Positions 1 to 64,000 of a DNA stretch of 64,000 bases are shown here, piece after piece. The position numbers were made by a program, and so were the translations under genes. Source of the DNA: Desulfurellaceae bacterium bin18 (GTDB taxonomy: Bacteria > Desulfobacterota > Binatia > Bin18); contig MPMI01000028.1 in assembly GCA_002238415.1 (NCBI GenBank), forward strand, positions 1 through 64,000. The letters run 5' to 3'. How positions within the stretch are numbered: position 1 is the stretch's first letter; the number at the start of each line of letters is the position of its first letter. A model generated the notes under the pieces. It had not been told where the DNA came from and did no database searches. It saw only the letters and a list, made by a program, of their open reading frames with translations.

Positions 1-1
1 C

Positions 2-1648
2 CCCATCTGGGCCATCAAGTTTCTGTATGACATCGGGAACGTCGGAACGTTTCTGTCCAACGTGGGTCTGGAGTTATTCTACACCCCGCGCTGGCGGCCC
101 ATCACCCAACACTTGGTGTTGGAAGGTGGCTGGGGTGGCCTGCGCTATGACGACCCGAGCTTCGTTGGCGATCCGACTGATTACTTTGATTCGCCGACCT
201 CACCTGGCACCTTGACCACCAAGGGTGTGCCCTGGGGGCCATACCATGACTACTCCCGAATTCGCCATCCATGGTCGTTGTTTCGGGTCGGGCGCAACCA
301 GGCGAGAATGGCGGGAGATTCCGGGTGCAGTGGTACAGGACCGTGCACGGACGACGCCGCGGGCCGGGGTGCAAACTTCCTGTACCGGATTGGTGGTGGA
401 TCGAAAACCCACCACATTCGGGGCACGAAATGGGACAACAGCATGGTCGGCGTGCGGTTGATGGGGAAGGTCTTCGACAATTTCGACTTCACCCTGAACT
501 ATATGTTCAAGCGTACCGATCCGGGCGGCGTCTTCCATTTCGACACCTTCTTTGCCGATTCACCGCTTGATGCGGATGGCAAACGGACGGTGGGCTTGGA
601 CGGCCGACCACAATCGGCCGGATACGCAGGGGGAGTACCCACGGAAGGTAGATTTGCGGGCAGATATGTCGCTCCTGGGACCTTTATCCACGACCCGTCG
701 GACCCGAACAACTCGCTCAACTTCCGCCGCGCCCTGGACCGGTGCTTCGAAGACAACATCGCGACCAACTTCGTCGGGGTCGACATGTACGGCTACAGTC
801 AGGATAGCAACCCGAACAACGACCGAACTGGAACCGCCTGTTTCGATGTGTCCCACTGGATGCCGTGGACGAACGTGTTCGGGTTTACGCTTACGTATAA
901 CGACTTCGACTACACCGGCGCAGTGTTCCGCCTGGAGCAGAGTTGGTCGACCAATGAGCCGCGCAACATCGCGCCGGTCGCGAACGGCGGCCGGGACCAG
1001 GAGCACTACGATGCGCGCGTAGCCGCGGCGCAAGCCAACGCTATTGCACAGGGCAGGACGGGCTCGCAGATTCCGACCCATCCCTTTACGGACGGCGACG
1101 GCAACCCATGCGCCGAAGGGCACGGCAGCTTCTGTCCCAGCCCACGCCAGCGCATTGCGCGCATTAAGACCGGCAGCTCGATCTGGCGGAGCATGATCGG
1201 GTTTGACCTGATTCAGTCCATTCAGTCCTTTCCGGGCATGGGCTGGGCGCGCGGCCTGCCGGGCGGTATTGGCGACCAGACCACCTTCTACACCTTCCAG
1301 GCTCTGACCACCTACCAGAACGATAACCGCGCAACGGGCCTGAGCGCCTTCACCAACGCGCCGCGCGACCGGCACAGTCGGTTCAATCAGTTGTACACCT
1401 TTGGAATGTCGGGCTTTTATTTCCGGGGCAAGCTGGAGCCGCTGTTTGCGTTCGCCTACTCGGTGAATGCCAAGCAGCCGTTGTTGCTGGCCCAGACCTA
1501 CTGGCACGGCCTCTATTTCCGCAACCTCGACCTCTTTGCCGGCACGGTCATGTATATGGGCAGCACCAACGACGTCGATGCTACGGGGCTGCACCTGTGG
1601 GCGGAGCGCGATCTGTTCTGGATTCGTCTCCAGTACTACCTGCTGTAG
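2..1648 (+). CDS. DUF1302-like outer-membrane protein, 5'-truncated
   Basis: The reading frame is open from the left edge, so the true start lies outside the window; the GTG at 62 is an internal codon. The part seen is about 548 residues. It is rich in aromatic residues, Asn, Asp and Gly and has many alternating hydrophobic stretches such as FDFTLNYMFK and GFTLTYNDFDYTGA. It ends in an aromatic-rich tail (RLQYYLL), all of which fits an outer-membrane beta-barrel. The segment near the edge (GNVGTFLSNVGLELFYTP) resembles the DUF1302 family of porin-like proteins found beside hydrophobic-compound and steroid catabolism genes. The substrate cannot be read. A strong intrinsic terminator follows, so it ends a transcription unit. 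Confidence 0.7.
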   Translation, partial: PIWAIKFLYDIGNVGTFLSNVGLELFYTPRWRPITQHLVLEGGWGGLRYDDPSFVGDPTDYFDSPTSPGTLTTKGVPWGPYHDYSRIRHPWSLFRVGRNQARMAGDSGCSGTGPCTDDAAGRGANFLYRIGGGSKTHHIRGTKWDNSMVGVRLMGKVFDNFDFTLNYMFKRTDPGGVFHFDTFFADSPLDADGKRTVGLDGRPQSAGYAGGVPTEGRFAGRYVAPGTFIHDPSDPNNSLNFRRALDRCFEDNIATNFVGVDMYGYSQDSNPNNDRTGTACFDVSHWMPWTNVFGFTLTYNDFDYTGAVFRLEQSWSTNEPRNIAPVANGGRDQEHYDARVAAAQANAIAQGRTGSQIPTHPFTDGDGNPCAEGHGSFCPSPRQRIARIKTGSSIWRSMIGFDLIQSIQSFPGMGWARGLPGGIGDQTTFYTFQALTTYQNDNRATGLSAFTNAPRDRHSRFNQLYTFGMSGFYFRGKLEPLFAFAYSVNAKQPLLLAQTYWHGLYFRNLDLFAGTVMYMGSTNDVDATGLHLWAERDLFWIRLQYYLL

Positions 1649-1693
1649 TCACAACCGGAGAGGTGCAACGCCTCTCCTACAAATTCGATCTCG

Positions 1694-1730
1694 AAAAGGG
1701 AGGTTCCTCAACAGGACCTCCCTTTTTTCT
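1694..1730 (+). terminator. Rho-independent terminator after the DUF1302-like gene
   Basis: AAAAGGGAGGT at 1694-1704 pairs with ACCTCCCTTTT at 1716-1726, followed by a run of T. It lies 46 bases after the stop codon of the upstream gene. Confidence 0.9.
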
Positions 1731-1799
1731 TTGCGTGAAATATGGGAAGATGCCGCCTGCTTGAGTAGGGTCAGGACGAATTAAAGGAGGAGTATAGAT

Positions 1800-3488
1800 A
1801 TGGCGACAGTTGATGGCGGGACGCTTATTGGACGGATATTAAAGGAACAGGACGTGAAGTATATGTTTGCCGTAAATGGCGGACATACCTTCCCCATTCT
1901 GGCCACCCTCAGAGATAATGGCATCAAACTCATTCACATGCGCCACGAGCAAGCCACCGCCTATGCCGCGGATGGCTACGCCCGTGTGACCGGCAAACCC
2001 GGCATCTGCTGTGTCACTGCCGGTTGTGGCCTGACCAACGCGGTGACGGGCCTGTGTGGCGCCGGTCTGACCAATAGTGCGGTCGTCTGCCTCGCGGGCC
2101 AGCACCCTACCACTGAGGACTTTATCGGCTCTTTCCAGGAAGCCTACGGGTCTGATGTGGTGAGTTCGTTCTCGAAATTTGCCAAGCGCGTACTCGACTG
2201 GTCAACCATTGAAATCGACCTGCGTCAGGCATTTCGTGAGGCCACCTCAGCCCCTCAGGGTGTCTCCCTGCTCGAAATTCCAACCAATATTCTCTACCAC
2301 CAGGAGGACGAAGCCAAGCAGCGCAAGGGCGCAAAAGTCTATGGTCCGGATGAACTCCGCTTCCAGGGCGACCCACGCCAGATCGAACGCGCGGTTGAGC
2401 TCATCTTTCAGGCGAAAAAGCCGCTCATTGCCGGTGGAGACGGGATTTTCTGGTCCGGAGCCGAGGCCGAACTGAAAGAACTGGCCGAACTCACCAGTAC
2501 CCCGGTATACTGCCGCCGGGCCGGCCAGGGTGCGGTTGACGAAGACCATGCGCTCGCCGTGCGTGGCGCGTGGAAAAAGCCGTTTACGGGCGAAGCCGAC
2601 GTAGTGCTGGCGATTGGATTCAAATTCTGGAGTGGAGAAAAATTCGGACAACCTCCAACCTGGAGCGATAAAGCCACCTATATTCAGGTCGATGCCACCG
2701 CCCAGCGGGTTGGCTGGCACGTCCCCGCCGAAGTCGGCATTGTCGGCGACCCCAAGCTGGTGCTGCGGCAAATGATCGACACGGCCAAGGCGATGCAGCT
2801 TGACTTTAGCGCCAAGCGGGAGAGTCCCTGGCTCCAGAACATGGTCGAGGTACGCGAGAACTATAATAAGCTCATCAGCGACCGTGAGCAGCAGCATCAC
2901 GGTTCCACCCCTATCCACCCCGACCGGCTGGCCAAGGACCTCACCTCTGTTATCGATAAGGATGCAACTCTCATCGTCGACAGCTTCACGCTGAGTGGTT
3001 ACACGAGTCAGTGGTTTACCGCCCATGAGCCGGGTCAGATTGTCGACGCCGGGCCACTGGCCCCAGTCGGACACGGCGTGGGCATGGGTATTGGTGTGCA
3101 GCTCGGGCGTCCGGGCAAACAAGTCATCGTTGTCAGCGGGGACGGGGGTCTGGGCATCGGCGGCATGGATATGGAGACCGCCGCCAAATACAACATCCCG
3201 ATTATTACCCTGCTGTGGAACAATAGCTCGTGGGGGCCGACGTTTGAGTCCATGCCCCTGCTCAAAGGCCGCACCGACCCGTTCGATATGGTTAAGGACA
3301 TTCGTTATGACAAGGTGTTTGAACCCATGGGGGTCTACACCGAGCATGTGGAGCAGCCGGATGAGATTATTCCGGCTCTGGAGCGTGCCCTCTCCTCCGG
3401 TAAGACCTCGCTGATTAACGTGTTCGGCGATAAGAGCGTCGGGCACCCATCGCTCGGCGGAAACTTGTTGGGCTCAACTCAGGTCTGA
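1800..3488 (+). CDS. thiamine diphosphate-dependent enzyme, acetolactate synthase/pyruvate oxidase type
   Basis: This 562-residue protein has the three-domain layout of the ThDP decarboxylase/acetolactate synthase superfamily. The N-terminal pyrimidine-binding domain carries the activating Glu in MRHEQATAYAADGYAR. A central domain follows, and the C-terminal diphosphate-binding domain has the GDG...NN metal/ThDP motif (VSGDGGLGIGG, then LLWNNSSWG). ATG at 1800 is preceded by AAAGGAGG at 1783-1790, an excellent ribosome binding site. The gene stands alone between two intrinsic terminators. No small regulatory subunit (ilvN) or other branched-chain gene is adjacent, so a catabolic role is as likely as isoleucine/valine synthesis. 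Oxalyl-CoA or 2-hydroxyacyl-CoA lyases belong to the same superfamily, and the substrate is not assigned. Confidence 0.85.
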   Translation: MATVDGGTLIGRILKEQDVKYMFAVNGGHTFPILATLRDNGIKLIHMRHEQATAYAADGYARVTGKPGICCVTAGCGLTNAVTGLCGAGLTNSAVVCLAGQHPTTEDFIGSFQEAYGSDVVSSFSKFAKRVLDWSTIEIDLRQAFREATSAPQGVSLLEIPTNILYHQEDEAKQRKGAKVYGPDELRFQGDPRQIERAVELIFQAKKPLIAGGDGIFWSGAEAELKELAELTSTPVYCRRAGQGAVDEDHALAVRGAWKKPFTGEADVVLAIGFKFWSGEKFGQPPTWSDKATYIQVDATAQRVGWHVPAEVGIVGDPKLVLRQMIDTAKAMQLDFSAKRESPWLQNMVEVRENYNKLISDREQQHHGSTPIHPDRLAKDLTSVIDKDATLIVDSFTLSGYTSQWFTAHEPGQIVDAGPLAPVGHGVGMGIGVQLGRPGKQVIVVSGDGGLGIGGMDMETAAKYNIPIITLLWNNSSWGPTFESMPLLKGRTDPFDMVKDIRYDKVFEPMGVYTEHVEQPDEIIPALERALSSGKTSLINVFGDKSVGHPSLGGNLLGSTQV

Positions 3489-3510
3489 GGAAAGAATCGC
3501 CAATCCAGAA

Positions 3511-3540
3511 AAAGGGCAGGCATAACGCCTGCCCTTTTTT
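3511..3540 (+). terminator. Rho-independent terminator after the ThDP enzyme
   Basis: AAAGGGCAGGC at 3511-3521 and GCCTGCCCTTT at 3527-3537 form a perfect 11-bp stem with a 5-base loop, followed by T residues. Confidence 0.93.
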
Positions 3541-3580
3541 CTTGGTCCATATAGGTCTCATTGTCCCCTGAGCAACCGCC

Positions 3581-3835
3581 CTACCCGCCCTCTTTGCGCA
3601 TCACGATTTCGATTTCATCAAGCGGAGAAACCCCTCGATTGCGAATATGACAGTTCCAGCCGGCAAACTGGCGTAAGTACGTAAACACTTCCCGGACCAG
3701 ACCTGGTTTTACTTCTCTTTCCCATTCGTTCAGCCATTCGTCTCCCTCAAAATCTTCATCGTCCCAGGCCTCGGAAGGAATGTCCGCGCTCAGGGAGAAG
3801 CGTAGATTGAACGTATGCTCGTCCTTTTCTGCCAT
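3581..3835 (-). CDS. small acidic protein of unknown function, coupled to the DsbA-like gene
   Basis: This 84-residue protein is not recognised. It is acidic in the middle (PSEAWDDEDFEGDEW) with a mixed C-terminal half containing one Cys (AGWNCHIRNRG). There is no signal peptide or membrane segment, so it is probably cytosolic. ATG at 3835 lies 9 bases after the TAA stop of the upstream DsbA/FrnE-like gene. The sequence AAAGG just before it can serve as its ribosome binding site. This tight spacing implies co-transcription and probably translational coupling. Its role may therefore be tied to that redox protein, but this is only context. Confidence 0.65.
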   Translation of the reverse strand: MAEKDEHTFNLRFSLSADIPSEAWDDEDFEGDEWLNEWEREVKPGLVREVFTYLRQFAGWNCHIRNRGVSPLDEIEIVMRKEGG

Positions 3836-3844
3836 ACAGCGCCT

Positions 3845-4465
3845 TTATGAGACGTCCAGCGCCGCCAGGTCTTCCAGATAGGTTGCGGCCGGTACCATGC
3901 CGATTTGGCGCCGTTTCCCGCCAATCAGGACGGTCGGCACCGCACTCACGAAATACGTATTCATCGCGTCTTCACATTGCTGACGCACCTGGTCCTGGAG
4001 GGTGGTATCTGCGATATCGTTCAGAAAGGCGTTCATATCCAGGCCTGCCTGCCGGGCAACCTCCACGCAGGTCTCTTTTTCAATCAGACTCTTGTTCTCG
4101 ATAAAAAAGGCTCGGAAGAGTCCTGAGTGAAAGCGGAGGAAGGCGTCTTCGCCCTGACGCTGGGCGGCCGTACCGGCTTCCAGGCCGGGCATGCTCCAGC
4201 CCGGAAATTCGGCATGCGGCCACATGGAATATTCCAGACCGTCCGGTTCGGCCAGGGCTGACGCCTTACGCCAGGCCTGCTCCACATAGCTGTCCTTAAA
4301 CTGAAACGGAGTGGCCGCATAGTGCGGACGGAGGGCAAAGGGATGCCATTTGACACTGACTCGATCACCAAAGCGTTCCTTGATCTTGCGAAGCCGCTCC
4401 GCGGCCGGGAAACACCACGGTCACAGATAGTCCGAGAACTCGATAATCTCAACTGGTGTATCCAT
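3845..4465 (-). CDS. DsbA/FrnE-family thioredoxin-fold protein with probable selenocysteine (U-P-W-C)
   Basis: Read from ATG at 4465, the frame runs 14 codons (MDTPVEIIEFSDYL), meets TGA at 4423-4421, then continues PWCFPAAERLRKIKERFGD and on without interruption to TAA, 206 codons in all. The TGA is exactly at the first Cys of the C-P-W-C site of DsbA/FrnE-type proteins. The cis-proline loop (SAVPTVLIGG, Pro177) and a normal family length are present. A purine-rich AGGGGGG lies about 8 bases upstream of the ATG. UGA is a stop elsewhere in this window (pyrD, mtaB), so general recoding is excluded. With a SECIS-like hairpin 20 nt downstream, the simplest reading is Sec15. There is no signal peptide, so it is probably a cytosolic oxidoreductase or isomerase-like enzyme. 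A point mutation from TGC/TGT to TGA is the main alternative. Starting at the later Met (4285) would discard the active site. Confidence 0.78.
4393..4423 (-). promoter_or_regulatory. candidate bacterial SECIS element with its UGA (Sec) codon
   Basis: The UGA is complement(4421..4423). Twenty nucleotides downstream on the coding strand, GCCGC (4405-4401), loop GGA (4400-4398) and GCGGC (4397-4393) form a perfect 5-bp hairpin, extendable by one G-U pair. Bacterial SECIS elements lie inside the coding region just after the UGA, with a short stem and a G at the start of the apical loop; this fits. A second possible pairing is CCGTGG directly after the UGA with CCGCGG. SelB binding itself cannot be judged from sequence alone. 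Confidence 0.6.
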
Positions 4466-4612
4466 ACGGTTACCCCCCTGTTGTACTGCCCCAGTTCTAT
4501 CCGAAACAGGCTGCGCCGGCCAGAGGTCAGTCCAATTCCCTTGCATTTTCCCCAAAACAGCAGTACCACCATAAAAACACCAGACACCGCATCACAGTAA
4601 GGAGAACGAGCC

Positions 4613-5731
4613 ATGCGAGTCATTGATGGAGATGCCCATTTTCTCGAACCGTTGGATCTTTTTCGGCGCTATATTGACCCTCCCTACCGCGAGCAGGCGA
4701 TGCAGATTGAAACCGACCGGGTGAGCGGGGAAAAAAAGTTTCTGGTCAACGAGAAACCCATGCAGATCTTCGATGTCGAACAATTTCTGAGCGCGGTTGC
4801 CGGTTATGGTCAAAAGGAGCAAGGCAAGGACCTGAACTCCTTCGACCGGTACCATTATTATAGTACTGAGTGGTCAGACATGGGCCAGCGGGTGCAATTC
4901 CTCAATGACGAACAGATGGCCTGCCAGGTTATCTACCCAACGCTCGGCCTGTTCTGGGAGGGCGAGGTAGAAGATCCCTATCTGGCCGACGCCCACTGCC
5001 GCGCGTATAACACCTGGACATTTGAGGTGTGCCACTCACACAAGGATCGTCTCTACCCCGCAGCGCATATCTCCCTCCGTGACCCACAGTTGGCCGTGCG
5101 AGAAATGGAACGCGTCGCCAAGCTCGGCTGCCGGACGATCTTTGTGGCGGCCGCACCCATTGACGGCAAAAGTTTTGGCTTACCGGAGTACGACCCGGTC
5201 TGGGCCGCGGCCCAGGACCTTGACCTGAGTATCGGTCTCCACCTCGTCGGTCATAAAAACTATGCTGGCAGCGAGTGGTTTCGGGATCGCGACCCTGGCT
5301 TTATGTATCTGACCATGAGCATCATCCAAGACCCGCGTCATGCCGTGACGGCCATGATGTATGATGGCGTGTTTGAACGCTTTCCCAAGCTGCGGGTCGC
5401 GACCATCGAGGCCATGGTCGGCTGGATAGGCGAGTGGCTGGAGCGGGTGGACTATCGCTACCAGTACATGGGCCACACCTCACAGATGAAACGCCCGGCG
5501 AGCGAGTATTTTGCCCGTAATATCTGGGTCAATGGTGACCCGGAGGAAAAGATGTTTCCCTTGATGGTTCAGTTTGCCGGCGACGACCGCTTCTTCATTG
5601 GCTCCGACTACCCACACGCCGAAGGATTCGTCGACCCGGTCCAAAAGGCGCGGGATGTCCTCTCCTCCCTACCGACGGAGTCCGTGGATAAGATTCTGGG
5701 CACCAACGCGGCGACGTTCTACGGTATTTAA
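4613..5731 (+). CDS. amidohydrolase (TIM-barrel metal-dependent hydrolase, amidohydrolase 2 family)
   Basis: This 372-residue protein has the features of the amidohydrolase 2/ACMS decarboxylase-like family. The metal-binding D-x-H motif is at the N-terminus (VIDGDAHFLEP), a His lies in the mid-barrel (SIGLHLVGH), and the conserved Asp/His segment is near the C-terminus (FIGSDYPHAEGF). ATG at 4613 follows AAGGAGA at about 4597-4603. It diverges from the selenoprotein candidate across 147 bases that must hold both promoters. Relatives act as decarboxylases or hydrolases of ring-cleavage products. The substrate is not assigned, since no aromatic-degradation gene is adjacent. Confidence 0.85.
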   Translation: MRVIDGDAHFLEPLDLFRRYIDPPYREQAMQIETDRVSGEKKFLVNEKPMQIFDVEQFLSAVAGYGQKEQGKDLNSFDRYHYYSTEWSDMGQRVQFLNDEQMACQVIYPTLGLFWEGEVEDPYLADAHCRAYNTWTFEVCHSHKDRLYPAAHISLRDPQLAVREMERVAKLGCRTIFVAAAPIDGKSFGLPEYDPVWAAAQDLDLSIGLHLVGHKNYAGSEWFRDRDPGFMYLTMSIIQDPRHAVTAMMYDGVFERFPKLRVATIEAMVGWIGEWLERVDYRYQYMGHTSQMKRPASEYFARNIWVNGDPEEKMFPLMVQFAGDDRFFIGSDYPHAEGFVDPVQKARDVLSSLPTESVDKILGTNAATFYGI

Positions 5732-5741
5732 ATTGTACTGA

Positions 5742-5773
5742 GGCCGGCATGGAGATAGAGTCCCATGCTGGTC
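5742..5773. terminator. hairpin between convergent genes, possible bidirectional terminator
   Basis: GGCCGGCATGG at 5742-5752 pairs with CCATGCTGGTC at 5763-5773 (two G-U pairs), leaving a 10-base loop. It fills the short gap between two converging genes. It lacks a clear U-tract on either strand. Confidence 0.5.
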
Positions 5774-5776
5774 CCC

Positions 5777-6535
5777 TCACCCTTGTAGCAGTTGGACGAC
5801 CTCGTCGTGCAGCTGTCCGTTCGAGATCACTGCGTCACCGGTGTAAATAGACGGTGTGCCGGCAAAATCGGAGAACCGCCCGCCCGCTTCGGCGATCAGA
5901 ATCTTGGTTGCCGCCACGTCCCAGGGCTTGATCTCCGGCTCCAGGGCGACCTCGGCCAGTCCCTTCGCCACCAGACTGTGTCCTAACGCGTCCCCAAAGC
6001 CTCGCTGTCGAGCAGTCGCGTCAATTAAGCGCAAAAAAGGTTGCCAGCACGGCCGGGCTTTCAGGTCATTCAGACCGCCATGAATCAGCATGGCCTCTTG
6101 CAGTTGGGCGACCTCCGAGACAGACACCTGTTTGCCATTGGCAAAGGTGCCCTGCCCTTTCCGGGCATACAGCAGGTCGTCAAGGGCTGGTGCGTACATC
6201 ACGCCGGCAGTGATTTCCCCGTCTTCTTCAAGAGCAATGAGTGTAGCAAAAAAAGGAATCCCGCGAATAAAATTCTTGGTGCCGTCAATAGGGTCGATAA
6301 TCCACCGGGAGGATGTGTTGCCCGGCTGCTCGCCGAGTTCTTCGCCCAGAAAGCCATGGTCCGGGAAGTGCGTGTGCAGCACGTCGATAATACGCGCCTC
6401 ACACTCCCGGTCGGCTCTGGTGACGGGGGTACGATCAGCTTTCAGCTCAACCGTCAGATTGGTTTTGAAATAGCGCAGGGCAATATCACCAGCGGTACGC
6501 GCGGCGGTTACCGCGGCGTGCAGAACAGGGTCCAC
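5777..6535 (-). CDS. inositol monophosphatase-family phosphatase (possible histidinol-phosphatase)
   Basis: This 252-residue protein starts at GTG 6535, one base after the TAG of the upstream SDR gene, so the two are translationally coupled. The inositol-monophosphatase signature is complete: the metal-binding Glu in LGEELGEQPG, the D-P-I-D-G-T motif in WIIDPIDGTKNF, and the C-terminal metal Asp in IKPWDVAATKIL. A much longer frame runs upstream, but it overlaps the SDR and encodes no family sequence, so the GTG is preferred. Family members hydrolyse inositol-1-phosphate, histidinol phosphate, PAP or fructose-1,6-bisphosphate. The sequence resembles the HisN-type group, but no his gene is nearby. 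Confidence 0.82.
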   Translation of the reverse strand: MDPVLHAAVTAARTAGDIALRYFKTNLTVELKADRTPVTRADRECEARIIDVLHTHFPDHGFLGEELGEQPGNTSSRWIIDPIDGTKNFIRGIPFFATLIALEEDGEITAGVMYAPALDDLLYARKGQGTFANGKQVSVSEVAQLQEAMLIHGGLNDLKARPCWQPFLRLIDATARQRGFGDALGHSLVAKGLAEVALEPEIKPWDVAATKILIAEAGGRFSDFAGTPSIYTGDAVISNGQLHDEVVQLLQG

Positions 6536-6536
6536 G

Positions 6537-7328
6537 CTAGAGCAGCCCCCGAACCGCGCCACCATCAATCTGAAGGCTCGTGCCCGTAATATAACTGGCT
6601 GCCTCTGAGGCCAGGAAGACAATGCCGTTGGCCATTTCCAGCGGCTCTCCAATCCGGCCGAGCGGCACGTCTTTCCCACCCTCCTCCAGGGCCTGTTCCA
6701 GGGAGATGCCGGCCTTTTCGGCCCGGATGGCCAGCGCCCCGGTGAGACGGTCGGTGAGAATACGGCCGGGTAAGACCGTGTTGACCGTGATATTATACTT
6801 GCCGACCTCGCGCGACAGCGTTTTTGCCATGCCGACCACGGCTGGACGCACCCCGTTCGACAGGATGAGACCGTCAAGCGGTTCTTTGACCGACATGGAC
6901 ATGACGCTGACAATACGGCCCCAACGCTGCTGCTGCATATAGGGCAGCGCTTTGCGAATCAGCCGGACGGTGCTGAGAAAATTGAGCGCAAAAGCCTGCT
7001 CCCAGGCGGCATCATCCATGTCTCCAAAGCCGCCCAATGGCGGGCCACCGGTATTCGGCACGAGGACGTGGACGGTGCCAAATTTGGCGACCGTCTCATC
7101 GACCAGCCTTTCGGCTGCTTCGGCTTGCGCAAGATCTCCGGCTACGGCTAATACCTCGGCTCCTGTCTCACTCTGCATCTCGCGCGCAGCCTGGTCCAAG
7201 AGTTCCGGGTTACGGGCACAGATGACGACTTTTGCCCCCTCTTTGGCAAACGCCAATGCGGTCGCCTGACCAATACCCTTACTGGCACCACCGACAATGA
7301 CAACTTTATCTTTGAGACCGAGATCCAT
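6537..7328 (-). CDS. short-chain dehydrogenase/reductase lacking the canonical Tyr
   Basis: This 263-residue Rossmann-fold protein has a clear SDR cofactor motif (GGASKGIG, residues about 13-20), the N-x-G-G segment (VPNTGGPP), and the C-terminal I-D-G-G (SLQIDGGAV). In classical SDRs the catalytic Ser is followed by Y-x-x-x-K. Here the equivalent stretch reads LILSNGVRPAVVGMAK: the Lys-like position is present but the Tyr is replaced by Ser-Asn. The downstream LPGRILTDR is typical of a divergent 3-oxoacyl reductase-like group that shares this change. Whether it reduces a ketoacyl substrate is uncertain. It lies directly upstream of, and coupled to, the inositol-monophosphatase-family gene. 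Confidence 0.85.
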   Translation of the reverse strand: MDLGLKDKVVIVGGASKGIGQATALAFAKEGAKVVICARNPELLDQAAREMQSETGAEVLAVAGDLAQAEAAERLVDETVAKFGTVHVLVPNTGGPPLGGFGDMDDAAWEQAFALNFLSTVRLIRKALPYMQQQRWGRIVSVMSMSVKEPLDGLILSNGVRPAVVGMAKTLSREVGKYNITVNTVLPGRILTDRLTGALAIRAEKAGISLEQALEEGGKDVPLGRIGEPLEMANGIVFLASEAASYITGTSLQIDGGAVRGLL

Positions 7329-7369
7329 ATATCTTTCCCCATTCGTTCTGGCCGCATCTCTTGGGTGGC

Positions 7370-8245
7370 CTACAGATACCCCTTTTTCTCATAAAACCCG
7401 CGGACCGCTGACTCAAACCCCTGCGGATTATCTCCCATGACAGAATGACCAGCCTTGGGTACGAGGGCAAATTCCGAACCAGGAATCAGTTCTTGCAGGT
7501 CCCGTGCGCCATCCAGGGAGAAGACATCGCTCTCGCCGCCCTTGACTACCAAGGTCGGACATTGGATTTTCTTGACCGCCGCAGACAGTTCCTCCTGCAT
7601 CTGTTTGACATCAACCTTACGGTGGCCGTCGCTGAAATACGTATCGTATTTCCAGGTCCACTTGCCCTCCGGAGTCTCTTTGAGATTATACACCACCGTA
7701 TATTTGCGGATGACTTCGAGCGGACGCCGTGGATTAAACCGATGGATCACCTCTGCCGCCTGATCCAGGGAGTCAAACTCACGGTAGTTCTTCATAAAAT
7801 CACGGATATGCTTGACGCCTTTGGGCTCTACCCGCGGGCCAACATCCACGACGACCAGGGCTTCGACTTTGTCGGGATGTTTCGCGGTGAAGGCGAGCGA
7901 GTTTGCTCCCCCCATCGACATGCCGGTCAAGAAAAAATGCTCCAGGCCGAGGGCATCGGTGAAGGCATTCGCGTCCTTGACCATGCTGGCGCGTGAATAG
8001 TCCTTATCGGCAGCCCAGTCCGTATCCCCATGGCCACGCTGATCGAAAGCCATGACGTGAAAATGGTCCGCCATGGCCGCGGCAAACAAATCCCAGGTAT
8101 GACAGGTCTGCCCTACTCCATGCAGCAGGACTAATGGCGGCTTTTCCGGACTGCCCCAGTCGAGATAATGGAACCGCAGTCCGTTCGCCTGAACGTATTG
8201 ATCCGTAAACTGTTTCGCGTCCGAGTTTGATTCGTGGGCCGTCAT
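7370..8245 (-). CDS. alpha/beta hydrolase
   Basis: This 291-residue alpha/beta-hydrolase-fold protein has an oxyanion-hole motif LLHGVGQ, a nucleophile elbow G-M-S-M-G-G (Ser nucleophile), an acid residue in VVKGGESDVFS, and a catalytic His in PKAGHSVMGDNP. I chose ATG at 8245 because AAAGGAGG lies at 8260-8253. The frame stays open about 11 codons further upstream but with no better signal. Relatives include epoxide hydrolases, haloperoxidases and carboxylesterases; the Ser nucleophile argues against an epoxide hydrolase. It precedes the SDR and phosphatase genes on the same strand with a 41-base gap and may be co-transcribed. Confidence 0.88.
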   Translation of the reverse strand: MTAHESNSDAKQFTDQYVQANGLRFHYLDWGSPEKPPLVLLHGVGQTCHTWDLFAAAMADHFHVMAFDQRGHGDTDWAADKDYSRASMVKDANAFTDALGLEHFFLTGMSMGGANSLAFTAKHPDKVEALVVVDVGPRVEPKGVKHIRDFMKNYREFDSLDQAAEVIHRFNPRRPLEVIRKYTVVYNLKETPEGKWTWKYDTYFSDGHRKVDVKQMQEELSAAVKKIQCPTLVVKGGESDVFSLDGARDLQELIPGSEFALVPKAGHSVMGDNPQGFESAVRGFYEKKGYL

Positions 8246-8322
8246 GCATCGTCCTCCTTTTGCGCACTTCCCCTGCACTGTTGAGGGGCTACAATAAAGG
8301 AAAATCTGTGTCCGGGAAAGTA

Positions 8323-8970
8323 TTAGAGCAATGACCGCACAACCTCGGGCGTCACTTCTCCGAGGTTGGACAGGACGAGGGCCGCCTGACTAAAGTCGTT
8401 GTTTTGGGTGTATGCGTTCGGGACGGCGATGCAGGCAATGCCAGCTCTGGAAGCCGCCGTGACGCCGCGATACGTGTCTTCCACGACCACGCACCGCTCT
8501 CGGGCCAAGCCGAGCTTTTTTGCCGCGGCTAAGAAGGCATCCGGCTCGGGTTTCGCCCGTTCATAATCCTGGCGCGCGGCCGTGTGATCGAAAAATTGGT
8601 CGAGACCAAACCACCTCAGGACGAAGTCTAAGTGTTCACGCCGGCTATTGGTTGCAACGGTCAGTCCAAAGTGTTGAGACAACTGGGTGAGGGTCTCCTC
8701 CACATGGGGCATGAGCGTGGCTTCCGTTTTCAACAACTGAAGAAAAATGGGCGAGCGAAGCTGGCGTAAGGTGTCCGGCGCGACCGGCAATTTGTGCTTT
8801 TCTACGATGTATTCGGGTCCGATTCCCTGGGCGATCCAGTACTCTTCATATTCGCGTTGGGTCACGCTGACGCCATACGGCTTGAGCACTTCGCTATACG
8901 CGCGGTAGTACAGCCCCTCAGAGTCAATCAGTACCCCATCCAAATCGAAGATGACGCCAGCGTCTGCCAT
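8323..8970 (-). CDS. HAD-family phosphatase, beta-phosphoglucomutase-like
   Basis: This 215-residue protein has the HAD motifs in order: FDLDGVLIDSEG (D-x-D nucleophile), VATNSRREH (motif II Thr), the Lys of ERAKPEPDAF, and VVVEDTYRGV (motif IV acid). The cap inserted after motif I is the small helical type of the phosphoglucomutase/phosphoglycolate phosphatase subgroup. ATG at 8970 places motif I near the N-terminus and has GAGGG a few bases upstream. A longer in-frame extension lacks family sequence and would overlap the divergent small gene. The substrate is probably a phosphosugar or phosphoglycolate but is not determined. Confidence 0.87.
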   Translation of the reverse strand: MADAGVIFDLDGVLIDSEGLYYRAYSEVLKPYGVSVTQREYEEYWIAQGIGPEYIVEKHKLPVAPDTLRQLRSPIFLQLLKTEATLMPHVEETLTQLSQHFGLTVATNSRREHLDFVLRWFGLDQFFDHTAARQDYERAKPEPDAFLAAAKKLGLARERCVVVEDTYRGVTAASRAGIACIAVPNAYTQNNDFSQAALVLSNLGEVTPEVVRSLL

Positions 8971-9033
8971 CCTTCCCTCACTTTCTCCAACACGCAATTC
9001 ATTCGTTGCCTGTTTTGTAGTACACTCTCCGGC

Positions 9034-9294
9034 ATGAAGGATCAGAATCCAGACCCGATCCAGCCTCGGAAAGCGGCCCAAGACAATCCGTCCGCGGCCT
9101 GGGTCGAGATATTTCGTGAACTTGGCTTTCCAGCCTACCCTGTTCGGGTAGACGGAGACATGGTCTGCATTATGGCCCCGGCAGCGGATTGTCCGCGTTT
9201 ACTCGAAGAGACCATCCGTGAACCGTTGATTCAACATGGCAAAGCCCTGGGCTATCGGTTTATTACACTCGACATCGGACACTTTGTGGAGTAA
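9034..9294 (+). CDS. small protein resembling the C-terminal segment of LarE-type sulfur transferases
   Basis: This 86-residue frame starts at ATG 9034 and is divergent from the HAD gene. The region ELGFPAYPVRVDGDMVCI, then LGYRFITLDIGHF, is very like the last segment of LarE/ExsB-type PP-loop sulfur transferases, which end with a His/Asp-rich strand and an L-G-(F/Y)-R-(Y/F)-x-T-L-D motif. The PP-loop ATP-binding domain and catalytic Cys of LarE are absent, and no larA, larB or larC is nearby. It may be a stand-alone domain with its own function or a remnant of a larger gene. It is convergent with the GFA-family gene. The similarity is from memory and unverified. Confidence 0.55.
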   Translation: MKDQNPDPIQPRKAAQDNPSAAWVEIFRELGFPAYPVRVDGDMVCIMAPAADCPRLLEETIREPLIQHGKALGYRFITLDIGHFVE

Positions 9295-9306
9295 CGGACA
9301 GCGCGT

Positions 9307-9681
9307 TCACTGCGTATCAAGGTCGGCCCGAGCCTGCTCCCAGTCCTGACCGTCGAAGCGCTCGATTTCCAACTCTTCCAGATTCACGCCATCCACACAG
9401 CGCAGATTCACATCGATCATATCGGGGTGTGAACGCGGAATATAGTACGAGGAGATGCCACACGTAGAACAAAAGTAATGCTTGGCCGTCCTGGTACGAA
9501 ATTCGTACAGGCTGAGGGCGTCCGGATCGGACAGTAAGTGAAAGCGCTCAGGTTCGACGATCCAGTGCAGAAAACCCTTCTTCCGGCAGATTGAGCAATT
9601 ACAGTCCAGTACCCGCTCGATCTGACCGGAGACCTCAAACCGGACGCGCCCGCAATGACAACCTCCTGTGTAGCTTGGCAT
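9307..9681 (-). CDS. GFA/CENP-V family zinc protein
   Basis: This 124-residue protein has the zinc-binding pattern of the GFA (glutathione-dependent formaldehyde-activating enzyme/CENP-V) fold: C8-H-C10, C27-N-C29-S-I-C32 and C70-S-T-C73. The family length and layout match. Only one founding member was linked to S-hydroxymethylglutathione formation, so the enzymatic name should not be transferred. ATG at 9681 is the natural start (MPSYTGGCHCG). It stands alone, convergent with the LarE-like small gene. Confidence 0.85.
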   Translation of the reverse strand: MPSYTGGCHCGRVRFEVSGQIERVLDCNCSICRKKGFLHWIVEPERFHLLSDPDALSLYEFRTRTAKHYFCSTCGISSYYIPRSHPDMIDVNLRCVDGVNLEELEIERFDGQDWEQARADLDTQ

Positions 9682-9790
9682 ATTCGCCTCTCATCAGCCT
9701 CGGCATTCTCGGCGGAGGTCTCATGACCTCTCCCCTGCATAGCAAGAAACAACCGGCCAGAGAAGTCGTCAGGCCCTTGACCCTTTGAGC

Positions 9791-9853
9791 CCCCAAGCGA
9801 TATGAGGGAGCAGATCGGGGTGTGGCGCAGTCTGGTAGCGTACTCGCTTGGGG
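9791..9853 (+). repeat. upstream antisense copy of the tRNA-Pro anticodon arm segment
   Basis: CCCCAAGCGA at 9791-9800 is the exact reverse complement of TCGCTTGGGG at 9844-9853 in the anticodon arm. The first copy lies only 16 bases before the mature tRNA 5' end, in the presumed leader. It could pair with the anticodon arm in the precursor, or be chance. Confidence 0.4.
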
Positions 9854-9892
9854 TGCGAGTGGTCGGCCGTTCAAATCGGCTCACCCCGACCA
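9816..9892 (+). tRNA. tRNA-Pro (anticodon GGG)
   Basis: A 77-base cloverleaf. The acceptor arm CGGGGTG (9816-9822) pairs with CACCCCG (9882-9888), followed by discriminator A and an encoded CCA. The anticodon stem CTCGC/GCGAG encloses loop TTGGGGT with GGG at positions 34-36. The T arm has GTTCAAAT. GGG reads proline codons CCC and CCU. Confidence 0.96.
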
Positions 9893-9911
9893 CATTGGCT
9901 CCGTGAGGAGA

Positions 9912-9943
9912 GGCGATCACACCGGTGGTCGCCTTTTCTTTTT
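9912..9943 (+). terminator. Rho-independent terminator after tRNA-Pro
   Basis: GGCGATCA at 9912-9919 pairs with TGGTCGCC at 9926-9933 (one G-U pair), followed by TTTTCTTTTTCT. It ends the tRNA transcript 20 bases after CCA. The surE start is 26 bases beyond. Confidence 0.88.
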
Positions 9944-9968
9944 CTCAGCTTTCTGGTGGAATATCGCT

Positions 9969-10721
9969 ATGATGATTCTGGTGTCGAACGACGACGGTAT
10001 CCAGTCAGAAGGCCTCCGTTGCCTCGAAGAAACCCTCGCCGGTGTTGGTGAGGTCTATACCGTTGCTCCCGACAAAGAGCAAAGCGCGGTCAGTCATTCG
10101 CTGACCTTACACCGGCCCCTGCGGATCGAAGAGGTTGCCCCACACCGCTTTGCCGTCAACGGCACTCCGACCGATTGTATCAATATTGCCGTCAAGGGGT
10201 TTTTACCCGTCCGGCCCGATCTAATCGTTTCAGGCATCAACAAAGGGCCGAATATGGGAGACGATATTACGTATTCGGGTACAGTCGCGGCTGCACTGGA
10301 AGGAGCCCTTTTAGGCATTCCGGCCATTGCCGTTTCGCTGGTCACGTTCACCCCTCCCTACCATTTCCAAGCGGCTGCCGCATTCTCGGCCATGCTGGCG
10401 GCGGAAATCCGGACCCCTCGGTTTCCGGCGGATAGCCTATTGAACGTCAACGTGCCGAACCTGCCGCCTGACCGGATCAGAGGCTATCGTTTTACCCGCC
10501 AGGGCAAACGGCACTATGGCGAGAATATCGACGTCCGCACGGACCCGAGAGGCAGAAAATACTACTGGATCGGTGGTGATGACCTTGGCTTCGATCCCAT
10601 AGAAGGCTCGGACTGCGTCGCCGTCCACGACGGTTATATTTCAGTCACCCCCTTACGCGCGGACCTCACCCACCACAGCGCCCTCGAAGCCCTTCAGGAC
10701 ATCCGGCTACCGTGGCGCTAG
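9969..10721 (+). CDS. surE: 5'/3'-nucleotidase SurE
   Basis: A 250-residue SurE protein: the N-terminal metal-binding motif ILVSNDDGIQSEG, the S-x-S-L-T-L-H phosphate loop (VSHSLTLHRPLRI), the Asn-rich NGTPTDCINIA, and SGINKGPNMGDDITYSGTVAAALEG. SurE dephosphorylates nucleoside monophosphates and short polyphosphates. Two adjacent ATGs (9969 and 9972) are possible starts; GGTGGA lies 11 bases before the first. The frame is open back through the tRNA gene but cannot be coding there. It opens a + strand run of housekeeping genes with short gaps down to pyrD. Confidence 0.95.
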   Translation: MMILVSNDDGIQSEGLRCLEETLAGVGEVYTVAPDKEQSAVSHSLTLHRPLRIEEVAPHRFAVNGTPTDCINIAVKGFLPVRPDLIVSGINKGPNMGDDITYSGTVAAALEGALLGIPAIAVSLVTFTPPYHFQAAAAFSAMLAAEIRTPRFPADSLLNVNVPNLPPDRIRGYRFTRQGKRHYGENIDVRTDPRGRKYYWIGGDDLGFDPIEGSDCVAVHDGYISVTPLRADLTHHSALEALQDIRLPWR

Positions 10722-10743
10722 GAAGCGGATCAGCCGATACTCC

Positions 10744-11904
10744 ATGCAGCAGATCTATCTTGACCATAATGCAACGACGCCCATACGGCCGGAAGTCGTA
10801 GAGGCCATGCTGCCCTGTTTCACGGGGACGTTCGGCAATCCGTCAAGCGTGCACTGGGCTGGCCGTCAGGCCAAACAGGCGCTGGAAACGGCCCGCGATC
10901 GGGTGGCGACACTGATTGGAGCCAAGTCCTCGGAAATACTGTTTACCAGCGGCGGAACAGAGAGTAATAATCTTGCCGTGCACGGGGTACTCAAGCCGCG
11001 GGGAGCAAATCCCGCCCGTATCGTGACCACTCCCATCGAACACTCGTCTGTCCTGGAAACCGTCAAAGCCCTTGGCGCCGATGGCGCGCCGGTTGACATC
11101 GCAACGCTCACGGTGGATAGCCAGGGGCGGATCAGTCCGGGAGAACTTGAAGCAGCCTTGACCCCGGATACCGTCCTCGTGAGCATCGGGCTTGCCAACC
11201 ACGAGATTGGCACCCTCCAGCCTATCCGGGAGTTGAGCCCCACGATTCGTGAACGCGCTATCCCGTTCCATGTGGATGCGGTCCAGGCCGTGGGGAAAAT
11301 CCCGGTTGATGTGAACCAGCTCGGAGTTGATATCTTATCACTGTCCGCGCACAAAATTTACGGTCCCAAAGGGATCGGGGCGCTGTATGTGCGACAGGGG
11401 ACTGCGTTATCTCCCGTTTTTCGTGGCGGCCCCCAGGAGCGTGAAAAACGGCCCGGCACGGAGAATGTGGCTGCCGCCGTCGGCTTTGGATGCGCGGCTC
11501 AACTCTGCGCCCAAGATATTGAAACCACGCACCCGCGTCTGATACATCTCATAGCTCGCCTGTGGGACGGCATACAGCGGCATATCCCGGATGTCGCCCG
11601 CTACACGCCAACGCAGGCCTGCTTGCCGAACACCCTGAATGTCGGCTTTGCGGGAGCCTCAGGCGAAGGCTTGATGATGGGTCTCGATCTCGCCGGTATT
11701 GCCGTTTCCACCGGCTCCGCGTGTGCCGCAGGGTCGGTTGAACCGTCCCATGTGCTCCTGGCCGTGGGCTGCGACGAAGCCGGAGCCAAGAGTGCGATTC
11801 GGTTCAGCGCGGGCAGAGACACGACGGAAGAAGACATTGAGGCGGTGACACACGTACTGCCCGGTATTGTGGAACGAGTCCGAAAGGCGGGCCGGAGCGG
11901 CTGA
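10744..11904 (+). CDS. cysteine desulfurase, NifS/IscS type
   Basis: A 386-residue class V aminotransferase-fold, PLP-dependent cysteine desulfurase. It has the N-terminal YLDHNATTP, FTSGGTESNNLA, the PLP Lys in SLSAHKIYGPKG, RGGPQEREKRPGTENV, and the persulfide-forming Cys in STGSACAAGS. It mobilises sulfur from cysteine as an enzyme-bound persulfide. The gene sits 23 bases upstream of mnmA, so its most likely local job is sulfur donation to tRNA 2-thiouridine. No iscU, iscA or iscR flanks it, which argues against an isc operon. Confidence 0.95.
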   Translation: MQQIYLDHNATTPIRPEVVEAMLPCFTGTFGNPSSVHWAGRQAKQALETARDRVATLIGAKSSEILFTSGGTESNNLAVHGVLKPRGANPARIVTTPIEHSSVLETVKALGADGAPVDIATLTVDSQGRISPGELEAALTPDTVLVSIGLANHEIGTLQPIRELSPTIRERAIPFHVDAVQAVGKIPVDVNQLGVDILSLSAHKIYGPKGIGALYVRQGTALSPVFRGGPQEREKRPGTENVAAAVGFGCAAQLCAQDIETTHPRLIHLIARLWDGIQRHIPDVARYTPTQACLPNTLNVGFAGASGEGLMMGLDLAGIAVSTGSACAAGSVEPSHVLLAVGCDEAGAKSAIRFSAGRDTTEEDIEAVTHVLPGIVERVRKAGRSG

Positions 11905-11927
11905 GAGAAACAGCCGCGCACTTCTCT

Positions 11928-13040
11928 ATGACAAACCCTCTCCACGACACTCAAGAGAATCATGGCACCCGCGTCCTTGCCGCGCTGAGTGGTGGGGTGG
12001 ATAGCGCGGTCGCAACGGCTCTGCTGGTCGAAGCCGGCTATGAGGTCATTGCAATTTCCATGTTGCTCGCCGGCTCGGCCGAAGGTCATGCCGGCAGTTG
12101 CTGCTCTATTGATGATTTTCAGGATGCGCGCCGCGTGGCCGAACAGCTCGGCATTCCGTATTACGTCCTCAACCTGAAAGAAGCCTTCCAAACACGCGTC
12201 ATTGATGTTTTCACACAGGAATACCAGCGCGGTCGCACACCGAATCCCTGCCTGCTGTGCAATCGCGATCTCAAGTTTGACCTGTTATGGCAACGCGCCC
12301 GCGAACTCGACGCCGCGTATGTGGCCACCGGCCATTATGCCCGGATTGATTGGAATGCAGCGACCCGGACCGCCCACCTCCTACGCGGGACAGATCCGTA
12401 CAAGGATCAGTCCTACTTCCTGTTTACGCTCAATCAAGCCCAGCTCAAACGCACTCTCTTTCCGGTTGGTCATTTGACCAAAGAACAGGTCCGAGCCAAG
12501 GCCCGCGCGCTGGACCTGCGCGTGGCCGAGAAGCCGGAAAGTCAAGATATCTGTTTTGTCCCGGATGGAAATTACGCCCGCTTTCTCGACCAGCGTATAG
12601 ACTCCGATCGCGTGATATCAGGGGAAATTGTCGATCAGACGGGGCAGGTTTTGGGTTCGCATGCCGGCATCCATCGCTTTACGATCGGCCAGCGGCGCGG
12701 CCTGGGGCTCGGCGGATTGACCCAGCCCCATTATGTCACCCATATTGACTCGGCCTCTGGCCGCGTAACCGTTGGCACGCAGGAGCACCTCAAGCGGCAC
12801 GGCCTGCGGGCCAAGGACGTCAATTGGGTCTCAGGTAATCAACCGGATGAAATCCAGGTTGCGGCCAAAATTCGCTATCGTCAGGACCCCATTGCCGCAA
12901 CGGTCAGCGCCACCAGCGCCACCAGCGCAGAGGTGTGGTTTCGGGAGGCTTCTCCAGCCATCACACCGGGACAGGCCGTCGTGTTTTATGACGGTGATCT
13001 CGTGCTGGGTGGCGGCTGGATTGAAGGCCCCCTGCCGTAA
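11928..13040 (+). CDS. mnmA: tRNA-specific 2-thiouridylase MnmA
   Basis: A 370-residue protein. The PP-loop S-G-G-V-D-S at residues 21-26 activates U34 with ATP. The first catalytic Cys is in TPNPCLLCNRDLKF and the second in SQDICFVPDGNY, as in the family. Adjacent motifs include TGHYARI and KDQSYFLF. It forms 2-thiouridine at position 34 of Lys, Glu and Gln tRNAs. The neighbouring cysteine desulfurase is the probable sulfur source. The C-terminal domain contains a small repeated Ala-Thr-Ser stretch (VSATSATSAEV) from a short DNA tandem repeat near 12905. Confidence 0.96.
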   Translation: MTNPLHDTQENHGTRVLAALSGGVDSAVATALLVEAGYEVIAISMLLAGSAEGHAGSCCSIDDFQDARRVAEQLGIPYYVLNLKEAFQTRVIDVFTQEYQRGRTPNPCLLCNRDLKFDLLWQRARELDAAYVATGHYARIDWNAATRTAHLLRGTDPYKDQSYFLFTLNQAQLKRTLFPVGHLTKEQVRAKARALDLRVAEKPESQDICFVPDGNYARFLDQRIDSDRVISGEIVDQTGQVLGSHAGIHRFTIGQRRGLGLGGLTQPHYVTHIDSASGRVTVGTQEHLKRHGLRAKDVNWVSGNQPDEIQVAAKIRYRQDPIAATVSATSATSAEVWFREASPAITPGQAVVFYDGDLVLGGGWIEGPLP

Positions 13041-13054
13041 AGGACCCTGTATTC

Positions 13055-14440
13055 ATGTCGCTTGTCACCGCACCTGACGTGCCCTCCTCGCCGCAGACCT
13101 CGCGTCGCGTTGCCATCACTACCCTGGGCTGCAAGGTGAATCAGTACGACGCGGCCACGCTGCAAGAGAGACTCTCTGCCGCGGGCCACCAGTGTGTTCC
13201 TTTCAGCGATGCGGCTGAGGTCTACATCGTCAATAGTTGCACAGTCACCAATCAGGCTGACGCCGAGAGCCGCCAGTTGGTGCGCCGGGCAAAGCGGCGC
13301 AACCCGGAGGCCCAAGTCATCATGACCGGCTGTTATGCCCAAGTGAGTCCTGAGGCCGTGGCGCGCCTGCCCGAAGTGGATTACGTTGTTGGGCTCAATC
13401 GGCTCGATGATCTGGTCCGCCTGGTCGCTCAGGGGGACTCCTCCGCTCAGCCACCAGACCAGAAAGTCTTTATCAGCAAGCTGCGAACCGCCAAGCATGA
13501 AGCTACGCCAGGTATCAATACCTTTGGGGCACTGACCTTTCAGGGCCAGACTCGGGCATTTCTCAAAATTCAGGAAGGCTGCGACCTGTTCTGCACGTTT
13601 TGCATTGTGCCTATGTCACGTGGGAAAAGCCGCAGTATTGCCCCGCGCGTCATCCTGGACCAGTTCGACCGCTTGGCCGACCAAGGCTTTCAGGAAGTGG
13701 TCCTGACCGGTATTCATCTGGGCGGCTATGGCACAGACCTCAGTCCCCAGGTCAACCTGACCTGGCTGCTCGAAGCGCTCGAGGAACGGCGGCCGGTTCC
13801 GCGCGTGCGACTGAGTTCGCTCGACCCGCATGAAATCAGTCCGGCCTTGATACAGCTCCTCGCCCACTCCGAGATTCTGTGCCCCCATTTGCATATTCCG
13901 CTCCAATGGGGACAAGATTCCGTCCTGGCTCGGATGCGGAGGCGTTACGACACCGCCCTCGCCAGAGACATTCTGACCGAACTGCGCGAGCGTCTGCCCC
14001 ACGCGGCCCTGGGGACAGACCTCATTGTCGGTTTTCCCGGTGAGGGCGAGGCGGAATTTACCCAGGGCATGGACTTTTTGGAGGACAGCCCCTTCACGTA
14101 TTTTCACGTCTTTCCCTACTCGGTCCGGAGCGGGACAACCGCGGCAAAGTTCACAGACCGAGTCCCTCCAGCCATTATCCAGGAGAGAGCGCGGCAGGTG
14201 CGTGCACTCGGCGAACGCAAGAAAGCCGCCTTTATCCGTCAATTCGAGTCTGAGACTTTGCCGGTCCTCTTTGAGCACCAGCGGGACAAAGCCAGCGGTC
14301 GCCTCAAAGGCTATAGTCGCAACTATATCAGAGTCTATGCAGACGGCAGCGACGACGCCATAAACCGAGAAGTTCCAGTGAGCATTACGCGGGCCGATGA
14401 GGGGTTACTGTCCGGCACCATTCTTCAGGCTACCCCATGA
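13055..14440 (+). CDS. mtaB: tRNA t6A37 methylthiotransferase MtaB
   Basis: A 461-residue radical SAM methylthiotransferase. The N-terminal UPF0004 domain holds three cluster Cys (TLGCKVNQYD, VNSCTVTNQAD, MTGCYAQ). The radical SAM motif is CDLFCTFC, and there is a C-terminal TRAM-like domain. The TLGCKVNQ variant is typical of MtaB, which converts t6A37 to ms2t6A37, rather than MiaB or RimO. It lies 14 bases after mnmA, in a run of three genes that support tRNA thio-modification. Confidence 0.93.
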   Translation: MSLVTAPDVPSSPQTSRRVAITTLGCKVNQYDAATLQERLSAAGHQCVPFSDAAEVYIVNSCTVTNQADAESRQLVRRAKRRNPEAQVIMTGCYAQVSPEAVARLPEVDYVVGLNRLDDLVRLVAQGDSSAQPPDQKVFISKLRTAKHEATPGINTFGALTFQGQTRAFLKIQEGCDLFCTFCIVPMSRGKSRSIAPRVILDQFDRLADQGFQEVVLTGIHLGGYGTDLSPQVNLTWLLEALEERRPVPRVRLSSLDPHEISPALIQLLAHSEILCPHLHIPLQWGQDSVLARMRRRYDTALARDILTELRERLPHAALGTDLIVGFPGEGEAEFTQGMDFLEDSPFTYFHVFPYSVRSGTTAAKFTDRVPPAIIQERARQVRALGERKKAAFIRQFESETLPVLFEHQRDKASGRLKGYSRNYIRVYADGSDDAINREVPVSITRADEGLLSGTILQATP

Positions 14441-14465
14441 GGAGTGTGCCCGCTCCCTAAAGCTT

Positions 14466-15179
14466 ATGTCTGATCCGACCGACATGACTGCCCTTCAGTC
14501 CATCCTTGAGTATACCTTTGCCAACCCGGAACTCCTCCAACTCGCATTAACGCACCGGTCCGCCCAACTTGAAGAGGGCGAAGACCAGAACGAAAAACTG
14601 GAATTCTTAGGTGACGCGGTTTTAGGGCTGGTGATGAGCGATCTCCTTTTCCGCCAGTTTCCACAATACCGCGAAGGCGACCTATCAAAGATGCGCGCTT
14701 CGCTGGTCAATGCGGAAGTGCTCGCTATCAAAGCCCAGACTCTCTCTCTCGGAGACTGGCTGCGGATGGGACGGGGCGAGGAGCGTAGCGGCGGCCGAGA
14801 AAAACCGTCTCTCCTGGCCGCTGCGTACGAGGCCGTACTGGGTGCCATCTATCTTGACGGTGGCTTTCCGCCCGCAACCCGGCTGATCGCCAAGCATTTT
14901 GCCGCAGACCTGCAAGAGACAGAACGGATGGCCGCGTTTGATAGCAAAACCCGTTTGCAGGAGATCACCCAAAAAATCTTCAAACAAACACCGTCCTACG
15001 AGGTGGTCACGGTGAAGGGTCCTGACCATGAAAAGCGGTTTGTCAGCCAAGTGTCCATAGCCGGAGAAATATACGGCCGGGGCGAAGGACGCAGCAAAAA
15101 ACGCGCCCATCAGGCAGCAGCGTCCCAAACCCTCGAACTGCTGAAGCACAAGAACCTCACGTCTCTGAAAGACGTGTAA
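14466..15179 (+). CDS. rnc: ribonuclease III
   Basis: A 237-residue RNase III. The N-terminal catalytic domain has the signature NEKLEFLGDAVLGL with the metal-binding acidic residues, then ASLVNAEVLA and AAYEAVLGAIYLDGG. The C-terminal double-stranded-RNA-binding domain has TRLQEITQK and SKKRAHQAAA. I used ATG at 14466; an in-frame extension from 14397 overlaps the end of mtaB and lacks family sequence. RNase III processes rRNA precursors and some mRNAs. It is followed by pyrD after 8 bases. Confidence 0.95.
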   Translation: MSDPTDMTALQSILEYTFANPELLQLALTHRSAQLEEGEDQNEKLEFLGDAVLGLVMSDLLFRQFPQYREGDLSKMRASLVNAEVLAIKAQTLSLGDWLRMGRGEERSGGREKPSLLAAAYEAVLGAIYLDGGFPPATRLIAKHFAADLQETERMAAFDSKTRLQEITQKIFKQTPSYEVVTVKGPDHEKRFVSQVSIAGEIYGRGEGRSKKRAHQAAASQTLELLKHKNLTSLKDV

Positions 15180-15187
15180 ATCGAAGC

Positions 15188-16270
15188 ATGGTCTATTCCT
15201 TTCTGCGCCCACTGTTTTTTGCCCTTGACCCTGAACATGCTCACCACCTGTCAATCACCGCGCTGAAGCTGCTCCAAGCGTCCCAGCGAAAACCGCCACC
15301 AGCATTCAGTCATCAACGGCTCGTCCAAGACCTGTGGGGTCTCCACTTTCCCAATCCTGTCGGTCTGGCGGCTGGCTACGACAAAAATGCGGCGGTTCCC
15401 CTGGTCTGGTCCACCTTGGGATTCGGGTTTGCCGAATTAGGCACAATTACGGCCAAAGCCCAGCCGGGTAATCCAAAACCGCGTATTTTTCGTCTTGCTC
15501 AGGACCGGGCGCTTATTAACCGCCTGGGTTTTAACAACGATGGCGCGCGTGCCATCGCCCAGCGCTTGCCGTCCCTTTTGCCCCCCCACGGTTCTCGGCC
15601 TCTTCCGTTGGGGTTCAACATCGGCAAATCAAAGCTCACCCCCCTCGGCGATGCCGTGGCGGACTATCTCGAAAGTTGCGAAAAACTCCTCCCTTTTACG
15701 GACTACTTGGTCGTGAATGTCAGCTCCCCCAACACGCCAGAGCTCCGCAAACTGCAAGAGACGGAACGATTGGGTCGATTACTCGAAGCCCTTCTCACCT
15801 GTATGCGACGATTTGCCGAGACGGAGCAGGCCCCACCCAAACCACTCCTGGTCAAAATCGCTCCGGACCTCAGCCCGGATGCCGTTGAAGAAGTCGCCCG
15901 GCTGGCTCTGTCGGTCGGCGTCTCCGGTCTGATTGCAACCAATACCACCGTTGAGCGACCCGGACTCCGCGCCGCCTCACCTGAAGCAGGAGGGCTGAGT
16001 GGCCTGCCCCTCGCCGCGCATGCACATGCAGTGCTGCGGACTGCCTATCGCGCGGTGGAAGGCAAGCTTCCACTTATTGGGGTGGGCGGGATATTCTCGG
16101 CACAGGAGGCGTACCAGCGCATCCGTGCCGGGGCGTCATTGATCCAGATTTATACCGGGATGATTTATGAAGGCCCTTTTCTCGCCCAGCGGATCGCGCA
16201 CGGGCTGATACGGATTATAGAGAGAGAAGGATTTCTCCATCTGCGAGACGCAGTCGGGAGAGATGCCTGA
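15188..16270 (+). CDS. pyrD: dihydroorotate dehydrogenase (quinone), class 2
   Basis: A 360-residue class 2 DHODH. An N-terminal membrane-associating helix (FLRPLFFALDPEHAHH) is followed by NPVGLAAGYDKNA, RLGFNNDG, the Ser-containing active site in NVSSPNTPELR, ATNTTVERP, and the FMN-phosphate loop GVGGIFSAQEAY. It oxidises dihydroorotate to orotate and passes electrons to quinone at the inner membrane. It ends with TGA and closes the surE to pyrD run; a palindromic repeat follows. Confidence 0.95.
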   Translation: MVYSFLRPLFFALDPEHAHHLSITALKLLQASQRKPPPAFSHQRLVQDLWGLHFPNPVGLAAGYDKNAAVPLVWSTLGFGFAELGTITAKAQPGNPKPRIFRLAQDRALINRLGFNNDGARAIAQRLPSLLPPHGSRPLPLGFNIGKSKLTPLGDAVADYLESCEKLLPFTDYLVVNVSSPNTPELRKLQETERLGRLLEALLTCMRRFAETEQAPPKPLLVKIAPDLSPDAVEEVARLALSVGVSGLIATNTTVERPGLRAASPEAGGLSGLPLAAHAHAVLRTAYRAVEGKLPLIGVGGIFSAQEAYQRIRAGASLIQIYTGMIYEGPFLAQRIAHGLIRIIEREGFLHLRDAVGRDA

Positions 16271-16287
16271 TGTGCAGAAACGGAAAA

Positions 16288-16353
16288 GACTGGATGCCTG
16301 CCTCCGCAGGCCTGACCACAAAGCAGCCATTCCCGCGGGAGCGGGCATCTGGC
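16288..16353 (+). repeat. REP/BIME-like pair of GC-rich palindromes
   Basis: GCCTGC-CTCC-GCAGGC at 16296-16311 and CCCGC-GGGA-GCGGG at 16332-16345 are two hairpins. Their flanks are roughly inverted to each other: CTGGATGCC on the left against GGGCATCTGG on the right. The form matches intergenic repetitive extragenic palindromes of many environmental genomes. It fills the gap between pyrD and the CoA-transferase gene. No second copy was noticed in this window. Confidence 0.5.
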
Positions 16354-16369
16354 AGGAGGGAAATCGGCC

Positions 16370-18715
16370 ATGGCGGGAGCACTCGCAGGCATACGCGTTC
16401 TTGAATGTGCCCAAGGCATAGCAGCCCCTTACACGGGCATGCTCCTTGCCGAGCAAGGGGCTGAGGCCATCAAGATCGAACACCCACAGGGCGACTCCAT
16501 GCGCGACACGCCCGGATTTCATATTTGGAACCGGAGTAAACGGAGCATTGTGGCCGATCTTTCTTCTCAATCTGGTCGGCAGTTACTTCAGCAGCTTGTC
16601 TCAGAATCTGACATCCTCATTACCGATCACAAGCCTGGGACAGAAACAGCCCTCGGTCTTTCGTATGATGCACTCCGCGAGGAAAATCCAGGTCTCATCT
16701 ACTGCCACATACCAGCCTTTGGTACGACGGGGCCGCATACCGAGCGGTACGCGGATGATGCCCTGGTTGCCGCATTCGGCGGACTCCACGGCAGTCAGTG
16801 GTCGCATCGTGATGGCGGCGTGTATCTCGTCGTACCCATTGCCAGTTATGGAGCGGCGTTTATCGCTTCGGGCGCTATCTGCGCCGCGTTATTTGAGCGC
16901 CAGAGGAGCCAGCAAGGCCAGCAACTCGAAGTCTCGTGGTTAGCCGGCGTGTTTGCCATGCAAACCGGGGCGACACTCTACCACCCTGATATGTTGCGCT
17001 TGTTTAGCAGCCGTCAAGACCCGCTCGGGCCTATTCCTGTCTACCGCCTGTATAAAGCCTCTGACGACTGGCTGTTTGTCGCCTGTGGGAATACCACTTT
17101 TTGGAATAAATTCTGCCTGGCGCTGGAGCATCCGGAATGGACTGCAGACCCGCGCTATGAAAAAGCACCCTGGGGCATCCGGCCAGAAGATTGCCAAGAA
17201 CTTGTAGCTACCATCTCCGCCATTATGGAGACCAAGTCACGCGAAGAGTGGTTAGGCATTCTGCGTGAGAATGATGTTCCTTCGGCACCGGTCATGAGTC
17301 GTCAAGAATTCATTGAGCATCCACAAGTCATTCACAACGGCATGCGAGTGGAGGTGGAAGACCTGGAACTCGGACCGACCATCCAAATGGGTGTGCCCAT
17401 ACGGATGTCTGATACGCCAGGTTCCATCACCAGTCCCGCACCAGTGTTAGGACAACATGCGGACGAACTGCAATCCGGCTTGTGGCAATCAGAGCCCCGT
17501 CATGTTCCCGGAGCTGTCTCAGCATCCAGGAAAACAAACTTCCCTTCCCCACCGCTTGCCGGTGTTCGCGTTCTTGACTTCGCTAGCTATATCGCCGGAA
17601 CCTTAGGACCGATGGTCCTGGCCCAGCTTGGCGCGGATGTCATTAAGGTTGAGACTTTCTCTGGTGATGCGTTCCGTACTTTTGGTTTTGGCTTTTTGGG
17701 TTGGAACCAAGGGAAGCGCGGCGTAGCAGTCAATCTGAATACGCCCGAAGGACAAGAGGTCGTCTATGACCTGGTACGCAACGCTGACGTTGTGGTCGAG
17801 AATTTGCGGCCCGGCGCAACAAAGCGCTATGGCATTGATTACGAGACGTTGAGCAGCATCAATCCGCGCATTATTCATGCCTCTGTCACAGGCTTTGGCG
17901 CGGATGGCCCGGATTACAATCAGCCGGGATTTGATCCCCTCCTCCAGGCACGCTCCGGCGTGATGCGTGCGCAAGGCGGCCATGGCCAGCCACCATTCTA
18001 TTTGACCTGTGGGATATGCGATTACGCCGCGGCGACCTTAACCGCCTATGGTGTGAGTGCGGCACTGTACGCGCGGACTCGAACGGACAAGGGACAACAT
18101 GTTGAGACCTCCTTGGCCAATGCCGCCATGGCCGTCCAATCCGGTGATTTCATTTTCTATCCCAACCGACCGGACTGTGAAAACGGTGGAGCTGATCTGT
18201 GGGGGAAGAGCCCCCTGTATCGCATTTATCCGAGTGCTGATTCTTCGTTCTTCCTGGCCGTGATGGAAGATGTTCACTGGCAGAAACTTGGTCAGGCATT
18301 AGGCTACCCGTCCCTATTCCAGGATTTTTCGTTCGACACAGCACGGGCGGGCGAGGTCGAAGGACCACTGGCGCAATCTCTCGCTACCATCTTTACAAAA
18401 CAGCCAACCGCGGACTGGATCGCTCAACTCGACCGAGTTGGAGTCCCCTGCGCCCCGGTGTTATCAATCGCAGAACTCTTCGGAGATGAACACATTGCAG
18501 CAAGCGGCTTGATCGCGACCCATACCCATCCGGAATGGGGAGAAGTGCGACAAACCGGTCTCTTTGCCAAATTCTCCCGGACCCCTACGAGTATTCCTCG
18601 CGTTGCGCCGATGTTGGGCCAGCATACACGAGAAGTCCTCCGAGAAGTTGTTGGATACGATCAAGACCGGATTGATCAGTTGATGCAAGCAGGAGCGGTG
18701 AGGCAGGGAGAGTAA
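16370..18715 (+). CDS. tandem-fused class III CoA-transferase (CaiB/BaiF family)
   Basis: This 781-residue protein contains two complete CoA-transferase family III units. The first spans about residues 1-380 (LAGIRVLECAQGIAAPYTGM, then EQGAEAIKIEHPQGD). The second spans about 395-770 (LAGVRVLDFASYIAGTLGPM, then QLGADVIKVETFSGD). Each half carries the typical G-x-D-x-x-R-xx-P...NRSKRS or NQGKRG segment and a GQ-x-x-x-x-S motif (GQQLEVSW, GQHVETSL). Ordinary family members are about 400 residues and act as interlocked dimers, so the fusion may be a covalent pseudo-dimer. ATG at 16370 follows GGAGGG at 16354-16359. The acyl substrate cannot be told; carnitine, formate, bile acid and aryl-CoA enzymes all share the fold. 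Confidence 0.9.
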   Translation: MAGALAGIRVLECAQGIAAPYTGMLLAEQGAEAIKIEHPQGDSMRDTPGFHIWNRSKRSIVADLSSQSGRQLLQQLVSESDILITDHKPGTETALGLSYDALREENPGLIYCHIPAFGTTGPHTERYADDALVAAFGGLHGSQWSHRDGGVYLVVPIASYGAAFIASGAICAALFERQRSQQGQQLEVSWLAGVFAMQTGATLYHPDMLRLFSSRQDPLGPIPVYRLYKASDDWLFVACGNTTFWNKFCLALEHPEWTADPRYEKAPWGIRPEDCQELVATISAIMETKSREEWLGILRENDVPSAPVMSRQEFIEHPQVIHNGMRVEVEDLELGPTIQMGVPIRMSDTPGSITSPAPVLGQHADELQSGLWQSEPRHVPGAVSASRKTNFPSPPLAGVRVLDFASYIAGTLGPMVLAQLGADVIKVETFSGDAFRTFGFGFLGWNQGKRGVAVNLNTPEGQEVVYDLVRNADVVVENLRPGATKRYGIDYETLSSINPRIIHASVTGFGADGPDYNQPGFDPLLQARSGVMRAQGGHGQPPFYLTCGICDYAAATLTAYGVSAALYARTRTDKGQHVETSLANAAMAVQSGDFIFYPNRPDCENGGADLWGKSPLYRIYPSADSSFFLAVMEDVHWQKLGQALGYPSLFQDFSFDTARAGEVEGPLAQSLATIFTKQPTADWIAQLDRVGVPCAPVLSIAELFGDEHIAASGLIATHTHPEWGEVRQTGLFAKFSRTPTSIPRVAPMLGQHTREVLREVVGYDQDRIDQLMQAGAVRQGE

Positions 18716-18746
18716 ACGCGGCTCCGGGACTCGTACGCGTATCGCC

Positions 18747-21608
18747 CTACTCGTCCTCAAGGTTCATGATCTGCAAGCCGGCCGGCAGCGCCTCGTCCAA
18801 AATACGCGCCTGCTCCCTGGCCTCAAGCGGAACAACCTCTCGGACCTGCCTGGCCCACCGCTGGCCGGAAGAAAAGGATGCGAGTCGCTCGGCAACCCGT
18901 TCACGCAAGGCTTCATCCAGGTCGCGAGTTCGGTCGCCCGTACACCGGGCGATCTGCGTTAGCGCAAACGCAGTCGCTTCAGGCTGACGCCAGGTTTTTT
19001 CAAGCAGACGCTGGACCCACCGGGTCGCTTTTTCTTTGCGGACCACACAGTTTGCCGGTCCGTACATGAGCGACCGCGCTCCGAGACGGGACAGCGCCCA
19101 GAGGTCTGGGTCTGACGCCTTCCCTTTTTCGATGAGCCGGACCAGAGCCTCACCCATAGTATTTTTGGCTTCGGTATTGAGCCGCTCACAGCTTGCCGCC
19201 ACCTGCCACATCTCTCGAACTTCCTGCGGACCGGCTTTCCGGTTTCCGGATTTCTTGGGCGTTTTTGCCCGAGACGAACCTGGGAGAATGCGCGCTGCAA
19301 TCTCGCGCTGGAGTACTGTCTGCTGCTGTTGACTCAACCCCCCTGCCACCCGCTTCCACAGCGTCCACCATTCGGCCCGACACTGGGTCGCCCTCGCATG
19401 CGCGATGCCCCAGCCGTAGAGTTTCCAGATTTGTTGCATGCGCCATTCATCCGTGGGATGGCCAAACCCTGGGCGTAACAGAAAGCCGGCAAGATTCAGC
19501 CAACGGGCTTCATACTCAGGCCCCTTTCCCCGTCCTTTTTGCACCTCCCATAAGACATCCCACAATGCGCGAATAGCGCTCAGCGGCCAACTGTCCCGTG
19601 TGGTTCCCAGGGTTTCTTCAAGCTGGCGGGTCAGGGTCTGGGGCTTCGTATCCTGCCCTGCTGTTTTTCCGGTCGCAAACACCCGCTGCAAGAGAGACGC
19701 GGCGTTCGTCAAACGCGCTTCATCGATGACCAGTTCTTCGCCGACCGACGCGTGGGCGGCCGGCGATCCGCGGGAGAGCGGCCCTTCTCCACGTAGTTGA
19801 AACTGCAAGCGCCAACGATGGCCAGTCTTGCGCGCCTCGCACCACAGTTCGAGCGTCCCGACTTCAGTGAAACGAGCGGAGACCTGGACTGGAATTTTGG
19901 TGACCCCGGTTTTTTTGCCAAACCGCAGGACTGTCGTGATGGGAGGGAGGTGCGTCAGCGTGTCCGAGTCGAGCCTGAGCACCTCCCCCGGCTGGTCACC
20001 GCTGCGCGTGCCCGAAGCGTAGAGCGGGAAACTCACCGGCTGATTGGCCAGGACCTCGAACTCCTGTTCCGTCAGATGAATCTCTTCACCCTCCTCCATG
20101 CCTCTGCGTACGAGACAGACGGCGGAGACCGCATCGTCAGCCGGTTTGGCTTGCTGCTGCCCATTCCGGGAGCTTCCTCCAACGCCCAGGTAGTACGAAC
20201 GGGCACTCCCCCCACCGATTCGGACCCCGTGGCCGCGCCGCACCAGGCCGTAATAGGCTGCTCCATGGGCGACAGCTAAATCGAGATGCGCGTGGGAAAG
20301 GCCGGCGAGCTGCCACTCGTCTTGCCCGTGAGATGCTTCGTTTTGGAACCACGACGCAACTGTCCGTGTAATCCGCTCCCGTATGGCCAGCGGAGTCAGC
20401 GCTCCACCGTTAAACAGCAGGGCATCCGGGCGTGCCAGCCCGAGCGATGTCTGCCCTACATCAGCGACATGCTGTCTCAGAAAAAATGCAATATGGCGCA
20501 AGATCTCCGATTCTGTTTCATACGGCAGACCGAACTCCTGGAGTCCGGCCCGTTCATCTTGCCGAGGTGTGACCTCAGCTTCGACGTTGGGGAAAAACCC
20601 GTCAAGGACGACCCGTTCGATATCTGTTCGAGTCAGGCGGTCGCTCAGCGTACCGCCAATAACCGAGCTGCCACGACCAGGGATAGTGAGCGTCACCTGC
20701 TCTTTCAACGGGTCGGCAAACAAGTCTTCTTTGGCCGACCGACACAAATGGCACAATAGATGCCAGCGTTGGGGGTCGAGCCGTTTGCCCTTGTTGAGAC
20801 GTTCTTCGACCAGACGGGCCAGAGCCACGTCCATATTATCGCCCCCAAGCAGCAGATGATCGCCGACCGCGACCCGTTCCAGGCCGAGTTGATTCCTGCC
20901 TGGCGTAACCGTCATCAGACTCAGATCAGTCGTCCCCCCACCAACGTCACAGACTAAAATAACGTCTCCGGGTTTGAGTTGGGTCTGCCATGAGTCGCTA
21001 TGCGCAACTAACCAGGCGTATAAGGCCGCTTGCGGTTCTTCTAAAAGCGTCAGTTGCGAGAGGCCGGCGCGTCCGGCAGCTTCTACGGTCAGTTCGCGGG
21101 CGACTTCATCGAAAGAGGCGGGAACGGTCAGGATGATGTGTTGCTCTTCCAGCGGATGGGCCTTGCCCATTTCGTGCAGCCACGCCTGACGAAGGTGCAG
21201 CAGATAACGAGACGCCGCCTCAACCGGAGATATTTTTTGTACTTCAGACAGTCCGTCCCAGGGCAAAATAGCGGCCTGTCTGTCTACCTCGGCATGACAC
21301 AGCCACGACTTAGCCGAAGAGACGAGCCGGCCAGGGATGCGAGCGCCCTGGACCCGGGCGAACTGTCCCACCGCAAACGCCGGTTCACGCTCCCACGGCA
21401 GGCTCAGGCTCCCCTCCGGCAGATCGTGCGGACCGGGTAAATACAGGAACGACGGAAGCGTCGGGTGAGCGCTCACCGCTGCTTCTCGGCTTACTTGTGG
21501 GATGGGAAAGTGGAGGACTTCGGACGAGCGAGCGGTATCAATATAGGCGACCGCACAGTTTGTCGTGCCCAAGTCTATACCAACAATGTAACGGGGATCG
21601 GCCGTCAT
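18747..21608 (-). CDS. large Hsp70-family protein with divergent C-terminal region (DUF3731-like)
   Basis: This 953-residue protein has an Hsp70/actin-type ATPase domain over about residues 1-500: YIVGIDLGTTNCAVAYID, the connecting LLEEPQAALYAWL, phosphate loop 2 in CDVGGGTTDLSL, and NGGALTPLA. Instead of the standard substrate-binding domain it has a long Arg/Trp/Leu-rich helical region. This is typical of the non-DnaK Hsp70 relatives described with a DUF3731 domain. It has no dnaJ or grpE neighbour. It lies just downstream of a DUF2760 membrane protein, a recurrent partner of these Hsp70s, so the two may form a membrane-linked chaperone or ATPase pair. The client is unknown. Confidence 0.87.
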   Translation of the reverse strand: MTADPRYIVGIDLGTTNCAVAYIDTARSSEVLHFPIPQVSREAAVSAHPTLPSFLYLPGPHDLPEGSLSLPWEREPAFAVGQFARVQGARIPGRLVSSAKSWLCHAEVDRQAAILPWDGLSEVQKISPVEAASRYLLHLRQAWLHEMGKAHPLEEQHIILTVPASFDEVARELTVEAAGRAGLSQLTLLEEPQAALYAWLVAHSDSWQTQLKPGDVILVCDVGGGTTDLSLMTVTPGRNQLGLERVAVGDHLLLGGDNMDVALARLVEERLNKGKRLDPQRWHLLCHLCRSAKEDLFADPLKEQVTLTIPGRGSSVIGGTLSDRLTRTDIERVVLDGFFPNVEAEVTPRQDERAGLQEFGLPYETESEILRHIAFFLRQHVADVGQTSLGLARPDALLFNGGALTPLAIRERITRTVASWFQNEASHGQDEWQLAGLSHAHLDLAVAHGAAYYGLVRRGHGVRIGGGSARSYYLGVGGSSRNGQQQAKPADDAVSAVCLVRRGMEEGEEIHLTEQEFEVLANQPVSFPLYASGTRSGDQPGEVLRLDSDTLTHLPPITTVLRFGKKTGVTKIPVQVSARFTEVGTLELWCEARKTGHRWRLQFQLRGEGPLSRGSPAAHASVGEELVIDEARLTNAASLLQRVFATGKTAGQDTKPQTLTRQLEETLGTTRDSWPLSAIRALWDVLWEVQKGRGKGPEYEARWLNLAGFLLRPGFGHPTDEWRMQQIWKLYGWGIAHARATQCRAEWWTLWKRVAGGLSQQQQTVLQREIAARILPGSSRAKTPKKSGNRKAGPQEVREMWQVAASCERLNTEAKNTMGEALVRLIEKGKASDPDLWALSRLGARSLMYGPANCVVRKEKATRWVQRLLEKTWRQPEATAFALTQIARCTGDRTRDLDEALRERVAERLASFSSGQRWARQVREVVPLEAREQARILDEALPAGLQIMNLEDE

Positions 21609-21715
21609 GATATCCGCATAGTAAAAATGACAAAATTATACGTCAGGGAGGCTCGCGACCAGCCCTGATACTCTATCGCTTGACTTGGTGGATATTCTCC
21701 CGAAAGGCGCGACGC

Positions 21716-22411
21716 CTACTCTGGGATTTCCACTTCCGCGGGCGCAATGATCTGCGGATTCTGGCCTGTTGGTTGTTCGGGCAGGGTCACCGAGACGACT
21801 TTCCAGCCGGCATGACGCAACTCGCCTCGAAAGGGCGCTACGCCGCTGACATTGCCAGTCAGCCGAACGGCCGAGGGGTCAAAATCCGCAGGAACGGCGA
21901 CCGTATCACCTTCGGTTCCGTCCAAGACCGGTTCGATATTGAGGTGCTCGGTCAGAACCTTTCGACACGACGCATGGATCGTCCGCACGGCAGCACCGAC
22001 CTGCGTATCGTCATACGCGCCGATATCCTCACGCAGGAAATCAACCAGCCGCCCTTCGCGCTGCAAGAGTGCCAAAAGGCGGACAGCCCTATCCGCAGGG
22101 GTCCCTGCCGGTGCCGGTGCTTCCTGCGGCCGCTCTTGTGCCAGCAGCCGCTCTTCGGCCGACTCTTGCGCAGTTCCTTCAAGCGCGACACAGCGGGGAA
22201 CGATCAGCAAAAGCAGCAGTCCGATGACGATGGGCGCTCCAGTAAAGTATACCAACGACGCAGAGTGGCCTTCTCCAGCCAGATTCCCGAGTGAGCTCAT
22301 ACCGACCTGGACAAGAAAGTCGCCCTGCACGACGACGTAATTCCCAACCGCCAATACGCTATTCAGTAAAATAATTGTCAGTAGAGCGGTCGAGGTCAGC
22401 TTTGGTTTCAT
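21716..22411 (-). CDS. DUF2760 membrane protein
   Basis: This 231-residue protein has two N-terminal hydrophobic segments (about residues 8-28 and 50-72), a Pro/Ala/Glu-rich linker, and a soluble C-terminal domain (RAVRLLALLQREGRLVDFL, then VSGVAPFRGELRHAGW). This fits DUF2760, whose genes commonly sit beside an Hsp70-like gene, as here. The soluble domain probably faces the cytosol or periplasm depending on topology, which I cannot fix. It is 107 bases upstream of the Hsp70-like gene on the same strand. Confidence 0.82.
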   Translation of the reverse strand: MKPKLTSTALLTIILLNSVLAVGNYVVVQGDFLVQVGMSSLGNLAGEGHSASLVYFTGAPIVIGLLLLLIVPRCVALEGTAQESAEERLLAQERPQEAPAPAGTPADRAVRLLALLQREGRLVDFLREDIGAYDDTQVGAAVRTIHASCRKVLTEHLNIEPVLDGTEGDTVAVPADFDPSAVRLTGNVSGVAPFRGELRHAGWKVVSVTLPEQPTGQNPQIIAPAEVEIPE

Positions 22412-22445
22412 AGGCCTCTGTGCCCCAGTGCATCAACCCTGCGAT

Positions 22446-23609
22446 TCAGTCAACAACACACGCCTGAGCCAAATCAGAAAATAGCGCCCAGCGCTCAATG
22501 CTGCGCGGCTCTTCAATAAGACCGCTGGTCAGACCCACGAAGGTGAGAGCCCGAACCGGGTCGGCCCAGGCCATGATGCTGCTGGCACCGGCATGTCCGT
22601 AGGCCTGTGGCGAGGCGAGTGAGCCAAAATATGAGGGGAAGATACCCCTCCCACGCACCCAATACCCCAAGCCGCGATTCGCCGGGGCAAGCGGCCATTG
22701 TTTGGCCACGCGTATAGGCTCAATCAAGCGGTCTTCCATAGCACCGGTATGAATCGTGGTCGCCAGCTCAACCAGGGGCGGGCTGAGCAAACGGACGCCG
22801 TCAAGCTCGCCGCCGTTGAGCCACATTTGGTAGAAACGGGCCAAATCATACACAGTGGAATACGAGCCACCGCCCGGAATAGCCGCAGCCTGCACTTCAG
22901 GGGCGTTGAATGCCTCCAGAAACGACATGGGAAACGGCACGCCACCCTCATCAAGCGCTTGAACTGGCACCCGGCGTTCTTGCATGTCGGGCCGGACACC
23001 CATATGGGAGTCGTGCATGCCTAATGGGCCATACAGATCTTCTGCACACATTTGCGCAAAGCTGCGCTTGCCACCGTCTACCCGGCGGGCAATCTCAGCT
23101 AAAATCCAGGATCCCGTCAGCGCGTGATAGTGGACGGCTTTTCCGGGTTCAAACTCCAACGGCTGGGCACAGATACGCGCAATCGTGGCCTCCCAATCGC
23201 CCCACTTTGACATCGGCCAGTCCATAGCCATGGTCGGGAATCCTGCCGTGTGGGTCATTACCTGAGAGACGGTCACACTCCGCTTGCCGGCAGCGGCAAA
23301 CTCCGGGATATAATCCGCGACCTTGTCAAACAGTTGGACCTCACCCTGGTCAACTTTCATGAGTAACATCGTCGCGGTAATGGGCTTGGTGGTTGAAAAC
23401 AAGCAGAAGATGTCATCCGTTTTCGCCGTCCGACCCTCCCGCGGTTGGGCATGGCCAAGCGCGCGCGCGGCAGCGATCTTGCCGTGCCGGGCGAGCAGAA
23501 ACGCACCGCCAAATAACCAGCCTGCCTCGATTTTACGCTCTACGACGGAAAAGAAACGCTCGACACGGGCCGGGTCCATGCCAACTGCTTGGGGTTCAAC
23601 TGTTTGCAT
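22446..23609 (-). CDS. serine hydrolase, class C beta-lactamase/esterase family
   Basis: This 387-residue protein has the S-x-x-K motif in FCLFSTTKPITA and a Tyr-containing second motif (VHYHALTGS) in place of strict Y-x-N. The third element is H-A-G (YGHAGASSIMAW). The lack of a signal peptide and the weakened Y-x-N motif favour a cytosolic esterase or transesterase over a true beta-lactamase. ATG at 23609 is preceded by AAGGAGA. It is on the same strand as fabI and 50 bases downstream of it. Confidence 0.85.
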   Translation of the reverse strand: MQTVEPQAVGMDPARVERFFSVVERKIEAGWLFGGAFLLARHGKIAAARALGHAQPREGRTAKTDDIFCLFSTTKPITATMLLMKVDQGEVQLFDKVADYIPEFAAAGKRSVTVSQVMTHTAGFPTMAMDWPMSKWGDWEATIARICAQPLEFEPGKAVHYHALTGSWILAEIARRVDGGKRSFAQMCAEDLYGPLGMHDSHMGVRPDMQERRVPVQALDEGGVPFPMSFLEAFNAPEVQAAAIPGGGSYSTVYDLARFYQMWLNGGELDGVRLLSPPLVELATTIHTGAMEDRLIEPIRVAKQWPLAPANRGLGYWVRGRGIFPSYFGSLASPQAYGHAGASSIMAWADPVRALTFVGLTSGLIEEPRSIERWALFSDLAQACVVD

Positions 23610-23659
23610 GTTTTGTTCTCCTTTTGGCGATTTCCAGTGAAACTTCCTCGACGCTCTCG

Positions 23660-24481
23660 CTAGGCTTCTGGGGGCTTTATCGTCATCCCCATAATGTTAT
23701 AGCCGCCGTCAATATGCACGATCTCGCCGGTAATTTTTTCAGCCATTGGACTGCATAAGAAAAGGGCAGCCTTGCCGGCGTCAGTGTTCCGAATTTCCTC
23801 TCGCAACGGCGCATATTCGCGCATATGATTCTGCATGATATCGAAACCGGGGATACTGGTGCCGGCCTTGGTTGCAGTCGGACCGGGTGAAAGAGCATTG
23901 ACCCGAATGCGGTGCGGAGCCAGATCAAAGGCGAGATTCCTGATGATATTGTCGAGCGCCGCCTTGGTCACACTCATCAGCTGATAGCCGGGAATAACCT
24001 TTTCGCCGGCGTAATAGGTCATGGCCAGAATGCACCCGCCCCGGTCCTTCATGAGCGGGAACGCACCTCTTGCCAGCGTAATCAGCGAATACGCACTGAC
24101 GTCCATGGCCAGAGCGAAATCCGCACGCGAGATGTTCACAAAACGCTGCCCAAAAGACGTTGGCGGGGCATACGCAATGGAGTGAATCAGATAGTCCAGA
24201 TGCCCGAACTCCTGTTCGACCTGCGAGAAAAGCTGCTCGACCTGTTCGTCCTTACTCACATCGCACTCGGCGATCAGCGGATTATTCAGTTGGTTCGGGA
24301 TGTCGCCCATCATACGCCGAACGGCCTTGCGCTGAATGGAGAGCGCAATCCGGGCGCCGCCATCGTTAAGCAGCTTGGCGATGGGCCAGCCTATGGAATT
24401 TTCGTCCAGCACCCCTGCTACCAAGGCGGTTTTCCCGGAAAAGTCGAGAAAGCTTCCCACATTTTCAGTACGATCAACCAT
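23660..24481 (-). CDS. fabI: enoyl-ACP reductase FabI
   Basis: A 273-residue FabI-type divergent SDR. The cofactor segment has the FabI pattern (VAGVLDENSIGWPIAKLL) rather than the G-x-x-x-G-I-G motif. The catalytic Tyr-x6-Lys is in YYAGEKVIPGYQLMSVTK, and the mobile helix follows LSPGPTATKAGTSI. ATG at 24481 has GGAGGG just upstream; the frame extends further back but into non-family sequence. It performs the last step of fatty-acid elongation. No other fab genes are nearby. Confidence 0.92.
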   Translation of the reverse strand: MVDRTENVGSFLDFSGKTALVAGVLDENSIGWPIAKLLNDGGARIALSIQRKAVRRMMGDIPNQLNNPLIAECDVSKDEQVEQLFSQVEQEFGHLDYLIHSIAYAPPTSFGQRFVNISRADFALAMDVSAYSLITLARGAFPLMKDRGGCILAMTYYAGEKVIPGYQLMSVTKAALDNIIRNLAFDLAPHRIRVNALSPGPTATKAGTSIPGFDIMQNHMREYAPLREEIRNTDAGKAALFLCSPMAEKITGEIVHIDGGYNIMGMTIKPPEA

Positions 24482-24527
24482 TATCCCTCCAGTTTTCCCC
24501 CATGCGGCCCGCGTGCCCTGGAACACC

Positions 24528-24962
24528 TCACACGAACTTCCTGCGGTACGGAAAGGTAAGCGCCAGCAGAACAAGGAGTATCACAACATAGAATAGACCA
24601 AAGCCAACGATGGACTCAGACTCGTTATAGACCTGTGCCCATATCACGTATGAGACCAGCATATAACCGACGCTGAACACGACGAGATGCCAACCAAAAC
24701 GCTGCATTTTCCAAAGATGATACGCGAGGCTGCCCGCGACCATTAGTTGCAAGGCGTGCATGAGTTGGGCAGACAGACCGAACACGCGAAAGCCCAAAAC
24801 GACACTGACCGGACCTTCGGCATAGGACCGCTCAAACGGAGCAATAATATCCCAGACAATGAACACAGCCGCATAGACGGCCACCAGGCAGGCTGCAATG
24901 GTGACCATAATCGGCCGGGTCGGACGAGACGAAGAGCGGGACTGGATGCGCGTCGCAGCCAT
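24528..24962 (-). CDS. small four-helix membrane protein of unknown function
   Basis: This 144-residue protein is not recognised. After a basic, Ser/Arg-rich N-terminus it has four hydrophobic helices: about residues 19-40 (MVTIAACLVAVYAAVFIVW), 55-80, 92-110 (WHLVVFSVGYMLVSYVIW) and 118-138 (GFGLFYVVILLVLLALTF). It ends in a positive tail (PYRRKFV). The basic ends suggest both termini face the cytosol. It lies between the enoyl-CoA hydratase and fabI genes on the same strand and may be co-transcribed with them. Confidence 0.7.
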   Translation of the reverse strand: MAATRIQSRSSSRPTRPIMVTIAACLVAVYAAVFIVWDIIAPFERSYAEGPVSVVLGFRVFGLSAQLMHALQLMVAGSLAYHLWKMQRFGWHLVVFSVGYMLVSYVIWAQVYNESESIVGFGLFYVVILLVLLALTFPYRRKFV

Positions 24963-25000
24963 TAAGCACGAAAATCCTCAGGGATATCCTTTCCTGGTGT

Positions 25001-25789
25001 TTATTTCCCTGTGAATCGGGGCTCCCGTTTCTCCACAAAGGACTGAATCGCTTCTTTGTGGTCTGCCGTATGAAAACAGTGTTTTTCTATCGACAGTGAA
25101 GTATCGAGAACCAGATTGACCGTCTCACGGAGAATTTTATTCACTGAAACCTTGGTCCCCCGGATTGCCATACGCGGGCCATTGGCCATGCGGATGGCAA
25201 AGGCCATGGCTTTCTCCATGAGCTGATCCGCAGGAACAACGTGATTGACGAGACCAATACGCTCGGCCTCCTCGGCCCGTACCAAGTCCCCGGTCATGAG
25301 AAACTCCTTGGCTTTGGCCGTTCCAATCAGCCAGGGCCAGATAATGGCTCCCCCGTCTCCGGCAACAACACCGACGCGGACATGTGGATCACCAATTTTT
25401 GCGTTATCCGCTGCATAAATGACATCGGAGAAGAGCGCCAGGGTGGCACCCAGACCGGTTGCCGGACCGTTGACCGCGGCGATAATCGGCTGTTCTACCT
25501 CCAGCATGTCGATAATAATCTTGCGCGCCTCGGCGAAGAGCGCATCCAACTGCGTGGCCGTCATATCCTGGAACCACTTGATATCGCCACCCGCGCAGAA
25601 CGCGCGGCCTTTACCCGTCAGCACTACAGCCTCCGTCTCCGAATCCTGGGCGATATCAGCGAATATCTGGGACAGCTCTGTATGTAACCGGGCGTTAATG
25701 GCATTCAGTGCTTGCGGACGATTGAAGGCAACCGTCAACACCTTCCCGTCACGCTGGGCGCTGAGACAATCATACCGGCTATAATCCAT
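25001..25789 (-). CDS. enoyl-CoA hydratase/isomerase family protein
   Basis: A 262-residue crotonase-fold protein. The first oxyanion-hole and CoA-binding segment is [13 protein letters not shown], and the second is [16 protein letters not shown]. The segment that holds the first catalytic Glu in classical hydratases reads [18 protein letters not shown] here, with His at the Glu-like place. That suggests a different reaction (isomerase, hydrolase or another hydratase subgroup) rather than standard beta-oxidation. ATG at 25789 has AGGGAG upstream. It diverges from the 2-hydroxyacid dehydrogenase gene. Confidence 0.88.
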
Positions 25790-25897
25790 AGGGTCTCCCT
25801 CCTTTTCTTCTTAACCCTTTTCTTCTTGACTGGGGCAGCCTATCATCAGGGCGGCTTATTATCGGCCAGGCAGCATAAACGATCAAGGGAAGGTGTT

Positions 25898-26863
25898 ATG
25901 CGGATTTACTTTTGCCGACAGGGTTTGACCTATGTGTGTCGGATCCTTCAACAGGAACTGCCTGAGGATGATATTCTGGATTGTCCACCCGATGCAGTTC
26001 CGGAAGCAGCCCAGCAGGCGGATGTATTGATCCCAACGGTCTCACCTATTGGCAGCGCTGCGCTCCGTTCACCTCGGTTGAAGCTCGTCCAGCAGTACGG
26101 CGCGGGTTTGGACTCGGTCGATATTCCGGCGGCCACTGCGGCGGGTGTCTATGTTGCGAATGTGCCAACGGCAGGCACTGGCAATGCCGAATCCGTTGCC
26201 GAGCTTGCCCTGTTTTTCATGCTCGGTCTGGCCAGAAAATACAGGCAGACTCAAGAGAGTATCCAAAACAGAGTCCTCGGGTCGCCCATGGGACAAGCCC
26301 TCAAGGGTAAAACCGTCGCCATTATTGGCTATGGCGGCATTGGGCGGGCGCTTGCCCAGCGTTTGGCCGACTTTGAAATGCATATCCTGGCCGTTTCCCG
26401 CCGTGGACCGACACCCGACAAGCCGGACAACGGTATTCCTCTCACCCATGTTGCCCAAGACGGGTTTCATGCGGTCCTGCGAGCGGCCGACTTTGTGATT
26501 ACCGCCCCGCCCCTCAATGACGAAACGCGCGGCCTCATGGGCCAGGCTGAATTCGCCTGTATGAAGCCGGAAGCCTTTGTGATCAACGTTGCCCGCGGGC
26601 CGGTGTTAGACTACGCTGCCCTGCTGACCGCCCTGAGGGAAGGCCGTATTGCTGGCGCGGGTCTGGACGTGTTCTGGTCCGAACCCTTTGATCCGAACGA
26701 CGAAATTTTCCAGTACAACGTCCTGGCGACCCCGCATATAGGCGGCGCAACCGATGTCAGCCTCCAAGGCATAGCCAAGCGGGTGGCTGAGAATGTAAAC
26801 CGGCTACGCAGGGGCGAAATGCCTCTGAACTGCGTCAACGCAGAGGTGAAGCCGAAGGGGTAA
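25898..26863 (+). CDS. D-isomer-specific 2-hydroxyacid dehydrogenase
   Basis: A 321-residue NAD(P)-dependent D-2-hydroxyacid dehydrogenase. Catalytic-domain segments are QYGAGLDSVDIPAAT and GTGNAESVAELALFFML. The dinucleotide-binding motif is G-Y-G-G-I-G (VAIIGYGGIGRALAQRL). NVARGPVLDYAAL carries the catalytic Arg, GAGLDVFWSEPF holds the Glu, and ATPHIGGATDV the His. ATG at 25898 follows GGAAGG. The substrate could be phosphoglycerate, glyoxylate or another 2-oxoacid. It is followed in the same frame by a start-less DUF2283 coding sequence. Confidence 0.9.
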   Translation: MRIYFCRQGLTYVCRILQQELPEDDILDCPPDAVPEAAQQADVLIPTVSPIGSAALRSPRLKLVQQYGAGLDSVDIPAATAAGVYVANVPTAGTGNAESVAELALFFMLGLARKYRQTQESIQNRVLGSPMGQALKGKTVAIIGYGGIGRALAQRLADFEMHILAVSRRGPTPDKPDNGIPLTHVAQDGFHAVLRAADFVITAPPLNDETRGLMGQAEFACMKPEAFVINVARGPVLDYAALLTALREGRIAGAGLDVFWSEPFDPNDEIFQYNVLATPHIGGATDVSLQGIAKRVAENVNRLRRGEMPLNCVNAEVKPKG

Positions 26864-27085
26864 ATCTACGGAGTATTTCCGGCATACGCGTATAAGGATA
26901 CAGATACTGCACTCTTAGAATTTTCCAACCGCCCGATTCAGGAGACACAAGCAGTCAACGAGAACATCCATCTTGATCTCGACGCTGATGGGAGCCTGGT
27001 CAGCATAACGATTGAGCACGCCACACACACCACGACTCTGCCTGAGGTTGTCGTGCAACAGTTCGACCACCAAGTCGCTCCATAG
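26864..27085 (+). pseudogene. DUF2283-like coding sequence without a normal start codon
   Basis: Directly after the TAA of the 2-hydroxyacid dehydrogenase and in the same frame, codons from 26891 read YKDTDTALLEFSNRP, then NIHLDLDADGSLVSITIEHA, to TAG at 27083-27085. This matches the small DUF2283 family (a Y-x-x-x-(T/A)-D-x-L start, then L-D-x-D-G-x-L-V-x-I-x-I). No ATG, GTG or TTG occurs in frame between the preceding stop and the conserved region. A nearby ATACGCGTA could be a decayed ATG-CGC-GTA start with a small deletion. It is either a pseudogene, a non-AUG-started gene, or expressed by readthrough of the upstream TAA. Confidence 0.6.
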
Positions 27086-27110
27086 GTTCTGTACTTCAGA
27101 CTTCAGACAT

Positions 27111-27143
27111 AAAAAAAAGGCGGAGAGTTTTCTCTTCTCCGCC
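27111..27143 (-). terminator. Rho-independent terminator of the citrate synthase gene
   Basis: On the - strand, GGCGGAGA (27143-27136) pairs with TCTCCGCC (27126-27119) and is followed by eight U from the A-run at 27111-27118. It lies 24 bases after the citrate synthase stop. Confidence 0.93.
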
Positions 27144-27167
27144 TCATAGTAGGTCGCTGAATGAGTG

Positions 27168-28301
27168 TTACGACCGCTGCTCTGACGAGGTATACGGGGA
27201 TTGGTGCCCTCCGGTGTAGACTTGCGTCGGTCGAAAGATCCGGTTGTTCTTGAGTTGCTCATGCCAGTGGGCCAGCCAGCCAGCTACCCGGGCAATGGCA
27301 AAAATCGGTGTGAACTGGTCAATGGGAATGCCCAGCTTGTCATAGACGACACCAGAGTAAAAATCGACGTTCGAGGCAATCCCCTTCGCTCCGACTCGCT
27401 CGCTGATCACCTTCTCAACCTCTTGGGCGACCTTGTACAGCGGATGCTCACCTTTGGCTTCAAACAGCTTGAGGGCAAGACCTTGCAGGGCGTTCGCCCG
27501 TGGGTCTTTAACCTTGTATACCCGGTGGCCCATGCCCATGATTTTTTGTTTGGCCGCCAGACGTGCTTCGATAAACGGCCTGGCATTGTCCACCGTTTCG
27601 ATCTCCTGGAACATCTTGAGCGCCTGCTCGTTGGCTCCACCGTGGAGGGGACCGGTCAAAGCGCCAATGGCCGACGACACCATGGTATACGGGTCAGCCT
27701 CGGTAGATCCGACGACCAGGCCACTAAACGTCGAGGCATTCATCGTATGCTCAGCGTGTAAGATCAGACACACGTCCATAATGCGCGCGTCGAGCGGATC
27801 GGGCTCCTCCTCGTTCAGCATCCACAGAAAATTCGCGGCATGAGACAGGTCGTCTCGGGGCCGGACCGGTTCGTCGCCGTGGCGCATACGCTCAAATGCC
27901 GCCACAATAGTCGGCATTTTGGCAATGAGACGGATGGTCGACCAATAGCGCTGCGTTTCGTCTCGGATATCCCGAGCCGGATAAAACATGCCCATAGCGG
28001 CCACCGAGGCCTGGAGCATATCCATAGGATGACCATTTTCCGGCATGCATTTCATCATGTCGAGAATGCGATACTTGACCCGCCGGTGGGTGCGCAGATC
28101 TTGATCAAAGTTCTTGAGTTCGTCACGAGTGGGCAGTTTCCCAAACAGGAGCAGATACGCCACCTCCTCATAGGTACTCTTCTCAGCCAGCTCCTCAATT
28201 GAGATGCCACGGTATTCCAGGATGCCCTCCAGGCCATTAATGAAGCCGATTTCCGACTCCATAATGGGCACCCCTTCAAGTCCGGGTACCAGTTTCTCCA
28301 T
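27168..28301 (-). CDS. gltA: citrate synthase
   Basis: A 377-residue citrate synthase. The first catalytic His region is GPLHGGANEQAL, the second MGMGHRVYKVKDPRA, and the catalytic Asp region follows ASNVDFYSGVVYDKLG. The citrate-binding Arg is near the C-terminus (NNRIFRPTQVYTG). I used ATG at 28301 (MEKLVPGLEGVP), which has AAAGG upstream; an in-frame extension lacks family sequence. It condenses oxaloacetate and acetyl-CoA. The length and compact N-terminus fit the short bacterial form, and a 2-methylcitrate synthase role cannot be excluded. Confidence 0.93.
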   Translation of the reverse strand: MEKLVPGLEGVPIMESEIGFINGLEGILEYRGISIEELAEKSTYEEVAYLLLFGKLPTRDELKNFDQDLRTHRRVKYRILDMMKCMPENGHPMDMLQASVAAMGMFYPARDIRDETQRYWSTIRLIAKMPTIVAAFERMRHGDEPVRPRDDLSHAANFLWMLNEEEPDPLDARIMDVCLILHAEHTMNASTFSGLVVGSTEADPYTMVSSAIGALTGPLHGGANEQALKMFQEIETVDNARPFIEARLAAKQKIMGMGHRVYKVKDPRANALQGLALKLFEAKGEHPLYKVAQEVEKVISERVGAKGIASNVDFYSGVVYDKLGIPIDQFTPIFAIARVAGWLAHWHEQLKNNRIFRPTQVYTGGHQSPYTSSEQRS

Positions 28302-28355
28302 AATCAACCTTTCTACACGTTCACCAAGTTTCCACACGCAAGCCGAGCCACGACC

Positions 28356-28727
28356 TTAGCCCATCTGTTTGTTAAACGATTCGAGATCAAAGTAATCGCG
28401 CCAGGCAGAGATCTTGCCGTCCGTAATTTCAAATATGCCCGCCACCGGTAAGGAGATCGTCTTTGGTCCCACGACAAAGGTATCAACCCGCTCGTTCATC
28501 ACCACGTTCCCCGCTGAGGTGGTATGCTTGATCTCGAACTGCGCGCTCTGCGCGTTCTTTAAGAACGGCTCGGCAAAGGCGCGAAAGGCAGCGTGTCCGA
28601 CACAGGGCTCCATGGGGATATTGTGATAGAAACAATCTTTACTCAGGTAGTCCAACAGCTCATCTACGTTGAGGTTTGACCAGGCGTTACAGAAATCCGT
28701 AACAAATTTTTCGTTTTCTGCGCTCAT
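28356..28727 (-). CDS. limonene-1,2-epoxide hydrolase-like protein (SnoaL fold)
   Basis: A 123-residue NTF2/SnoaL-like protein. The limonene-epoxide hydrolase Asp-Arg-Asp triad can be placed: Arg and Asp in MNERVDTFVV and the second Asp in AWRDYFDLESF. The N-terminal helix (FVTDFCNAWSNLNVDELLDYL) and the FYHNIPMEP segment also fit. It may hydrate a small epoxide. ATG at 28727 has AGGAGG upstream in reverse orientation. It is 54 bases upstream of citrate synthase on the same strand and diverges from the phosphatase gene. Confidence 0.8.
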   Translation of the reverse strand: MSAENEKFVTDFCNAWSNLNVDELLDYLSKDCFYHNIPMEPCVGHAAFRAFAEPFLKNAQSAQFEIKHTTSAGNVVMNERVDTFVVGPKTISLPVAGIFEITDGKISAWRDYFDLESFNKQMG

Positions 28728-28842
28728 AACAAGATCCTCCTTCGGTATTGGTTGGACACTGGGCCCCCGGCTGCCCCGTTATTCCTATCGGAAATGGCCC
28801 ATGCATAGCAAGCCTCCATCGAATTCGGTTTTTCGGATTGTG

Positions 28843-28871
28843 TTGACGCCCGTGCAACCCTTGTTTACTTT
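28843..28871 (+). promoter_or_regulatory. weak sigma70-like promoter before the dual-specificity phosphatase gene
   Basis: TTGACG at 28843-28848 and TACTTT at 28866-28871 are separated by exactly 17 bases. The -10 box is poor (3 of 6), and it ends only 6 bases before the ATG, which would give a nearly leaderless transcript. Confidence 0.25.
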
Positions 28872-28877
28872 GCACGG

Positions 28878-29405
28878 ATGGCCGATTTCTACCACCCTTT
28901 TGCGCCCACAGCAGGCACGCTGCGCGCCCGCCGACCTGACGTCAGCGAGATACTCCCCAACCTCTTTGTTGGAGAGTATCCGAGCGTTGAAGATATACCG
29001 TGGCTCAGACAAGCCTTTGGGATTTCTGCTGTTTTAAACCTCCAGGATGCTGATGATCTCAGTCTGAAGGGACTGGATATCGCAGCGCTCCATAGCGCCT
29101 ATCGTACCAACCAGGTGACATTCTTACGAACGCCTGTGGCCGATTATGATTGTGACAGCTTAGCCGAAGCTCTGCCGCAGGCCCTTGAACTACTCCGGGC
29201 CAGCCTCCAGAGTGGCAACCGGGTGTTCCTTCACTGTAATGCCGGCTGCAATCGTGCCCCGACGGTTGCGATTGCCTATCTGCATGTCTATCACGCCCTG
29301 TCACTCGAAGAAGCGCGCGACTTTTTTAAGGCACGTCGTTCGTGCGGCCCGTATATGAAGGTGCTATATCGGTATTTTGGCCAAGAGACGGACTCCGAAA
29401 GCTAA
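28878..29405 (+). CDS. dual-specificity protein phosphatase
   Basis: A 175-residue cysteine phosphatase of the DSP/PTP superfamily. The P-loop H-C-N-A-G-C-N-R is at residues 119-126, with Cys120 the nucleophile and Arg126 the phosphate-binding residue. A general-acid Asp is in TPVADYD (residues 86-91), and a C-terminal helical region YLHVYHALSLEEARDFF follows. The fold acts on phosphoproteins, phosphoglycans or phosphoinositides. It stands alone and overlaps the end of hemW by 4 bases in convergent orientation. Confidence 0.88.
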   Translation: MADFYHPFAPTAGTLRARRPDVSEILPNLFVGEYPSVEDIPWLRQAFGISAVLNLQDADDLSLKGLDIAALHSAYRTNQVTFLRTPVADYDCDSLAEALPQALELLRASLQSGNRVFLHCNAGCNRAPTVAIAYLHVYHALSLEEARDFFKARRSCGPYMKVLYRYFGQETDSES

Positions 29406-30547
29406 AAAAAGCTCGCAAAAACACTATCCGCCACCAGCAAGCCCTTGGGGGTGAGTCTGACCTTTCCCCCACTCTGGGTCAGCAGCCCTTCGCTCAGCAG
29501 GTCGGCCGCGTGCGGAAACTGCGCAAAAAATGACTGTCCAAACCGCCTCGCAAATCCACTCAGGGACATGCCATCCCTTTGGCGAAGATTGAGAAAAAGA
29601 AACTCGCCACGCGCCTGCTCTTTGGTCAATTGCTCGACATAGTGGTCTGTCCGGCCCGTAGAGAGCGCCCTGTCCATATAGGTTTTTGGATTCCGTATAT
29701 TGCTCCAGCGCGTCCCCCAGCCTGACGTACACGAGAACGAATGTGCTCCGGCTCCCAGCCCGAGATAGGCCTCGCCCTGCCAATAGCGCAGATTGTGCTG
29801 AGACGCGTACCCAGGGCGGGCAAAGTTGGAGATCTCATAGCGCTCATAGCCGTGAGCGGCACATGCCGCCTGGACCTGAGCATACATGGCGATCTCGGTC
29901 TCTTCATCCACCGGTTGCAAGACTCCCTTTTGCCTCATTGCATAAAATGGAGTGTTCTCTTCATAGGTCAAACCATACATCGAAATATGTTCCGGTTCAC
30001 AGCCGAATACCTGGTTGAGGTCGCGCGCAAGCAGGTCCGTCGTCTGATTTGGTACACCGAATATGAGGTCGATATTCAGGTTGAAAAACTTGGCTGCTCT
30101 CGCCAGTTCGATTGCCCGCAGCGCTTCCTCTCCCGTGTGGAGTCGACCCAGCGTCCGCAGCACGGACGACTCAAATGATTGGATGCCGAGACTCAGCCGG
30201 CTTATCCCGAGCGCCCGATATCCGGAGAGTGTTTCGAGCGAACCAGTAGCCGGGTCGGCTTCAAGAGACATCTCTACGTCAGGAGCCAGCGGACAGTGAT
30301 CGGAGACGCAGATGAGAAAACGCCTCAGCGATTCGGGCTGAAAGAGCGACGGTGTTCCGCCACCGAAATAGATCGTTTCAAGCGTTTCGCCCTGCCAGGG
30401 CGGGGCCTGCATATAGGTGGCAAACTCCTTGCACAGGGCATCGATATAACGCGCCTCAGGCCAGCTTTGGGCGGCGTAGGCGTTAAAGTCACAGTAGGGG
30501 CATTTGCTGAGACAATAGGGGATATGTACGTAGAGGGAAAAGGGCAC
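29402..30547 (-). CDS. hemW: radical SAM protein HemW (heme chaperone)
   Basis: A 381-residue radical SAM protein. Cluster-binding C12-x3-C16-x2-C19 is in YCLSKCPYCDFNAY. The family sequences TIYFGGGTPSLF, SRLSLGIQSFE and NIDLIFGVPNQT follow, with a C-terminal HemN-type domain (FARPGYASQHNLRYW, then GAGAHSF). HemW is related to oxygen-independent coproporphyrinogen III oxidase but binds and delivers heme; its shorter N-terminus distinguishes it from HemN. It lies 8 bases downstream of lexA. Confidence 0.9.
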   Translation of the reverse strand: MPFSLYVHIPYCLSKCPYCDFNAYAAQSWPEARYIDALCKEFATYMQAPPWQGETLETIYFGGGTPSLFQPESLRRFLICVSDHCPLAPDVEMSLEADPATGSLETLSGYRALGISRLSLGIQSFESSVLRTLGRLHTGEEALRAIELARAAKFFNLNIDLIFGVPNQTTDLLARDLNQVFGCEPEHISMYGLTYEENTPFYAMRQKGVLQPVDEETEIAMYAQVQAACAAHGYERYEISNFARPGYASQHNLRYWQGEAYLGLGAGAHSFSCTSGWGTRWSNIRNPKTYMDRALSTGRTDHYVEQLTKEQARGEFLFLNLRQRDGMSLSGFARRFGQSFFAQFPHAADLLSEGLLTQSGGKVRLTPKGLLVADSVFASFF

Positions 30548-30555
30548 GGCTCAGC

Positions 30556-31167
30556 CTACTTCCCATATTTTCTCAGCACGGCGACCACAATGCCGCGCAC
30601 TTCTACCTTCTCTTCCGGCGCAAGAATCGGCTCCATACTTGGGTTGGCGGGTTGGAGACGTATCAGGCCATCGGCTTGTCGATGGAATGTCTTGACGGTT
30701 GCCTCACCATCGACAAGAGCGACGACGGTCTCTCCGTTGTCCGCGCTGGAGCGTGACTCGACAACGATAAAATCACCATCGAGAATGCCCTCGCCGACCA
30801 TCGAGCCGCCCCGGACACGGAGCGTGAACGCGGTGTGTGGCCGACGGACGAAGTCAACAGGCACGGCAAGTCTCCCCTCGGTTTCCAGGGCCTCAATGGG
30901 TGAACCAGCCGCAACTTCTCCAAGCAGCGGCAATTCAATGGCTTCGACTGGATTTTCAGGCGGCGTGAGCTCAATGGCCCGGCTGAGGTTCCACCTTCTG
31001 GTAATCAGTCCTTTGCGTTCGAGGTTGCTCAGATGCTTGTGGACGGTCGCCAGAGAGGAGAGACCGAAGTGGGCACCGATTTCCTCAAGGGTCGGGGCGT
31101 AGCCATGCCCTTCGACATACGCGTCCAGATAGTCCCAGATTTCCTTTTGTCTCCGGGTCAGTGTCAT
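30556..31167 (-). CDS. lexA: LexA repressor
   Basis: A 203-residue LexA. The N-terminal winged-helix domain has PTLEEIGAHFGLSSLATVHK. The self-cleavage site Ala87-Gly88 is in EVAAGSPIE. Ser122 (RGGSMVGEGILDGD) and Lys159 (ATVKTFHR) form the catalytic pair in the S24 peptidase domain. It controls the SOS response. The operator is not evident: no CTGT-N8-ACAG or GAAC-N4-GTTC site is seen upstream, so this lineage may use another box. hemW follows after 8 bases and is probably co-transcribed. Confidence 0.95.
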   Translation of the reverse strand: MTLTRRQKEIWDYLDAYVEGHGYAPTLEEIGAHFGLSSLATVHKHLSNLERKGLITRRWNLSRAIELTPPENPVEAIELPLLGEVAAGSPIEALETEGRLAVPVDFVRRPHTAFTLRVRGGSMVGEGILDGDFIVVESRSSADNGETVVALVDGEATVKTFHRQADGLIRLQPANPSMEPILAPEEKVEVRGIVVAVLRKYGK

Positions 31168-31315
31168 GCTGTTCCCTTATCAGCGTTATGCCAGCGAACA
31201 GAGAGCGAATCAAGCTGGCCGGCAGAGCGCAGCCTCCCCCCATCAGCGTGTTTCCATTGTCAAAGCAGGGTTTTAGTGATAGGGGCTGCGGGGGACACTG
31301 AGCGAAACGAGTCAC

Positions 31316-31897
31316 ATGATGAAGTATAGCGTTCTTATACTCGTCAACCTGCTTCTCTTTATGCAGCCACTTTCCTCTGTCTTTGCCAAGGAACCGTTAA
31401 AAGAGAACCTGGAGGAATTCATGGCCGGCGTCCAAAGGGTCATAGAGCAGACGGAACCTGTTTTTCAAGATAGTATCTTGTTGCAGTGGGCAAAGTTGAC
31501 CTTTGGTATCCGGCATATGACCTATATTGTGGACACCCGTAATCCAGAAAAGACCCTGGGGATCGTCACTTTTACCTGCAAAGTGACACAGAGCGACTTT
31601 TTTGAGACCAGGGAGGAGGCTGAACAGGCGCCCGTCAAAAATATGATTCCCCGCCTTATCCCGTGTCAGGCAACCTATGAGTGGAAAGCGGACCGGTGGG
31701 AGTACACTGGCGGAGCGACCTATATCCGCGGCGGCGACTGGAAGCCCATCCCGACAGATAAACCCGACGCCTTTCCTCAGCTCTACTTCGACCTGATGAG
31801 AGGTCCATCTACCAGCTCGCTGAGTCTCCCCAGTACGCAAGAAGAGGCGTCACAGGAACAATCTTCACAAGCCCTAACGGCAGAAACTGCGTCTTAA
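31316..31897 (+). CDS. secreted protein of unknown function
   Basis: This 193-residue protein is not recognised. A signal peptide is clear (residues 1-24, YSVLILVNLLLFMQPLSSVFA, with A-x-A-like cleavage near FAKE), so it is periplasmic or secreted. The mature part has a helical start (LEEFMAGVQRVIEQTEPVF), two Cys (FTCKV and IPCQA) that could form a disulfide, and a Ser/Thr/Gln/Glu-rich low-complexity tail. It diverges from lexA and precedes a possible tiny secreted ORF and the LPS block. Confidence 0.7.
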   Translation: MMKYSVLILVNLLLFMQPLSSVFAKEPLKENLEEFMAGVQRVIEQTEPVFQDSILLQWAKLTFGIRHMTYIVDTRNPEKTLGIVTFTCKVTQSDFFETREEAEQAPVKNMIPRLIPCQATYEWKADRWEYTGGATYIRGGDWKPIPTDKPDAFPQLYFDLMRGPSTSSLSLPSTQEEASQEQSSQALTAETAS

Positions 31898-31909
31898 TTT
31901 CGGGAACCG

Positions 31910-32032
31910 ATGGTATCAGGCAGATCCTTCCTATCCTGCGTCATAGGCGTTGCGCTCTCTTTTGCGCAGATATGGATACCGTTTGCAGCTGACGAGTGTG
32001 CTTCTGCAGGGCACAGGATGTCTCACCCCTGA
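31910..32032 (+). CDS. possible 40-residue secreted micro-protein
   Basis: ATG at 31910 opens a 40-codon frame ending in TGA at 32030. The N-terminal 27 residues look like a signal peptide (basic start, then VIGVALSFAQIWIPFAA), followed by a short Cys-containing tail (DECASAGHRMSHP). It lies 12 bases after the preceding secreted-protein gene and 12 bases before the Gfo/Idh gene, which is operon-like spacing. The ribosome binding site is weak (CGGGA), so it could be chance. Confidence 0.3.
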   Translation: MVSGRSFLSCVIGVALSFAQIWIPFAADECASAGHRMSHP

Positions 32033-32044
32033 GAGAGCAGGCTG

Positions 32045-33034
32045 ATGGCTGAGCCGAGGAGTCCTTTGCCGTCTTCACACGCATCATCTCCGCAGGGCGT
32101 CCCGCTTCGGGCCGGCGTCGTTGGGGTTGGCTATCTCGGACGCTTTCATGCCCACAAGTATACCAATGTAGAGGGCGTCGATTTAGTTGGCGTGGTCGAT
32201 ACCAATCCTGCGCGGGCTAAAGAAGTCGCCCAGGAATGTCAGACCTCAGCCCAGACCGATTATCGCGCGATGTTCGGACACGTAGACTGCGTCAGCATCG
32301 CCGTGCCCACCCAATTGCACGCCACAGTCGCCCGGGATTTTCTCATGCAGGGTATTGACGTCCTGGTCGAAAAGCCACTCACGGCGACGGGCGATGAAGG
32401 CCGCCGACTCGTCAACCTCGCGCATGAGCGCGGCTGTATACTTCAGGTCGGGCATTTGGAACGTTTTAACCCCGCGCTCCGTTCGTTGACTGGCATATTA
32501 ACTGCGCCACGCTTTATTGAGTGTCAGCGCGTCGCACCTTTTATTGAGCGGGGGACAGACGTTGACGTGGTACGGGATCTCATGATTCACGACCTGGACG
32601 TTATTCTCAGCCTAGTCCGCTCGCCGGTTGTGTCACGCGAGGCGTTCGGCGTACCCGTTCTGACGGACGAGCCCGATATCGCGAATGTCCGCCTGCGGTT
32701 TGCTTCGGGCTGTATCGCGAATATTACCGCCAGCCGGGTGGCCCTCAAGCGGGAGCGGAAAATGCGCGTTTTCCAACCCGACACCTATCTTGTGGTGGAT
32801 TATGGCGCGCATACCATTCGCATTTGTCGCCGGGAGCCGGCAGCAAACGAGACCGCCATGCCCAACCTCTCTTTTGAGGAGCGCGCGGTAGGGGGTGAAG
32901 ATGCGCTGGAAGAAGAAATCAGAGCCTTTGTCCGCTCCGTGCAAGACCGCAGCACCCCGCTCGTCAGCGGCCTGGACGGCCTCCAAGCCTTAGAAGAGGC
33001 CGAGCGTATTGTTGAAAGTCTGGAGATTCCCTAG
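32045..33034 (+). CDS. Gfo/Idh/MocA-family oxidoreductase of the LPS block
   Basis: A 329-residue NAD(P)-dependent oxidoreductase. The Rossmann motif is GVVGVGYLGRFHAHKY, the sugar-binding fingerprint is DVLVEKPLTATGDEG, and DLMIHDLDVILSL contains the catalytic-site His/Asp. It is the first gene of a long + strand LPS operon and overlaps the lpxB start by one base. Related genes next to lpxB occur in deltaproteobacteria, where a Gfo/Idh protein may make a 3-oxo-UDP-sugar for lipid A, as GnnA does. No GnnB-type aminotransferase is adjacent, so the role is inferred. Confidence 0.85.
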   Translation: MAEPRSPLPSSHASSPQGVPLRAGVVGVGYLGRFHAHKYTNVEGVDLVGVVDTNPARAKEVAQECQTSAQTDYRAMFGHVDCVSIAVPTQLHATVARDFLMQGIDVLVEKPLTATGDEGRRLVNLAHERGCILQVGHLERFNPALRSLTGILTAPRFIECQRVAPFIERGTDVDVVRDLMIHDLDVILSLVRSPVVSREAFGVPVLTDEPDIANVRLRFASGCIANITASRVALKRERKMRVFQPDTYLVVDYGAHTIRICRREPAANETAMPNLSFEERAVGGEDALEEEIRAFVRSVQDRSTPLVSGLDGLQALEEAERIVESLEIP

Positions 33035-34158
33035 TGCGGATTCTGCTCGTGGCTGGGGAAGCTTCAGGTGACGCGCACGGAGCCGACCTGGTCTCAGCCC
33101 TAAAGGCGCAGCAGCCACAGCTTGACATTTTTGGGGTGGGTGGCCCGGCCCTGCGAGAGGCCGGTATGCAGACCCTGGTCGATTCGGCAGCCATTGCCGG
33201 TATGGGCTTATTCGAGGCTGCGGATAAGCTCACCGCCCTGTTGCGGACCTATCGGGCACTGACCCAAATCCTGCGCAGGCATCCCCCGGATTTGCTGCTG
33301 CTTATTGATTTTCCAGAGTTTAATCTGCGGCTGGCCAAAGTCGCCAAGCACGTCAACGTCCCCGTCTTTTACTATATTAGCCCTCAGGTCTGGGCCTGGC
33401 GGAGGAAGCGGGTCTATACTATTGCCAAGTGGGTGGATCTGCTTGCCGCCGTGTTTCCGTTTGAGCCAAGCTTTTATAGCGCGCATGGCTGCTCGGTTGA
33501 ATTTGTTGGCCATCCACTGGTTGGTCGTGTCCGGCCAACCCGTTCTCGGGACGATACCCTCCGTCTGTACCACCTCAATCCAGCGCAAAAGACGATTGTC
33601 CTGCTGCCGGGCAGTCGGACGCAAGAGGTACGTTATTTGCTCCCTCCGCTGCTTCACGCCACAACCGCGCTGGGAGAGAGGTATCAATTCATTCTCGCCG
33701 TCGCCTCAACCCTTGACCGCGACCAAATCGAAACGACAGTCCGCGCCCACTCAGCCGCCATTCGGGTTGTTCAAGGCGACACCTATAATATTACGCATGC
33801 CGCCGACCTCGCTGTCGTGGCCTCTGGCACGGCTACACTGGAGGTAGCCCTGCTCGAACGGCCCATGGTGATTGTGTATCGCCTGGCTCCAGTGACCTAT
33901 GCCCTGGCCCGTTTGTTTGTGCGCGTCCCCTTCATTGGGATGCCCAATCTCATTGCCGAACGACAGATCGTACCCGAGTTGATTCAAAGCGCTGTCACGC
34001 CCGAGCGGATTGCCACTGAAGCGCAGCGGTTGCTAACCGATGCGCAGGCATATAGCGTTGCCCAAGACGGGTTACGGGAGGTACGAGTCAGGCTTGGGGA
34101 ACCTGGGGCTGCCAAACGGACGGCGGACTTGATTTTCAACTTGTTGGCCCAGCGCTAG
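33034..34158 (+). CDS. lpxB: lipid-A-disaccharide synthase
   Basis: A 374-residue LpxB (GT19 glycosyltransferase). Conserved segments include LLVAGEASGDAHGADL, GVGGPALREAGM, LLIDFPEFNLRLA, YYISPQVWAWR, FVGHPLVG, LLPGSRTQEV and ASGTATLEVALL. It joins UDP-2,3-diacylglucosamine and lipid X into the tetra-acyl disaccharide at the inner membrane. The start is GTG at 33034 inside TAGTG, sharing one base with the previous stop, so it is coupled. The upstream steps (lpxA, lpxC, lpxD, lpxH) lie outside the window. Confidence 0.96.
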   Translation: MRILLVAGEASGDAHGADLVSALKAQQPQLDIFGVGGPALREAGMQTLVDSAAIAGMGLFEAADKLTALLRTYRALTQILRRHPPDLLLLIDFPEFNLRLAKVAKHVNVPVFYYISPQVWAWRRKRVYTIAKWVDLLAAVFPFEPSFYSAHGCSVEFVGHPLVGRVRPTRSRDDTLRLYHLNPAQKTIVLLPGSRTQEVRYLLPPLLHATTALGERYQFILAVASTLDRDQIETTVRAHSAAIRVVQGDTYNITHAADLAVVASGTATLEVALLERPMVIVYRLAPVTYALARLFVRVPFIGMPNLIAERQIVPELIQSAVTPERIATEAQRLLTDAQAYSVAQDGLREVRVRLGEPGAAKRTADLIFNLLAQR

Positions 34159-34175
34159 TTCGGCCTTGCAGAGTT

Positions 34176-35915
34176 ATGACTGTTTATCGGCGCCTGCTGT
34201 TGTATTTGCGACCCTACCTCTACCGCGCCTTTCTTCCCGCGGTCGTGTGTATGGTCTTATTCAGTGCCACCAACGGGGTGCTGCCCTTTCTGGTCGAGTA
34301 TGTGTTTGATGATATTTTTGCCGACAAGGACCTTACCGCCCTCAAGACCCTGCCCCTCATTATTATCTTGACCTTCAGTTTTCGGAGCGCGTGCAATTTT
34401 GGCCATATCTATCTGATGGAATACGTGGGCCAACGGATCGTTGAGGATTTACGCAATACCCTGAATGCTCATCTCCAATCTCTCTCCCTATCCTTTTTTC
34501 AGCGCCACCCAACGGGCACCCTGATCTCGCGGGTGACGAATGACACACTGCTCGTCCGCCAGGCGCTCACCCAAGCCACGGCGTCGATGATGCGGGATGC
34601 AACGACGCTTATGGTCTTGGTGACGGTGGCGTTCATAAAGGATTGGGTGCTGGCCAGTATCGCTTTCATTGCCTTTCCCGCAACCATACTGCCGCTCATG
34701 CGGATATATCAGAAGGTCCGTCGTTTGAGTCGAAAGGGCCAAGGCTCCCTCGGGTATTTGTCGGCATTATTGCAAGAAACCATCCAGGGGACACGCGTAG
34801 TCAAAGCCTTTGGGATGGAAGACTATGAACGGCAACGCTTTGCCGCCGAGAATCATCGGCTATACAAGCATGCCATTCGGGCTGGGCGACTCAAGGCGTT
34901 CGTGCCCTCCATGGTCGAACTCCTGGCCGCCTGTGGCATTGCCGGAGTGGTATGGTACGGCGGGATGAGCGTCATTGAGGGGGAGCGGACCCAGGGCGAA
35001 TTTGTGGCCTTTCTGACGGCCATGCTGCTTATTTATCAACCCTTCAAACATCTCACCCGAACGCAGGCTGCGGTGCAAAACGGATTGGCTGGGGCAGAAC
35101 GGTTGTTTGAGGTCTTGGACGAGTGCAGCGATGTCCAGGAACGGCCGCAGGCGCACAGCCTGTCCCATTTCAGGCAACGGGTCCAGTTCCACGACGTCTC
35201 CTTTCGCTATCAAGAGGCGTGGGTCTTACGGCACGTCAACCTCACTATAGCTACCGGACAGGTCGTGGCCTTAGTCGGCCCCAGTGGGGGCGGCAAGAGT
35301 ACCCTGGCCGATTTGATTCCGCGCTTCTACGATGTCAGTGAAGGACAGATCACTGTAGACGGAACAGACCTCCGCGACCTAACACTCGCCTCACTGCGCT
35401 CCCAGATTGCCGTGGTCACCCAAGCCACTTTTTTGTTTAATGATACCGTACGCAATAATATTGCCTACGGTCTACCTCACCGGCCTGAGGAAGAGATTAT
35501 TGCCGCAGCCAAGGCCGCCCATGCCCACGACTTCATCATGGCGCTGCCAGAAGGATATGCGACCCAGATTGGCGAGCTGGGGGTGCTGCTGTCCGGAGGC
35601 CAATGCCAACGACTCGCTATTGCGCGAGCGCTCTTGAAAAACGCACCCATGTTGATCCTTGATGAGGCAACCTCTTCACTCGATAACGAATCGGAACGCC
35701 TGGTCCAAGACGCCATCGAACATCTGATGGTTGGGCGGACCGTGCTGGTGATTGCCCACCGCTTATCAACCATTCAGAAGGCCGACCGGATTGTTGTCTT
35801 AGACAACGGCCACATCATGGAAGAAGGACCGCATGAAGAACTCCTGGCACGGAACACTCACTACCGACGCCTGTATGAGCTCCAATTTCGCGCCGTGCCA
35901 CTTTCGGCTGCCTGA
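34176..35915 (+). CDS. msbA: lipid A export ABC transporter MsbA
   Basis: A 579-residue half-transporter. Six membrane helices in about residues 15-310 form the exporter domain. The C-terminal ATPase has Walker A GPSGGGKST, a Q-loop (VTQATFLFNDTV), signature L-S-G-G-Q-C-Q-R, Walker B MLILDEATSSLD and the H-loop VIAHRLST. The signature carries Cys where Arg or Lys is usual (Q-C-Q-R), a mild change. It flips core-lipid A across the inner membrane. Its place between lpxB and waaA supports MsbA over other ABCB exporters. Confidence 0.93.
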   Translation: MTVYRRLLLYLRPYLYRAFLPAVVCMVLFSATNGVLPFLVEYVFDDIFADKDLTALKTLPLIIILTFSFRSACNFGHIYLMEYVGQRIVEDLRNTLNAHLQSLSLSFFQRHPTGTLISRVTNDTLLVRQALTQATASMMRDATTLMVLVTVAFIKDWVLASIAFIAFPATILPLMRIYQKVRRLSRKGQGSLGYLSALLQETIQGTRVVKAFGMEDYERQRFAAENHRLYKHAIRAGRLKAFVPSMVELLAACGIAGVVWYGGMSVIEGERTQGEFVAFLTAMLLIYQPFKHLTRTQAAVQNGLAGAERLFEVLDECSDVQERPQAHSLSHFRQRVQFHDVSFRYQEAWVLRHVNLTIATGQVVALVGPSGGGKSTLADLIPRFYDVSEGQITVDGTDLRDLTLASLRSQIAVVTQATFLFNDTVRNNIAYGLPHRPEEEIIAAAKAAHAHDFIMALPEGYATQIGELGVLLSGGQCQRLAIARALLKNAPMLILDEATSSLDNESERLVQDAIEHLMVGRTVLVIAHRLSTIQKADRIVVLDNGHIMEEGPHEELLARNTHYRRLYELQFRAVPLSAA

Positions 35916-35920
35916 CACGT

Positions 35921-36664
35921 ATGCCCGATTCAACTCAGCCTTCTTCCGGGCCTGCCCCCGCTGACTCTTCGCAACAGCCACACCCCTTCAGTCAGCACCC
36001 ACGATTCCCATTCAGGGAAGAGATAAAAATCCGTGTATGGGCCAGCCTTACCTTTGCGCTCCTGTGGTTGCTCAAGGTGACAACCAGAAAACAGTATATC
36101 GGCGCGGATGATTTGTTCGCGCGGTGGAATCGCGGCGAACAAATCATCATGGCCTTCTGGCATAGCCGCATTGTGCTCATGCGCTTTGGTTATCGCGGCT
36201 CAAAGGCTTGTGCCATGAATAGTATTCACCGAGACGGAGAAATCATCACTCGCGTGCTCAAGCGCTTCGGGATTACCGCGGTCCGAGGCTCGTCTTCTCG
36301 CGGTTGGGTCGGTGGTCTCAAAGGCATGGTCGAGGCATATCGACTCGGCTACGATCTCATCGTTGTTCCGGACGGACCCCGAGGACCGTATCAGCGTGCC
36401 AAATCCGGTGTACTCCAGCTTGCCCGCGCCACCGGTGCCCCTGTATATCCGACCACGTATAGTGCCGCGTGGCATACCAGAATTAGAAGCTGGGACCGGC
36501 TTATGATCCCCTTCCCTTTTAGTCGGGTCGTCTACATGGTAGGGTCCCCTATCTTCGTTCCGGAAGATACCACCCCCGCGCAACTGGAACAGAAGCGACA
36601 AGAACTGGAAGAGCGTTTACGGACCATTACCGGGCAGGCGGACGCCTATTTCGAGCACTCATGA
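35921..36664 (+). CDS. DUF374 lysophospholipid acyltransferase-like protein
   Basis: A 247-residue protein of the DUF374 group of the acyltransferase fold. An N-terminal Pro/Ser/Gln-rich stretch precedes a membrane-anchoring segment (ASLTFALLWLLKV). An acyltransferase-like motif (IMAFWHSRIVLM, with H in place of the H-x4-D box) and VVPDGPRGPYQRAKSGVLQ follow. Genes of this type sit regularly beside waaA and lpxK and may acylate or otherwise handle lipid A, but the function is not settled. It overlaps the start of waaA by 4 bases. Confidence 0.87.
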   Translation: MPDSTQPSSGPAPADSSQQPHPFSQHPRFPFREEIKIRVWASLTFALLWLLKVTTRKQYIGADDLFARWNRGEQIIMAFWHSRIVLMRFGYRGSKACAMNSIHRDGEIITRVLKRFGITAVRGSSSRGWVGGLKGMVEAYRLGYDLIVVPDGPRGPYQRAKSGVLQLARATGAPVYPTTYSAAWHTRIRSWDRLMIPFPFSRVVYMVGSPIFVPEDTTPAQLEQKRQELEERLRTITGQADAYFEHS

Positions 36665-37965
36665 GTCTCGCTGTCTATAATGTTCTTTTAACGGTTCTGC
36701 TTGTCATCGCTTTTCCTTTTGTGGTCATTGCGCTCATTCTGAGGCCACGCTATCGCATCGGATTGGGGCAACGATTCGGACGGCTGCCCTCAGACCTTAT
36801 CCAGCTGACACGGAACACGGCGCCGTTCTGGCTCCACGCTCCTTCTGTGGGCGAACTCCTCGCCGCGCGGCCCTTTTTATACGCGCTGAAGGAGCGCTTT
36901 CCAGACACACCGCTTCTGGTTTCCGTGCAAACCGCAACGGCCTACCAAACCGCGACCGAACGGTGCCCCGAAGCGGATGGGGTGTTCTATTTCCCCCTCG
37001 ACTATCCGCTGGTGAGTCGCCGCGTACTCAAGCGTATCGGCCCCCAGGTATTCTTTTTCACCGAAACAGAGATCTGGCCAAACATGTTAGCCAGCCTTGC
37101 ACGTCAGCGTATCCCGACCCTGCTAGTGAGCGGTCGCTTCTCTAGACGTGCACGACGGCGCTATGGCCAGCTCTCCCTCGTTTTTCGTCCAGTCTTGCAG
37201 GGCATTACCGCGTGTTGCATGCAGACGCAGGAAGATGCACAGCGCCTTATTGCCGCTGGCGCAGATGCCCGACGTGTTCAGGTGACAGGAAATTTCAAAG
37301 TTGACGGCGTGAACGCTGGTGGAGATGCCGGCAGGGAAATCTTGGCCCAGGCAGGTTGTGGCGACCGTCCGTTGCTTATTGGCGCAAGCACCCATGATTC
37401 CGAAGAGGCAGTGCTCCTCCAAGCCGTTCGGGAGCTTCGGAGCCATCTTCCCCATCTTCTTTTACTGCTTGCTCCACGTCATCCAGAACGTTTTTCTCAC
37501 GTCGAGGCGTTATTACAGCAGCAGGGCTGGTGCTATATCAAACGGAGCGCGTGCTCCGCACCGGCACCGCCTGGCACCAAGGTGTTTCTCTTGGATACAC
37601 TCGGCGAGCTTGCCGGTTTTTATGCCGGGGCTTCTCTCGTCTTTGTTGGTGGCAGTCTGATCCGAGGTCCTGGCGGGCATAGTATGATTGAACCGGCCCT
37701 CGCCGGGGTGCCGGTCTGTTTTGGTCCGCATACGCAAAATTTTTCGTCGATTGCCGCAGAGCTGCAAAAAGCTCGGGGAGGAATTGAAATTCACGATGCG
37801 CGAAGTTTGTATGACACAGCTCTACCGTTGCTGACTGATAGCCACTTACAACAGCAGACTGGAGCGCGAGCACGCAAAACCATTGAGCAGCAACAAGGGG
37901 CGGTTGAGCGTACCTTAACCGTTGTCCTTCAGCACTGTCCGACCCGCGCTCCTTCCCGCCCATAG
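36661..37965 (+). CDS. waaA: Kdo transferase
   Basis: A 434-residue WaaA/KdtA. An N-terminal membrane anchor (VLLTVLLVIAFPFVVIALIL) is followed by the GT30 motif FWLHAPSVGELLA, with Glu acting as base. Further markers are FTETEIWPNM, VSGRFSRR, VTGNFKVD, GASTHDSEEA, APRHPER, and GGSLIRGPGGHSMIEPA. It adds one or more Kdo residues to lipid IVA on the inner face of the inner membrane. It ends one base before the lpxK start, so the two are tightly coupled. Confidence 0.95.
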   Translation: MSLAVYNVLLTVLLVIAFPFVVIALILRPRYRIGLGQRFGRLPSDLIQLTRNTAPFWLHAPSVGELLAARPFLYALKERFPDTPLLVSVQTATAYQTATERCPEADGVFYFPLDYPLVSRRVLKRIGPQVFFFTETEIWPNMLASLARQRIPTLLVSGRFSRRARRRYGQLSLVFRPVLQGITACCMQTQEDAQRLIAAGADARRVQVTGNFKVDGVNAGGDAGREILAQAGCGDRPLLIGASTHDSEEAVLLQAVRELRSHLPHLLLLLAPRHPERFSHVEALLQQQGWCYIKRSACSAPAPPGTKVFLLDTLGELAGFYAGASLVFVGGSLIRGPGGHSMIEPALAGVPVCFGPHTQNFSSIAAELQKARGGIEIHDARSLYDTALPLLTDSHLQQQTGARARKTIEQQQGAVERTLTVVLQHCPTRAPSRP

Positions 37966-37966
37966 C

Positions 37967-39079
37967 ATGCGTATGATTTCCCTCCAGCGTCTCGTCCAGA
38001 AAATATGGGCTCGTCAGGGCATCCTCGGTGTATTGGGCTGGCTGGCGGCCGTTCCCCTCTCGCTCCTGTTCTTATCCGTCGTTCGAGTCCGCAATTTTTT
38101 ATATGAGAGGGGTGTCCTTCGTAGCGAGCAACTCCCCCTCCATATTATTAGCGTGGGCAATCTCACTGTCGGCGGGACGGGGAAAACGCCTTTCGTTCTC
38201 TGGCTCGCTCGTTTGCTGCACGCTCAGCAGCACCGGGTCGGCATTCTCTCAAGAGGCTATAAGGGAAAAAACAATGGCGTCACCACAGTGGGTACGGACG
38301 GTCGCGCTCAGGCAACGCCGGAAGAGGTCGGAGACGAAGCCGTGATGCTGGCCAGAACCTTTTCCGGTGTCGTTCTGGCCGGACGTGATCGCGTCCGAGC
38401 GGCTCGATTCGCGCAAAAAACCCATGGCGTCAAGGTATTGATTCTGGATGATGGTTTTCAGTATCGACGCTTGGGCCGTAGCCTCGACATTCTGCTGCTT
38501 AATGCCCAGAAAAGAGAGACCACGGGGTGGCTGCTCCCTGCCGGCCCATTCCGTGAACCGTCTACCTCTATACATCGAGCAGACCTAGTCGTTGTGACGA
38601 AGGGGGAGACGGTGCAGGCTCAGCGGGACTACGCTGCCTCCCTTCACATACAGGAGAAATCCCTCTTTTTTGCGAACCCACGTCCGGCTGCGCTTGTTCA
38701 CTCCACACGTGGAGAGTGGCAAGAGTTGCCCTTATTCTTATTGGCGCATAAGAAGGTTATGACAGTAAGCGGTGTTGCGGTTCCGGCTCTGTTCCACCGT
38801 TTTGTCAGAGAGGCAGAAGCAGAAATTATAGACATGATGGTATTTCCAGACCACCATGTCTATACAGAAAGGGACTGGCAAACGATTACGTCAGTCAGCC
38901 GAGCGTGTGATTTTGTGGTGACAACGGAAAAAGATCTGGTGAAGCTTGAGAAGTTCCCGTTTGCCACGGATAAGCTCGTTGCTCTCCGTATCGATATGGA
39001 GGTCAACGATGTCGAGCAGTTCTTAGCGTCTATTGAGTCTCAACTCAAAGGAATAGGAAAGCAAAAAAACGGAGAGTAA
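37967..39079 (+). CDS. lpxK: tetraacyldisaccharide 4'-kinase
   Basis: A 370-residue LpxK. An N-terminal membrane helix (LGWLAAVPLSLLFLSVV) precedes the Walker A motif NLTVGGTGKTPFVLWLA. Then come ILSRGYKGK, GDEAVMLARTF, LDDGFQYRRLGR and the C-terminal FPDHHVYTERDW and VTTEKDLVKL. It phosphorylates the 4' position of the lipid A disaccharide. ATG at 37967 directly follows the waaA stop; an earlier in-frame start would overlap waaA. Confidence 0.95.
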   Translation: MRMISLQRLVQKIWARQGILGVLGWLAAVPLSLLFLSVVRVRNFLYERGVLRSEQLPLHIISVGNLTVGGTGKTPFVLWLARLLHAQQHRVGILSRGYKGKNNGVTTVGTDGRAQATPEEVGDEAVMLARTFSGVVLAGRDRVRAARFAQKTHGVKVLILDDGFQYRRLGRSLDILLLNAQKRETTGWLLPAGPFREPSTSIHRADLVVVTKGETVQAQRDYAASLHIQEKSLFFANPRPAALVHSTRGEWQELPLFLLAHKKVMTVSGVAVPALFHRFVREAEAEIIDMMVFPDHHVYTERDWQTITSVSRACDFVVTTEKDLVKLEKFPFATDKLVALRIDMEVNDVEQFLASIESQLKGIGKQKNGE

Positions 39080-39086
39080 GAGCGCT

Positions 39087-39824
39087 ATGGCAGCTTCGTT
39101 CCTTATTCAAGCCGTTTCCGCCCTGCTGGCTGATATTCCTGACGAGGGGAAAACCCTCCTCGATATTAGCTGTAAAGAAGGGGATGTTTTAGCGTCGCTG
39201 CAACATCGACGTTTCACGCTCAGAGGGACCAATTTTGAAGCGAGTGGGCCGGACAAGAACGGCATCCCCATTGATTACGACGTAGACCTGCGTCAACGGC
39301 TGCCCTACGACGATGCCAGTTTTGATGTGGTTTTGCTGATTGAGGTCATCGAGCACCTGTCAGATCATCAAGCTGCACTGGGCGAGTTAGCGCGCATTCT
39401 CAAACCCGGCGGATCGTTAATTTTAACCACGCCCAATGTTATGCGCCTCAACTCGCGGATGCATTTTATGCTCAGCGGATACCACAAGACCAAACGACGC
39501 TTTATTCCGTTTGAGACTCCCCTCAACCACGCCCATCGGTTTCACAACTATCCGATTGAGCTCCCGATCCTATACTACCTGTGTAAGCAAAACGGACTCA
39601 ATCTGGAACGTCTGGGGCACAGTAAGGTCAAGTTCTATTCGCGTTTCTTGCTGGCGACACTGGGCTTACCCGTAATTGCCTACACCTGGTATACGCTGTG
39701 GATACGGGAGAAAAATCCGAACCAGCGACAGGAGAACAGGAAGCTGCTGCGCTGGCTGTGTCACCCCCGTCTCCTGATGGAAGATAATTTAGTGTTGCGC
39801 CTCCGGAAAGGTGAGACCGCCTGA
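39087..39824 (+). CDS. class I SAM-dependent methyltransferase in the LPS block
   Basis: A 245-residue protein with a Rossmann-type SAM domain. Motif I is degenerate (LLDISCKEGDVLASL). The acidic loop is in LPYDDASFDVVLLIEVIEHL, and the post-II motif is RILKPGGSLILTTPN. It is of the Methyltransf_11/23 type. A hydrophobic C-terminal part (FLLATLGLPVIAYTWYTLW) may anchor it to the membrane. Its place between lpxK and a heptosyltransferase suggests it modifies a lipid-linked sugar or core residue, but no substrate is assigned. Its end overlaps the next start by one base. Confidence 0.82.
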   Translation: MAASFLIQAVSALLADIPDEGKTLLDISCKEGDVLASLQHRRFTLRGTNFEASGPDKNGIPIDYDVDLRQRLPYDDASFDVVLLIEVIEHLSDHQAALGELARILKPGGSLILTTPNVMRLNSRMHFMLSGYHKTKRRFIPFETPLNHAHRFHNYPIELPILYYLCKQNGLNLERLGHSKVKFYSRFLLATLGLPVIAYTWYTLWIREKNPNQRQENRKLLRWLCHPRLLMEDNLVLRLRKGETA

Positions 39825-40891
39825 TGGAGCGTCTCCTCGTTGCCCAGACCGGTTTTCTTGGAGACGTGATTTTGACCACTCCGCTCCTGAGTACCCTGCG
39901 GCGCGAACTCGACCTTGAATCGCTGACTGTCCTCACGACCCCCCAGGCACGGCCACTGGTCCAGGATCACCCCGCAGTGGACAGCGTTCTTGTGGATAGT
40001 AAACGTGAGGATGACCGAGGATTTCTCGGTATGCTGCGGACCGCCCGCCGGCTCCGACGCCAACGGTTTACGCTGACGGTCGCACCGCATAAATCCTTTC
40101 GGACCGCACTGCTGCTGGCCCTGGCTGGCATTCCGCACCGCGTGGGATTTCGCCAGAGCCCCGGTTGGTTTTTCTATCACCGGACCGCCCAGCGAGACAC
40201 CGACCGCCACGAAGTTGAGCGTATTTTGTGCATTATGCGCGGGTTTGGTCTTGAGCCCGAAGCCTGCGGCCGCACACCCTATGTCGCCTATCACTCCGCC
40301 ATCCAAACCAAGGCCCAGCGCTTCCTTGACGAGGCCCGGATTGCCGCCTCCGACCCGGTGTTTATCGTGTGTCCAGGCTCGGTCTGGTATACTAAACGTT
40401 GGACAACAGCGGGCTATAGTACCCTTGTTCGTTCTCTTGCACGTCACTACGGACGCGTGGTGTTGTGTGGCGGCCCGGATGACGTACCCCTAGCGCAGGA
40501 GATCGAAAAGCAGGCTCAGGTAGCGGGCCTTCTCAACCTTGCCGGTCGGGCCGACCTGCAAACGTTTATGGCCCTCATTGATCGGGCCCGGGTGGTTATT
40601 AGCAATGACAGTGCGCCTATGCACCTTGCCGTTGCGCGACAGGTTCCGGTTGTAGCGATCTTTTGCGCGACGACGCCGAGCTTAGGGTACGGTCCGTATA
40701 GCGATAATGCGGTGATTGTTGAAAAAAAGGATTTGTTTTGTCGTCCCTGCCGCCGGCATGGTGGTCCTTCCTGCCCACGTGGCACTGAAGAGTGTATGCA
40801 CCTGGTAACGGCCCACGATGTGTTAGCCGGGGTTGATAAGCTTCTCAGACGCTCTGCGCTTCGGACTGCGCCGACGAGCCATAGCCAGTAG
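39824..40891 (+). CDS. glycosyltransferase family 9, heptosyltransferase II-like
   Basis: A 355-residue GT9 protein. The N-terminal GT-B half has LVAQTGFLGDVILTTPLL with the G-D pair near the acceptor site. VCPGSVWYTKRWTTAGY and the donor-site motif VVISNDSAPMHLAVA follow. The Cys-rich tail CRPCRRHGGPSCPRGTEEC is seen in some LPS heptosyltransferases. It probably adds L-glycero-D-manno-heptose to the inner core, as RfaF does. The start overlaps the methyltransferase stop. Confidence 0.88.
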   Translation: MERLLVAQTGFLGDVILTTPLLSTLRRELDLESLTVLTTPQARPLVQDHPAVDSVLVDSKREDDRGFLGMLRTARRLRRQRFTLTVAPHKSFRTALLLALAGIPHRVGFRQSPGWFFYHRTAQRDTDRHEVERILCIMRGFGLEPEACGRTPYVAYHSAIQTKAQRFLDEARIAASDPVFIVCPGSVWYTKRWTTAGYSTLVRSLARHYGRVVLCGGPDDVPLAQEIEKQAQVAGLLNLAGRADLQTFMALIDRARVVISNDSAPMHLAVARQVPVVAIFCATTPSLGYGPYSDNAVIVEKKDLFCRPCRRHGGPSCPRGTEECMHLVTAHDVLAGVDKLLRRSALRTAPTSHSQ

Positions 40892-40898
40892 GGTTACC

Positions 40899-41216
40899 AT
40901 GACACTCCAAGAACGCTTTGCCGCACTCAATGTCACAACGTCAGCAAACGCCGAAGAATGGGCCAGGCAAAACAAGCAGGCCAAATCCTGGCATTTTATC
41001 TTTCCCCCGCTTGGCACGTTCTTTTCTTCTTATCTTGGCAGGCGCAAGTGGCGGCACGGAATGACTGGCTTCACGACAGCGCTGTTCGATTCCTACGCTG
41101 TGTTTGTCACCTATGCCAAGCTGTGGGAAATGCAAAATGGACTGACAGCCGAGCCGCCTGAACTGCAGGGCAGTGCACCCCATCCTTCCGGTCGTTCACA
41201 CTCGGACGCGGCATAA
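40899..41216 (+). CDS. small protein resembling the C-terminal tail of a GT2 glycosyltransferase
   Basis: A 105-residue protein. Its middle and end (WHFIFPPLGTFFSSYLGRR, then FTTALFDSYAVFVTYAKLWEMQ) match the hydrophobic C-terminal tail of WaaE/KdtX-like GT2 enzymes. A clear relative is the tail of the fusion at 44460-46118 (FVAVTSAFYVFLKYAKLWEQ). No GT2 catalytic domain is present. It is a stand-alone tail domain or a remnant of a decayed glycosyltransferase. Coding continuity in the operon is kept: its TAA is directly followed by the next start. Confidence 0.55.
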   Translation: MTLQERFAALNVTTSANAEEWARQNKQAKSWHFIFPPLGTFFSSYLGRRKWRHGMTGFTTALFDSYAVFVTYAKLWEMQNGLTAEPPELQGSAPHPSGRSHSDAA

Positions 41217-42008
41217 TTGTCAGTGAGTGGCAGACGGAAGATGAAACGCCTTGCCAGCAATGCCGCCCCCCGACCGAGGTTCGCCTTCTTCCGTTCTCTC
41301 ATACCCCCAAACGGATTTACTGAGCACACGACCACCGTCTGCACTTGGTGGCTCAAAGGCGGCCACAGGCAGGCACTGTTGGGCGTCCTGGCAAAAATCA
41401 AAGCCGGCAGAGCTGACCGTCTCCAGGGCGGGCGAGGCATAATCCAGCGCGTTCCGTTCGACGCCCGGAGTCCGGCTATCGTCCGACGCTATCAACGTGG
41501 GGGCCTAGTTCGCCATTTTGTGCATGACCTGTATTGGGATCGCCCACTGCGTCCCTTTGTCGAACTCTGCACGACAGTCATAGCCCGCGAACGCAGCATT
41601 CCAACGGTTGAGGTCCTGGGCGCTGGGGTTGAGTGGCAGTCTTTTGGATTCTATCGTGGAACCCTGATCACCCGTGAGGCCCAAGGGTTCCTTAACTGGC
41701 GGGAGTGGTTACAAACCAAACCGCCGGTTGAGGAACGTCAGATTGTTACTGACAAAGTCTTGCAGACGATCAACTTCATGCATGAGAGTGGCATCTCTCA
41801 TGCAGACCTCAATCTGACGAATATTCTCGTTCGGAATGACTCTACTCAGCACGAGGTGCTCATTATCGACTTCGACCGTGCACGCCTCTTTTCCACGCCC
41901 CTCCCCTCTTCTTATCGCAAACTCAACCTTGCCCGCCTTCGACGTTCGATCGCGAAACTCGATGCCGAGGAGCAGTTGTTTGGGCAGAAAGAGACTCTCG
42001 GGAGGTGA
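41217..42008 (+). CDS. LPS-core kinase (Kdo/heptose kinase-like)
   Basis: This protein of about 263 residues has a protein-kinase-like fold reduced to its core motifs. The catalytic loop is GISHADLNLTNILV (H-x-D-x4-N), the metal-binding D-F-D in VLIIDFDRARLF, and an N-lobe FYRGTLITRE. Such proteins (KdkA/WaaP type) phosphorylate Kdo or heptose in the inner core. The start is uncertain: TTG 41217, GTG 41223 and ATG 41241 are all in frame, and none has a good ribosome binding site. The preceding gene's TAA ends at 41216. Confidence 0.8.
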   Translation: MSVSGRRKMKRLASNAAPRPRFAFFRSLIPPNGFTEHTTTVCTWWLKGGHRQALLGVLAKIKAGRADRLQGGRGIIQRVPFDARSPAIVRRYQRGGLVRHFVHDLYWDRPLRPFVELCTTVIARERSIPTVEVLGAGVEWQSFGFYRGTLITREAQGFLNWREWLQTKPPVEERQIVTDKVLQTINFMHESGISHADLNLTNILVRNDSTQHEVLIIDFDRARLFSTPLPSSYRKLNLARLRRSIAKLDAEEQLFGQKETLGR

Positions 42009-42119
42009 TAGAGGGCTGTACGACACACGTGGGGGAGAGCGGCCTCTCGCGGACTCAAATTGCCGGTTCTTACCTGGAGCCAGGAGACGTAGGAGCGCAT
42101 TTATTATACCATCCAGCGT

Positions 42120-43163
42120 GTGACGCAGCCCACTGTTGCCATCCAACCTGATCGCATTCTCATCCTTCTCTTTGGGGCAATTGGGGATGTGACCCGAGCG
42201 CTGCCTTTGCTCACCCGAGTCCGGCGGGGCTATCCACAAGCGCATATTGCCTGGGCGGTAGAGCCAGCGTCAGCTCCTTTGCTTGAAGCGCACCCTGCCC
42301 TCAATGAGATATTAATCTATGACCGATCTCAAGGGCCTCGACAGTTTTGGCCCTTTCTCCAAACGATCCGGGCTAAACAGTTTGATCTGGTCCTGGACCT
42401 GCAACGCCATGCCAAGAGTGGTCTGGTCAGTCTCTGGTCGCAGGCACCGGTTCGGATGGGGTTTCATCGTCAGAATACAAAAGAAGGCAATTGGCTATGT
42501 AATACCCACACGATTGATCCCGTTCCAGACTTTTCGCTCAAACTTTGGCAATATCTATGCTTCGCGGACGCGCTGGGTCTTCCCGACAACGGGGTAGCCT
42601 TTGACCTCCGGCTGCGGGAAGAAGAAGAGCGGCATATCGACGCCTTACTCGCCGACACCCCACGTCCGTATGTCACCTTTTTTCTTGGCTCGCGCTGGCC
42701 AAGTCGGTTCTGGTTTCCAACGGCAACCGCTCAGGTGGCACGGACCCTTCAGCAAGAGTATGATATGGGCACTGTGTTGATTGGAGGGCCGGGAGAGGTA
42801 GTGTTTGCGAGCCAAGTCAGCACCGCGCTGGGAGAAACCAAAGCGACGGATTTGAGTGGGGAAACGAGTGTGCGTGATCTGATCGGTATTTTTTCGCGGG
42901 CCCGGCTCGGCATTGGACCGGATTCAGGCCCCATGCATATTGCAGCAGCAGTTGGAACACCCGTGATTTCCTTGTGGGGCGCCACCAGCCCTATCCGCTC
43001 GGCCCCATGGGGTTCGGAAGATTTTGTTCTGCGCGGACCGGCATCGTGTAGTCCGTGTTATACGCGAGACTGTAGAATTCAGCGGACGTGCATGCAGCGC
43101 ATTACCCCCGAGCAAGTACTTGAGAAGGCGCGCGCCATCCTCGATCGTGGCCAGCTGACATAA
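42120..43163 (+). CDS. glycosyltransferase family 9, heptosyltransferase-like
   Basis: A 347-residue GT9 protein. It has LILLFGAIGDVTRALPLL, FFLGSRWPSRFW at the donor-binding loop, and GIGPDSGPMHIAAAVGTPVI with the conserved acidic pair. The Cys-rich tail (CSPCYTRDCRIQRTC) resembles that of the other GT9 in this block. It may be heptosyltransferase I or a further core transferase. It starts at GTG 42120, after a 111-base gap that could hold a secondary promoter, though none is clear. Confidence 0.87.
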   Translation: MTQPTVAIQPDRILILLFGAIGDVTRALPLLTRVRRGYPQAHIAWAVEPASAPLLEAHPALNEILIYDRSQGPRQFWPFLQTIRAKQFDLVLDLQRHAKSGLVSLWSQAPVRMGFHRQNTKEGNWLCNTHTIDPVPDFSLKLWQYLCFADALGLPDNGVAFDLRLREEEERHIDALLADTPRPYVTFFLGSRWPSRFWFPTATAQVARTLQQEYDMGTVLIGGPGEVVFASQVSTALGETKATDLSGETSVRDLIGIFSRARLGIGPDSGPMHIAAAVGTPVISLWGATSPIRSAPWGSEDFVLRGPASCSPCYTRDCRIQRTCMQRITPEQVLEKARAILDRGQLT

Positions 43164-43200
43164 GCACGGCCCAGGAATCAGCGTCAACCGGTATATCTAT

Positions 43201-44445
43201 ATGAATCGTCCTAATATCCTCTTTCTCTTAATTGACTGTTTACGCGCAGACGCCGTTGTCGGCAATGACCGAGGCGCGCGTACGCCGACTCTGGATCGTC
43301 TTGTTCGCTCCGGTGTGGCCTGTACGCAGGCCATAGCCTCGGCTTCGTCGACAACGCCCTGCGTGGCCAGCCTGCTGACGGGGACCTACTCTTTCGTGCA
43401 CGGTATTCGTTCAATTTTCGGTCTGAAGCTGAATCCGTCAGTCCTGTCTTTGGCCGACGCCTTCCGGGCGCAGGGCTACCACACCTGGGCGGAAGTGAGT
43501 GGCCCACTCTTTCCTGAGACCGATCTGGATCGCGGTTTTGACGTCTATCACTTTCGAGAGGGGTCAGCCTATCTGTCCACCTCTTGGGGTACGGATTTTC
43601 GGCAGCGCCTGCAAGGCCTGACGGCACGGCAACCGTGGTTCGGCTTTTTACACTTGTGGGAACTGCATCATCACCGTCATATCCTGCCGGCTTTCCGAGG
43701 CCGGGCCTACGGCCGAAATCGCTACGAGCGTGCGCTCTCGTGTCTGGATGTCGAGTTGGACAGACTGCTGGCCGCGCTTCCTGAGAATATCCTGGTCGTG
43801 GTGCATGGCGACCACGGCGAACATGTCGTCAGGACCGACCTCCAATACCGTTGGTATCGCCTCGTGCGTGACTTATCCGGACGTAAAACCATCAAGCGCG
43901 AAGGGCATGAGATGGACGTTTCTGAGGATCTCGTCCGTGTGCCGCTGGTCTTTTCTATGGTGGGAGCCGGGGCAGACGCCCTCCGCCTGCCGATGGGCAA
44001 ACGCGTCCCTCAACTCGTCCGCCAGATCGACGCCCTGCCTACCCTGCTGGACCTCGTTGGCGCCCCAGTCCCAAGTGGGATTCCTGGCGTCAGTATCAAA
44101 CCGGCGCTACTGGATGATACCCCTCTCGGCCTGGAGGCATATATTGAAGCGTTTTTGCGCGTTCGTTCAGATCCGCGCGATCAGCAGGTCGGTTGGCGTA
44201 CGCCCGAGTGGAAATACATCTACGCCCCCAACAATCCGCAGATTCCGGCAGAGCTGTATAACCTCCCGAACGATCCTTCGGAACAGTACAACTTGGCCGA
44301 CCAACGCCAAGATATAGTCGGGCTGCTTCAGCACCGGATTGAGGATATCCGACGCGGCCCGCTTGCCGCAACACCGGAGTTCGTCATGTCAGAGACCGAA
44401 AAAGCCGACCTGGAAAAGCGTCTGACCGATCTCGGCTATATGTAG
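43201..44445 (+). CDS. alkaline-phosphatase-superfamily (sulfatase-fold) enzyme with Thr at the nucleophile place
   Basis: A 414-residue PF00884-type protein. Metal-binding Asp residues are in NILFLLIDCLRAD, a metal His pair is in VVHGDHGEHV, and KREGHEMDVSED and a C-terminal ELYNLPNDPSEQYNLAD follow. The active-site stretch reads TTPCVASLLTG (residues 51-61). The C/S-x-P-x-R site needed for formylglycine sulfatases is missing. A Thr sits at the nucleophile place, as in phosphoethanolamine or glycerol-phosphate transferases and some phosphodiesterases. In the LPS block it may therefore transfer or remove a phospho-group on the core. No membrane anchor is present. Confidence 0.82.
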   Translation: MNRPNILFLLIDCLRADAVVGNDRGARTPTLDRLVRSGVACTQAIASASSTTPCVASLLTGTYSFVHGIRSIFGLKLNPSVLSLADAFRAQGYHTWAEVSGPLFPETDLDRGFDVYHFREGSAYLSTSWGTDFRQRLQGLTARQPWFGFLHLWELHHHRHILPAFRGRAYGRNRYERALSCLDVELDRLLAALPENILVVVHGDHGEHVVRTDLQYRWYRLVRDLSGRKTIKREGHEMDVSEDLVRVPLVFSMVGAGADALRLPMGKRVPQLVRQIDALPTLLDLVGAPVPSGIPGVSIKPALLDDTPLGLEAYIEAFLRVRSDPRDQQVGWRTPEWKYIYAPNNPQIPAELYNLPNDPSEQYNLADQRQDIVGLLQHRIEDIRRGPLAATPEFVMSETEKADLEKRLTDLGYM

Positions 44446-44459
44446 GGAAGCCCGTCGTT

Positions 44460-46118
44460 GTGAGCGTTACGAGTTCTGCAAGAACGACTTTGCCCGTCAT
44501 TATCTATTCACACCTGGACGCTGCGCGAGTCACCGACCTCGTTTCTTCACAGCCAACCCATTGGCAGTGCACCCGTATTCTCAAACAGGACGTGGGCACG
44601 ACCGTAACGCTCATGTCCGACTCAATCCAGTCAGTCGTTGTCAAACATCACCGGCTGACACGCTGGCGTCGTCGTGCGGATGCCTTGATCCATGGCTCCC
44701 CGGCCCGCCGGTCGTGGCGTGGAGCACTATTATTACAGACGTATGGCTTTCCCGTTCCTCAACCATTGGCCGTTGTGGAGAAGCGGAAAGCTGGCTTGGT
44801 GCAGGAAAGTGTCTATATCAGCCAAGCGCTGCCGCATCCCCCACTTTCGGACTATTGGCGGGAATCCGCGCCCCACTGGTCTGTGGCGCAACGTCGTCTC
44901 TTTCTTCGCGAACTGGCTCTCTTCGTGCGATCTTTTCATGCGGCCGGTCTGTATAGCGGAGATCTGAGAGACGCCAACCTCCTCGTGGAAGAATGCGACG
45001 AACAGCAGGGCCCGAGGTGGCGGTTTTGCCTGGTTGATCTTGATCGCATCAAATACGATTCGAGCCTAGGGCTACGGCGACGCGTCAAAAATCTGGTGCA
45101 GCTCGATCGGACTATAGGCCGTCGAGCCCGGAAGACCGAGCGGCTGTTCTTTTTGTATGCCTATCTTGGTCCTTCGCTGCCATCAGCCAAGCAGCGCCGA
45201 GTCTTGCTCGAAAAATTGCAGTCTGTGCGTCATCAGAAAGACCGCGAATACGCCAAACGAAAACGGTGTCGCACGGTGTCTGGAGCAAACGAACAGCCAC
45301 TCGGCGCTCCCCGGCGCCCCGTCTCGTGCTGTATTGTCTGCTTTAATGAGGAGCAGGTTATTCAACGCTGTCTTGAAAGCGTCAAGTGGTGCGACGAGAT
45401 CATTGTGGTTGACTCATTTTCCACCGATAAGACCCTAGAGATCTGTCAAGACTATTCGACTCGTATCATTCAGCGTGCGTGGCCGGGCTATGTTGAGCAA
45501 AAACGGTTTGCCCTCTCTCAGGCAAGCTATGAGTGGATACTTAACATTGATGCTGATGAAGAAGTCAGTCCGCTCCTTCAGAATGAGATTCAGGCGGTGT
45601 TGCAACGGGATGACCCCGCAGTCGACGGCTTTTACATACCGCGTCTCGTCCACTATTTAGGCCGCTGGTGGTGGCACGGCTGGTACCCGAGCTATCGGCT
45701 TCGGCTCTTTCGGAAACACAAGGTCAGGTGGGGAGGTGTCGATCCCCATGAGAAAGTGCTCCTGCATGGCCGCTCCGAGCGCCTGAGCGGCAACCTCCAT
45801 CACTATACCTACACCGATATCAGTGACCATCTCCGCACCGTAAACAGCCTGACAGATATCTCGTCCCGCGAGCTGAGTCTGCGGAAGCGCCAGAGGCATC
45901 TGAGCGACGTCTTGTTGCGCCCATTATGGCGCTTCCTGAGTTTTTATTTTCTCCGCGGCTGTATCAGAGACGGACTTCCCGGCCTCTTTGTTGCTGTGAC
46001 CTCGGCCTTCTACGTTTTCCTGAAATATGCCAAGCTGTGGGAGCAGGCCTCAGATCCTACGCAGCACTCGACCCGGAACACTTCTCATGACACGCCGGTT
46101 ACGGATCCTGCACGTTGA
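44460..46118 (+). CDS. fusion of an LPS kinase domain and a GT2 glycosyltransferase
   Basis: A 552-residue two-domain protein. Residues about 10-260 form a WaaP/KdkA-like kinase: the catalytic loop is YSGDLRDANLLVE (166-173, Gly where His is usual) and the metal-binding element LVDLDRIKY (191-196). Residues about 287-540 form a GT2 domain of the WaaE/KdtX type: VSCCIVCFNEEQVIQRCL, the D-x-D in LNIDADEEV (361-368), and the tail FVAVTSAFYVFLKYAKLWEQ. Kinase and transferase would act on the same inner-core region. It starts at GTG 44460, with GGGAAG upstream. The next gene starts inside its last 32 bases. Confidence 0.87.
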   Translation: MSVTSSARTTLPVIIYSHLDAARVTDLVSSQPTHWQCTRILKQDVGTTVTLMSDSIQSVVVKHHRLTRWRRRADALIHGSPARRSWRGALLLQTYGFPVPQPLAVVEKRKAGLVQESVYISQALPHPPLSDYWRESAPHWSVAQRRLFLRELALFVRSFHAAGLYSGDLRDANLLVEECDEQQGPRWRFCLVDLDRIKYDSSLGLRRRVKNLVQLDRTIGRRARKTERLFFLYAYLGPSLPSAKQRRVLLEKLQSVRHQKDREYAKRKRCRTVSGANEQPLGAPRRPVSCCIVCFNEEQVIQRCLESVKWCDEIIVVDSFSTDKTLEICQDYSTRIIQRAWPGYVEQKRFALSQASYEWILNIDADEEVSPLLQNEIQAVLQRDDPAVDGFYIPRLVHYLGRWWWHGWYPSYRLRLFRKHKVRWGGVDPHEKVLLHGRSERLSGNLHHYTYTDISDHLRTVNSLTDISSRELSLRKRQRHLSDVLLRPLWRFLSFYFLRGCIRDGLPGLFVAVTSAFYVFLKYAKLWEQASDPTQHSTRNTSHDTPVTDPAR

Positions 46119-47205
46119 CCCAGAACGGAACTGGGGAGGCGGAGAGGTCCAAGTGCTGGGTCTGACCCGCTACCTCCACCGAGTTGGCCATGTCTCCCAC
46201 GTTGCAACTCCGCTGCACGGCGTCCTAGCCCAGCGCCTCCAGCACGACCACCTCGCCGTTCAGCCTCTCTCGGTCCGTAATCATCTTGATGGCCTGGCGG
46301 GTTGGCGGCTGCGCCGTCTGGTCTGTAGAGAACACTACGACCTGGTGCATTTTCATACGGCCAGAGCCCATACCCTCAGCCCTTGGCTCCACGCCCTGCC
46401 AGTTTGCCGCCTAGTCACGCGTCGGATGGATTATCCGATCAAGACGGGCTGGTGGAGTCGGCTTCTGTATGGCAGCCAAGTTGACATGATCATCGCGATC
46501 TCCTCAAGCGTGGCGACCGTACTGGGAACCGCGCATGTTTCCGATAGGGCTATCCGTATCATCCCGAGCGGGATTGACACCAAGCAGTTTCGGCCAACTG
46601 CCGCCCAACGCAGGGCTATTCGACGCCAATACGGACTCGGCGAGGATACTACGGTTATTCTCACGGCCGGTGCGCTGACGCAGCGGAAGTCGCCTCACAC
46701 ACTGATCGAAGCAGCCGCCCAACTCCACTCCAGCCGTCAGCAAGGAGTGCCATCCCTACATTACCTCGTCTGTGGAGATGGACCACTCCGACAGGAATTA
46801 GAAGCCCGTGTGCGTGCGCTTGGCCTAGCTTCCGTGTTTCACTTTGCTGGATTCTGTCGAGACGTGCCCGCGTATCTAGCTGCCGCAGACATCTTTGTCC
46901 ATACTCCTGTCCGGGAAGGTTTGGGCGTCGCCGTTATTGAAGCGCTGGCGGCGGGTCTCCCTGTGGTGGCAAGTCAGGTTGGTGGTATTCCTGAGCTCAT
47001 AACCGATAGAGAAACTGGTCTCCTGATACCAGCCCAGGATCCCTCAGCCTTACGTAACGCTCTCCTCCAGTACACGCACCGTCCAGACTGGGCGAAGACT
47101 TTAGGCATCCAGGGACAAGCCAAAGTCCGGACGTCTTTTGATATCGAGACAACGGCGCGCGCCAATGAAGCCCTCTATTACGAACTCCTGGCTCCAGCAC
47201 CGTGA
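46087..47205 (+). CDS. glycosyltransferase family 4 protein
   Basis: A 372-residue GT-B enzyme. The N-terminal half has ILHVDPERNWGGGEVQVLG with the Gly-rich acceptor loop. The C-terminal half holds VILTAGALTQRKSPHTLI, VCGDGPLRQELEAR, FAGFCRDVPAYLAAADIFV, and the donor-phosphate E-x7-E motif in REGLGVAVIEALAAGLPVV. The sugar is unknown, likely hexose for LPS core extension. ATG at 46087 lies inside the end of the kinase-GT2 fusion gene. Confidence 0.9.
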   Translation: MTRRLRILHVDPERNWGGGEVQVLGLTRYLHRVGHVSHVATPLHGVLAQRLQHDHLAVQPLSVRNHLDGLAGWRLRRLVCREHYDLVHFHTARAHTLSPWLHALPVCRLVTRRMDYPIKTGWWSRLLYGSQVDMIIAISSSVATVLGTAHVSDRAIRIIPSGIDTKQFRPTAAQRRAIRRQYGLGEDTTVILTAGALTQRKSPHTLIEAAAQLHSSRQQGVPSLHYLVCGDGPLRQELEARVRALGLASVFHFAGFCRDVPAYLAAADIFVHTPVREGLGVAVIEALAAGLPVVASQVGGIPELITDRETGLLIPAQDPSALRNALLQYTHRPDWAKTLGIQGQAKVRTSFDIETTARANEALYYELLAPAP

Positions 47206-47223
47206 GCGACTGAAAGGATCGCT

Positions 47224-48237
47224 ATGAAGCCCCCATTTTCTCATCGACGTCAGTCGTTCCGCAAACTTGCCTCCATACTACCACGCTTCTCAGGCGTGCG
47301 GGTACTGGTCATTGGCGACCTTATGCTCGATCGTTACATTTGGGGCCAGGTCAACCGCATCTCACCCGAAGCACCGGTGCCTGTTGTACGGGTCACGCGA
47401 GAGAGCCTACACGCCGGAGGAGCTGGGAATGTGGTGACCAATATCCGCGCCCTGGGCGGTAGTGTGACGGTCTGTGGCGTCGTAGGTAAAGACCAGGCGG
47501 GCCGACTCCTGCGAGAAGCATTGCGGAAACACGGCGCAGGCGTCGAGGGGATTGTCACCTGTATTCCGTATGAAACGATTAGCAAAACCCGTATCATTGC
47601 TCACAGCCAGCAAGTCGTCCGACTCGACCGTGACCCGAGCGATAGCCCGAGCGCGCGCGTACGCTCGCGCCTGCGGACCTTTATCCAGCGACATATACAC
47701 GACTTTGATGTCTGCGTGGTGTCGGACTATGGCAAAGGACTGATTGAGGCCGATCTGCTCGACCTGTTGGCCACGCTACGGACACAACTGGACTTCGTCT
47801 ACGTGATCGATCCGAAACGCCGAAATTTCGTTCATTATCGCGGCGCGAGTCTAATCAAGCCCAATAAAGAAGAAGCGGGACAAGCCACGCAGATCGACAT
47901 TGTGAACGATGTCGCCTTGCAACAGGCCGGTACCCAACTTCTCGATCTGTGGGGCGCGGATGCCGTTCTTGTTTCTCGTGGTGAAGAAGGCATGAGCTTA
48001 TTTCAACCAGATCGGCGCGCAGCCCATTTCTCAACCACCGCCCGTGAGGTCTTTGACGTCACCGGGGCAGGCGACACCGTCATTGCCGTGTGTGCGCTCG
48101 CCCTCGGGGCCGGTGCCAGACTCGAAGCCGCCACTATTCTCGCCAACCATGCGGCTGGAGTCGTTGTCGGTAAAGTCGGCACGGCAACCGTTAATCTGAA
48201 AGAATTGAAAGCAGCATTAAGGACCCCCCAGCCATGA
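47224..48237 (+). CDS. D-glycero-beta-D-manno-heptose-7-phosphate kinase (HldE N-terminal-domain type)
   Basis: A 337-residue PfkB-family kinase equal to the kinase half of HldE/RfaE. It has LVIGDLMLDRYIWGQVNRIS, APVPVV, the sugar-binding HAGGAGNVVTNI, IDPKRRN, LIKPNKEEAG, and the anion hole with catalytic Asp in DVTGAGDTVIAV. It phosphorylates heptose-7-phosphate at C1 in ADP-heptose synthesis. The nucleotidyltransferase half is a separate gene at 52301-52780 on the other strand. The stop overlaps the yicC start by 4 bases. Confidence 0.93.
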   Translation: MKPPFSHRRQSFRKLASILPRFSGVRVLVIGDLMLDRYIWGQVNRISPEAPVPVVRVTRESLHAGGAGNVVTNIRALGGSVTVCGVVGKDQAGRLLREALRKHGAGVEGIVTCIPYETISKTRIIAHSQQVVRLDRDPSDSPSARVRSRLRTFIQRHIHDFDVCVVSDYGKGLIEADLLDLLATLRTQLDFVYVIDPKRRNFVHYRGASLIKPNKEEAGQATQIDIVNDVALQQAGTQLLDLWGADAVLVSRGEEGMSLFQPDRRAAHFSTTAREVFDVTGAGDTVIAVCALALGAGARLEAATILANHAAGVVVGKVGTATVNLKELKAALRTPQP

Positions 48238-49109
48238 AAAGTATGACCGGATTTGGGAACAGGAGTCTCGCCTTTTCGGGCGGACGGGCGACGGTTGATA
48301 TCCGTGCGGTCAATCACCGTTTTCTCGAAATCAAACTCCACCTGCCCCGCGGCTTTCTGGCACTTGAGGATGAATTGCGAGCCCTAGTTGCCGCCCAGGT
48401 GAAGCGTGGGCGGATTGAAGTCTTCCTCACGCTCTCAGGACAGGCAGCGCGCTCGTATTCAGTTGTTCCCAATATTAAGCTCGCGCGAGCGTATCTACAG
48501 GCTGCGAAGGAACTCAAGGATGTGCTCGACCTCGGTGGAGATCTTACTATCCAGTTTTTTATGTCCCGGCCAGAAGTATTCCAGGTCGCCGAAGCGCACC
48601 AGCCTTCCAACGCCGAAATTGAGGCGTCAAAGAAAGCGCTGCAAGGTGCCCTCACTGCACTGGAGCGACACCGTCGACGTGAAGGGAAATTTTTGCAACG
48701 TGATCTCCGGAAGCGGATTGCCACTCTTGAAAAAATACGTCGGGATGTCGGGCGGCGCAGCGCGCGCACTCAACAGGCCACGCGCCAGAAATTGGCAGAC
48801 AAGGTCACCGCGCTCTTACCCCATCTCGACGCTGAACGACGGCGCGTTCTCCAAGATGTGGCGAGTCTGGCCCAAAAGAGCGATATCACTGAGGAATGTG
48901 TCCGGCTCCAAAGCCACTTCGGCGCGTTCTCTGATCTCCTCCGACTGGCCGAACCGGTTGGGAAACGGATGGACTTTCTCCTCCAAGAGATGCAACGCGA
49001 GATTAACACGATCGGTGCAAAGGCAGATGATGCGTCCATTCGTCATCTCGTCGTCCAAGCCAAGGAAGAGGTGGAAAAAATTCGCGAACAAGTGCAAAAT
49101 ATAGAATAA
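48234..49109 (+). CDS. YicC-family endoribonuclease
   Basis: A 291-residue YicC/YloC protein. The N-terminal domain opens MKSMTGFGNRSLAFSGGRATV with the conserved VDIRAVNHRFLEIKLHLP. The C-terminal DUF1732 part has EECVRLQSHFGAF, GKRMDFLLQEMQREINTIG and the terminal VVQAKEEVEKIREQVQNIE. YicC proteins are endoribonucleases that affect mRNA turnover. The usual yicC-gmk order is kept, with a 3-base gap. Confidence 0.93.
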   Translation: MKSMTGFGNRSLAFSGGRATVDIRAVNHRFLEIKLHLPRGFLALEDELRALVAAQVKRGRIEVFLTLSGQAARSYSVVPNIKLARAYLQAAKELKDVLDLGGDLTIQFFMSRPEVFQVAEAHQPSNAEIEASKKALQGALTALERHRRREGKFLQRDLRKRIATLEKIRRDVGRRSARTQQATRQKLADKVTALLPHLDAERRRVLQDVASLAQKSDITEECVRLQSHFGAFSDLLRLAEPVGKRMDFLLQEMQREINTIGAKADDASIRHLVVQAKEEVEKIREQVQNIE

Positions 49110-49112
49110 CGT

Positions 49113-49787
49113 ATGCTGGACGATGCCGATCAACGCGTAAGCTTCTCTCGGCGTGGGATTCTTCTGATCCTGTCAGCCCCCTCTGGGGCTGGGAAAACCA
49201 CCCTGGCGCATAAACTGATTGCGAGAACGGCCAACCTCGGTTGGTCGATTTCGCATACCACTCGACCGCGCCGAGTAGGGGAAGTCGACGGCGAGGACTA
49301 TCACTTTGTGAGTGAGGCGACTTTTCTTTCGCTTCGGGCTCAGAGGGCCTTTGCCGAATGGGCACAGGTTCACACAGCCTACTACGGTACGACGCGCACG
49401 ACTATTGAGAGTACACTCCGCATGGGTCGAGACCTCGTGTTGGACATTGATGTCCAAGGGGCTGAACAGCTCAAGTCATGTTACCCAGAGGCCGTGCTCG
49501 TTTTTATCCTACCGCCCTCGTGGCAAACACTGGAAGACCGCCTCCGCGCGCGGGGGACAGACGAGGAAGCGGCTATTACGCAGCGCATTCGACGTGCGCA
49601 GGAAGAGACGCGGGAGTTAGCCCGTTATGACTATTGCGTCATCAACGATCAGCTCGAGTCCAGCGTCGCCGCGTTACAGGCCATTCTCTGTGCAGAAAGA
49701 ATCCGCGTATCACGCCTGGACCTCTCCCCCCTGCGTATCGATTCGGCTCCCTCAAAGTGCGACGCACCACCCATAGGAACCGGATGA
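49113..49787 (+). CDS. gmk: guanylate kinase
   Basis: A 224-residue guanylate kinase. The P-loop is LILSAPSGAGKTTLA, the GMP-binding segment is SHTTRPRRVGEVDGEDYHFV, and TTRTTIE and LVLDIDVQGAEQL follow. The C-terminal extension past residue 190 is a little longer than in short forms. It phosphorylates GMP to GDP. It lies between yicC and the Rel gene; the usual rpoZ between them is absent here. The stop overlaps the rel start by 4 bases (ATGA). Confidence 0.95.
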   Translation: MLDDADQRVSFSRRGILLILSAPSGAGKTTLAHKLIARTANLGWSISHTTRPRRVGEVDGEDYHFVSEATFLSLRAQRAFAEWAQVHTAYYGTTRTTIESTLRMGRDLVLDIDVQGAEQLKSCYPEAVLVFILPPSWQTLEDRLRARGTDEEAAITQRIRRAQEETRELARYDYCVINDQLESSVAALQAILCAERIRVSRLDLSPLRIDSAPSKCDAPPIGTG

Positions 49788-51937
49788 ACCAACACCGCGA
49801 CCTGGATAAAATTATTACGAAAGTCCAGTCCTATCATCCTGAGGCGAAGGTCAGCCTGATCACAGATGCGTACGCGTTTTCAGAGCGTATGCATCAGGGC
49901 CAGAAGCGCCACTCTGGCGAACCCTACTTCATACATCCGGTTGGGGTGGCCGAAATTATTACGGATATGAAGCTCGATGTACCGAGCGTCGTCACCAGCC
50001 TGCTGCACGATACGGTGGAGGATACCTTAACCACCCTCGATCAGATCGGACAGCATTTCGGTAGTGAGGTCGCGGGCCTGGTCGATGGAGTGACAAAGAT
50101 CAGCAAAATCCACTTCACTACTCGGGAAGAGCGTCAAGCCGAAAATTTTCGGAAAATGATTTTTGCCATGGCACGAGATATCCGAGTTATTCTGGTGAAA
50201 CTCGCCGACCGCACCCATAATATGCGGACGCTCTCCTATCTGAGCGAAGACAAACAACGTGAGATTTCGTCGGAGACGCTGGAAATTTATGCGCCGCTCG
50301 CCCACCGTTTGGGTATCTATTGGATGAAGAGCGAACTCGAGGACAACGCGCTACGCTATACGTACCCGAAGGTGTATTCTGAACTGAAGCGGAATATTAT
50401 TAAGAAAAAGAGCGAGCGGAAGCAATACATTACCGAGGTCATGGGCATCCTCAAAAAGATTTCAACGGAGGCCGGCATTACGGCTCAGGTCTCCGGGCGC
50501 CCGAAACACTTCTATTCAATTTATCAAAAAATGCAGTCTCAAAATCTGGTCTTTAGTCAGATTTATGACTTGGTCGGCTTCCGCATTGTCGTGCAATCCG
50601 TGCGCGAATGTTATCAAGCGTTGGGCATCGTGCACAGTCACTGGCGCCCCGTTCCCGGCCGCTTTAAGGATTATATTGCCCTACCCAAAGCGAATATGTA
50701 TCAGTCGCTTCATACCACCGTCATTGGTCCGTATGGAGAACGGATCGAGATTCAGATTCGGACACGCGAGATGCATCGGGTGGCAGAGGAAGGGATCGCC
50801 GCCCATTGGACGTATAAAGACGGCCAGGGACAGGAGGAAGCACAGCGTTTCGCCTGGCTGCGCCAAATGGTTGAGCTACAACAGCATGTCCAGGACCCGC
50901 AAGAGTTTCTGCACACTATCAAGGAAGACCTCTTTACCGAAGAAGTGTACGCCTTCACCCCGCAAGGCGACCTCAACAGTTTCCCGCGTGGCGCGTCCGT
51001 GATCGATTTTGCCTACCGTATTCATTCGGAAGTCGGCAATCATTGCACCGGCGCCAGGGTAAATGGACGTCAAGTTCCTTTGCGCTATCAGATCCAAAAC
51101 GGTGATGTTGTCGAAATCGTCACAACCAAAAACCAATCACCCAGCAAAGACTGGATCAAGGTCGTCAAAACCCCGAAGGCCAAAGCACGGATTCGGCACT
51201 GGCTCAAAGAAGAACAGCGAGAACGCAGCGTTGCCCTTGGGCAAGAGCTCCTTGAGCGGGAGTTAGCCCGCAATCACAGCTCGCTGACTGCAGTGCGCAA
51301 ACAACGCGGAATCGGGCCAACCCTAGAGGTGCTGGGATTCAGCGATGAAGAAACCCTTTTTGCGGCCCTGGGTTACGGGCAAGTGACTGCAGGACAGGTA
51401 CTCGGCCACCTCCTACCCCAATCCACCAAAGTGCCCGATCAGACGGCCCATACCATCGAGCTTGAAAAAATTCGCCAGAAACCTCCAGCAGAGGATTCAA
51501 GTGGCGTGAAGGTCGGTGGGATCGGGAATGTCCTGATTCGGTTTGGACGCTGTTGTAACCCCCTGCCTGGGGAACGCATTGTGGGCGTTATCACGCGCGG
51601 CAAAGGAGTCACCGTTCATACTATTGCCTGTCAGCGCCTGCTGGAAAGCGACCCCCAACGACATATTGCCGTCAGTTGGGATCCTACCGCAGAGTATGCA
51701 CGTCTCGTGAAAATCGAAGTCTTGTCCGAAGACCGCCCGGGCCTCCTGACCAATATGAGTAAAGCGATCAGCACAGTTGGCCTCAATATCTCCAATGCTA
51801 ATGTCCGGACCCTTTCGGACAAACGCGCCCTCAATGTATTTGAAATCCTCATCCCGAGTGCCGACGATCTTCAGCGTGTCATGCGCAACCTGGAACGGGT
51901 GAGAGGTGTAGTTAAGGTGTCACGCGTGGCTCCCTAA
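49784..51937 (+). CDS. bifunctional (p)ppGpp synthetase/hydrolase, Rel/SpoT type
   Basis: A 717-residue long RSH protein. The hydrolase domain has HPVGVAEIITDM and the HD motif SLLHDTVEDT (His75/Asp76). The synthetase domain has GRPKHFYSIYQKM and PGRFKDYIALPKANMYQSLH, whose R-F-K-D marks the bifunctional class rather than RelA-type E-x-D-D. A TGS domain (VYAFTPQGDLNSFPRGAS), a conserved Cys region (RFGRCCNPLPGE) and a C-terminal ACT domain (VEVLSEDRPGLLTNMSK-like, read IEVLSEDRPGLL) follow. The start at ATG 49784 overlaps the gmk stop; the frame stays open upstream but inside gmk. Confidence 0.94.
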   Translation: MNQHRDLDKIITKVQSYHPEAKVSLITDAYAFSERMHQGQKRHSGEPYFIHPVGVAEIITDMKLDVPSVVTSLLHDTVEDTLTTLDQIGQHFGSEVAGLVDGVTKISKIHFTTREERQAENFRKMIFAMARDIRVILVKLADRTHNMRTLSYLSEDKQREISSETLEIYAPLAHRLGIYWMKSELEDNALRYTYPKVYSELKRNIIKKKSERKQYITEVMGILKKISTEAGITAQVSGRPKHFYSIYQKMQSQNLVFSQIYDLVGFRIVVQSVRECYQALGIVHSHWRPVPGRFKDYIALPKANMYQSLHTTVIGPYGERIEIQIRTREMHRVAEEGIAAHWTYKDGQGQEEAQRFAWLRQMVELQQHVQDPQEFLHTIKEDLFTEEVYAFTPQGDLNSFPRGASVIDFAYRIHSEVGNHCTGARVNGRQVPLRYQIQNGDVVEIVTTKNQSPSKDWIKVVKTPKAKARIRHWLKEEQRERSVALGQELLERELARNHSSLTAVRKQRGIGPTLEVLGFSDEETLFAALGYGQVTAGQVLGHLLPQSTKVPDQTAHTIELEKIRQKPPAEDSSGVKVGGIGNVLIRFGRCCNPLPGERIVGVITRGKGVTVHTIACQRLLESDPQRHIAVSWDPTAEYARLVKIEVLSEDRPGLLTNMSKAISTVGLNISNANVRTLSDKRALNVFEILIPSADDLQRVMRNLERVRGVVKVSRVAP

Positions 51938-51956
51938 GGGGCGTTGCACCCAGTCT

Positions 51957-52023
51957 CTTCCCCTTGGTGATCGGTATCAAAAAGGGGGGCTCAGACGAAC
52001 AATTTATAGCGACAAAGGGGAAG
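51957..52023. repeat. inverted repeat between convergent rel and rpmB genes
   Basis: CTTCCCCTT at 51957-51965 and AAGGGGAAG at 52015-52023 are exact inverted copies 49 bases apart in the gap between two converging genes. A run TTTTT near GAGCCCCCC on the - strand (about 51979-51990) may add to termination. The function is uncertain. Confidence 0.35.
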
Positions 52024-52034
52024 GACGGAGGATT

Positions 52035-52226
52035 TTAAGCCGCCTTCACAATTTTTCCAGAACGAATACAGCGCGTGCAGACGCGCAGGCGTTTCACCGA
52101 ACCGGCGACCTTTGCCCTCACGCGTTGCAGGTTCGGTAACCAGCGGCGTTTCGTCTTGTTATTTGCGTGACTCACATTATTACCCACCGCGGGGCCTTTT
52201 CCACAAATTTCGCATCTCTGGGCCAC
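52035..52226 (-). CDS. rpmB: 50S ribosomal protein L28
   Basis: A 63-residue short-form L28. Zinc-ribbon Cys pairs are C5 and C8 ([10 protein letters not shown]) and CTRC near the C-terminus, with the family core [20 protein letters not shown] between them. The start decides on spacing: AGGAGG lies directly against ATG 52232, too close, but is 6 bases before GTG 52226, and L28 proteins usually begin M-A-x-x-C. I therefore chose GTG 52226. The gene is separate from ribosomal operons. Confidence 0.9.
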
Positions 52227-52300
52227 AGTCATCCTCCTAAGAGCACCTGCGTATACCATAGGCGTGACACGCGCGCAACATAGAGGAGCCGAGCCCCTCC

Positions 52301-52780
52301 CTATTCCTGATAAGCGACAAGAATTCGTTCAATCAGATTTGTCGTTGAAAAACCAGCCTGGTGACGGACAGCAACGACCCGTCCACCAGCGTGTTCAACA
52401 ACTTCTTTTCCCACAATGGCCTCGGGCCGCCAATCTCCCCCTTTGACCAGGATATGCGGTTGAAGCCGACGAATCAGTGCGAGCGGCGTATCTTCTTCAA
52501 ACGTGGTGACATAGTCAACGACTTCAAGGGCAGCCAGCAGCGTCAAGCGACTCGCTTGATCCAGAATTGGTCGCTTGTCTCCTTTCAGCCGTTTGACCGA
52601 AGCATCGGCGTTCACACCAACCACAAGAATATCGCCAAACGTCTTTGCCTGAGCCAGCGTATAGACATGGCCGCTATGGATCAGGTCAAAGCAGCCATTG
52701 GTAAAGACGATGCGTTTACCCTGACGACGCAGTCGGGTCAGCTGCTCTGCTAGATGTTCTTTGGAAAATATCTTTTGCAT
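52301..52780 (-). CDS. heptose-phosphate nucleotidyltransferase (HldE C-terminal-domain type)
   Basis: A 159-residue nucleotidyltransferase of the RfaE domain II type. It has [20 protein letters not shown] with the H-x-G-H motif at residues 35-38, then [18 protein letters not shown] and [14 protein letters not shown]. It forms ADP-heptose from heptose-1-phosphate and ATP. The kinase half is at 47224-48237. It is the last gene of the trp-to-lptD run, 60 bases after lptD. Confidence 0.92.
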
Positions 52781-52840
52781 AGCAGTCCAATACAGCCGTC
52801 TCGAGCAGACGATCCCCGAGTAAATGATCGTAGACTGCTC

Positions 52841-55045
52841 TCAAAACGCGCTCTTTCCAGCCGAAGTAATGCCAACCAAAGACAAGGAAAATCGAAACTC
52901 AACCTCATCAGGATTCACTTTCTCAACAACCCCGAAATCAAACGTCCAACACTTCTGCGGGGAGAGGACACGAAAGAAATAGCGCGACCCGATAAACGAT
53001 TGATCATTCAGATCATAGCGTGTGAAATAGGCGAGCGTCAGATATTCATTCAAACGGAGGACAACCCGGGAATTGATCTCTTTCAGCAGCCGGTCGGCAA
53101 TAGTCCGATACGAAACCCCGAGGCTCGTCCGTCGTTGCAGATGGCGCAGCAATGGGCTCGTCTCGGGGAGCGGGCGTGGATCACGAATATATCCCCCAAT
53201 GCGGGCGGCAATCATATCTCCTTGGTCAACATCATACGTCGTCTCCGCCGCAAGGGTAAAGAGTGAGAATGGACGGATGTGCGCGCTGATATCCACATCA
53301 GAAAAATGCTGGTCCGTCTCACTCAGGCCAAACCGCTCGCCTTCTTCTCGTAGACGCCGGCTCGTATCGTAAGCCTGGGTCACCGATACACGGAGCAGTT
53401 CACGGACGCGTGCCTGCCGATTGGAAGCGCCAGGGAGCGGATCAAATTTTCCAAGGAGTCTGTTTGAAACACCATAGACAAAGAGGCTACGTCGGTTAAT
53501 CCGGTCGAGCACATCATAGAGCGGCAGGTCATCCTGACCAACCCGAGGAACGTAGGAGAACGAGACACGCGGCTCGATGACGTGCTGGAGTTTGCTCACC
53601 CGTCCCCAACCGACATCGAAAACCCGAGAGAGACGGGTTCCGAGCTCAGCCTGAAGCTGGACCGTCTCTCTGGTCTGCGTATTCTTCAGCCGTCTGGAAC
53701 CAGGCACGGTCGGTCGTCCAAGAGCGCGAGAACTCATATGGTAGACGGTCTCTCGCCCAACCGCCGTCACTGAGCCATGGACGTATCCGCCTAGGGAGAA
53801 GGGAATTGATACCCAGGGAGCAAGATCAAAGCGTTGACCATAGTAGCCACGATTCCGAAAAAAATGGCTGCCTTGCATGGTCACCCCGGCTTCAAGACGG
53901 TCGTTCCAGAAACGGCGTTGGCCCTGAAAATTGATCTGGGGCAGAACCTGAAAGGCATCATCCTGATCGTTCCGCAAATCTTGATAATACCGTGCCTCGG
54001 AACGGAGCTGGGCATTCTTCCAGGTTTTCAGGCCACCGATGCGGGAGGCGGTAAACCGCCGTGAACGGAGCTGATGATCTTCAAGACCTGGATGGAAGGA
54101 GATATTGAGCTCGCGCAAGAAGAAGTCGTCGCTCACAAAAAAGAGATCACTATAGACCTCCACATCATCGGCCAAACGCTGCCGATGCGCTCCCGTGACG
54201 CTCCAGCGGTCAACAGGTGAGGTCGTCGAAGCCGGTCCCCGAATCTGTTCATTAAAATAGGAAGCGGCAAACTCGCCCTCCACCCTCTCATTGGGTGCAT
54301 AGCGGTATTCTCCCAGGAGTCCCACCCGGGAAGAGGTTTCAATATCCGCCGTGAGCGTGAGATCCTGACTCTTACTGATGGCCCAGTAGAAGGGTTGTTC
54401 CCACTGAAAACCGCGCTTACTCGAAAAACCGGCCCGGGGCGCGAGCGCGCCACTTTGTCGTTCCTTGCGAACAGGAATCACACCATAGGGGATATACAGC
54501 AGCGGGATGCCTCGAGCCCGCAAGAGTCCGCCACGCAGTGTTCCTGTTCCACCCAGCGCAATATCGAACTCGGTCGCATCCAGCCGCCAATCCGCCCGTT
54601 CGGGGTCTTCACACTCACAAGTTGTTACTGTTCCGTCTTCAATATGATAGGTCTGGCCATACGATTTTTGGAGTTTCCTGCCGGTAATCGTATAGTGACG
54701 CTGGGGCATGTGAATGATGCCATTTTCAATTTCGCCGGTTTCATCTGTTAATTCCAGGCGCAACGCCTCAGCCTGAATGTCCCCTTGAGGGTCTTGCAGC
54801 ACCACATTGCCACGGGCCTTCAGTTCATTCCGGGTCCGGCTTACACTCACCGTATCGGCGGTGAGCGTTGTTTGCCCCTTGGTGACAACGACGTTCCCTT
54901 GCGCCGATACGGTCTCCCCGTCTTCTTCATAGCTCAGCGTGTCGGCGTTGACCTCTACGGGCTCTTGTGCAGAGATGGCCCCTGCCTCGATGAGCCAGGA
55001 AAGCGTGAGCCAGAGAAGAAGACAGAAAATTCTTTTCATGACCAC
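52841..55045 (-). CDS. lptD: LPS-assembly protein LptD
   Basis: A 734-residue outer-membrane protein. The signal peptide (residues 1-26, IFCLLLWLTLSWLIEAGAISA) leads into an OstA/LptA-like N-domain (VEVNADTLSYEEDGETVSAQG, then ARGNVVLQDPQGDIQAEAL). A large beta-barrel follows, ending with WTFDFGVVEKVNPDEVEFRF. Cys residues occur in TVTTCECEDP and SPQKCWTF; in E. coli LptD equivalent disulfides are needed for function. Together with LptE it inserts LPS into the outer leaflet. It is 8 bases after folC, so the two are co-transcribed. Confidence 0.93.
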   Translation of the reverse strand: MVMKRIFCLLLWLTLSWLIEAGAISAQEPVEVNADTLSYEEDGETVSAQGNVVVTKGQTTLTADTVSVSRTRNELKARGNVVLQDPQGDIQAEALRLELTDETGEIENGIIHMPQRHYTITGRKLQKSYGQTYHIEDGTVTTCECEDPERADWRLDATEFDIALGGTGTLRGGLLRARGIPLLYIPYGVIPVRKERQSGALAPRAGFSSKRGFQWEQPFYWAISKSQDLTLTADIETSSRVGLLGEYRYAPNERVEGEFAASYFNEQIRGPASTTSPVDRWSVTGAHRQRLADDVEVYSDLFFVSDDFFLRELNISFHPGLEDHQLRSRRFTASRIGGLKTWKNAQLRSEARYYQDLRNDQDDAFQVLPQINFQGQRRFWNDRLEAGVTMQGSHFFRNRGYYGQRFDLAPWVSIPFSLGGYVHGSVTAVGRETVYHMSSRALGRPTVPGSRRLKNTQTRETVQLQAELGTRLSRVFDVGWGRVSKLQHVIEPRVSFSYVPRVGQDDLPLYDVLDRINRRSLFVYGVSNRLLGKFDPLPGASNRQARVRELLRVSVTQAYDTSRRLREEGERFGLSETDQHFSDVDISAHIRPFSLFTLAAETTYDVDQGDMIAARIGGYIRDPRPLPETSPLLRHLQRRTSLGVSYRTIADRLLKEINSRVVLRLNEYLTLAYFTRYDLNDQSFIGSRYFFRVLSPQKCWTFDFGVVEKVNPDEVEFRFSLSLVGITSAGKSAF

Positions 55046-55053
55046 CTACTCTC

Positions 55054-56361
55054 TCAGACCAGCGGTCGTGCGGACTGAGAGATCGTGGGAGCAACACCGG
55101 CTTCAGGAAAGAGCGGCAGCACCTCCCCAACCAAGAACAACGAGCCACACACCACAATGACATCTTGAGACCCGACTTGATGGAGCAATTGACGACAGGC
55201 TTCTGCGGCCCCCTCAACGGTACGCACGGAACAGGCGGCGGAGAAGGCCCTTTGCACCGCATACGGATCTTCGGCGCGTGATTGCGCGACCGCTGTCACA
55301 ACAACCTCGGCAGCCATCTGTTCCAAGGCGGCTACCATCGGACGCCACTCCTTATCTCGCATGACCCCAAAAAGAAAAAGAGGGCGTCGATTCGGGGCGA
55401 GGTCAGGGAGTTCGGCCAATAACGCTTGCAGGGCCTGGATATTATGCGCCCCGTCAAGAATGACAAGGGGGTGCGTCGACACAATGTCCAACCTACCCGG
55501 CCAGTGTACCGACTGTAATCCCGCCCGCATCTGAGCCGCCGTGACCGGGAGAGAGTCGTGGAGACATTCCAGACTCGCCAAAGCAACCGCAGCGTTGTGC
55601 ACCTGGAATTTGCCGTTTAGGGAGAGCTGAAGATTCTCATATTGAGACCGCTTTCCGCCGTAGCAATATCGACCGGAAGCCTCTTTCTCAAGGGTGAAGT
55701 CCTGGCCATACGACAGAATCGCGCTGCCTTGATCTCGAGCCCTTCGATATAAAACGTCACGACTCTCCTGGTCGAGCTTCCCGAGAACGACCGGTACCGC
55801 GGGCTTAATAATCCCGCCCTTTTCACACGCAATCTCGGCCAGAGTTGATCCCAGATATTGCTGGTGGTCAAGTCCGATACTAGTGATGATGGACACCAAG
55901 GGAGTGAGGACATTTGTGGCATCGAGTCTTCCACCTAAACCCACCTCCACAATGGCAATATCCACACGGGCTTGGGCAAAGATATGGAAGGCCAACACCG
56001 TCATCATCTCGAACGGAGTCAACCGAATCCCCGCTGGCTCGAGGTAGGACTTGATTGCCCCCACGGTATCCACCACCTCTGGACGAGAGACCCACCGCGT
56101 GCCAATCCGAATCCGCTCACAGAAGTCCATCAGATGTGGAGACGTAAACAAGCCTACCCGATACCCCGCAGCGCTGAGGATGGCATGCAAGATGGCTGCG
56201 GTGGATCCCTTCCCGTTTGTGCCAGCGATATGAATGCTGGGGAATTGGCGTTGCGGGTCATCACCCAAACGGAGCGCGAGCGTGGTTCGCTCAAGCTTGA
56301 GGTCCATACGCTCGACTTCAAGCCCATATAACCACGCCAATGTATCTGAGTAGTCAGACAT
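55054..56361 (-). CDS. folC: bifunctional folylpolyglutamate/dihydrofolate synthase
   Basis: A 435-residue Mur-ligase-family enzyme. The ATP-binding loop is IAGTNGKGSTAAIL. FTSPHLMDFCERIRIG, VEVGLGGRLDATN, GLDHQQYLGSTLAEIACEKGGII, LDGAHNIQA and a C-terminal VVCGSLFLVGEV follow. It adds Glu to folates and makes dihydrofolate. The accD-folC pair is a conserved arrangement in deltaproteobacteria and gammaproteobacteria. Confidence 0.94.
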   Translation of the reverse strand: MSDYSDTLAWLYGLEVERMDLKLERTTLALRLGDDPQRQFPSIHIAGTNGKGSTAAILHAILSAAGYRVGLFTSPHLMDFCERIRIGTRWVSRPEVVDTVGAIKSYLEPAGIRLTPFEMMTVLAFHIFAQARVDIAIVEVGLGGRLDATNVLTPLVSIITSIGLDHQQYLGSTLAEIACEKGGIIKPAVPVVLGKLDQESRDVLYRRARDQGSAILSYGQDFTLEKEASGRYCYGGKRSQYENLQLSLNGKFQVHNAAVALASLECLHDSLPVTAAQMRAGLQSVHWPGRLDIVSTHPLVILDGAHNIQALQALLAELPDLAPNRRPLFLFGVMRDKEWRPMVAALEQMAAEVVVTAVAQSRAEDPYAVQRAFSAACSVRTVEGAAEACRQLLHQVGSQDVIVVCGSLFLVGEVLPLFPEAGVAPTISQSARPLV

Positions 56362-56397
56362 CCTGTCTTTCTGAATAGCAGCTTACAGGATGGCGCG

Positions 56398-57264
56398 TTA
56401 TGGGGGAGAGTGAGACGCCTTTTGGGTTGAGTCAGCAGTGGGTACAGGCGTGCATAAGAGACCGAGTAACTGGCCTAACACCCCGCGCAAATCCTTGCGC
56501 TCAATAACAAGGTCTACCATCCCATGTTCCAACAAAAATTCTGCTCGTTGAAAACCCGGAGGAAGCTTTTCCCGGATCGTCTGTTCAATTACGCGTTGTC
56601 CGGCAAAGCCAATCAAGGCTCCTGGCTCAGCAATATTGATATCTCCCAGCATACCCAACGAGGCGGCAACGCCACCCGTCGTGGGATCGGTCAACACCGA
56701 TATATAAGGCAGCCCAGCTTCTCGCAAACGACCTAGCGCCATAGAGATCTTTGCCATCTGCATCAGCGAGAGCACCCCTTCCTGCATCCTAGCACCACCG
56801 GAGGCAGAGAAGAAAATAACGGGCAGTTGTTCTGCACGAGCGTGCTCGATAATCCGCGTCAGTTTTTCCCCCACAGCAGTCCCCATACTGCCACCGAGAA
56901 AAGAGAAGTCGAAACAGCCGAGGGCAATACGACGTCCGTCAAGAGTCGCCTCCCCACAAACAACGGCTTCGGCACGTCCCGACCGACTGCGTGCATCAGC
57001 TAATCGCTGCGCATAAGGTTTTCGATCAGTGAAAGCGAGAGGGTCGGTAGAGTGTATATGCGGCGCATGCTCAATAAACGAGCCACGATCAACGATAGTG
57101 AGCAGCCGTTGTTCGGCGGTCAGTCGGAGATGAGCCCCACATTTGGGACAAATAAAAAGGCGACGCTCGACTTCCTTCCGAAACAAAATTTCTTGACACG
57201 TCGCACATTTGAGCCAAATCGCCTCCCCCTCCTCTTGACTCACCGTGCCTGCCTGTTCCGCCAT
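56398..57264 (-). CDS. accD: acetyl-CoA carboxylase carboxyltransferase subunit beta
   Basis: A 288-residue AccD. The N-terminal zinc ribbon has C-x2-C in LKCATCQEI and C-x2-C in FICPKCGAHL. The carboxyltransferase domain follows: VIFFSASGGARMQEGVLSL, LPYISVLTDPTTGGV, GALIGFAGQRVIEQTI. It forms malonyl-CoA with AccA, BirA-biotinylated AccB and AccC, none of which is here. I used ATG at 57264; an in-frame extension to 57384 would overlap trpA and lacks family sequence. Confidence 0.95.
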   Translation of the reverse strand: MAEQAGTVSQEEGEAIWLKCATCQEILFRKEVERRLFICPKCGAHLRLTAEQRLLTIVDRGSFIEHAPHIHSTDPLAFTDRKPYAQRLADARSRSGRAEAVVCGEATLDGRRIALGCFDFSFLGGSMGTAVGEKLTRIIEHARAEQLPVIFFSASGGARMQEGVLSLMQMAKISMALGRLREAGLPYISVLTDPTTGGVAASLGMLGDINIAEPGALIGFAGQRVIEQTIREKLPPGFQRAEFLLEHGMVDLVIERKDLRGVLGQLLGLLCTPVPTADSTQKASHSPP

Positions 57265-57298
57265 ACCCGCTTCTTCCTTCAGTGCTCTTCGCCTATCG

Positions 57299-58147
57299 TC
57301 AGGGCCGTGGTGAGGAGGCAGTCCCAGTATCGTTTCGCGCGGCGGCTGCGATACTGCGCAAGGCTGTTTTGAGTTCGGCAACAAGCGCCCCCACTCGCGG
57401 CACTAAATCCGGCTGTCCTAGCGATTGCTCAATGACCTGTGAAATGGCGCTTCCGACGATAGCAGCATCAGCTATGCCCGCGACCTGCACGACATGTTCC
57501 GATGAGGAGATACCGAACCCAACACCAACAGGCACAGGAGAAATGGCGCGAATACGTCGAACCATATCGCTCAAATCCGCAGGGAGTGTAGTCCGTACGC
57601 CGGTCACCCCGGTCACTGCGACATAATAGATAAATCCGCGCGCACGAGTCAGTACCCTCTGGGCTCGGTCAAGGGAGCTGGTCGGGGCAAGGAGAAAGAT
57701 CATATCCAAATCGTGGCGGTCCGTCTCCCGTTTCAACTCTTCAGCTTCTTCGGGCGGTAAATCAACGCACAGTACGCCGTCAACACCCGCCTGGCGAGCA
57801 TCGGCGGCAAAGCGCTCCCCGCCATAGCGCCAGATCGGATTATAATAACCAAAGAGCAGGATTGGGATCGTGAGTGACCGGCGTAAACGACGCACGAGTT
57901 CGAATACGTGGGCCAACGACGTGCCATGCTGCAGGGCACGTTCTGCGGCACGTTGCAACGTCGGCCCATCGGCCATCGGGTCAGAAAAAGGAACGCCGAG
58001 TTCGATGATGTCGGCCCCTTGCCGTGCCATTTCATGGACTAACGCGAATGTCGTCTCGATATCCGGGTCTCCTGCGGTGATGAATGGAATGAGACCGACC
58101 TCTCCGCGGGCACGCAACTGGGTAAAGGTGTCGGCAATGCGCGTCAT
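57299..58147 (-). CDS. trpA: tryptophan synthase alpha chain
   Basis: A 282-residue TrpA barrel. The catalytic Glu and Asp lie in [42 protein letters not shown] and the phosphate loop [10 protein letters not shown] follow. It releases indole from indole-3-glycerol phosphate for TrpB. It overlaps trpB by 4 bases. Confidence 0.95.
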
Positions 58148-59334
58148 AGAGCGTTTTCACCAAGAAAGCTGGCCACGCTTTGGAGATCTTTGTCCCCTCG
58201 GCCAGAAACGTTAATCACCACAATGGCCGTGGCTGGGAGTTGGGGGGCGAGGGTCGCAGCATAGGCGACGGCGTGCGCACTCTCCAAGGCAGGAATAATT
58301 CCCTCTGTCTCAGCCAAGAGCCGCATCCCTTCAACTGCTTGCGCGTCCTGGACCGTCACACAGCGAAGGCGTTGCCGGTCGCTCCAATAGCTCAATTCCG
58401 GTCCAACTCCTGGATAGTCCAATCCAGGGGCGAGCGAATGCGTTGCGGCAATCTGGCCGGTCTCGTCCTGTAGCACATAGGTCTTGCTGCCGTGTAATAC
58501 GCCAGCATACCCGTTTGACATTGAGGCGGCATTCCGACCCGCGCCGATTCCCCCGGCCTCGACCGCAACCATATGGACTGCGGTTTCGGATAGAAAGGGA
58601 GCAAACAGGCCCATCGCGTTGCTCCCACCCCCAACACAGGCAATCAGGTAGTCAGGCAAGCGACCTTCGTGCTGCACAATCTGCTTTTTGGTCTCGCGTC
58701 CGATAACAGACTGAAAGTCGCGGACCAACATGGGATATGGATGAGGACCAGCGACTGTTCCGATGACATAAAAGGTGTGCGCCACATGCGTAATCCAGTC
58801 ACGCAGGGCTTCATTCATTGCGTCTTTAAGGGTCTGGCTGCCGGAAACGACCTCCCGCAGCGTTGCTCCCAAGAGTCGCATTCGGAAAACATTGGGCGCT
58901 TGGCGTACGGTATCTTCACGGCCCATAAAGACTTCGCACGAGAACCCGAGGAGAGCCGCAACGGTCGCCGTTGCAACCCCATGTTGGCCCGCCCCGGTTT
59001 CAGCAATGAGCCGTTCTTTGCCCATGCGTTTTGCCAATAAGGCTTGGCCGATGGTGTTATTGATCTTATGGGCACCGGTATGACACAGATCTTCACGCTT
59101 AAGATAAACCTTTGCTCCTCCAAGCTGCTCAGTCAATCGTGCAGCAAAGGTTAACGGTGTCGGTCGGCCGATATATTCACGCTGAAGTGCGCGAAGGTCC
59201 CGCTTAAACGTCGAGTCTGTGCGGCATTGGCGATAGACCTCTTCGAGCTCAAGCAGAGCCGGCATCAGGGTCTCCGCGACATAGCGGCCGCCATAGAGCC
59301 CAAAATGTCCATATTTATCAGGAAGTTTTGGCAT
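58144..59334 (-). CDS. trpB: tryptophan synthase beta chain
   Basis: A 396-residue PLP enzyme. The PLP Lys is in [36 protein letters not shown], the Gly loop [12 protein letters not shown] and GVGPELSYW follow. The start ATG at 59334 opens [12 protein letters not shown], as usual for TrpB; a long upstream extension runs antisense-like through trpF and is not credible. It overlaps trpF by 17 bases. Confidence 0.96.
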
Positions 59335-59941
59335 TATTAATGAACGCGTACAGTTTTTCTGCGTCTTTCCGTCCGGGAGCCGACTCAACACCACTGGCGA
59401 CATCGACAGCCCACGGCCGCACGGCCTCAACCGCGGTGGCCACATTCTCTGCATTGAGCCCCCCAGCCAGAATCGTCCGGTCCAAGGCCAACCGAGGAAG
59501 AGTCGCAGCTTGCTCCCAGGCAAAGGTCTCGCCCGTCCCTCCGTATCCGCGGGAACTATACGTGTCAAGGAGGAGGTAATCGGCCTGAATCCCTTCGAGT
59601 TGATCAGGGAGAAATGTCTCCGAGCCAATCCGAACCGCCTTGATGGTCGCCACTGGCCAGTCTGTCAGGACAGCGGCGTCCTCATCACCATGAAACTGAA
59701 TTGCGTCAAGCGAGAGTGCCCGAACATAGGCGTCGATATGCTCCCGCTCCGCATTAACGAAAACACCTACACAGCGAACATGCTGAGGAAGAATGCTCCG
59801 GATCACTTTGGCAGTTGACTCAGAAACATAGCGTGGGCTAGGTGGATAAAAGTTCAGACCTATCAGATCAGCACCGGCCTGCACGGCAAGTCGGGCATCG
59901 GCGACCGTCGTGATACCACAGATTTTGACGTGGACGGACAT
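59318..59941 (-). CDS. trpF: phosphoribosylanthranilate isomerase
   Basis: A 207-residue TrpF barrel. The catalytic Cys is in [49 protein letters not shown] with the catalytic Asp, and [10 protein letters not shown] follow. ATG 59941 is used; a TTG two codons earlier is possible. It ends inside the beginning of trpB (17-base overlap). Confidence 0.95.
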
Positions 59942-59948
59942 GAGCAAG

Positions 59949-60731
59949 CTACGTGGGATGTCCTAACAGCGAGCGGAGCGGCGCCCCAGGGTCTGGAGCC
60001 GCCATAAAAGTCTCACCGATTAAGAATGCCCGCACCCCCTGAGCCTCGAGTTGGTCTAATTGGTGCCGGGCTGACAGGCCACTTTCAGATACTACCAGCA
60101 CATCGGAGGGCAGACCTTGCACAAGACGCTCACTGGTCTCAATCGTCGTATGAAAGGTACGCAGATCCCGGTTGTTAATACCCAGTAGAGACACCCCATG
60201 GGCCAGGGCACGCTCACATTCTACCTCATCATGCACTTCGATCAGACAGTCGATCTTCAGTGTTTGAGCTAGATGCATCAGGTCTTGCAGTTGGTCATCT
60301 TCGAGAATCGCGACGATTAAGAGGATGGCGCTCGCTCCGTGGGCGCGAGCTTCGTACACCTGGTAGTCGTCAAAAACGAAATCTTTTCTGAGGAGGGGAA
60401 GTGCTACCTGCTGACGGATCTGTTTGAGATAATCGAGACTGCCCTGAAAAAACTTCTTTTCCGTGAGTACGGAGATGGCTGCTGCTCCCGAGGCTTCATA
60501 GCTGCGGGCGAGAGCGAGGGGATTAAAGTCTTGCCGAATCACGCCCTTAGAGGGAGAGGCTTTTTTCACCTCAGCAATAATCGCCCGTCCGTTCCAGGTA
60601 GACAATGCCTGGAAAAGACCGGGCGGCTGAGAGTGGAACAGCGGCATGTCTTGAAGCTGGCCGAGCGATACCTGCTGTTTCTGAAACGTGAGTTCCTCGC
60701 GTTTATTGGCCACGATATCGTCAAGAATCAT
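59949..60731 (-). CDS. trpC: indole-3-glycerol phosphate synthase
   Basis: A 260-residue TrpC barrel. An N-terminal helix (MILDDIVANKREELTFQK) precedes IIAEVKKASPSKGVI with catalytic Lys and Ser, LPLLRKDFVFDDYQV, GINNRDLRTF and VVSESGLSARHQL. It is a stand-alone enzyme, not fused to TrpF. It overlaps trpD by 4 bases. Confidence 0.95.
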   Translation of the reverse strand: MILDDIVANKREELTFQKQQVSLGQLQDMPLFHSQPPGLFQALSTWNGRAIIAEVKKASPSKGVIRQDFNPLALARSYEASGAAAISVLTEKKFFQGSLDYLKQIRQQVALPLLRKDFVFDDYQVYEARAHGASAILLIVAILEDDQLQDLMHLAQTLKIDCLIEVHDEVECERALAHGVSLLGINNRDLRTFHTTIETSERLVQGLPSDVLVVSESGLSARHQLDQLEAQGVRAFLIGETFMAAPDPGAPLRSLLGHPT

Positions 60732-61747
60732 ACCACTTCCCTATGCGTCAGCGGGATAAAACGTTCCAGCGTCCGAGCCGCGGCTCCACTGTCAACCGTT
60801 GCACTGGCAAGCGCAATCCCGTCTTCGAGTGAAGCAGCCGCATTCCCGGCATACAGGGCTGCTCCAGCATTGAGCAATACAACGTCTCGGTGGGGGCCTG
60901 GAGTGCCAGCTAAGACAGACCGGATGATATCTGCCGATTCCTGGGCACTGGAGACCTGTAGGGCGGTTAACGGACGACACTGAAAGCCGTAGTCAGTCGG
61001 ATTGATGCGATACGTTAGGACTCCCCGTGGCCCCCATTCAGCAACTTGCGTCGGGCCGCTCAGAGACACTTCATCGAGTCCATCTTCTCCATGCACGATC
61101 AGGCCGTGCTGACAGCCCAATCGCCCGAGTGCGGCAGCCAGCGGCTGAACCCAACGCTGATCAAAGACGCCAATGAGTTGGTATTGCGCTCCCGCCGGAT
61201 TCGTGAGGGGCCCAAGGATATTGAAGATGGTCCGTATCCCAACTTCCCGACGTGGGCCAACGGCATGGCGCATGGCTCTATGGAAAGCTGGGGCAAGCAG
61301 GAACCCGAAGCCGACTTCCCGCATGCAATATGCCACTTGCTGCGGAGACAGCTCGATACGAGCGCCAAGGGTTTCTAGGACATCGGCACCACCGACCGTT
61401 CCAGACATTGCCCGATTGCCGTGTTTCGCCACACATAAACCCGCAGCGGCAACCACAAAGGCAGCACAGGTCGAGATATTAAACGTATGACAGCCGTCTC
61501 CACCAGTCCCGCAGGTATCAATGACCGCGCGCCCCGGGCGAACTGGTGTCGCCATAGCACGCATAGCCCCAGCCGCCCCAGAGATCTCTGCAACGGTCTC
61601 ACCCTTGATGTGAAGCGCGGTCAATAAGGCTCCAATCTGAGCTGGGGTGGCCTGTCCATCCATCAGATCGGTGATGACGGCATACATCTCTTCTTCCGTC
61701 AGATCTGCGCCGGCAACCACGTGGGCGATGGCATCTTTGACCGTCAT
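60728..61747 (-). CDS. trpD: anthranilate phosphoribosyltransferase
   Basis: A 339-residue TrpD. The PRPP-binding loop is DTCGTGGDGCHTFNIS, with further motifs VAKHGNRAMSG, IFNILGPLTNPA and VHGEDGLDEVSL. I used ATG at 61747 (MTVKDAIAHV); the frame is open further upstream but into the SPOR gene. Only 17 bases separate it from that gene. trpE and trpG are not in the window, and no leader peptide or attenuator is visible before trpD. Confidence 0.95.
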   Translation of the reverse strand: MTVKDAIAHVVAGADLTEEEMYAVITDLMDGQATPAQIGALLTALHIKGETVAEISGAAGAMRAMATPVRPGRAVIDTCGTGGDGCHTFNISTCAAFVVAAAGLCVAKHGNRAMSGTVGGADVLETLGARIELSPQQVAYCMREVGFGFLLAPAFHRAMRHAVGPRREVGIRTIFNILGPLTNPAGAQYQLIGVFDQRWVQPLAAALGRLGCQHGLIVHGEDGLDEVSLSGPTQVAEWGPRGVLTYRINPTDYGFQCRPLTALQVSSAQESADIIRSVLAGTPGPHRDVVLLNAGAALYAGNAAASLEDGIALASATVDSGAAARTLERFIPLTHREVV

Positions 61748-61764
61748 AGATACAGCGCGAGGGG

Positions 61765-62409
61765 TTAATCCGAGACCAGGTAGGCCTGGGCGAATTTCTC
61801 TTCGCGTCGAAAGCGTGCAGCCACGCGTTGGGCCTCTTCTTGGGTAAATGTTCCGACGCGCAAACGATATAATGTTTTTCCGTTCTTTGTCAGCCTGTTG
61901 ACGGAGGCCGTATAGCCTCTTTTGCGGAGTTCCGCGGCTAGTTGATGTGCCGTACTTCGACTCTTTGTGACATGGACCTGAATGTTCCACCCACTCACAA
62001 CCTGCTGCTCTTTCTGGCCTGGCGCTTTGCCTTCGCTTGGAGCAGGTGCAGTCAGTGCAGTCTCTCGTTTTTTATTTTGCGGCGTCAGTGCTGGGTTCGG
62101 AGAAACGTTCTCTCCGACAGGCGGGGTTGGGGGCTTCGTCCGCGATTGGCTATTTTGAGTCTGTTTCTCTAAGGTCTTCCTTAAAGTCAGCGGAAAGGCC
62201 TGGGACGCGGGAATCTCAGCCTCGCTGTGGTCAGCATGCCCAACAGGAAAACGTACGGTCCTCGTTTCTTGGGCAGTTTTGTGCGCCTGTACTTCTTTTC
62301 CGATATAGATCCCAAAAGCAAAGATAAGAAGAAAACTCACCACAGTACTCAAGAATACGATACACCCCTCAGGAAGATTGAAGTGAAAGGCATACTGCCG
62401 AACAGCCAT
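61765..62409 (-). CDS. SPOR-domain membrane protein
   Basis: A 214-residue protein. It has a short cytosolic start, one membrane helix (about residues 17-38, IVFLSTVVSFLLIFAFGIYI), a Pro/Glu/Ser-rich linker, and a C-terminal SPOR domain (WNIQVHVTKSRSTAHQLAAEL, then YRLRVGTFTQEEAQRVAARF). SPOR domains bind denuded peptidoglycan at the division site. It lies immediately upstream of trpD and may share its promoter. Confidence 0.85.
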   Translation of the reverse strand: MAVRQYAFHFNLPEGCIVFLSTVVSFLLIFAFGIYIGKEVQAHKTAQETRTVRFPVGHADHSEAEIPASQAFPLTLRKTLEKQTQNSQSRTKPPTPPVGENVSPNPALTPQNKKRETALTAPAPSEGKAPGQKEQQVVSGWNIQVHVTKSRSTAHQLAAELRKRGYTASVNRLTKNGKTLYRLRVGTFTQEEAQRVAARFRREEKFAQAYLVSD

Positions 62410-62465
62410 GGCGGGTCCTTCCTTCTATTTCCTACTATCCATCCGTCTCGCCCAAGAGAACGACA

Positions 62466-62488
62466 AAGGGGGAGCTACGCTCCCCCTT
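62466..62488 (-). terminator. hairpin after the rpoA-rplQ operon, probable terminator
   Basis: AAGGGGGAGC (62466-62475) and GCTCCCCCTT (62479-62488) form a perfect 10-bp stem with a 3-base loop, read as a terminator on the - strand. The following T-tract is short (TTTG). It lies between the rplQ stop and the SPOR gene start. Confidence 0.65.
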
Positions 62489-62575
62489 CCCGACTCGTCT
62501 TCTGAGATGTGCCCATCGAAGAGCTATTCAGATTCTCGACCACCTTGGCTGAAACACCGACCATCAACATTGCTG

Positions 62576-62971
62576 CTATGCGCTCCCAGTGTCTCCTCCC
62601 GTCGGGGGAGTACTTGCCCGTTCAGTAAACTCGACAAGTGAGACAGGAGCAGCATCTCCCCTGCGAGGTCCTATTTTCAGCACACGTGTGTATCCACCTG
62701 CCCGCCCATGAAAACGCGGGGCCACTTCATCAAATAAACGTTGTACCAGTTTTCGGCTGCCAAGATACGAGAAGGCAAGGCGGCGCGCATGGACCGAATT
62801 CTTTTTTCCAAGAGTCACCATACGGTCCGCCCAGCAGCGGAGTTCTTTGGCCTTCGCGTCAGTCGTTCGGACTTGTTCACGCAGTACCAATGCTTTCAGC
62901 AAGTTCCGCAGTAGCGCCTTTCTATGCGCTGCCGTACGATTCAATTTTCGCCCTGCTTTCAGATGTCGCAT
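62576..62971 (-). CDS. rplQ: 50S ribosomal protein L17
   Basis: A 131-residue L17. The N-terminus has MRHLKAGRKLNRTAAHRKAL, then LREQVRTTDAKAKELRCWAD, and RVLKIGPRRGDAAPVSLVEF. It follows rpoA by 32 bases, the usual end of the alpha operon (rpsM-rpsK-rpsD-rpoA-rplQ). Confidence 0.96.
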   Translation of the reverse strand: MRHLKAGRKLNRTAAHRKALLRNLLKALVLREQVRTTDAKAKELRCWADRMVTLGKKNSVHARRLAFSYLGSRKLVQRLFDEVAPRFHGRAGGYTRVLKIGPRRGDAAPVSLVEFTERASTPPTGGDTGSA

Positions 62972-63003
62972 CTTCCTTGCTTCCCTGTTGCCCTGACTCT
63001 CTA

Positions 63004-64000
63004 TTAGGTCAGGTTACCCTCGCGAGATACCCGTATCCGATCCAACTCTTCCCGAGGAGGGAAGGCTTCCAGATGCATCCCAAGTTCCAACCCCATCTCA
63101 TGGAGCAATTCCTTAATCTCGTTAAGTGATTTCCGTCCGAAATTTTTCGTTTTGAGGAGTTCGGGCTCGGCCTTGACAACGAGCTCTCCCACATACCGGA
63201 TATCTGCACTTTGGAGGCAGTTAGCAGAACGAACAGAGAGCGCCAATTCTTCAATAGGTCGAAAAAGATTCTCATTCGTCGGTGCCTGGTCTTTCTGCCC
63301 CATGCGCTCTTCTTGGCTGTCGATCTCTTCCGTAGGACCGGAAAAAATATCCAGTTGGTCCTGAGCGATCCGTGCGGCCTCGGCCACAGCTTCCTTCGGC
63401 TCAATACTGCCATCGGTCCATATTTCAAGCGCCAGTCTTTCGTAGTCCGTCCGCTGACCAACGCGTGCATTGGTCACAGTGACATTGACTTTTCGAACAG
63501 GGGAAAACACTGCATCAAGGGGGATTGTGCCAACAGGGTCCTCTTCGGACTTGTTCCGTTCAGCCGCGACATACCCACGCCCCGAGCGAATCTCGGCTTC
63601 AACTTCGAGCTTTCCCTCCTTACTCAGTTTTGCAACATGGGCCTCTGGATTGAGAATATCGACCTGGGGGCCTACTACCAAATCCCCGGCGCTGACACTC
63701 TTCGCGCCATCTGCTTTTAGCGTGGCGGTTTCCACAGCGCTGTCATGGAGATGAAATCGTACTTCTTTGAGGTTCAGAAGGATATCCGTAACATCTTCCG
63801 TGACACCGGGAAGCGTCGAGAATTCATGCACAACATCTTGAATCCGCACCTTGACGATGGCCGCCCCAGGTAAGGAAGAAAGAAGAATGCGCCTCAGGGC
63901 ATTGCCCAATGTTGTGCCGAATCCACGTTCAAAGGGCTCACCAATAAAGCGGCCATATGTGGGGGTCAGGGTTTTGTCCTCAACATCGAGTGTCTTGGGC
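63004..64000 (-). CDS. rpoA: RNA polymerase subunit alpha, 5'-truncated by the window edge
   Basis: The frame is open through the right edge: before GNALRRILLSSLPG the codons read TPTYGRFIGEPFERGFGTTL, the normal alpha-subunit N-domain, so the TTG at 63909 is internal. The visible 331 residues include the dimerisation core and the C-terminal domain (LALSVRSANCLQSADIRYVG, then LLKTKNFGRKSLNEIKELL), which contacts UP elements and activators. About 10-20 N-terminal residues are missing. Confidence 0.97.
   Translation of the reverse strand, partial: PKTLDVEDKTLTPTYGRFIGEPFERGFGTTLGNALRRILLSSLPGAAIVKVRIQDVVHEFSTLPGVTEDVTDILLNLKEVRFHLHDSAVETATLKADGAKSVSAGDLVVGPQVDILNPEAHVAKLSKEGKLEVEAEIRSGRGYVAAERNKSEEDPVGTIPLDAVFSPVRKVNVTVTNARVGQRTDYERLALEIWTDGSIEPKEAVAEAARIAQDQLDIFSGPTEEIDSQEERMGQKDQAPTNENLFRPIEELALSVRSANCLQSADIRYVGELVVKAEPELLKTKNFGRKSLNEIKELLHEMGLELGMHLEAFPPREELDRIRVSREGNLT

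Follow-up and report, generated by a model that had tools for sequence, protein, structure and literature searches.

A predicted cytosolic DsbA-fold selenoprotein with a U-P-W-C active site from the Binatota

The 64,000-nucleotide stretch of DNA analysed here (the window) contains a gene that almost certainly encodes a cytosolic thiol-disulphide oxidoreductase of the DsbA fold (FrnE/COG2761 type), in which the UGA at codon 15 would be read as selenocysteine (Sec). The frame begins with an ATG at 4465 and has a single in-frame TGA, codon 15, followed by 191 sense codons and a TAA. An earlier, sequence-only reading had placed this TGA, at 4421-4423, on the first Cys of a C-P-W-C motif, with an intact frame for 14 codons ahead of it and 191 beyond; these coordinates are exact, and both the frame (by translation) and the assignment to the catalytic Cys column were confirmed. 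The purine-rich site that had been ascribed to the ATG is also present, and the orthologues in genomes G009 and G010 have a clear GGAGGT ribosome-binding site at the same place. The features of the gene are:

3845-4465, minus strand: coding sequence of the predicted selenoprotein with a DSBA domain, 206 residues plus TAA stop (translation, Pfam PF01323).
4421-4423, minus strand: UGA codon 15, predicted Sec at the first position of U-P-W-C (codons of orthologues and relatives at this column).
4412-4414, minus strand: codon of Cys18, the putative resolving Cys of UPWC (C18 column invariant in both alignments).
4392-4406, minus strand: putative bacterial SECIS hairpin with a GGCCGC/GCGGCU stem and a GGA loop (folds, covariation, UGA versus Cys comparison).
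4473-4479, minus strand: purine-rich ribosome-binding site AGGGGGG, 5' of the ATG (sequence, and the GGAGGT of the two orthologues).
3935-3937, minus strand: Pro177, the cis-Pro of the thioredoxin fold, in VPT (P177 invariant in both alignments).
3974-3976, minus strand: Cys164, the third Cys (kept in the 12 orthologues only, by alignment).

The gene order of SDR, inositol-phosphatase family gene, UPWC gene and TPP-dependent enzyme is common across genera up to the contig ends, and gives no pathway. Immediately 3' of the selenoprotein gene lies an 84-residue ORF (3581-3835, minus strand) without any Pfam match, which is kept adjacent within the genus at 90-99% identity.

The genome from which the window derives encodes all of the genes expected for bacterial Sec insertion. 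A tRNA-Sec scores 70.7 bits in a tRNA-Sec model search and is called SeC by ARAGORN; the neighbouring gene, on the opposite strand, is selA (570.6 bits to TIGR00474), and SelB and SelD were found at 382 and 310 bits, respectively. Thus selA, selB, selC (tRNA-Sec) and selD, for which a search had been suggested, are all in the same genome. SelD (L056, 262-2529, plus strand) is a 755-residue Ndh-SelD fusion, a type already described (PMC2398784): its N-terminal part resembles an NADH dehydrogenase, and the active site of the SelD part reads CGGC. SelB exceeds its cut-off in all but one of the genomes with an orthologue of the UPWC gene (11/12); the exception, G009, is 84% complete and has a tRNA-Sec. 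In a sample of the phylum, tRNA-Sec is present in 23/29 genomes with a UGA form and in 12/16 with a Cys form, and so fails to separate the two because the trait is common across the phylum. Of the 43 long ORFs of the window, 16 end normally at a TGA, and there is therefore no genome-wide reassignment. Three other candidates for TGA readthrough in the window (at 47203, 52841 and 12618) were set aside, as by sequence they resemble neighbouring ORFs in the same frame or chance frames and have no redox motif.

In bacterial SECIS elements the apical loop lies about 16-37 nt past the UGA and has a G among its first bases. The sequence-only reading had described a hairpin with a GGA loop starting 20 nt past the TGA. 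The hairpin is there (GGCCGC-GGA-GCGGCU, stem 4406-4401/4397-4392), but what starts some 20 nt past the TGA is its loop (4400-4398, +21 to +23) rather than its stem, and the GGA thus falls within the range of bacterial SECIS loops. On its own, the hairpin of the window's gene is no better than chance: its 101-nt fold has a z of -0.01 against dinucleotide shuffles, and the near-identical gene L011 gives p 0.22 against synonymous shuffles. The case for a SECIS element therefore rests on comparison. Folds of the region +10 to +36 have a mean z against synonymous shuffles of -2.06 in 21 non-redundant UGA genes, compared to -0.08 in 78 Cys genes (MWU p 2.8e-8, a value that is too small owing to the relatedness of the sequences, as kinship inflates these shuffle statistics). 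When 20 UGA genes are aligned without gaps, the covariation score of an 8-bp helix is 0.486, against a shuffled mean of 0.187 with 0/500 shuffles as high, and sliding the helix by 1-3 columns reduces the score to at most 0.273. The UGA homologues thus repeatedly show a hairpin whose loop falls about 20-24 nt past the UGA and which has compensatory changes; as a group, the Cys homologues lack this trait. The window's own clade has a variant with a 3-nt loop in a register slightly off that of most UGA homologues. The SECIS check that had been proposed earlier came out positive by the folds and the covariation across the group, and is non-significant for the single sequence. An Rfam scan of 3800-4600 found no relevant RNA family, its one match being a weak, sub-threshold Trp_leader on the opposite strand.

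These results bear on the possibility that the UGA is recoded not to Sec but to Cys or some other residue, by a suppressor tRNA or by loose readthrough. Cys is indeed a functional alternative at this site. We nevertheless regard such recoding as highly improbable, given the complete set of tRNA-Sec, SelA, SelB and SelD, the covariation of the SECIS-like hairpin among UGA homologues and the use of TGA as a stop elsewhere in the window; moreover, the tRNA-Sec model search, with ARAGORN run on its eight loci, found no other tRNA with a UCA anticodon. The earlier proposal of Sec at redox position 15 is supported by the machinery and the covarying hairpin, together with the TGA column described below, and insertion of Sec at codon 15 is what they would predict.

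With the TGA read through, residues 7-200 match Pfam PF01323 (DSBA) with an E-value of 9.7e-23 (81.4 bits, cut-off 25.6), and phmmer against the PDB sequence of Deinococcus radiodurans FrnE gives an E-value of 2.8e-8, placing the TGA opposite the leading Cys of CPWC. An AlphaFold2 model calculated from 40 sequences has a mean pLDDT of 94.5. The best Foldseek matches of this model are the D. radiodurans FrnE structures, with 5cp1 at the top (6.9e-11); VIA-align superimposes the model on FrnE with Z 22.1-22.5 over about 200 residues, and also matches other cytosolic DsbA-like proteins and kappa GST. The earlier assignment to the DsbA/FrnE family is thus borne out by Pfam, PDB sequence and predicted fold, except that the C-terminal CxxxxC regenerating motif of D. 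radiodurans FrnE is missing from the 206 residues. No NCBIfam model is passed by the selenoprotein. Invariant in our alignments are D12, C/U15, P16, C18 and the cis-Pro P177, so that both hallmarks of DsbA, a CPxC-type motif (U15, P16, C18) and the cis-Pro, are present. Cys164 is common to the 12 orthologues; the other relatives in the same alignment all lack it. There is no signal sequence, and strand 1 has already begun at residue 5; for these reasons, the protein is predicted to be cytosolic.

The sequence-only reading had warned that standard gene calling would begin at 4285 and lose the active site, and this is what the mechanical call does (GTG 4285, 146 residues). Taken at face value, the call would make the UGA a genuine stop and the product a 146-residue protein without a redox motif. 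It is very unlikely that this is the real gene: every orthologue shows strong conservation of residues 1-60, the part with strand 1 and the active site, and a ribosome-binding site precedes the ATG, most clearly in the two orthologues with GGAGGT.

Our orthologue set comprises 12 genomes of the order in 4 genera, the window's own genome included, at 67-97% identity; the nearest named records for the gene are Candidatus Binatia/Binatota MAGs with 96-97% identity, and most of the genomes compared are MAGs. Codon 15 is TGA in all 12 orthologues, and none has a further stop; in the remaining four genomes of the order, the sole homologue is a more distant Cys form (CPFC). Between the window gene and those of the other genera, fourfold-degenerate sites are 39-57% identical, and codons 1-14 show 4-8 synonymous and 1-3 nonsynonymous changes; the codons on either side of the TGA remain under purifying selection. 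We also read the codon at this column in all DsbA-type matches from the phylum and from named genomes. It is TGA in 41 rows and TGC or TGT in 91, some of the rows being duplicates or second paralogues, and Ser occurs only in separate SPWT paralogues; UGA forms are under-sampled in these numbers, because the search patterns for named genomes demanded Cys codons in one motif. Among some 130 CPxC-type relatives at greater distance, no codon but TGA, TGC or TGT occupies the column. Alignment to FrnE/DsbA homologues, as had been suggested, therefore places Cys at the TGA column. On this comparison, the TGA at codon 15 is retained far beyond chance, since it is kept in 12/12 orthologues despite the low fourfold identity and coincides precisely with the column of the catalytic Cys. 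A stop codon that was random or dead would be unlikely to occur solely where Cys is the alternative. Although a single substitution would turn TGC or TGT into TGA and most relatives have Cys at this position, the idea of a point mutation in a recently dead or misread gene has a negligible probability and is, on sequence grounds, already refuted by conservation: the same TGA is present across 4 genera in independent assemblies (two of them the single-contig genomes G005 and G006), which exclude the sequencing error at 4421-4423 that the earlier reading had named as its refutation, and selection acts on the codons at both sides.

We return to the preferred reading, a Sec-containing oxidoreductase. 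The fold, the invariant residues and the absent signal sequence argue for a cytosolic enzyme with Sec15 as the nucleophile and Cys18 as the resolving residue, and its likely function is cytosolic thiol-disulphide exchange with Sec15 as the attacking residue. During translation, the hairpin with its loop about 21 nt downstream would direct SelB and Sec-tRNA(Sec) to the UGA. We can only infer the direction of the redox reaction: the Sec15 selenolate might attack a substrate disulphide, or oxidised Sec15 might itself be attacked. The mixed selenenyl-sulphide arising from either step would then be resolved by Cys18, and the resulting Sec15-Cys18 selenenylsulphide would be returned to the starting state by a cellular reductant.

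A tree of 118 relatives contains at least 10 changes between Sec and Cys, at least 5 of which are forced by well-supported (starred) branches. The 12 Binatota orthologues form one all-Sec branch in this tree (SH-aLRT 96). It is conceivable, but doubtful, that the clade represents a distinct, always-Sec branch of FrnE in which a redox-active Cys164 replaces the missing C-terminal CxxxxC in regeneration of the enzyme. Our literature search found no paper linking Binatota with selenoproteins; with this gene the phylum gains a well-supported one. It also flags genes that are bound to be shortened or overlooked in annotation, and a family that switches between Sec and Cys at a single column is a fair test case for the advantage of Sec in DsbA-fold enzymes.

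Several related loci were observed along the way. Contig C45 of the same genome contains a second likely selenoprotein gene (L046, 2410-3516, minus strand), which combines a SurA/PpiC-like N-terminal part with a DsbA/Thioredoxin_4 domain and a U-P-Y-C motif. It has a perfect GAGUGCA-GUC-UGCACUC hairpin 3' of the UGA, and its TGA is retained throughout the genus (7/7 genomes) and by several other genomes. The adjoining gene (766-2205, minus strand) encodes a VKOR-DsbA fusion with CPQC, likely to be the disulphide-forming partner of the UPYC protein. A UGA homologue is present on contig C37 of the 100% complete genome G213 (L068), in which neither tRNA-Sec nor SelB was found above cut-off; binning contamination, missing sequence and a stranded selenoprotein gene are alternative explanations. 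Two further DsbA-like frames (L069 and L073) have U-P-Y-A, with TGA at the column and no second Cys, possibly a Sec-only variant without a resolving Cys.

DsbA-like selenoproteins of the UxxC kind have been known since 2005, when they were described from the Sargasso Sea as COG2761 members (PMC1088965), and the Binatota gene adds another member. They were reported again in the GOS data (PMC2398784) and in Asgard archaea (PMC11227280), and a 2026 review tabulates them as 'DsbA-like protein form 1, PF01323, UxxC', with NIP15863.1 as the entry (PMC13188914). Our gene shares with this form the domain, Sec as the first residue of UxxC, a SECIS just past the UGA and widespread Cys homologues; it differs in belonging to a Binatota clade with at most 42% identity to the other UGA forms found, NIP15863.1 being compared by description only. 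The Rcas_1661 family of thioredoxin-like (seleno)lipoproteins (NF041057) is also thioredoxin-like with Sec forms, and the selenoprotein is not a member (38 bits, cut-off 190). 2-Hydroxychromene-2-carboxylate isomerase and kappa-class GST have the same DsbA-like fold as the selenoprotein model, but unlike it they have Ser at the active site and are not disulphide-exchange enzymes; a paralogue on contig C36 of the same genome is a Ser form (SPWT) of this kind. The closest structural relative is D. radiodurans FrnE (DR_0659; 5cnw, 5cp1), a proposed cytoplasmic disulphide reductase (PMC8945050), which has a like fold (Z 22.5, r.m.s. deviation 2.5 over 201 residues), a CPWC that aligns to UPWC and, as here, no signal sequence. 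Our protein has 206 residues and about 24% identity to FrnE, from which it differs by a predicted Sec in the position of the first Cys and by the absence of the C-terminal CxxxxC; the FrnE of S. roseofulvus likewise lacks this motif (PMC8945050).
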